Positions 1-64,000 of a DNA stretch of 64,000 bases are shown here, one piece after another. Position 1 is the first letter of the stretch. Each line of letters opens with the position of its first letter. The notes beneath the pieces are model-generated. The model was not told the origin of the DNA, did no database searches, and saw only the letters and a list, made by a program, of their open reading frames with translations. Origin of the DNA: Lagopus muta (lineage: Eukaryota > Chordata > Aves > Galliformes > Phasianidae); contig NC_064447.1 of NCBI RefSeq assembly GCF_023343835.1, positions 14,261,501 to 14,325,500 on the forward strand, in the 5' to 3' direction. A program made the translations under genes and the position numbers.

Positions 1-155
1 TCTCTTGGTAGTGGCTGTTATTTACTCACTGCATTAGAAACATAATGAAACACTGTTGTTTTTTTTTTCATCGTGTGGACCATTAACTCTGTTCTAAATT
101 CTGCTTTCCCAGAAATTTCCCTTAAAAATACCCAATAAAATTTAATCACATACTG
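1..155 (+). other. possible 3' end of an upstream plus-strand gene
   Basis: A canonical AATAAA lies at 134-139 in an AT-rich stretch and is followed by a T/G-rich segment (tgtgctcgtgtctgtttttc), the usual arrangement of a vertebrate cleavage site. No coding sequence is visible in front of it inside the window, so the gene would be known only by its 3' untranslated tail. The identity cannot be read from here. AATAAA is common in AT-rich DNA, so chance is a real alternative. Confidence 0.3.
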
Positions 156-2850
156 TGCTCGTGTCTGTTTTTCTGACCACTAAACTGAAACGTTTCGATT
201 CTTAAATGAAAAATGATAATCTCTCAAAGACCTTGATCTCATCAGAGCCTCATATATGGCTGTGATTGACGCCAGTGGGCGTTCTGTCAACAGTGAGCTC
301 TCTGGATTAAGCTGGAATGCTTCAGCATTGCTGCAGTTTTGATGCATTTCTCCCTTTCCTGCAAACGACAACACTCAGAATTGACTGCTTTGTTTTCATC
401 TCTGAAGGCTCTATAAATACTAGTGAAAGTGCAGGGAAAAAAAATACTAAACAGGACTTGGTTATCGGATCTTCAGCAAACATACCAGGCCCTCTTCCCC
501 CTCCCAACTTGTATCTTACGTGCATAACATAACAGTAGTGGAGAAATTCATCTTGGGCTCAGCTGTGCTCGTTATTGAAGCAAAAGCACTGAGGTACACC
601 AAATTTCTCCTTTTCTTAGCATGAAGACACCAGACAGAACCACAAACAGACTCTATACTGATTCATCCTAATGCCTTCTCCGCTGCCATTACTCGTTAGG
701 GAGCCAAGTACTGCAGAACTGGCCAAGAATTGTCTGCTGCTCTACACACGTACATATTGCTCTACCATTCCAAACACCTGATGGTTACAAATAGAATTTT
801 TGTCTCATTTCAGAACATTTTAATTCAGTTTAATTTAGTTCTTTGTACACTGGGATATCCAAGACACCTGAAAATTTAATATGGTTGTGACATTTTTGCT
901 ATTATTGTGCAAAAGTAACACTGATGTAAACTGATTAAAAAAATAACACTGAATTTGAACAGTATCTCTTAAGATTAAGAAATATATTTCTTAAGAAACA
1001 TTCTCACTCGGCATAACTCACTGGAGTATGGAGGCCTTAAAGGCACAAGGTAAGGATCTGACCCACGGAGGTTCTCCTAGCACAAGATGGATGTCACAGG
1101 AGATTCACAAGAAATAAAGTTTGTTCTTGGCAATGCAATCAGTCTGATGACAGAAGAGTCTTGGACTAGTTCACATGTAGGCAACAAACAAACCACTCTC
1201 CGTTTCACTGACAATTAAATGTCCTGACCTTGACTAACCAGATTACATTAAGCAGGAAAATGCATGCCAAATAATTTTTTTCCAGTCGCTGTTGTTCTGT
1301 ACTCTCTGTACAACATCTCAGCCCTCGCACTGCAGACCTAGACAAAGAAACACATGGGCAAAGGACAGCTCTGTTATTCTCCTCTGAGATGCAACACCTT
1401 GCTGGGGCAGGCTGCTGAACAGAAGGTGGACAGAAGATTCACACAGTGCCCTGATCCAAAACAGATCGATCAGTGAAATTAGCACCCTCCTCATTTTCCA
1501 GAAAGCAGAACATTTGCCAGTTCCCTGCATGAAAGGTTCCTGTAAGACTTCTGACCTACAAAACTTAGGATCAGTCAAGAGAAAAGAGGGAAATAACTGA
1601 TGTACTGCTGTAATTCATCTTCAGAGCTGACATCCTATTACCTGTCTAGCCTTTTCCTCATCCTGTCTTACGAGCTTTTCTTTCATGCATACTACAGACC
1701 TGGGCTACTAGCAAGTGCTGGGCATTCCTGTTAAACACAAGAAATAAAGCAAAACATTCATAATCTCGAGTTCCACATGAAAGTACATTTGTACTGCTAT
1801 TCAGTGACTGTATTCTTAACCGCAGCCAGAGCCAGTACAAAGTTACTGCCTTCCACTATGAAACCCCTGAGCCTGCAAAACACACACAACCATTATTAAA
1901 CCATCTCCACTCACTGTGATGCTCCAACAGCTGCTCGCATTCCTTGAAATCGCACTAAGAACAAATGTGGGGGAGATGAATGACTCTCTTGGGAAGAGGC
2001 AGGATCCCCACACAGAGCTGCAGGGCCTGGCACGTATTAACAAGGGGCACAGCACAGGGATATGCAGGCATTGTGCTTTTTGCTGGATCACAGTGCTGTT
2101 TTGTAATTTATTTGCTAAACTAATCCCAAACTGCTGAGTCTACACATTTGTTAACACATTTAGACCACATACTGCCAATGGAGCTGCTATTTGAGCTGTC
2201 AGCTGTACTTATTCACAGCTGTCAGTTCCAATACCCACAGTGATTTATACTGTATCTTTTTGTTAAGTCTGCTACTATGCAGCTGATGGAAATGCTCAGT
2301 ACAGTACCTACAAACAGGCTCAACAGAGTATGGCTACATGTTCTTTTTTTCTTTTTTAGTAATAACTGGAAAGCAATAATAAAGTTCTTAAGTATTTGTC
2401 TCTTGATGCCAGGGTTGTTCTCTGTCAAACATCCATGTACTTATGCAGCAGTTTAATTTTACATCATCATGGGCTAGGAATCACATTTCAAACTCAGGGT
2501 GATTCGATGTCACTTTGCAAATGTGAAGGTGTGGTGTTACTGCATGTACAATTAAGAAGATGGCATGAAACTGGAACCTCAATTGAAGTTTCCTCCTGCC
2601 CTGTTAATTTGTTCATTAGAGATGTAATAATTTAAATTAATTGAATCTATTATCACTTACTCTTTGTAGATTACCACAAATACCCACACCGAGACCAGTA
2701 TCACGTCGCAGCTGGGATTGCAGTGAGCAGCGCTGTATTTTAGCAATCGCTACAGGTGCATCCATTCCTTTCCGAGGGATGCTCGGCTCAGAACACCAGA
2801 GTGCCGTCAGAGCTTACAGTAAGGGCAGCCACCGCCCGCACACAGCCCGG
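156..2850. other. intergenic DNA without a recognisable gene
   Basis: Six-frame reading gives only short open stretches of under 90 codons with no family resemblance and no chain of matched splice sites. No CR1 tail, tRNA or long tandem repeat was recognised. The sequence is AT-rich until about 2650 and then becomes CpG-rich towards the CCZ1 promoter. Confidence 0.5.
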
Positions 2851-2859
2851 ACATTTCGT

Positions 2860-4060
2860 GTATGACAGCACTCGGTCCTCCTGTCCACGGGCAGCAGCTC
2901 CGCTCCGCCAAGAGCTGAGCGCGCCCAAAGGCAACCCCAGCACAGCACAGCATAGCACAGCCCCCGAACCCTGCTGCTGCCGCCCCGCCCGCGTCAAGCC
3001 GCGGCCCGGCGGCGCTGAGCTCTGCACCGCGGCTTCGGGCTGCACGTGCGCACCGGGCTCGAGCCGGGCTCGTGCCGCTTCGCGTGCTCCACCCCGCGTG
3101 AGGCCGGCAGCTCGCCGCCCCGCGCCGCCCCTCCGTTTTGTGCCGCCCGCCGTAGGATGCCGCGCGGTGGGACGGCGTTAAAGGACGTGTGAAGGCGGGA
3201 TGGCGACAAGCGGTGACAACCGCGGAAAACGAACACGTGGCAAAAATGCCCGTTTGTTTCACACTCAGCCCGGCACGATGTGAGAGCGCTTCCTGCCACA
3301 CCTTCCCTACGAGACCACGTGGCACGTTACGTCTTTTGCCCCATGCAGGAATTCATTTCATCAACGCGACACTGATTTCTGCAAGTTCCCAGCCGCATAC
3401 CTGTGCAGGGCGGTGACGCACGTCTTACCTAGCTGGCTCTACTTCTAAATTCGCACCGAAATTTGCTTCGGTTGGATCTGGAAGTTCACAGGAAAGCACG
3501 AAGCGACGGAGCCCCGCCCCGCCGCTGGGGGCGCTGTGGAGAGAGACCCACGCCGGGCCCGGGAGCACTTCCGGGATGGCGCCGTGCGCTTCCGGGGAGG
3601 AGGGAGGAAGGCGGAAGTGCTCCCGGCCGGTGCCGGCGGAGGGCCGCGGGCTGCTCCCCGATGGTTTGTGGCGGCGGCCGGCCACAGGCGCGCTCGCTTC
3701 CGGTTCGGGATGGCGACGGCGGCGGCGGGCGGCGGCCAGGAGAAGCAGCTCGCTCCGACCCTGCTCAGTTTCTTTATCTACAACCCCAAGCTGGGGCCCA
3801 AAGAGGGAGAGGTACCGGAGGGGTGGGGAGAGCCGAGGGGGAGAGGAGCGGCTCGGCCCGTCTCCGCAGAGGGCCCCGAGGCGGCTGGGCTCGACCGCCC
3901 GGCTCCGAAGCCGTCCGGCAGTGCGTACCCACCGGGTTGGCGCCTCGCCCCGCGGAGCCCCGCGAACAAAGGCGGCGGGGGCAGCGCGGCTCCGTTCTGC
4001 GTCCGCTCCGGGGGGGACGGCAGCCGGGGCCGTCTCAGGGCAGCCAGTGAAATACTGCGG
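2860..4060. promoter_or_regulatory. CpG island and CCZ1 promoter with clustered ETS-type sites
   Basis: The GC-rich, CpG-rich block surrounds the first CCZ1 exon. Four CCGGAA-type ETS cores, read on either strand, lie just upstream of the start codon at about 3567-3574, 3588-3595, 3612-3619 and 3696-3703. No TATA box is visible, which fits a housekeeping promoter. The island reaches far upstream (2860-3480), so a second or divergent start site is possible, but I see no exon there. Two out-of-frame ATGs (3576 and 3661) precede the CCZ1 ATG and would be upstream start codons if transcription begins before them. Confidence 0.65.
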
Positions 4061-7000
4061 CCGAGGGCTGAGCTGTTGGTGCTGTGTCAGGGATGATAAC
4101 TTTATCCATCGCGCTGTAACTTACTAGAAAACTTGGCATAATCCAAGTTATTGCCAGCAGCGTTTTCATGCTACTGTCGCCTTTAATTTTAGTAAGCAAT
4201 TAAGTTTTTAGGTGATAAAATTGCAGGGTTCATGTGACTGTCTTCACTTTCAGAAGTGTTTTGGCACAAGGCTGCATCCTCACGCACTGTGTATTTATTA
4301 ATGACCCAGTAATGAGGCTGAATGCTTCCTCACCAAATCCCAGAACTGAGGGAGCTGCTCAGAGGGACGCTCGGCAAGGTGGGGGTTTGGGCGAGCAGAA
4401 ACCTCCCAAAGGTCAGCAAAGGCAAATGCAGAGAGCTACGAGTGGGGCAGAGCTGCCTCGTGCAGCACGACAGGCCGGGGGCTGCCTAGTTGGAAAGGAG
4501 CTTTGCAGAATGGGAGCAGGGAGTCCCAGTGAGCAGCAGGTTGCATATGAATCAGCAGTGTGCTCTTGTGCAAATGGATGGCGTCCTGTGCTGTGAGAGT
4601 GTATTGGCAGCCAGACAAAGCGATTGCTTACCCTGTTTGTGAGCATGGAGATCCTTTGGGACTTCCCAGAGTAGGAAAAATATTGACAAACTGGAAGATG
4701 AAGGGCCACCGGGTTGGTCAGGGGGCTGCAGTGTGTGATATACAAGGAGACCCCCAGCGAACTGAGACCGTGCAGCCTGAAGAACAGCACGTTGGAAGGA
4801 ACTTGATAGCTGATTTCTCCTGGCTCAGAGGTGGTTATAGAGAGAACAGACCAGGTTCTTGAAGATGCACAGGGAAACAATGGGAGGCAATAGAAGAAGT
4901 TGCAGCAAGGGAACTTGTGATGAGCCAGAAGAAATTCTTCACATTGAAACGATCAAACACCAGAACAGATCCCAGAAAGGCTGTGGAATCTCCAGCCTTG
5001 AAGATGTTCAGAACTTGACTGGCCCTGGGCAGTTGGAGCTAGCTCTGAAGCTGGCCATGCTTTGATCTGGCTTTGAAACTAGCCTTGCTTTGAACTGGCT
5101 GTGGTTATGTCCTATGATTCAAATAGCCTTGGAATTTATAAACCTTTTTGAAATGTCTTGGGCTGACTGTTTAAGTGTGCTTAATTATGCCTTTCATTTG
5201 TTACTGTGGAAGTTTGTTTAGGTACGAGATAGAATTCTACCTAAAAGATTAAGAGATAGGACTAAAAAGCAATCAAACTGTGAGCTGCATATTTTTTAAC
5301 CTTGATTCTGTTAAAATGTATTTTGATTTCCTTCTTATTTCAAATTTTAGGAAGAGAAGAAGATTCTCTTCTATCACCCAAATGAAGTAGAAAAGAATGA
5401 AAAAATTAGAAATGTGGGACTATGTGAAGCTATAGTGCAATTCACAAGGTATAAAGTCTGACTGTGTGGCTTGTTGTATTAGTGCAAACAGTATGTTTTA
5501 AACTTCCCAATCGTGCAGGTTTTCTTTTTGCATGCATACATAAGTACCTCTATCTACATACGTGCTTTCTTTCCAGGACCTTTAGTCCAACAAAACCTGC
5601 AAAATCCCTGCATACACAGAAGAACAGGCAGTTTTTCCATGAACCTGAAGAGAACTTCTGGATGGTCATGGTACTTATGCACATGATATATGCATATTTC
5701 TAAAACGTTGTATCAGAATGTTCTCAATGCATTCTGCATTGTCTAATGCCAGCCTGCTCCATTTTCTAGGTTGTACGAAATCCCATAATAGAAAAACACA
5801 AAGATGGAAAGCCAGTTTATGAATACCAGGAAGAAGAATTGCTGGTAATACTGAACTCTTTTTCTTTCCTCCTCCCATTTTTCATCAGTTATATTGCATT
5901 TTAAAGTACCATCAGAAGTACCCACGTTGTTTTCTTCTTGATAAGATTAACCATTGGCCTTCAGGAAATGCAGTATTTGTAACTGACAAGATGTGTGAGT
6001 TAATGCTTTTGATCCTAAATGTGAGGTGACTCACTTTCATAGCTTAGAGGTATAAAGTAATTTCTGTATGCTGACTGGAAATGCTGTGTGCATTTCCAGA
6101 GATCAGTTTCACTGATCTGTGCACGTGCCTGCTCTTTGAAAACATTTATGTGCAGCTCAGCCAAAATATTTGAAATACTACCTCTGCTTGCTCTAATGCC
6201 TTGCTCTGTTTTCTCCAGGACAAGGTTTATAGTTCAGTCCTGCAGCAGTGCTACAGCATGTACAAGGTAGGGTTAATAACACGCAGGCTCTTCTGGGCAG
6301 TGGAGGAAATCCTCATGATACCATCTGGATGTGCAAGCTCACTGTTGCTGGCTGCTCTCTTCCTGAAGCTGTTACTGTGGTGCTGGAGGAAAAAAGTCAA
6401 CTGTTGCAGTTGCCAGCATTAGTTCATTAGCTTACTGTAGAAATAAGAGCCCTCTCATTTCTGTCAAGTCCACTTGATGTTGATGGTATTAGATACTATC
6501 TATGGTTATTCAGTATTCAGTACTGAATAAAGGCCATCAATATGGCTTTTAGAAAATAAGATGCTTAAGCAACACAGATAAGTAACTTTACTACTAATAG
6601 AGAATACTTTAATTCTGACTCTGCTACTATATATATCTAGACTGCAAATCAGAAAGACTTTCCCAATAAAAGGGTACATTTGGATCTATGCAGCATTGAA
6701 ATAGTGAGGAACATGAGCTTTACTGTTGAGTTGCAAGAAATTAAAGCACCTACACAACTGACTGACTTCTTTTAACCACTAGCTTTTCAATGGCACGTTT
6801 CTGAAAGCAATGGAAGATGGAGGTGTAAAAGTTTTAAAGGAGAGACTAGAGAAATTCTTCCATCGGGTAAGAACACACAGAGTATGATGTTCACTGGGAA
6901 TAAAATCCAACATCTTCCCTGCATGGCTTCAGTGAGATTGTAATGCAAGCACAGCAGGAGAGATGCAGCAACAACACCAAGTCTGCTTACTCACTTTTTC

Positions 7001-10000
7001 CAAATACTTCCTGCTTGCTACTAAGATAGAATCATAGAAGGGCTTGGGTTGGAAGGGACCCCAAGAATCATCAAGTTCCAACCCACAGGCAGGGCTACCA
7101 ACCTCCAGATGTGATACTAGAACAGATTGCCCACGGCCCCATCCAACTTGGCTCTTGAAAATATCTGGAGATAGCAATTCTACAGCCTACGTGCACAGAC
7201 ATTCAGGTCCCACAGTACTGTGAAGTAATGGGTAGTGGTGATACTTCACTAATTTGTTTTCCTTTGTGGTATCAGTAGTGATGCCTGATAAGGTTTCGGA
7301 AAATAAGCCTTGTTTATTACTTGTCTTCAGTATTCAGCTTCAACTTTGAAAAGCAAACACTTGAGCAAAAAGATGGAAAGCAAAACCTATTTCTGAGCAG
7401 GAAGTCAATCAAATATTATTCATGTGACTTCCAAATAGTCACATCTAGCAAGACTTCCAACGTGAAAAGTTTCATCAGGCTGACTCTAGAAGGTGGCATC
7501 CGTGTGTCTGTTGCACAGAAGGAAGCTGAGGACTGCTGTCAGCAGTGTCTGAGCATCACAGACATCTGACTATTGATAGCTCTCATAAAGGTGGAGAGTA
7601 GTCATTTTAAACTGGTATTTAAAAATTGTTCTCTGTGTGGGTTGTTGTTTTATCTTGGAGTTTTGTCTGTCTGCATGTTTGGGGTTTTTTTGCAAGACTA
7701 AAGTAAGGCCTAGGATAAACCTTGACATTGGATAAACCTTCTACATTTTCTAGACTAAATTCAAAAATAGAGTATGGCAAGAAGAGAAGCAATAGATTTT
7801 AATCTAAAAATATTACTTTCCTTTTTAAGTTCCTACTGAAGATACAAGAGTAGGCACTGAGATTTGTGTAACCAAGAAGCCCAAGGGAAAAAATATTTCT
7901 CCTTCTCCTGGGGAATAAGGAATGCTTAGAAAGAACTTTCATGCAGATGTTCTGCTGTGAGCCTATTGAATTAATTGGCCAAACACTCAATGCAGACCAA
8001 GCATGCCATCAAACTGAAAGAAAATGAGATTTAAACTGTGACAAAAACTTGTCATGCTATCTGCATGTACTGTGGGATATGTAAATGTGATCAAAAATGT
8101 TCTCACCTGATTTAGAAATGCATGAACTTTAAGAGAACTGTTCTGCTAAGATGGACAGATTGATCTGAGCAGTGCTGTGTGTCTGTGGTTGGTTAAATGC
8201 AGCTTTTTTTTTTATACCAGATAGACAAAGATGTCTGTAATCACTTGATATAAGAAATAACTTTTGCTATTCTGTCCTGTGTATATGAATCTAATTTCTG
8301 TTGATGTTTTCCTACTGCTCTGTTATCATAGCAATATGTGCTGCTCTGAGGAGCAAGGTGATTTTTTTGGTAATGTGAAATGACTGTAGAGGGAGCCATG
8401 GGCAAACTTATCTTGCACACACCAGGATGCTGGGCAGATTGTAAGCTTTACCCAGAGATTTTAAATGCACTATCAGGAAAGAAAATGATCTCCTTTGCAT
8501 GGCACAAGCTAATCTGTTAATTTTTACAGTAACTTCTGAAATGGAACACTGGTATGAAAGGCTGTGCTTTCTTATCCTCTCAAAGGATCTTGAACTGGCC
8601 TTAAAAGCCAGCTAATGAAATATTAGTAAGCTGAGACTTGGAATCGTGTTGACACATAAAGAAAAACTTTGCACAAGCAGAACTGAAAGTTTTTTGGGGT
8701 CCTTAGCTTAGATTACAGGGGATTCGATTCAAATTTGTCATTTAAATCGACACATTGGAAGCTTTCTGAATTCTCAAAAACAATGCAATTATTCTCTTAG
8801 TACTTGCAGACACTGCACTTACAGTCTTGTGATCTGCTGGATGTATTTTGTGGAATCAGCTTCTTTCCACTGGATAAAATGACTTACTTGAAAATTCAGT
8901 CATTTATTAATAGGATGGAAGAAAGCCTAAACATAGTCAAATATACTGCATTTCTCTACAATGATCAGCTGATCTGGTAGGTACTTCACTAATTTATTCT
9001 GTGGGATCTGGGGGTACTTACTGGCATGGCAAAGCTGCTCAGGCACTGTGCTTCACTTCCAGCTAAGCATTTTGTTTTTTCAAGTTTCACAGAACAACTC
9101 TACTCTGTGCTTAAGTTACATAATTATGACACTGAATGTGGTTTAGTAGCAGACAGAAATGACTCCATTTTACAGCAAACTTGGAGATGTTTTGAATTTA
9201 GGAAATAACATTTTAAATAAAATGAATATTTTGAGACTTAATCTACCCAGACACTGAAATGTTGCTACCCACCCCAGTTCTGTTCTGCTGCCTGGGTTGT
9301 GATTAGGGGGAAAATGTGACCTGGGAACCACATGACAAACAATTTGCATTTTTCCATCTCCCTGTGCTTTAGGAGTGGACTGGAACAAGACGATATGAGA
9401 ATTCTGTACAAGTATCTCACAACATCTCTGTTCCCAAGACACATGGAGCCTGAGGTATGATACACTGGATTTATTTTTTGTGTATCCTGTAGCACTGAAG
9501 TCTAAAATATAAAAGAGAAGCATCTCTTCTCCCTTCCTCACCTTAAATTTCAGTTTAGGAATATCTGAGAATTGTTGCTTTTGGGACACTCAACTGAAGT
9601 CAGTAATGTTTGCACCTATCAATTACAGTATATCAGAATTCTGCTGATACTTTGAATACTGACAGGGGCTTTCCTAAATGCTGATACCTAATGACTGCTT
9701 GTAGCACCAGTGGATACCTGCTCAAACTTCAAAGAAGATGCTGGGTATTCACAGCCAACATCCTCAATAAAGCCTACAAGCTGCTGAAGTAGAACTGAAT
9801 CTTATAACTAACAGAAAGTGGGACTGAGATGTGTCTTACTGCTCTTCTCACATGCTTCTGTTATCATAAGAAATGAGCATTTTGATGCAAGTATTATTTT
9901 AAAATGAAATGATTTAAAAACATGCCTTTGGGTCTACCAGAGACATGCAGTGTTATTGCACATAACACTTGTAAGATTTTTTAAGGTAATTGAGTGTGTT

Positions 10001-13000
10001 GTTTTGTAGTTAATGCATTGTTGATCAAATACAGCAATTTTGACATACAGTATCTTAGGAACTCCTAATTGACCTCTGAGTCTTTGTCTAGCAGCTCAGG
10101 GCTTGGTGAATTGAAGTTTCAAACTGCTTGAAGTGAATTTTTAAAGTCTTCCAGCCTTATTGGCAGAACCTCTTCACCTCCTATAACTGAAAAGCAAGCT
10201 TCTGTGGCTTTTAGCAAGCTTTTCAAGAAGAAAACATTGGACTTGTGGTGTTTGTTTCAGTGTGAAATGCCATTCAAACCACAAGGAGTTAGCTGCCCTT
10301 CCTATCCCTCCCCTCCTGGCAGAGCTCTATAAAGTACATTTAAAAATTAATAAATGCAAAGTCTGAATGCCCTGTCAGCAACTCTTGCACCTTAGCCAAC
10401 TGCTATTTTTCTGCAAATGGTTTGTTTTGGTATGATTTGAAGACAGTCCACAACACATTAGCAGGAAATACCTCTAAACTGTTTTTTCTTGTTCCTTTTT
10501 GCTTCAGTTAGCAGGAAGAGATTCTCCAATACGGGCTGAAATGCCAGGAAATCTACAACATTACGGAAGGTAGCTCTTAATTACTGTCTCCATCTACTGC
10601 TGCTTCCCTCAAGGGCAAAATGTTTGAGAGGAAGGAACTTATCTCCACATGAAGTTTATTCCACAGGCCGCACAGCAGTCAGTGCTGAGTGAAACCTAAC
10701 CTCTGGATGTTAAAAAAAAAAAAAAAAGAAAAGAAAAAAAGTAGTATGCAGTCACAGTAATTAAGCCTTTTCTTCTCCACTGTTGTTAATGTACTGCATG
10801 AAGAGTTCTGGCAGCACTCCAGACACCTCCTTTCAGTCAGGCACTTGAGACAGAGGTGCACGTTTCTAATGATACTGAACTCAGCGTGCCAGGGAGGGCA
10901 TGTAAGCAACTGGGCAAGATGTGAACAACTGTGGATTTGGACCAGCTTTCTTTTAATATTGTAGTTCCTTTTGTCTGATATAGTGTATTCTATAGGGACT
11001 GAAGCAATGGCACGAGCTCTCCTGGCCTTCCCCTCAAAGTTAAGTTTCTGTAGTACATCACTGTTCTACTTAAAGCTACTGGTGGAAAGCAAAGGATGCA
11101 GGCTTTCCCAGTAGCAGTGAAAAAGGGCTCTGTGCTTCTCTGGATAGCTCAGTACTCACTGTCTTCAGATCCATTCAAAGATGCAAGTAGTTGCTAACTT
11201 CACAAACATCTCTTAAATTAGAAAAACTGAAATACAGGAATGCATCACATCTAACTGTTAAATTATTTTATAGGTTTCTTACTGGACCCTTAAATCTTAA
11301 CGATCCAGAAGCAAAATGCAGATTCCCCAAAATATTTGTTAACACTGATGACACGTATGAAGAGCTTCATCTAATTGTTTATAAGGTATTGCATTTTTCT
11401 CTGCAATTACTCATCAAAGCTAAGAATCTATATACAGTGAGGAAGCCAGTGATATGAAATACTTGTGAATTGCATATAGACATGAATTCATAGGACCAGA
11501 CTAAAGAGACAGAAAACTGTTTGGAATTTTGAGCAAGAAGCTTTAAAACCTGAATCCTCTCTTCCTCTCTTCTGTACCTTCCTAAAATAACATTTTATCA
11601 AAACAAAATATCAGTCTTCAACCTTGTGATTTCATACTTATCTTTATATTGTGTTAATTGGTGGGGAGAAGTTCCTAGCAGATATGTCCTTGCATAGAAT
11701 GCATTTATTAATACATCTTACATTTCTCCTATTTAACTCTCAGTGCAGTTTACAGGGTACAGCAGTTGGACAGATCAGTATGATGGGAAAGGCATTACAC
11801 CAGAGGTGTAGTGACAAAAGGATTGACACAATAGAAAGATGCTAAAAGGCAAGGAATGGAAGAAGATTGCTCACCTGTATCTGAAGGTTCGAGGTTCACA
11901 GGGAAAGCTTCACCAAGGAGGGATCTCCAGGAAGAAATCCTTCCCCAGGGCCAGTCAGCCCTGCAATGAGGTCTGAGAGAGCTGCAGGCAGGCTGACCTC
12001 TTCCTGTCCCACAGGTGAATTGCCTTCACCTGTGCTCCCAGACCCGACCGGTCTTTTCCCCAGGTGCTCCATCAGTGGTGCAGGCCAGGACTCAACGGTT
12101 CCCATACGCAGGGTTTAAGACTGTAACACTCCTGTGTTAGGGGTGATTGCGTGATGGTTACCTTTAAACTGGGTGAAGTTGTAGTAACCAGTAATTTTTT
12201 ACAACCTGGTTGACCAATGCGTCCCTGAAGCACTGCCATTTCTTTGAGGTGGCTGCAGTAACCTGCTGTAAATGTTTTTAACTTTTCTTTTTGTTCCAGG
12301 CCATGAGTGCAGCTGTCTGCTTTATGATTGATGGTAAGCACCTGCAGGTGTCATTTCTAAAGTGAAACACAGTTAATCCAAAGTGCATAAAACTTGTTTT
12401 ACTCTTGAAAAACACTCAAGTTAATTTCTTATGTGAGTTTCTACTTCCTGAGTGCTTTTTATCGATCTTTTGATTTTGCTCCACTGGTAATTCAGTTTAC
12501 ACAATAAAATGACTAAGTGTTGCTTAAAGTTAATTTACAGATGATTTGCACAGTGCGTGAGTATAATTAAAAGATAAATTGGTCCTAGGGCTTCCAGTGA
12601 TGTTTAAGGAAAGCAACTACAGAAACTGTACCCTGTCTACAGTTGGAAGAGAATCTCACTTCTCCCTTTTCTTTACCATCTTAGCATCAATTCCACCCAC
12701 ACTGGAGTTTTGCCGTAAACTGGACAGCATTGTTGGGCCTCAGCTCACTGTGTTAGCATCAGACATATGTGAGCAATACAACATCAACAAGAGAATATCA
12801 GGGTTTGTACCACATTTCTGCTTCTGTCGTAGTCCTGTATTAGTTGGTTAAAAACTAGGCTTATTGGACTGCTTATATAATAGCAACCTGTTCCTAAATG
12901 TTGAAAGCACTGGGTTAGCTGTGTGTCTTAAACGTTTATCTACCCTTCTGTATCTTAAGCATTTATAAAGTCCTTGTTGTTGCACATTCAAGTCTTCCTG

Positions 13001-16000
13001 AAGTAATAACATGCACGTTATTTCTACAGGAATAAATGTTCATTGTGTAGCTGAAACCTTCTTCCTCTATATGCAGAGCTGCTGCAAAAAAATCATGTAA
13101 ACATTAAGATAATAATTAAGATTCTGCCACCTCATTCCCAAGCTGTTAACTGATTATTCAGGTACAAGTGCTTCTTTCATATGTGAACATGAAACTAGCT
13201 GATATGTTTAGAAGATAAAAAACTTAAGTCTGCATTTTTACCATCCATCTCCCTGTGTGCTGAAATAGAAAAGCAGCAGTTCCTGGAAAACCTTAACTTC
13301 AGTTTATACTTCCCAACTTTTCTTGAGCAAGACTGAATCTCTTGAAGATCACAGATGGCCCTGGGCAATTACAACATTGAGCTTCTTAAAGAAAAGAAAG
13401 AGAAAAGAAAGTGCTGCTGGCTCTGTGCCCACCTCCTTTCTTACCTTCATTTCATTTGACTTCTGCTTTCCCAGACTACATGGGGGTCTTTTTATGTTAC
13501 CTGGTGCTGCCTTGGCTGCTTTAACTTTTTTAAAGTTTAATGCCATGATGTCCTGAAAACATGATACAGTTTCTTGAAACTAATTCATTGGAGTGACAGA
13601 GAGAAAGTGTATCTAGTTGTTTGCTAAGGTGACTGGTGTCAGCGGGGTATCTCCTTCGTGCTGAATAATACATGGCTTGTAGTACCACTTGCTATAGCCA
13701 GTTTTTGCCCATTTAAATTTCTTATGGCTCCTACAGAAGCTGTAAGTGACAGATGTTATATTACTGTAATAAAAGAGGAAATGGAAAAGAATAACAAAAG
13801 CAGGAGTTTGAAAATAGTCTCACCTGGCCACACCACTGATGATGGAATATTTATTTGCATTGATCAAGGCAGAGTTCTTTCTTTTTATGGTAGAAAAATT
13901 AGGTGAGTAGAAGATTCCCAATTCGACAGTTTAAAGACTAAGCTTCTGGTTAAAAACCAATCTAAGCTGATGTGGCAAGGAAACAAAACAGTGGAGAAAA
14001 AGCAGCCTGTAAGAAAGTTGCTGTACATGGAACAAAATACTGCTGTACATGGAACCAGGCTGTCAGACTGCAGTGTGTCCAAGTAGCCCAAGAAGAGGAA
14101 AAACTGATTTGTTTCATTTTATTTTCTCATTTAAGTGTTGAAATGAAGTTTGATTTTGCCATAAGTCTTACTTGCTGTCTTTAATGTGAAAATAATTTCA
14201 GGATGTCTCAGTTTTACGCTGGCTGGCTGACAGCTGTTCTCTCTGAGTCTTGTGTTTAGGCACCGTGGCAGTATTTGCAAGTCACTTGCTTTTCCTGAAT
14301 CTTCCTAGGGCTGAGAAGGAGCCTCAGTTTAAGTTCATCTACTTCAATCACATGAACCTTGCAGAGAAGAGTACCATTCACATGAGGAAAACACCCAGTG
14401 TATCACTTGCATCTGTACATCCTGACCTCATGAAGATTCTGGGTGACATCAACAGTGACTTCTCTAGGTAATGCTCGACTATGAAATACTCTTTTAAGTC
14501 CTTCTGTCAATTAATTTTTTTTCATTTGTGAAGCTTCCATGCCTTTTTGACCTGGATGACTTTCATAGCTTTGTATGATAGACTTTATTGTGCTGGTCTT
14601 CCTGTATATTTTGTGGTGGATAGAGGTAGTGTGTCATACATAAACTGTTCTTGTTCTTTAGAAAAAAAGAATGTAGGTAAAGGACCAGGGCCTCTGTGCT
14701 ATATTAGCAAATCTCATCTCGTTGAAGCTTTAGAGAAACTGTAAGAAACCTGAAGCTTTATCTAGTGCTTCTGCACACAGGTCTGGCTAATTTCAGGCTA
14801 AGTAGAATAAAGAACAGGGAAACCTGCTTCAGCCTATTGTATCACATGCTCCTCTGAAACAGCTGGCTGCTTTTAGGGAGTGGGCAATAGATGGAATACA
14901 AACCTTGCAGTTATTACAGTACTGCTCCTAGAAAATGTAACTAGCTTTCTGTAAGTTGTATCTTCCTACCTATTTCATGGTGAAGAGACGTTCCTTTCAC
15001 TACAGAATGACTGTGATGGCCGTAGTTCTATCCAGGAACTAGCAATTGTCCAACTTTAGTTTTTCAAGTTTTTCATTTTCCTTTAAATCAAAAAACTGCA
15101 TACTACAGAAGTACTGGGTTTGTGACAGCCTCGTGTAACAGACCTAGTTCTTCAGCATGGTTGAGTTGTAGGTTTAACAACTTGATGTGAGAGAACTACT
15201 TGCGCACAGCATATCCACCTGTACTCTGGTCATGGTAACAAAACAATGTTTGAAGTGTTCCTGGACTTCCTGGAAGACAGATGTTTTCTTCAGAGCAGCA
15301 GAGTGGTTGGCCAGCAGAAAATTAAGATCTGTGTCCTTCAGCGACTAAATCATTCTGCACAGCTCATTTGTGAAGTTTTCATCTTGGATTGATGAATTAT
15401 TGAATTATCAAGTTAGTACTCTGATGCTACACAGACACAACAAATCAGGACATTATTTGTAATCATTTGTACTGAAAATTGTTGAAAATCAGTTTGCCAT
15501 CCCCTTTACTTTCTGCAACTTCTTTCAGAGTTGATGAAGATGAGGAAATTATTGTGAAGGCAATGAGTGATTACTGGGTAGTTGGGAAAAAGTCTGACCA
15601 ACGAGAATTGTATGTTATTTTGAATCAAAAAAATGCAAACCTGATTGAAGTTAACGGTAAGGGTTGGTTTTTATTACCTTTAAGTAGTTACTACTAAAAT
15701 ATCTGTCTGTGGAAAAATAATAAAATCCATCTGATCCAAAAACCTAGAGACAGTGATCTACAACAGGCAGGACAAGGACAACTTCTGTTTTAGTCTGCCT
15801 TCCATCAGCTACAAAAAAATAGCATCATTTAAGCATGCCTGCCAAATATTTAATCAGTTATTCTTCCTCCTTGGAAATAGAGAAGTACCCTATGAAGCTG
15901 AGGAACAATTAATGAAGTGTATTAGTTGAAAACTGCCATATCTGACTTTTGTCAGTGATCTACTAGTAGGTTATTTATACATCACGTCTCTCCTGTCATT

Positions 16001-16841
16001 GGTATTCATTCAGTTATTGTCTATTTTTAATGCTATTTAAAGAGTGATTTACTCTTACAGGGCAAATCAGCAGGAAGTGGCAGTAAGCTTTTAAACAGAT
16101 TCATTTTTAGGAGGAGTAGTTTGAGTAGGACAAGTATGGCAATTTTGGGACTGTGTGTTTTAATAAGAGGCAGTACTGTCACAGGGATGATGGGAAAGAA
16201 TTAATCAGTTTATGCTTTCGTCTTAAAAAGAAAAACACAATCTAAATTTTAGGAAGAGAAGCTGGTTGCATGATTAATCTGACTGTTGTTCTTCAGGATC
16301 AAATCTGTAGTGCAGGAACAGCACATGTTTCTTTGTGTGCCTTATAAATCCACGAAGTACTGCTACCCCTGCACCACTGTCTGCCAAACTGCAAAAAGCT
16401 CTGCTGACCTGATTTATTGTAACAGACTCCAGCAATCCCTCCTTCCTCTGAAAAGTGTATCTTACGATATTCTTCCTGGTGTGGAAGCTAGGTATTCTGC
16501 TGTTGCAGTGTGGAGGTTTGACAAGACAGATGGTCCAGCCAACTCCTCCTCATCTACACTTCTGCCACTTACAGCTCCTCTTTCAGACAGACTGAAATTT
16601 CTGACTTGACTCAGCTTTCTCTTACTGAAAACAGCAACAAAAAATGTCGACAGCAGAATTTTGTTTGTGGTTGTTTGTTTGTTTTTTGTCTATTTAATTA
16701 TATTCTACTTGATGCTAGCCCTGGTTCTTGCATAGGTCCCTTTAAAATGTAATTTTTTTTAATGTGGGGTTTCTTTGTTTTACAGAAGAAGTGAAGAAAC
16801 TTTGTGCAACACAATTTAATAATATTTTCTTCTTGGATTGA
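3710..16841 (+). CDS. CCZ1: CCZ1, vacuolar fusion protein (Mon1-Ccz1 Rab7 GEF subunit)
   Basis: CCZ1 pairs with MON1 to form the guanine-nucleotide exchange factor that activates Rab7 on late endosomes and autophagosomes. Fifteen coding exons join in phase: 3710-3811, 5351-5448, 5577-5670, 5770-5844, 6219-6266, 6783-6866, 8801-8976, 9373-9454, 10508-10569, 11274-11385, 12300-12333, 12685-12802, 14309-14467, 15529-15656 and 16786-16841. They encode 475 residues, against about 482 in human. The N-terminus contains LLSFFIYNPKLGPKEGEEEK, the start of the first longin domain. The C-terminal block (DYWVVGKKSDQRELYVILNQ, ending CATQFNNIFFLD) is nearly identical to mammals. The ATG at 3710 has a strong context (G at -3 and +4). 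Introns are canonical GT-AG; the intron 12 donor GTTTGT is weak. Intron 1 carries a CR1 copy and intron 6 a CR1 fragment. The long intron 6 (6867-8800) is otherwise empty. The gene converges on RSPH10B. Confidence 0.95.
4340..5085 (+). mobile_element. CR1 LINE fragment in CCZ1 intron 1
   Basis: Blocks in the expected order resemble the 3' half of avian CR1. They include a stretch near 4545 (gaatcagcagtgtgctcttg), a stretch near 4680 (ttgacaaactggaagatg), and the segment near 4980 (ggctgtggaatctccagcct) that lies close to the CR1 3' end. The element reads in the same direction as CCZ1, has no long open frame and is clearly decayed. The 5' boundary is approximate. It does not end in visible ATTCTATG repeats, so the extreme 3' tail is lost or diverged. 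Confidence 0.75.
7027..7170 (-). mobile_element. short CR1 LINE fragment in CCZ1 intron 6
   Basis: The segment starts with atagaatcatagaagg and continues with ttgggttggaagggacccc, the reverse complement of the CR1 3' end. It is a 5'-truncated copy of about 140 bp inserted opposite to the direction of CCZ1. Truncation to the 3' end is normal for CR1. Confidence 0.8.
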
Positions 16842-17103
16842 TCTGCAGAGGACTGATTTATAAAGATGTCAATGTCAGACACTTGTTCAACATGAAAAGT
16901 TATTAGTCATATTATTGACTGGAATAAGGACAATAGTAAAGCAATACTTGCTTTGTAAGAATCAAAATTTCTACTAAAATCTGTAAACTGATCATGAAAT
17001 TTCTAGATTTTAAAGAAGTTTATGTATGTGCAAACAAATTAAAAACCAGTCTGAATTCACCTGTACCATTCCATTCTGATGTTATGTGAATATTTTACTG
17101 GCA

Positions 17104-17109
17104 AATAAA
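17104..17109 (+). promoter_or_regulatory. CCZ1: CCZ1 poly(A) signal
   Basis: A canonical AATAAA lies 263 bases after the CCZ1 stop codon, giving a short 3' untranslated region with cleavage expected near 17125. A T-rich stretch follows. No stronger candidate is seen between the stop and this site. Confidence 0.7.
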
Positions 17110-17125
17110 ATACAGCTAATAATTG

Positions 17126-17490
17126 TTACACTTTTAAGGGCATCTTTTGATCTCTTGCTGATTTGCATAAAACAAGCAGGACATTAAAAGACCTCTGAGT
17201 CCTTGTAACTCTCTAGCTCCAGCCCTAGGCTGACCTGACCTGTTCTTAACAACTCCTGCTTCAATTTAGCTCTTTTGTTGTCAAATTCCTACCTGCAAGT
17301 ATTCCCCAAACACAATCAGACCGGACCACAAAAAATACTTACTTGACTTACTTCAAGTATGTAAAACTGATTGAACACGAAGCCATTTACTTCAGCAATA
17401 CCATCGTGATGGGGAACATAAGTTCTGCATCACCTTAACACTGATACAAGTTTTAACTAATTAGCTAACATTGATTGCAGGAATAACTTT
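17126..17490. other. short gap between converging CCZ1 and RSPH10B 3' ends
   Basis: About 350 bp separate the likely cleavage sites of the two genes. I see no exon, repeat or RNA gene here. Read-through from either side would give antisense overlap, but the visible poly(A) signals do not require it. Confidence 0.5.
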
Positions 17491-17491
17491 G

Positions 17492-17520
17492 TTTATTTCT
17501 GCAGAGGGTTACACTTTATT
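17492..17520 (-). promoter_or_regulatory. RSPH10B: RSPH10B poly(A) signals
   Basis: Two AATAAA hexamers on the minus strand (plus-strand TTTATT at 17515-17520 and 17492-17497) lie about 205 and 230 bases past the RSPH10B stop. Either can define the mRNA end. Confidence 0.65.
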
Positions 17521-17724
17521 TAACTGCCCACACATTCCTTTTCCCAAGGCTCTTTGTTTAAAGACAGCTAGCCTTGAAGTTTCAGCAGAACAGCAAATCT
17601 CACTTTTATAGCACTTGTGATTCAGATGCCAGTGGAAGCGTTATTTGGTGTGGGTTTTGGTTTGTATTTTTCTCTTCAAAGAACACTTACATTCTTGTCA
17701 GTTTAGTGGATCTCATCAGAAGAT

Positions 17725-30854
<13,130 letters not shown>

Positions 30855-30939
30855 AACTGAGATGTCCGAACCTCTACTTTCCTTCTGAGTACTGCCTTCT
30901 TACACACAGCTCTCCCTCTCTATGCAATGCAAAACCCAA

Positions 30940-31720
30940 ACAGCCCGCCGCACCTCACCTTCCCTCACCGCATTCACCGTGATCACGGCGAGTCCTCGGA
31001 GCTCCGCTCTGTGGCGCTCAGACCCGGGCTCAGCCTCCAAAGCACCCGGCAGGTTTCTTTTTGCTACACAAAGCTGCCCGTCTACCCGGGAGGATTTTCG
31101 GGCCCGGATTCAGCGACGTGTGAAGGCCAAGCCGCCGTAGCCGCGCGCACAGCCACCACTCCGCTCCTGCGGGGCTCACCGCAGCCTAACCTGCCATCAC
31201 AGCCACGGAAACGAGGCCGTTCCGCCAGGCAACGCTTACAGGAAGGCTCCGGGACAGCGAGAACCGCTGTGCTCACACAAATCCACACTTTTTTTCCCCC
31301 CACAAATCAGCGACCGCAGCTTTACGATACAGGAATCAAACGGAGCGCGGCACGGACGGCGCCAGCGCAGCGCCAGGAAACCAAGGCGACGGCTGCGCGT
31401 GCGCAGAGCGGAGCCGAGAGGAGCGGAGCCGAGAGGAGCGGAGCCGAGAGGAGCGGAGCCGAGAGGAGCGGAGCCGAGAGGAGCGGAGCCGAGAGGAGCG
31501 GAGCCGAGAGGAGCGGAGCCGAGAGGAGCGGAGCCGAGCCGCCATCCTCGCGCCGAACGGCCGCGCCGCGTGGGGCGGCTCCGCGCTGTGGGCCGAGCGG
31601 CAGCGCGGGAGGCGGCGGAAGGCGGCGGAAGGCAGAGGCCCTGCGGGCAGCGGCCGCACGTGTGCACGCAGTTGTGGTCGCAGCCCACCGGCTGCTTGCC
31701 GTTTGTCCTCTGGAAAGGAG
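30940..31720 (-). promoter_or_regulatory. RSPH10B: CpG island and RSPH10B promoter region
   Basis: A GC- and CpG-rich block starts just upstream of the RSPH10B ATG and holds a 15-bp tandem repeat. A motif resembling an RFX X-box (gttccgccaggcaac, 31219-31233) lies about 365 bp upstream of the ATG. X-boxes of the form GTTNCC-spacer-RGCAAC drive many ciliary genes. Here the right half-site GGCAAC is intact and the left half-site differs at one position. PMS2 ends at the far side, so RSPH10B is the only gene that clearly begins here. Confidence 0.55.
31406..31539. repeat. 15-bp minisatellite in the RSPH10B CpG island
   Basis: The unit gagcggagccgagag repeats nearly nine times with almost no variation between copies. 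Because 15 is a multiple of three, the array is open in several frames on both strands and creates spurious long ORFs (repeating Ser-Gly-Ala-Glu-Arg on the plus strand). The near identity of the copies suggests recent expansion and likely length polymorphism. Confidence 0.95.
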
Positions 31721-31739
31721 GATCCCTTTGTGAAAAACG

Positions 31740-32070
31740 TGGGAACGTAAATGGCAATAGAGCTAATTCAATATGCCGGATGGTTACTCTGTTTGAACAT
31801 TAAGCACAGACGGCAGTAAGATAATCATTAAATGTAATATTAATGCTTGAAGGAATTACCAATGAAACCCAGGTTTAGCCTAAGAAAGAAACCCGCTGCA
31901 TTTCCAGCTGTGGATGGTTTGCCTTTAAATTAAAGTGATCCCAGGCAGCAGCCACGCGGTAACACCTGATTGATGCTGTTCTCAGAGTCGGGAACATCAC
32001 GCTTTAAGAATCACCATAGCTGCAGCGAACGATGGTAGCCCACTCTGGGTCCCCACGTATACACATCTAC
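31740..32070. other. gap between the RSPH10B promoter island and the PMS2 3' end
   Basis: Nothing recognisable is seen here. Composition drops from GC-rich to AT-rich after about 31740. It would contain the very end of the PMS2 3' untranslated region. Confidence 0.5.
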
Positions 32071-32071
32071 A

Positions 32072-32077
32072 TTTATT
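32072..32077 (-). promoter_or_regulatory. PMS2: PMS2 poly(A) signal
   Basis: Plus-strand TTTATT reads AATAAA on the PMS2 strand, 238 bases past the stop codon at 32315. It gives a short 3' untranslated region. Confidence 0.6.
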
Positions 32078-32314
32078 TTAAAAACCTTGACTACGAAATT
32101 AAGTAATACATAAAGTAAACCACAATGAAAGCTGGTATTCACACGAATTCTATGTCAGTACCGTTGATCAGAAGGACGAGACTGCTGAATGACTTCTTAC
32201 TGTCAGAGGTGGAACCCGGCTACGTATTTCAGTCCAAGTCAGACAGCCGTGATAAAAGCCTGGGACAGCAGCGAGCTGCTGCCGTGGGAAGCGTCACAGA
32301 AGAGAAGCTGACAG

Positions 32315-43154
<10,840 letters not shown>

Positions 43155-43427
43155 TGATTCCCGCCGATCGCCTCGGCCGCCCGCAGGCCTGGCCCCGCCC
43201 CGCCCTGCCCGGAACAGCGCCCGTCTCTCCCTGCCGAGTCACTGACCTCATTGGCTCGGGCCAGCCAATAGAAAGGAGGCGAGGAAACGAGACGAGCGAG
43301 CATTGGGTGGTGGGAGAGTCCGTAAAGACACGCGCTCCCTCTGGCCCAATGGGCGCGGCGGGTGGGCGGGGCCAGGCGGGCTGAGCGGCGCCGCGCGGCG
43401 CAGAGGGGCGCCGAGCAGGGAGCCGCC
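43155..43427. promoter_or_regulatory. bidirectional PMS2/AIMP2 promoter with four CCAAT boxes
   Basis: Only 273 bp separate the PMS2 start codon (minus, 43154) from the AIMP2 start codon (plus, 43428). Four CCAAT motifs sit between them: 43250-43254 (minus), 43265-43269 (plus), 43302-43306 (minus) and 43346-43350 (plus). GC boxes (ggggcgg type) flank them and no TATA box is seen. Paired CCAAT boxes in both orientations are typical of NF-Y-driven bidirectional housekeeping promoters. The head-to-head arrangement is the same in mammals. Confidence 0.85.
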
Positions 43428-45644
43428 ATGCCCATGTACAAGGTGAAGCCGCTGCACGGCGCCGCGGGCCCGCTGCCGGCAGAGCAGCTTCCCAGCTGCA
43501 TGTACCGCGTGCCCAGCCTGCACCGCTGCGCCACGCCGCAGGTAGGAGCGGGGGCTCGGCGCGCCTAAGCCTGGCTGCCGGGCGGCGGAAGCGCGGCGCG
43601 GCGCCGCGCCCTGCCTCTAGGTTGCCCCCCTTCCGCCGGGTTCCGGCTCCGCATCGCGTTCCGCGGGCTCCCCGCCCGCCTACCTGCTGGCCTCCGCTCC
43701 CGGCGCTCCGCACCCCGCTCTGCCCTCCGCGCGGAGCGGCCTGGGACTGCGCAGGGCCCGGGCGGGCTGGCAGCGCGGCTGTCTGCCTGGAGGTTTTCCT
43801 CTCACGTCGTTGGAGGTTGCAGAGTCGCGGCGCCGGCTCGACGCAGCCGGCGGGTAACCACGAGCGTTTCCGACACTCGAGACGTAGCTCAGCGCTCACC
43901 TCGTCCGCACGCACGCGAGGCAGCTCAGATACAGACCTCGCCTTTCCGCGGTGAAGGATGAGGATGCGAATAGCACCTCTAAAGGCTTTCAGGGTCGGGC
44001 GAGCTGTGCACTACGTGGCCCCCGAGCTGAGTGAACCCCGACGGGACTTTCTCTCCTCTAGGAAGAAGTCGACCCGTCGCTTCAAGCCCTTGAATCCCGC
44101 CAGGAGGAGATCCTGAAACGCCTGTATGAGCTGAAGAGCGCCGTGGATGGGCTCTCAAAGATGATACAGACTCCTGATGCTGACTTCGATGTGACTCACG
44201 TCATTCAAAATGATGAGTCTTCTCCTCTGACGACAAATGGAGCGGATTTAGACTTGATGCTTGGAAAGGTAAGCTGAGTTCAGCACATACAATGGTGGGT
44301 GGTTTCTTTGCCCTCAGCTCAGAAGGGGTGGAAGGGTTGTGTTAAGACTTGGAGCCCCCAGAACTCACGAAATTTTGACTTCAGATTTGATAGAATTTAC
44401 TGCAATATCCATAAACGTTGAAGAAGGAAGATGTTTAAATTTTTCGGTGATTTAAGTGTCAAAACTTGTTTACCCCTGGAGTTTTAAACACATGCATGGC
44501 TATATAGATCTGGCAAGTGTCTTACCTGACTGTATTTTCCTTTCTATTCAGGATTACGGTGCCCTGAAAGATATCGTAATCAATGCAAATCCTTCTGTGC
44601 CCCCACTGTCCTTATTAGTACTGCACAGCCTGCTCTGTGAGCGCTACAAGATACTATCAGCCGTTCACACACATTCATCAGTGAAAAGCGTGCCAGAAAA
44701 ACTCCTGAAATGCTTTGGGGAGCAGATGAAGAAGCAACCACGCCATGAGTATCAGTTGGGCTTCACTCTGATATGGAAGGATGGTAAGAATAAGTTATCT
44801 TCCAGAGGAATACAATAGGTCAGAAAGTGAAACTTGTGCTATAGAACAGATGCTTTGGTGTAAAATGGCTGATAACGTGATGGACGGGTAGCATCTCTGC
44901 TCTTCTTGCAAGTATGAACTTTTGATAGCTGTGAGCAGTGGTGGGAACAGAGAAATAAAACCGAGTTACTGCTATTAAAACACAAATGACATTTAAAAGG
45001 CAGCTATTTGAAACTCTCATCTCCAGCAATCCTGTGGATACAGTTTCTACAAAGATTGGCTGAGAGATTTTTCAATCTGCAGTCCAATGGGAGCTTTTTT
45101 ATGCCAGGTTATTGCTTTAGTTTAAGTATTCAGACTAAGAAAACTGAAATACTGTTGTCAAGTTCACATTAGAAATGCTGATGGCATCAGAAACAAAATA
45201 AATCTTACCAATGTACTTAGCTTCTCTACAGTAATCACTTTTCTCTTCTTGATTTCAGTTCCAAAACCTCAGATGAAGTTCAGCATTCAAACAATGTGCC
45301 CAATTGAAGGAGAAGGGAACATTGCTAGATTTCTCTTTTCCCTTTTTGGCCAGAAGTACAATGCCATTACTTCAACTCTGATTGACAGCTGGGTTGACAC
45401 AGCCATCTTCCAGCTCAAAGAAGGCAGCAGTAAAGAAAAAGGAGCAGTCTTGCGATCCATGAATGCTGCCCTGGGCAAGACATCGTGGTTGGTGGGAAGC
45501 GAACTCACCGTGGCAGATATTGTCGCATGGTGTGTGCTTCAGCAGACAGGCAGTGCAAATGCTGCACCAGCCAACGTGCAGAAATGGATGAAGTCCTGTG
45601 AGAACTTAGCACCTTTCAGCTCTGTTATTAAGCTACTGAAATAA
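43428..45644 (+). CDS. AIMP2: AIMP2 (p38), multi-tRNA-synthetase complex scaffold
   Basis: AIMP2 is the central scaffold of the cytosolic multi-aminoacyl-tRNA synthetase complex and also acts in stress signalling. Four exons join in phase: 43428-43541, 44062-44268, 44552-44783 and 45259-45644. They encode 312 residues (human 320). The N-terminus [11 protein letters not shown] is conserved and is the lysyl-tRNA-synthetase docking peptide in human. Exon 2 holds the coiled-coil/leucine-zipper stretch ([20 protein letters not shown]). Exons 3-4 encode the GST-like domain with [40 protein letters not shown] and the C-terminal [14 protein letters not shown]. The ATG context gccgccATGc is strong. 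Exon 1 is seven codons shorter than in human. Exon 2 is 207 nt with phase-0 ends, so its skipping would keep the frame, as in the human DX2 isoform. The gene is divergent from PMS2 and converges on EIF2AK1. Confidence 0.96.
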
Positions 45645-45716
45645 GTCTGTACCTTTAGATAAACAGGGTGATTTTAACCTACTCCCACCCCACACCTACT
45701 GTCATGGTTTGAATCC

Positions 45717-45968
45717 TTTATGAGAGCAGTTTCTGCAGTTGGATAGAATTCTAAAACTAATAAAAACATTACAGCTGCCTTCTGTATGCGATCTTCCTTT
45801 TTAGCTGCTGCATGAGAAACACGTTTGTTTAGTTACCTAAAGCAGTCCTATGCAAATACAAGCTGTATTTTGAATTTTTCCATCTTTTTTCTCTCTACAA
45901 TTTAACTTGGAATCTTTTCTGTTTAAAGAACAGACAGGAAAATCAAAATGCACCAAACTATTTTTATG
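45717..45968 (-). promoter_or_regulatory. EIF2AK1: candidate EIF2AK1 poly(A) signals (non-canonical)
   Basis: No minus-strand AATAAA or ATTAAA is found between the EIF2AK1 stop (46025) and AIMP2. The best candidates are CATAAA variants, at plus-strand tttatg 45963-45968 and 45717-45722. The second lies inside the AIMP2 3' untranslated region and would make the two mRNAs overlap. Confidence 0.3.
45759..45764 (+). promoter_or_regulatory. AIMP2: AIMP2 poly(A) signal
   Basis: AATAAA lies 115 bases after the AIMP2 stop. Cleavage near 45780 gives a very short 3' untranslated region. Confidence 0.7.
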
Positions 45969-46024
45969 TAAAAAAAGAAAGTTTTTCTATAACTTAACAT
46001 ACAGTAGTTGTGTTCTTCCTGTAC

Positions 46025-49000
46025 TTAAACTGGAGAACCTTGTTTCATATGTTCATCTTGTCCAGAGGAAAGCAGTCTTAGTTTCTCTTTCAGCTTTTCT
46101 ATTTCTTCTTCTTGCTCTCTCACCTTTTGCTGTAGATTAGAAATAACCTGGAGATGTGAGACAGCTGATTTATTTACAGGCAGGGATAAATCCTCATCAG
46201 TCTATTGGCACATCTGTAGTCAACTACAAATAAGATTCTGCAGCACAGATCTTAGTGGCAAGGAAAGGGATAACTGTAACAAAGACTGCAGAGCTGACAA
46301 AAAAACCTCAGTCTGTAAATCAAGTGTCCAGTCTTAAGTTACCTGCACTTATTGGCTATTTTTCTCCTTTAAAAGAGCTGGAAACAGTGGCCTAAATATT
46401 CTAACAGGGAATAAAGATCTCAATCACGCAATTCTCTTTAAGTTTTTTAAAATAGGCACAACAAGACAGGAAAGGTAAGGAGATTGTTACAAAGCAATTT
46501 AGCTTTGGTATTTTTTATCCTGAAGGCTGATGTTGGCAGTACTTACGTGTTCTGTGGTATGAAACAGCTCACTGTCACGAAGCTGAGCAGCACTTGGTCT
46601 TTCTGTGGATACCTGACTGGTGAGAAGTTTCACATACTTGGCTTGAACAGGCCATTTCTTGTAGAAGTTACGAGGAATGTGGCCATTCCTTACATTTGTT
46701 ATAACTTCTGCTCTTTCCATTTCTGTTCCAAATGGCTGGAAGAGTTCCAGCAGGATAACACCCAAGCTATACATGTCTGACTGAAAAAGGGCGAAGAAAA
46801 AGTTCTGGGATAATTTCTACTTCAAAGGACCAACCAGATTTCATCTCACAAATACTGCAGCGAGGCTTATGACAAAGTTCCAGGATAAGAAAAGTTCTGT
46901 GGCACTACTGAAGCAACTCAAATTCAAATCCATACAGATTCTTCAAAATGATGTCAGAAACACAACTTCTGTATTTAGCAGGCAAAGCTGAAGTCTGTTT
47001 CAGCAAAAAATGGGAGTAACAGTAATTGACCAAATTGTTGGAAAAAAGAAGAAAAAGTTGGAAAATTAACCAACAATGACATCACTGAGAAGCTTATGCT
47101 TTATTCCTATGATGTCCTACGTATGCCTTACAGAAACAAGAATCATTTTACTGTCAGACTTTCTTTTCAGATGAGTAATGCTATTAACATTAAGCATATA
47201 GTTTCAGTATAGTTACCTGCATAACATTTCAGGTTATGCAGGTAGACATAAAGTGTTACCCTGGACAATCTGAATATCAGCACTAATCAGATAATAGCAT
47301 TTAAATGTGTTAGCATTTAAACTCATAGAGGAGGGGTAAAAAACAAAACCTACCTTGAAGTCGTAGTCAGACCCCTGCAGCTGTTCTGGGGAAGCATATA
47401 GGCAAGTCCCCACACCTGAGGTATGCGTCAGTCCTTTAAAACATGAGTTTAGACTTATTAATGTCTTAAATATGCTAGAAACTTAAAACACTGAAACCTA
47501 CAAAGATTTCTGCTCTTACCATTTATCCTTCCTGTGTGAAACCACTGGTCTGCATCATCCCAAAGGAGGTCTTGGCAGGCTAATCCAAAATCTCCTATTT
47601 TAACTTGATGATCTGATCCATGCAAAAATATATTTCTGGGCTACAAAATAAGACAGTGTGAAGTATTAAGATATCTATATAAAGGATTATGAATTGCTGA
47701 AGTTGCATTCAGCTGTTTCAAAACCTGTTGCATCCAGTCATTCAGATGTGTAGGACAATGATTCTTTCATACTTTCATCAGTGAGATAGAAGAAAATAGT
47801 CAGAGTGTTTCAAATATTCACCACCATTTGGGCAGAAAGACTACTTACGAAGGATCCAGGAAAAAAAAAGAAAAAAAAGGTGTAGCTAAAAGATAATGTA
47901 TTTCTCAGCAGGAAATAGCAGTTATTCAGAACAGTAATGTTAACAGGCAAGAGTGCACAGCAAGTGAGACCTAAGTAGCAGAAATCAGTACTGAGATCAC
48001 TGGGCAAGACCTCACATAAAACAGGAGTCCTCTAAACGACAAGCACAGCTGCAAAGTGCCAAGTGTTTTTCTTGGAAAGCTGGAATGGAAGCAGTTGCTG
48101 AGGCTGCTGAGTGGAGCACTGCCTGCAGAAACACTGAACGAGTTGTCCATTTATTTCAGCTGCACAAGCACGGCTGAGACGCGTTAGCAGCATGTGTGCA
48201 GGGCGAAGGAATACTTGCCACTTAAAAGAAAACAACATCGAATTACTGTTATTTACTTACTCTGCAGCAGTTTCTGAACTTAGTGCAGTGCAATGAGAAC
48301 TGCAAACAATGTTGCTTTATACAGACTTTTCTTCTACTAAATGATCAGCTCTAGCAATACAGCAAACAGAGCAGAAGCCTTTCTTCTGTTTTTAAAACTT
48401 TTGCTGCTTTTGCAATACTTTCAGAATAGCACAATTACTTCACAGCTGTTCTAGAATCAGGCAGCCCAAAACATCACAAAGAAAGGCACTGCTCAAAGGA
48501 AAGAGATCAAACCTTTCAGTTCTGATTACGGATTGTCATTACAAAAACTGTAACTCCCTTGTCTGCCAGTAGCAGAGTAAGCAAGACAGCCAGCAGCACT
48601 GCCTCTGCCTGTGCTTGCCCTGTGTTCTTGTGAGGGCAGAGGACACAGTTTGCACTGTGAAGAGCTACGTGAAATCATGATGGAAAATGGCGGGAGTTAA
48701 AGCTTTACCATCTGTTAGCAACTAGCGAGTGCTTGGAAAGACCCCCACCTCACAGACCTGCTCTCCCTCCAGGTAACACTCCATGTGTTATTGATATGTA
48801 TTTATTTATTTTTAAATTCAAAAAAAAAAAAAAAAAAGAAACATTAAATGATTGTGGTTCCTAATAAGATCAGACTCATAAGTCTTCATAAAATCATAAA
48901 GAGGTCACTGGAACTGCAAGCATAAATAAGTGTTACTCTGGGGAGAAGCCCCTGGGGACTCCCAGCTCACAGCACAGGCCTCCAGGTCTCACGTTCCTCT

Positions 49001-52000
49001 GAAGGATCAGACTAACAGGAATTTCAGAAAGAATCTGTCAGGACCCTCACTGATGTGAGCTGCAGTGAGGCAACAGGAAAGGTTCCTGCAGAAAGTAACC
49101 TGTTTGAAGCCGTGAAAGAAAGGATCAGGACAAATGGTCACAGTGAAGCTTTCACAGTGGAGGATATCAACAAGCAATTGTTTTATTGAGCCGTGCCAGG
49201 AACTCACTGAACAACGTATTCATAAATGATGTAGAAAAAGGGTGAACAGTGAGATAAAGTTTGCTGGCAGAGAAATAAAGATGAGGTCTGAATGCCAAGA
49301 ATCATAAAAGGATCTTGCAAGTCTTAACAGGCAAAAGGAATTCAGTGCAAATAAACATTACAATGCAAATAAAAGGAAAATCAATTTTACACGCACAACT
49401 ATCTCTGAGCTGATTTACTGTTCAAGAGTGGTAACAGCCCTAAAAACAGCAATTTGATGCTCACTGCTGCTTCATGAAGCAAAATGCACATCAACTTTTT
49501 TTTTTTTTCCCTTTGGAGAGGGTAGGGGAGATGAAGAAGAAAACATTACACAGTCCTGTACAAATTAATGAGCTGTCACCTCCAATACTGCCTCTCATCT
49601 CAAATACAATTATAGAAACACAGAACATCCCTGGTTGGAATAACACATAAGAGAAGCGGAATGACGTGCAGAAACAGTTGACAAGAATGTTGAAAATTTG
49701 CAATGTCTTTGATTCAAGGAATCACTAAATATAAAACATAAGACAACCTGTTAGGTTTAAAACAGATCTATTAAATCAAACGTAGAATGGAAAGAGTGAG
49801 TAGGAAATACTACTCAGTCTGTAATTTGTGTAAACAGCAACCAAAAACAGAAGCAGTACCTGTTGACTCAGACTCATTATTGTTGACTATACTGCTGAAA
49901 CTGAAAACTTATCATGGTAATTTTTAAAACAACATTTCCTAATCTGAATAGAGAAAAAGAGGCAAGAATCAGTCACAAGTTCATGGAGCCACGAGTGACA
50001 AGTTTGTCCTAGAAGCTGCTTAATATTGCTGGTTTGCAATAAATCTGATGACAGAACTGACCCATAACAAACTGCAATCCACACATACAGAAGCACTGCT
50101 AGATTGTATCACAGATCCACTGGAACTTCTGCCTGCTTATGATTCTTCTGTGAGTTTCACTGACCTGAAATCAAACTATATTGACACATTTCCATGCTAT
50201 AAAACTGGGAAATACAGGAGGAAATCTAAGTATAACACCATTTGTTGCATTCCTGCTAAGCACATGGGAGCAGTGATTAACAAAAATAAGTTAACGATCC
50301 AGCTGCTCTTCAGTCATTGCCATCCATAGAGCTTGCTCTGTTTTGTGACCTTACTGCGTTACACTCCACCAGTCCAGAAGTATTTTTTTCTCAGTAAAAA
50401 TGAACTAACTTGAAGCTATGTTTTATGTTACAGAAATAACCAGAGGGTACACAGCACTCCATCTCCTACTCAACTTGCCCAGTGCCTGCAGAGCTGCGAT
50501 GTCCACTTGAGGCAAATCTCAGAGAAGTCAGCCGGCTTCACAGAGTAACACAGAAGAGTGTCTCTATCTTGCACAATGTAAAACACCAGATAAAGCCTGA
50601 AATGAGTCACTGCAACTGTGACCACCTGGTACACTCAAGTCAACAGTCTGATGATGACTTTCCACCTACATCCATTCTTTTTGAATACTGTCTCAACACA
50701 AAGGACACAGCCAAATCTGGCTGGATGCCTCTTCACATAGCTGCAGGGTCACTGAATGCAGAGGCAACAGCAACTTTAATTGCATCTGGAGCAAACACCA
50801 ATTCTACTATTACAACTTGTGGCAGAACTGCCCTCCACATTGCAGTGTGTGCAGCATCATCCAAAGCAAGCAGAATTTTAGGTGTCAACATAGATTGCAT
50901 CTCTTTACTATTAAGTAACGGAGCCAATGTAAATATCCAGGATCACGAAGGACGAACAGCTGTGCACGAGGCCTGCTCAGGGGGTAGAAGGGAAATAGTC
51001 CATCTCCTGTTGGAGTATAAAGCAGACATGAACAGTCTAACAAGAGATGGGCAATCTCCAGTCTTTCTTTTTCTTCAAAAGAGATCACATTTAAAAGACA
51101 GAGCACTGCTGAACAAGTTGCTGGGATTCTCATATCCACTGAAGTTAAGAGATAATCAAGGAAATCTACCCACTGGCCTTCTGTTCTCAGAATTCCAAAA
51201 GCTGAAGGACTTCCTTCTAACATTATCGCAGAAATTACTGTCCCTGGAGGATATCTGCAAGATCACTGTTAGAAGAATATATGGAGAGAACAGCAAGTAC
51301 TGGCTCAAAACCAGGCTTCCAGCAACTGTATGGAAATCATTATACAGCTATCAGAATGTAGGAAAACTCGCCTGTGATGACACTGAACGGGAAAGCAAAC
51401 CGAGATACTGTAAACCCTGAACAGCCTTAGAGAAATTAAAATTGATCCAGAATGAAGATTAATGTTGTGTTTTCTAAAGCAGCTCCAAATTTTCATTTGC
51501 AGAGTTTTAATTACCAAGGTAATATTTACACTGATCTCCTCAAAGAGCTGCCATCTCTTTGTGCAGAAAGCTTCTGAAGGAAGCACAGCAGAATACATAC
51601 TCACTTCACTGCTAGTGGATTACGCGAGGTTAAGCAGGAGTGAGGGGGGGGAAAAAGCAAGGTGTAGTCAACCTACACTTCACATTTAAGCTAGCCTGTA
51701 AGTTAAAACTACTCTTATGATTAAAGTTCAAAAAAAAAAAAAAAAAAAAGAAAAAGCCACACACACAAAAAACACAACAAAGGAACACACAAAAAGCATC
51801 TACTGCAATCCATTCAAAGTGTATTTTTCTAAGTCTGATCTTCACTACATTTAATAGGAATTAAAATAAACTTTTAATTCCTTCATCGAAGTCACCTACA
51901 GTCTGAGTCCCTTACATGAGACCAGAACTATTCTGAAAGACAGGAAATAATTTGTAAATGAGGGAAAACTTAAGGAGAAAAAAAAACTATAATTTGAACA

Positions 52001-55000
52001 TATCACAGAATGGCCAGGGTTGGAAGGGACCTCAAGAATCATGAATCTCCAACCCCCCTGCCACAGGCAGAGCCACCAACCTCCGCATTTTATACCAGAC
52101 CAGGCTGCCCAGAGTTTATTTTTCATCTACAACAGAGCTAAATTTAAGAGCCCATATCACCTCAAAAGTTGTGAAGCTGTTTTTTTTCTCCCATCACAGA
52201 AGCTACCCTTGTTTTCTTTAGCCTCAAGTAATAGCCTAACAAACTTACTTTAATGTCTCGATGCATCACTCCCATGCTGTGGATATAGCACACTCCTTCT
52301 AATAACTCTTCAAAAATTTTCATTGTCCAGCTGACATCCACAAGATGGTATGGACCTTGAAGCAATTTACAATATACATTATTTGGCTAAATTTTGACGA
52401 GATATTTAAGTTTATGTTACTATGTCTCACTGAAACCAGTTTATTTATGATATGGAAAAAAAATTTAATGGAACAAGCACGGTTTAAAAGATGGCATTTC
52501 CCACAGTTCTCCTAAGAAAGTATTTTGAAACCCTAGAAAGTCACTAAGCTCAGAATGCAGGTCGGTTCCTGGAACATCACTGCATCTGCATGCAGGTTTC
52601 TCCAAGTCCCACCGCACAGTTGTACGATTATGAATTTAATGACCACAAATCTGAAGTACCTGCATTCACTACCTGTCCATTTGTCTCTGACTGGAATTCT
52701 GCCAATCTGCTTTGAACGAAGAAAAAAAATAACTACTGCTTAAACAACTTTCTGACAAAGAGCAGATTCTCTCATTTAAAAACTGCTCCAAGCAAGCATC
52801 ACCCATACAGAGCTCTGTGTTGGTAACAAGTACGGCTCTGGCATACATTCATTCTTTTTCAGAGCTGTCTGAAACTCACGAACTTGAATCTCTTTTAACA
52901 ACATCTATCATATGAAGGTTCAATACTAGCAGCTATTGGATGAAAGGAATAAAGAATCCAATTAAGAAGATCCATACCATAAGCTGCTGAATTAAAACAT
53001 CCTGCAAATGGACTTCTAATTGAGAAAAGGTCACCATTTGCTTTATAGCAAGGAAACTTTAAAAACAGCTATGAATCTTACCAGCAGCATCCTCTGTTTT
53101 CTCACTGCACCTTCTGTTACGGGCAGCAATCCAGTCCCACAAGGACAGTTCACACAGTTGCATCTGTATATAAAGCATCAAACGATACTCCACCTAACAG
53201 CAAAACATGGTACTGCTGATGTAATGAACAGCATCACCTTACTTATCTTCTTTAAAGGCAACAGAAACTAAATTTATCTTAAGCCAAAATTCAGTTACCA
53301 AAATGACAACAGATACAGTACTACTGCTATCTAGTTTGGGCTTTGATTTTGCTGCTGCTGTTCTTCCTCAAATTTTAGCAATTGTTATAAGACCAAAGCT
53401 AACAGAACAGCCAGCTAGATTTATTATATATATTTAAAGATTCAAATGAGACTATAAAAGCAGTTAGAATTACTGCATGGAGGTTCATTCTGACTTAATA
53501 GCGTAAACAGATATAAAACAAGAAAAGTCAACCTGTTGATATGGAACTATATTTACCCAAACATGTAAAGTCATTCTCAGACAATGCATGTGCTCATTTG
53601 AAAATCTGGACAACTCAAACAGACACATTTAAAACCTGAGATTTCTTTCACAAGGGAACTGCAACTGATAGCAAAGGCTTGAAACATTCCTGAGCTGTCT
53701 GCATTGTACAAAACACCGCAGGGGTAAAACGCCAACAGAGTTTAAGAGGCGTAAGCAGAGTGGTCATTCCTTCCCTCTCACATGTAATCTCACGCTGGAC
53801 AGGGTCAGCATCACATACCCAGGCACTTTCACCAATATCTAAACTAGCTGCTGTTGCTGAATATTGAAAATGTTCAAGTCTGTTGGTTTGTTTTCTTTCT
53901 CAGAAACACAGGAGTAGTACTTTTTACTCATGTAAGCACATCAAAAGGACCCCGAATGACTAACAGAGACTTTTCTGTATGTGAGTTTTGCCACATACAC
54001 ATTGCTCCTCTGGTCGTTTTCCTTGTAATTACTCAAAGTAATAAGAGTCAATACTTTCGGTTCTAATAAAAGTCCTTTAAAATTTATCATTATAAACAAT
54101 TCCTGCAACATCCACATTTTCCTTTGCAGCCTTCATGAAATCAGACAGCAGCTAGATGTACTTAAGGAGAGCTGCACTTACCTCGAACCCTCCACAGAGA
54201 GCTACATCATTCCCAGAGCACTCTTCAGTGCAGGACTCACTTCCAGCACTAGCATCTAGATCCAGACTACAGGGATGGCCGTATGATGAATCATTTTTAA
54301 AATCAGTTGATCTACAGTCAACACTACTGACAGAGTCTGCTTGTAGTTCTACGGGCGATTCACATCTATTTGGTTTCATACCTATTTCCTTACTATTGCT
54401 GTTAGTGAAATCATTCCTTACATCCATATTCTGCACCAATTCACTATCCTGATTTCCAAGATATGTACTGTCGCCAGACTTTCCTTCTTGTGAAGTAAGG
54501 TCAGCAAAAATAATTGAACTACCACTTTCCACACTCTGAATGTGACAGTGATCACTGAAAAGAATAAAGAGAGAGAAATCTAAATGCAGAGTTTTATGCC
54601 GTGCACTTGCAATACACCATTCTGAAAACTTCATTTTTTATTGCAAACTGTACTCCAGAGTTAAGAGTTCAGCTACTTCCCCACATAGAACTTTAGGATC
54701 ATGAACTGCCAAGTGTTGGCTCCAACCTTTTTATATTCTCCCTGAGCATGGATTTCTGGCAGCTGACCCAGATAGCTCACAGACACACACAGCCATAGGT
54801 CACAGTATTCACTGGGTAGAACTATGATGATTCTCTCCTTTTCAGTTAGGAAATTACACTGTAATATTTTTCATTGGACTCCACCTCCTTACCAAAAAGG
54901 CTAATCAACACTTCTGAGAAACAGAAGGCCCCATTGCCCTAAAAAGACTCTGCAGTATTAATCAATGTCGGCAAATACCATAAAGCTTTTGAAGCAAACT

Positions 55001-58000
55001 TGAACCCCATACTACACTCAGGCACTCTGAAATTGTGAGATCCAAGGCAGGCAGGGGTATCCAGCAACATTAAAAAGCAACACGCGCTGAATTCTGTACT
55101 CTTTTAACACTATTTAAAGAAAAATAAAAGCATTTGAATTAAAGAGAAAGAAATGTTATCATTGAGGTGTGTTATACTTACTTGCCACTCTCCTGTTCCA
55201 AGGGTAACGACTGCAACTTCAATATTGTCTTATCTATTGGATGAGAAGATAGGTATGGTACGTCAGGAAACAAAACACGCACATACGTACTACAAAGCAA
55301 TGTTTAAGCTACAGCATCTTCCTGAACTCCACTATTTGTAAATATCTTTCTCTTTGCAATACAAAAGCCATTTCTCAGACTAAGAAACAACCCTGAGTAA
55401 TCTGTTCTTCCTTTTTCTTTAAAAGAAATTAAACATTATAAGAAATCTCTGGAAGTGTTATATTTGATTCCTCTACATGTTCACCCAGCTTTGATCCTTA
55501 ATTACTCAGCCAGTTCAAAATAAGGCCTTAAGTATAAGATAACACACAGCTAAAGAAACAACTCCACAAGGCACCCCCGTCTGCATCACTTTGCTGCTGT
55601 TTTGAAAATATCTGAAATAATTTTCAATAAAATTGTGTACTCACATGAAAAATAAATTTATTTTAGCACACATTTCAGAAGCAAATACAAAATAACTGTC
55701 TTCTAAGCCACAGAAAACCATTAAGTACCACAATACCCACTTGTTACACTTTCAACATTAAATGCCTGTAAGGTATTCCTAGCACTTAGAAGTTGTATCC
55801 TTCAAGATTCTCAACATCACAGACTTAAAAAGACTTGTCTATTTCACTAACTATCAACTAAGTATTTTCTTTTGTGCTTATAGCAGGCTGGAAATCAATT
55901 CACTGACATGAAAAACAATAAGGTCAGACAGAGGATAAGCAAACCTCCCACTAAGTGAAGATCAAAAGATTTAGCTGCATTCCGGAAGAGAAGGAGAAAG
56001 AAAAGTCACCAACAGATTAGGGTTTGAAAAGGACCAAAGGACAAAGTGTGGGAAGAGCTGAGAACAGAGAAACCAGGGGAAAAAAGGGGAGGGGGGAAGG
56101 GGGCAAAGGATGTGTAAAATGAACATAAAAGGAGATTAAAGGAGAACTTATATATATATAAATAAAATAACCAGTACAAAAAAAAAAAAAACAACAAACA
56201 AACAGATTATCTGTAACTGCAGAATTCTATTTGTCAAATTTAAAAGTCTTGCAGACAGCAAAATAAGAGACAGGGTTTTTTTTGCCTTTTGATTGTTTTT
56301 TCCCTTCTGAAGTACTTCTAGGTTCTTTCAGGTTTTCAGAACTGTTTTTTAAGTAGAAAGAGGAGCATAGTGGGAGATTTACCCTACTTTGCCACAACCA
56401 TGACATTTCAAAATATTCCTAGTTTGTGTGGGTTTTTTACTCCTATTCATCACTTGTTCTCCAGTAGCTGAAGTGGTTCATCCCCAAGCATTCTTCTTCT
56501 CCTTCTTAACTCACTACATTTTGAGTTAAAACTTTCTATTGCATTTTACTTAACCTCAGCCAACTTTAAAATCCTTGCCAAATATTTCCGGAAGAAAAGC
56601 TAATGCTTTCATACTTCCAAATTCATTACTGAGTAACAGATAAGCAAGAATTGCTCAATATGCTGTACTTTCCTTTCGGGCAAGCTGTTTGAACCTGTTC
56701 CATCCAAGCAGTGTGATAGCCCACAATATGAGGATGCTGCAGTCCAGCCAGCACTTTAACTTCTCGAAGGACCTAAGAGGACAAAAAACAATCCCAAACA
56801 ACCCGGTATGACTGTTCTTTAGTTAGACTGCTTAGTAAACCCACAATATAACAAGAAGAAGAATTCCTGAGGAAAAATAATAATAATAATAAAAAAAAAA
56901 AAAAAAAAAAAATCAAACAAATAATATTATAAAAATGGAGGAAATGTTCAGCCTGGAGAAGAGGAGGCTCAGGGGAGACCTTATTGCTCTCTATAACTTC
57001 CTGAAGGGAGGTTGTAGTGAGCTGGGGGTCGGCCTCTTCTCTCGTGTCATTAGTGATAGGACCAGGGGGAATGGTTTCAAGCTACGGCAGGGGAGATTCA
57101 GGCTGGACATGAGGAAGTATTACTTTTCAGAAAGGGTGGTCAGGCACTGGAATGGATGCACAGGGAGGTGGTGGAATCACCGAGCCTGGGGGTGTTCAAG
57201 GAAAGGCTGGATGTTGTGTTGAGGGACGTGGTTTAGTGGGAGCTATTGGGAATAGGTGAACGGTTGGACTGGGTGATCTTTTAGGTCTTTTCCAACCTTA
57301 GTGATTCTATGATTCTATGATTCTATGAAATTTGGAAGCTTTAGGACAAACTACAATTTTTATATACGGATAATATAATCAAAATCAAGCTGATATACCA
57401 CAGTGAAAGTACTTAAGTATCTCTTAATCACTTTTTCCTATTAGGTACAGATAAGGTCAAATCTATGGAAACACAGACTAACAAATGTAAATGCTGTTTT
57501 GAATTAATACTTCTTGAAGGCTTGAGAATTTAGTAATGCAGTTAGTGCTTAAATCAAAATCGGTTAGAGCAAACAGAGAATTAAAAGGGATGGGAGGAAA
57601 TGAAATAAATAATACCTTCATGCAATCTCTTCTTGTAGCCTTCTTAATATTGATTTTTTTAATAGCATAGAACTGACCATCTAACTTGTTTCTGACCTGA
57701 AAACAATTGCAATACGACAAAATTATTTGCTGAAGTGTCTAAGTTAGTGAGTTATTAAAACCTTTAGAAACAACTATCTTCTATCAATTAATTTCTGCAC
57801 TCTATATGGATAACTTCTTGCTTTTATCAAAAAGTTAAACCAGGACGAGGCTTTAGCTGTCTAGGATGAAGATTCAATACTTTTGCCTTATTTTCAGGGC
57901 CGCAAACTTCTAATCCAAACTTTGTGAAATACACCCCTCTACAGCTATCTCATCAACAGAAAAATGCCAATAGGCCCTGATGACCAACAAGTCAGGTTCT

Positions 58001-61000
58001 CAGTACATCTGAGGGACCACAACTGCCATCTAAATGTGGCCTATCCCACTTGGGGAACCTGCACTTGGCCGTGCACTGCAAGTGTTCAGCAGTGTTCGAC
58101 ATCGGATGGCCAGTTTGTGTTCCAACTGAAGTTGCCTTCTTTTCAAGCAACAACTGGAACGTCGGTGTGCGCAGACTAAGCAGAAAATGTAAACTTCAAA
58201 GAAAAACTAGCTATAAACCGTTAAGCTATAAATGAAAAGAATACCTTGTATACTTGGCCATATCCTCCTTTTCCCAATCTTGCAATCTCATCAAATTCAT
58301 TCAAGTATCGTGAAGTCTGTGCTTCCAAGAGAACTTCTTTTTCCCTATTCAAAAATTAGGCTGCATTAAACTAAGTTACAACTTTCAATGAAGTTATTAT
58401 ATATGCCACAGGCAATCCAGAAATACTGTTTATATTATGAAAAGAAGAAAAAAACCCAATACCTTGGCATTGCCATACTGAATACTGAAACGCAACAGTA
58501 TAGCACAGGCAGTTAGGGTGAGAGCACACTATGTGCCTCAAATCCACATCCCAAACTAATGTGAGTATTCAAATGATTTCTTTAAATGTATGCCTGGTAA
58601 CTCTTGTTTTCCTTACGACCACATTAATGAGAGCTGTTGTACTGAAGGAGATTTCATCAGACCATTCTGAGAGACTATCGAGAAATTTCCACTTTTTTCT
58701 GTGTTTCAGAAATTAAATACAAGGTGTGGCACATGAATTAAATTCACACAGAACTCTAGGGAGGAAGTTGTTTAGTATCTTTTCAATGCTTTGAATACAT
58801 ACCCAATTGCACGAGAATCTCCATTATCAAGTTCCTATGAAACAATAAAATCCAACATAAAAACATGCCACACAGAGCAATAGGTCTACCATGCCATTAC
58901 CACAAACAGCTTAATCAAAACAGAAACTAGAACTGCATTCCTAGAAGAAAACGAGTTCACAGATACAGACAGCCATTCATTCTCGAGAGCGAACTGAAGT
59001 ACTGCCCTACCGGTGAGCAGCTGAGGTCACTGCTGGAGAGAATGCTGCCCTTCAGAGCAACCCCTGCTGGCAAACAGGATAACTCGAGGGCTCCAAAACA
59101 TGCTCAAGACAGCATTAACTGGCATAGTTCAAGCAGACAGATGAATAAACTGCTCTGACTCGGCCTGAAGCCCAACACAAGGGTACAGTTAACCAGAGCA
59201 GTTAAAAGTCAGAATGCATGCCTGCCTGCTGACAAAAAAAGCAGTAGCAATGTTTAGAACACTTTGCCTATGTTTAAAAAGAAAAAAACATTTTTTTAAC
59301 ACTACTATTTAATACAGAATGAAATATTTCTGGTTTCAAAAACATCGATTTGCACCTACAGGTCCAGAACACACCATCTCAAATAGACAAGACAGAACTG
59401 GAATTCTATTTGTAGTTACTGAAAACAACCAATCCAGTATTAAAAGAACCCCAAAACAAAATATTCTTTAGATGCAATGTGTTAATCCCTAAACGCAGAT
59501 GCTGCCAAACAAAATTAACAAAGCTTACCCCATTAAGTACTTGTCGGTTAGCTGCTTTCATTAGCTCAGTAATGGCTCTATTATGCTGCAGTCTTACAGT
59601 ACTAAACTCATCACAGAAGGCAAAAGGGGAGAGCAAACCTGTTCTCGTGAAAGCCTGTCGAAGTACTGCACAAAGGAACAGAAAAAGGTCACATTAAATA
59701 AAGCTTGCCAATAAGACCATGTAAGCAGTTGTTTTCTGAAATGAGCAAACTTTATTTGAAAGAGAGTGCATCTGAAAACCTGAATGTTCAGCCACTTCTA
59801 TCACAATGGCCTTTCCCATAGGGATAGAAGCTAATTAAACCCAAACTAGAGTTGCTCTGGGGGAATCCCTTTGCATAATGCAGCTAATTGCCATGCATTT
59901 CGTCGCATTTCCTGCTCTCTCTTATCTCAGCGGGTGAATCATTCAAACATTCACCTGTTCACTCCTTACCTTTGTACCACATTCTCTCAGAGAAAAGAGC
60001 AACTCAAAGCATGAGGACACCCATACAGTAAAGAGGCACTACAGTGTTATTCTAATTCCCATATTAGCTCACATTTGTTTAAGTACTGTAGTAAAGAAAT
60101 CACCCACACCAAAATGCTGCATACTGCACAGCCAGGTTAAGCAGTGCTGTGACAGGAAAGAACTGATACTGGAGATGGGTGCAACCGTAAAGACAGTACA
60201 GGAAATGTACTGCAAACACTTAGGAGTTGCAAGATCTTCAACTTGCTCGCAAGATTTTCTTTGGTAGTGAAACTTCAAAATCAGCCTGTTATCCCTCAGT
60301 GGACATAAAGCACGCTGAAGTGAACCTATAAGGAACTGGGAATTTTGCAGTAAGAGCGTTATGAACACTTACATGCAACAGAAAAGTGGGGGGAAAAATC
60401 CACCCAGGCCAACATGACCTTAGTAGCCACAATCACAAAACAGATACGATTACTGCAGTACCACTTGGATACCAGCTTCAACTCTACCAATGCAGCACTA
60501 TCATCTGCCACAGAAGCACACTGGGAATGGAACAGCTGCACCATCAGCAAGGGGCACAGGCTGCATCAAACCCAGGCCCCTGAGTAACCACACCTTAACC
60601 AAGACCCTCAGGTCATAAGGGGGGACCATAAGGGCTCAACTACTATTGGCTTAAATAAAACCCTAATAATTCCAGGATACTTCGAGTCTTCTTACTGTCA
60701 GAGCTGGCAGTTATCAGATCACAGACAGACCTCAGTCTGTCCAGGACAGCAGTGTCTCTCTAATGGTGCTTGTGCCTCTTAAGTTCAGCCTAGACAGCTT
60801 AGGGATGATTCAGTTCTTCTCTTTTCCTCACGTTCCTGTGCCTCTCAACTCCCCCCTACACTTTATTTATAAATTTTGCATAACTGCTATTTTACTGACT
60901 GTACACATAATGGATGTATACCAGTATAAGTTGATCTCTACCTTTAAAATGTTGGAAAAAAACAACCAGGTATTTTTAATTACTTACTATTAAGTAGGTA

Positions 61001-63101
61001 AGCATATGGCTAATGGTGAAATACTTCTGTAAGTTGGTGTCCCTACAGTTTTTCCTCTTCCTTCCCAATTCCAGAAATGTTTTATAAATTATTTCAATTA
61101 CTGACATGATAGATAGATCTATCACATAGGGCAGCCTATACTTCAATAGGAAAGCCAACTTAGCCCTCTATAGAACGGAGAGATAAAGGATTGCAGAATA
61201 GGTTTACCTGTATCTTTGTAGAGATGTGACTTTTTTCCCCCATATAATATTTAACATACAATGAAATAGACAAGTATAATGTTCCTACTGGATAAAAATC
61301 CAGTGTTCCTTTCTCCTGTCCAATCACTTCTAAAAATAGTTTGTCTTTATAATTAAGTGTGTGTACACATCACAGTACAGAGCAGTCTTACCTTTCCAAG
61401 GTAAATTCTGCTTTTATATAGTAAAGATCCAACCCCTCTGTCCAGCATCTAAGTCTCAGCCAGCACAACCTTTGCAGATTACTTCATTTTAACCTATATA
61501 GGTTTAACAGGTTAAAAAATCCAGTGCCTTAATATTTTACTCAAATGATCTTAAATCATGAATTAGGCCTATCAGCATAGGCTGACCTTACCCACACAGG
61601 GTGACCTCCACTTCTTACAGAAAGTTTCTTTTTCATCAGTCCTAAGAGCTATTTGTGGTTGGTTTTTTTTTTGGCAAGTTCTTTTTTTTAATATAAAGAT
61701 ATAGCAAAACCTGGTGACAAACGCCTACACCAGATTTAAAGAACGAAAAAGTGAGTTGCCTGTTACTATAGGATGCTTCAAACAGAAGCAACATAACATG
61801 GCTATTTTTATTTTCTACAATGTATAGCATGTATATATACATGTATAGCAAGGAAAAAAAAATGAAAGATGGTTTCTGAGATCATTATATACATGCTTAA
61901 ATAAACAAAATTCCTAAGATAAGCCACACACCAAAATGAACAGATTTCAGGAGAAACACCTCACGTCTAAGAACGCAAGCTCTAGAATTATGTCAAAGGA
62001 CTCTGTTGAAAAACATGGGACTTCCAAAATCGCTTACTTTGACTTCAGAAAACATAATTTCGGCAGACATGGAGAAGACAATGCCACAGCTACTTCTTGG
62101 TAAATATTTCTAACAAGCCCCTCTAACAACCCTAATCTGTGTTTTCAGATCCGATTTAATATCACCACAAAGCACAACCTCCCTCAAGCAAATTACCTTG
62201 CTTTCGCTTCCCTTCCTGTGACACAACTCTCGTGACTTAACTGAAAGAGAACTGCCTGTTCTTTGTACTGACAACTGCAGTGGTATTCATTTATTTATTT
62301 TTTCAGAAAACAGAGGCCCTCGGTACCAATTAAGCTGACTTGGAGTCTTCATCCTCTCCTGAGAACTACTCCTGTCACCCTACAGGATGAGGCCCGGAGC
62401 CTCTCACTGACAGAGCTCCACAATGCCGAACACGCAGGCACGTAATGCCGTAAGGAAGAACTGCTCTTACTAACTTCGGAACAAGCACCTCGAGTGCACA
62501 GGGTTGTGCGTGTACATGTGGCACAGGTGTTCCAGCAGCGACACCAAGAGCAGCTGGTTCTGGATGGTCGAAGTGAAATTCACAAACTTCTGCGACCCAT
62601 TGGCCACTCGCAGTTCTGCCGGCACATCCGACTCTGATGAAGAGAAGTCACAGACCGAGTTAGCTCGCCTTACGTTGCCGTCCGCACACTGAATCGAAGC
62701 CCGCAGCGCTCCCACAGCTCAGCGCGGCGCGGCCTCGCAGAAAGGCACCGGCTGCTGCTAAGCGAGAAGTTCGAGGCGCTCACCGGAGACCGAAACACGA
62801 CTAATGCTTTGAAATACCTCCAGGCGAACCGAACCGCCGAGGCTCCCGCGGCCGCCTCAGGCCTCCATCAGCCCCGGGGCCGCCACTCCCGCTCCGCCTC
62901 TCCACCGGCGGCACCGCGGTGCTCCGACCTTCCCCACGCAGAAGGAGCCCCCCCCACTCCCACCCCTTCCTCCCCGCGGCGCCTCCCGAGGACGCCCCGC
63001 GTACCGTCGAAGCGTGGCTCCGGGCTCTCCTCAGGGAATTGAATGGCGGGCTGCCGGCGGCGGGTCGCGGCCTTCGGGGCGACCTCCCGGCCCCGCCACA
63101 T
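46025..63101 (-). CDS. EIF2AK1: EIF2AK1 / HRI, heme-regulated eIF2-alpha kinase
   Basis: HRI phosphorylates eIF2-alpha under heme shortage and mitochondrial stress. Fifteen exons: 63005-63101, 62475-62633, 59529-59665, 58803-58834, 58245-58344, 57616-57696, 56673-56772, 55182-55233, 54182-54554, 53082-53193, 52249-52355, 47520-47640, 47354-47433, 46547-46780 and 46025-46147. They give 635 residues (human 630). Kinase motifs: glycine loop [11 protein letters not shown] (165-175), AIKKI (186-190), HRDIKPRN (446-453), DFGLA (467-471), SPEQL. A divergent Ser-rich insert fills exon 9, and the C-terminus is a coiled coil ([16 protein letters not shown]). Both Cys-Pro heme motifs are replaced: AAGPY at Gly415 and KKWPV at Trp560. 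The human-type HH pair reads QH (112-113). Exon 7 ends at a GA donor. Exon 2 has a GTTAGT donor. The first ATG, at 63101, is used; its context is weak. Intron 11 carries ANKRD61 and intron 6 a CR1. Intron 2 (59666-62474) appears empty. Confidence 0.94.
48820..48838. repeat. poly(A) tract in EIF2AK1 intron 11
   Basis: An uninterrupted A run on the plus strand. It is not preceded by a recognisable retrogene or SINE. Confidence 0.8.
49190..49660 (+). mobile_element. ancient decayed CR1 LINE relic in EIF2AK1 intron 11
   Basis: The stretch starting tattcataaatgatgtagaa reads FINDVEKG in one frame, recalling the FINDLEKG block of the CR1 reverse transcriptase. Further on, ggaattcagtgcaaataaac resembles the FN-V-NK block that follows it in CR1. 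Between them the frame is broken repeatedly. Order and spacing fit an old CR1 copy much more diverged than the others in this window. Boundaries are approximate and the 3' tail is not seen. Confidence 0.5.
50434..51420 (+). CDS. ANKRD61: ANKRD61-like ankyrin-repeat gene nested in EIF2AK1 intron 11 (3' exon, possibly decaying)
   Basis: A plus-strand frame is open up to the stop at 51420 and has clear ankyrin repeats from about 50719: [32 protein letters not shown]. Its C-terminus ([18 protein letters not shown]) resembles human ANKRD61, which is also nested in EIF2AK1. The first in-frame ATG is at 50602, giving a 272-codon frame. A good splice acceptor (ttttatgttacag) ends at 50433. The following bases read [15 protein letters not shown], another ankyrin piece, but in a different frame that stops at about 50505. 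Between 50505 and 50700 the main frame keeps roughly the expected length but lacks ankyrin consensus. Upstream exons were not found with confidence; [14 protein letters not shown] near 48650 is a weak, interrupted match. ATTAAA at 51435-51440 is a possible poly(A) signal. Either the gene is shortened and still read, or it is on the way to a pseudogene. Function is unknown. Confidence 0.65.
51731..51749. repeat. poly(A) tract downstream of the ANKRD61-like exon
   Basis: About 19 A residues follow ATTAAA (51721-51726) by a few bases, 310 bp after the ANKRD61 stop. The arrangement looks like a genomically encoded tail. However, the gene lies at its ancestral position and keeps an intron acceptor, so a retrocopy is unlikely. 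Confidence 0.7.
52003..52118 (-). mobile_element. short CR1 LINE fragment in EIF2AK1 intron 11
   Basis: Reverse-complement CR1 3' end: atcacagaatggccagggtt, then ggaagggacctcaagaatca, ending near caggctgcccagag. It is a 5'-truncated copy of about 115 bp located 131 bp downstream (in gene direction) of EIF2AK1 exon 11. Confidence 0.85.
56671..56672 (-). other. EIF2AK1: putative GA splice donor, EIF2AK1 intron 7
   Basis: At the position homologous to the human exon end, the minus strand reads cccgaaag|gaaagtac, so the intron would start with GA. Exon 7 is then 100 nt, ends in phase 1 and joins exon 8 (AT AAG ACA) to read [12 protein letters not shown], in line with human QPRADRAAIELPSL. With this junction the whole CDS is 1908 nt, divisible by three. 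Apart from the T-to-A change the site fits the donor consensus (AAG|GNAAGT). The one canonical in-frame alternative is exon end 56695 (CAG|GTTCAA) with acceptor after 55229, which deletes nine codons. Confidence 0.55.
56877..56912. repeat. AAT/poly(A) microsatellite next to a CR1 copy
   Basis: Five or so AAT units run into about 22 A residues immediately 5' of the CR1 element that begins near 56935. Confidence 0.85.
56933..57327 (+). mobile_element. CR1 LINE copy with intact 3' tail, EIF2AK1 intron 6
   Basis: About 395 bp of the CR1 3' end is present: cagcctggagaagaggaggc, ggcaggggagattcaggctg, ttggactgggtgatctttta, and the terminal tandem ATTCTATG repeated three times (57304-57327). It is the best preserved CR1 here and lies opposite to EIF2AK1. 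Low divergence of the conserved blocks suggests it is younger than the other copies. Confidence 0.95.
61828..61843. repeat. 16-bp AT-rich palindrome in EIF2AK1 intron 2
   Basis: catgtatatatacatg is a perfect palindrome, flanked on each side by the direct repeat tgtatagca. No function is implied. Confidence 0.7.
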
Positions 63102-63484
63102 GCCCGGCACTGCGCCCGCGGCCTGCCCCGCCGCCGGTACCTGCCCGCCTCTGCGCAGGGCGAGCCCAGGGCCTGGGCGGGCGCTTTACTGCCGCTCCTG
63201 GAGCAAAGGGCGGAAAAACGTTAATCGGGGGGGGGGAGTAACGGGGCCGGAGACAAACAGAGCCGGCAAAGGGCCCGGCTCCGCGCGGGCCGCCGCCTCC
63301 TCGACCCGGGGGCCGCTAAGCGCCCTGAGAACCGGCCTGCGGCCGCCCCGCCTCAACCTTACGGAGGTGGCAGCCCTCGGGCCCGGCTCTGAGCGGGGGT
63401 CGCCGTGCCCCCCCTAGCGGCTCCCGGCGGCGGCACAGGGGCGGTGCCGGTCCCCGAGTGACCCGGAGGAGCTCGCTTCTCCCC

Positions 63485-63543
63485 CCGCCGCCGCGGCCGC
63501 CGCGGCCGCCGCCGCCGCCACCGCCGCCACCGCCGCCGCCTTC
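63485..63543. repeat. CCG trinucleotide repeat in the EIF2AK1/USP42 CpG island
   Basis: Imperfect (CCG)n with a few CGG and CCA interruptions, about 59 bp. On the USP42 side it would be promoter or 5' untranslated DNA. Such tracts are prone to length variation. Confidence 0.9.
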
Positions 63544-63589
63544 CCTCCCCCCGCCCGCTCGGCCGGCCGGCGCCGGGCCCCGGATGCAA

Positions 63590-63713
63590 GAGGCCAGCGG
63601 AGGGACGTCATTGTTCCCCGACGGGCTGAAAGCGGAGGCGGAGCGGGCCGGGCTGAGGCGGGGGCTGCGGCGAGGGGGACCCGGCAGCGCCGAGTCGAGC
63701 GGGGCCGAGCCAG
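63590..63713 (+). other. USP42: candidate first non-coding exon of USP42
   Basis: The plus strand has a purine/GC-rich segment ending gagccag|gtaatgg, a near-consensus splice donor at 63714. No ATG-initiated frame of family type is present, which fits a 5' untranslated exon. The name rests only on conserved gene order (USP42 follows EIF2AK1 on the opposite strand in mammals); the start is a guess. Confidence 0.35.
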
Positions 63714-63720
63714 GTAATGG

Positions 63721-63785
63721 GACCGGGGAAAGCGGCGGGCCCGGCCCGGCCCGGCCCGGCACAACACGGCACGGCACGGCACAGC
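63721..63785. repeat. GC-rich pentanucleotide repeats (CGGCC / ACGGC)
   Basis: Runs of ggccc and then cggca pentamers with small changes follow the putative USP42 donor. They look like slippage products in promoter DNA. Confidence 0.75.
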
Positions 63786-64000
63786 AGCACCGCGTGCGCC
63801 TCCCGCCTGGAAATCAATGGGCCGGGGGGAGGGGCCGGCCCGGGAAGGGGAAGCGCCCGGCGGCAGCCGCCGGCTCGGCTCGGCCCGGCCCACCCCGCAC
63901 TTTCCCGCTGCCCGGCGGGAGGCCGGAGGGGGTGGGACCACCGGGCGGGGCGGGGCGGGGCGCCGCTCCCAGCACAGCGACGCAGCGGCGCAGTAATCGT

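Follow-up and report, generated by a model that had tools for sequence, protein, structure and literature searches.

The EIF2AK1 (HRI) gene on the minus strand of the window (the whole 64,000-nucleotide stretch of Lagopus muta DNA that was analysed) is a complete and ordinary HRI orthologue, in which both the N-terminal helical domain and the kinase domain are intact, and the Cys-Pro pairs of mammalian HRI are not present at the positions corresponding to mouse residues 409 and 550, where Gly415 and Trp560 are found instead. Most of the evidence presented below favours the view that heme control is retained in the bird protein through its N-terminal domain, and it is our considered opinion that heme inhibition is probably kept mainly by means of this domain, with the Cys-Pro pairs constituting a later, nonessential mammalian feature. 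The site responsible for the heme sensitivity of HRI is debated, with the N-terminal histidines and the kinase domain as the contending candidates. As a natural version of the protein that lacks both Cys-Pro pairs and has one histidine of the N-terminal pair, the bird HRI provides a good natural test of this question. The absence of the first Cys-Pro pair and of one histidine has already been published for the chicken protein (PMC12303383), and in those parts of the HRI literature that were covered we found no mention of the Trp in place of Cys553 or of the match between Cys406 and PERK that is described below.

The coding part of the gene (63101-46025, minus strand) consists of 15 exons, which is also the number reported for human and Xenopus EIF2AK1 (PMC5851622), and it specifies a protein of 635 aa in an unbroken spliced reading frame. 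In the spliced minus-strand model 13 of the 14 introns are of the GT-AG type, the exception being intron 7. In Pfam comparisons, the HRI helical domain PF22949 was identified at residues 56-133 with a score of 95.9 bits (cut-off 27 bits), covering profile positions 2-78 of 80, and the kinase domain PF00069 was matched in two stretches, indicating that it is split by a large insert. The protein matched 19 distinct PDB sequences, including those of PERK, GCN2 and PKR, and the top match was to the HRI structure 9rhh (E 2.4e-130; aligned residues 146-235 and 378-591), which we take to be human. Relative to a human HRI sequence assumed as reference, identity was observed for 71/89 residues in the kinase N-lobe, 136/207 in the C-terminal kinase part, 54/108 in the N-terminal domain and 46/124 in the kinase insert, and also for 18 of the 45 aligned residues in the region of the expected C-terminal coiled coil, where the reference is an assumed human C-terminus. 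The possibility of an additional 15-base microexon located between exons 4 and 5 was rejected, as the direct join of these two exons is already in frame. Two other elements are located in the introns of this gene. An ankyrin-repeat ORF of 326 codons (50440-51420, plus strand; Pfam Ank_2, E 1.7e-19) lies antisense within intron 11 and is, judging by the human neighbourhood, presumably ANKRD61, and a repeat in intron 6 (56950-57325, minus strand) resembles an avian CR1 element.

The original prediction that the sequences AAGPY and KKWPV replace the two mammalian Cys-Pro motifs is borne out, with the codons and their coordinates being exact and the flanking residues at both sites aligning to 9rhh. 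Gly415 is encoded on the minus strand by a split GGT codon, whose G (53082) is the last base of exon 10 and whose GT (52355-52354) starts exon 11, and in the alignment of the bird DAAGPY with the ESACPY of 9rhh it is the counterpart of human Cys411 and mouse Cys409. At the second site, where 9rhh has KRCPVQAKY and the bird protein KKWPVQAKY, Trp560 (TGG, 46654-46652, minus strand) corresponds to human Cys553 and mouse Cys550. The same prediction had held that the mammalian HH pair is represented by QH, and the codons of Gln112-His113 (CAG CAT, 59588-59583, minus strand) confirm this, one histidine of human His119-His120 being kept; the human side of this comparison is an N-terminus that we assume to be correct. 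Against this assumed human sequence, the bird has retained His75, His78 and His120 at the corresponding positions and has other residues in place of His80, His119 and His126, and in this alignment His68 (62529-62527, minus strand) is the counterpart of His75, a proposed N-terminal heme ligand (PMC13181343). The numbering of the human sequence for H75, H119/H120, C411 and C553 agrees with that used in PMC13181343, and His119/His120 are reported to be present in the mouse, human and rabbit proteins (PMC12303383). Additionally, Cys406 within the sequence NRRCS (53109-53107, minus strand), which corresponds to human Gly402 and to a Cys in PERK, is a candidate alternative thiolate.

A different Cys-Pro, Cys233-Pro234 (56682-56677, minus strand, with the Cys codon TGC at 56682-56680), is found at the end of exon 7, where the human protein contains Gln-Pro (Gln241), and it is the sole Cys-Pro in the bird HRI. 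In 5000 shuffles of the residues a mean of 0.60 such pairs was expected against the one observed (P = 0.47), and the presence of a Cys-Pro at position 233 is thus expected by chance. As a control for the presence of such motifs elsewhere in this genome we considered ALAS, which is known for its heme control. Three Cys-Pro motifs (RCPF, HCPK and KCPF) occur in two exons (L007 and L008, contig C14) that match the presequence family of ALAS, and the gene to which these exons belong is likely ALAS1. The absence of these motifs from HRI therefore does not reflect a genome-wide trend.

The original prediction placed ACPK at the end of exon 7, and although the residue itself is correctly positioned, the ending of the exon at this point holds only if intron 7 is of the GA-AG type. 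The boundary between exon 7 and intron 7 (56673-56671, minus strand) reads AAAG followed by GAAAGT, corresponding to an apparent non-canonical GA-AG intron. In the gene model with this intron, the AAAG of exon 7 is joined to exon 8 (ATAAGACA), and the resulting junction peptide was aligned against the human protein (HVIQPRADRAAIELPSL), the VQTACPK of the bird aligning with human VHVIQPR. The closest GT lies four bases further on, and its use with the normal acceptor would, on inspection of the sequence, shift the frame and lead to an early stop. We enumerated 45 in-frame, stop-free combinations of GT or GC donors with AG acceptors for this intron, and no GT donor in the range that was tried was in frame with the normal exon 8 acceptor. 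The combinations involving GT donors were rejected, as they drop VQTACPK, add residues that are absent from the human protein, or remove a large part of exon 8. With the normal acceptor, five GC donors are in frame, and one of them (ACA followed by GCATAT) retains VQTACPK as well as the full exon 8 at the cost of three extra residues. Of the possible types, GA-AG fits intron 7 best, though other fits exist, and the GA could also stem from a base error or from an allele carried by this individual. Conserved GA-AG introns are reported from FGFR genes (PMC4176328), and such introns are described as frequent in Oikopleura and in a copepod, with AG before the GA and A after it (PMC7072748), the same context as in the bird gene. 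The GT six bases upstream that the FGFR-type site reportedly needs (PMC4176328, PMC7072748) is absent at intron 7 of the bird HRI.

With regard to the sites at which heme acts, removal of the N-terminal domain of HRI reportedly lowers its heme sensitivity, and the C409S change is described as ablating heme interaction with heme inhibition apparently unaffected (PMC13181343). Heme binding is reported to persist when either His119 or His120 is mutated and to be abolished when both are (PMC9520036). Hemin-induced protection has been reported at residues 113-127, with none at C411 itself (PMC12235045). Counting against heme control through the N-terminal domain, the same source describes C411 as conserved, reports protection in the helices 392-408 and 416-426 on either side of it as well, and suggests a heme contact with the kinase insert. 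Ricketts et al. (PMC9520036) likewise report that hemin inhibits human HRI constructs from which the N-terminal domain and the insert are missing, and they attribute the inhibition chiefly to the kinase domain. The papers listed, from a collection in which few subscription titles are included, contained no measurements of heme binding or heme inhibition for the HRI of a bird. The explanation that we favour is that heme would bind the N-terminal domain of the bird protein at His113, perhaps together with His68, and that the heme-bound domain would then act upon the kinase to inhibit it, as is proposed in one model of mammalian HRI. The Cys-Pro pairs would, according to this explanation, have been added later on the mammalian line and be dispensable for heme inhibition.

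It could be suggested that the missing cysteines are due to an assembly error, that the gene is a pseudogene, or that a second HRI copy retains these residues. The GA donor at intron 7 could indeed point to a wrong base or to an allele that is damaged; however, the reading frame is intact over all 15 exons, the chicken HRI reportedly also lacks the CP motif (PMC12303383), and no second HRI locus was detected among the 69 of 141 candidates that were scored in the 1.03-Gb, 165-contig assembly. The genome search gave 28 HRI matches, of which 13 fall within the HRI exons of the window, and the remaining 15, located elsewhere and only 31-56% identical, are best interpreted as portions of other kinases. 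By the genetic code, one base suffices for each of the two changes from Cys. A slip of the assembly at both codon 415 and codon 560 is unlikely, and explanations of this kind taken as a whole appear to us highly improbable. It was also predicted originally that heme sensing by avian HRI is different or weak and that the kinase responds mainly to other kinds of stress. The first part of this stands in a conditional form: the mammalian kinase-side Cys-Pro ligand is absent, and therefore if the bird HRI binds heme there its coordination must be different, and the missing cysteine may affect inhibition. Weak sensing, however, does not follow, because the helical N-terminal domain is complete with the counterparts of His75 and His120 kept, and because inhibition is reportedly unchanged by C409S (PMC13181343) and either His119 or His120 suffices (PMC9520036). 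That other stress inputs, DELE1 among them, are the main ones is not supported by the sequence.

We therefore consider it unlikely that heme sensing has been partly lost from the bird HRI and that other stresses are the main drivers of the kinase, for although both Cys-Pro pairs and one of the two histidines are absent, and the hemin-inhibited human constructs without the N-terminal domain indicate that a kinase-side ligand may matter (PMC9520036), the domain itself (PF22949) is intact, one histidine of the pair is reportedly enough for binding (PMC9520036), C409S is reported to be without effect on inhibition (PMC13181343), and the Hri1 and Hri2 proteins of S. pombe are described as heme-responsive without Cys-Pro (PMC12303383, PMC13181343). 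A different kinase-side ligand in the bird protein is possible, for which Cys406, common to PERK, would be a candidate. A swap by which a different kinase-side cysteine now serves, either Cys406, nine residues before Gly415, or Cys233, would be in keeping with the presence of Gly402 and Cys411 in human as against Cys406 and Gly415 in the bird, and with the occurrence of NRRCS in PERK, but Cys406 is not followed by Pro and the lone Cys-Pro at 233 needs no explanation beyond chance, so that we hold it to be quite improbable. The more specific proposal that non-mammalian HRI uses the Cys406 of NRRCS, and that mammals swapped in the Cys-Pro nine residues on, has in our estimation only a slim likelihood.

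In relation to human and mouse HRI, the bird protein shares the gene structure, the helical N-terminal domain, the split kinase with its insert and the flanks of both Cys-Pro sites, and it differs from them in having Gly415 for Cys411, Trp560 for Cys553, Gln112 for His119, Cys406 for Gly402 and Cys233 for Gln241. The chicken, Xenopus and zebrafish proteins, which could be compared by description only, are stated to be without the CP motif or Cys while one histidine is kept (PMC12303383), as in the bird studied here, and the same sentence of this source labels the frog and fish proteins as heme-responsive. To regard the missing motif as an avian peculiarity, as was originally proposed, is thus too narrow. 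As fish, frog and bird HRI are alike, a single gain of Cys-Pro by the mammalian lineage is a simpler history than its loss in birds, with one gain as against three losses, a comparison which draws upon the one sentence in PMC12303383. The Cys-Pro pair is a mammalian feature and not one that defines the HRI family, because other vertebrates reportedly lack it at the first site. A scan of the contig collection with the exon-14 peptide yielded two relatives among 116 candidate stretches (35% identity over 69 residues and 56% over 24), both from bacterial MAG contigs, and these were set aside as uninformative. The S. pombe paralogues Hri1 and Hri2 are reported to be hemin-sensitive and, like the bird protein, to have a kinase domain devoid of obvious Cys-Pro pairs (PMC13181343), although they differ in being fungal, and on the histidine pair of Hri1 the accounts in PMC12303383 and PMC13181343 conflict. 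In PERK (EIF2AK3), the second site is occupied by Tyr-Pro (QKYPQE in 3qd2 and QKYPCE in 4g31), and hence an aromatic residue before the Pro, like the Trp of the bird HRI, occurs in a sister kinase. PERK is without the helical domain of HRI and responds to a different stress input. Near the first site the NRRCS of PERK (3qd2) is identical to that of the bird HRI, whereas 9rhh has NKRGR, and at this spot the bird HRI is, in terms of its residues, more PERK-like than the HRI of 9rhh.
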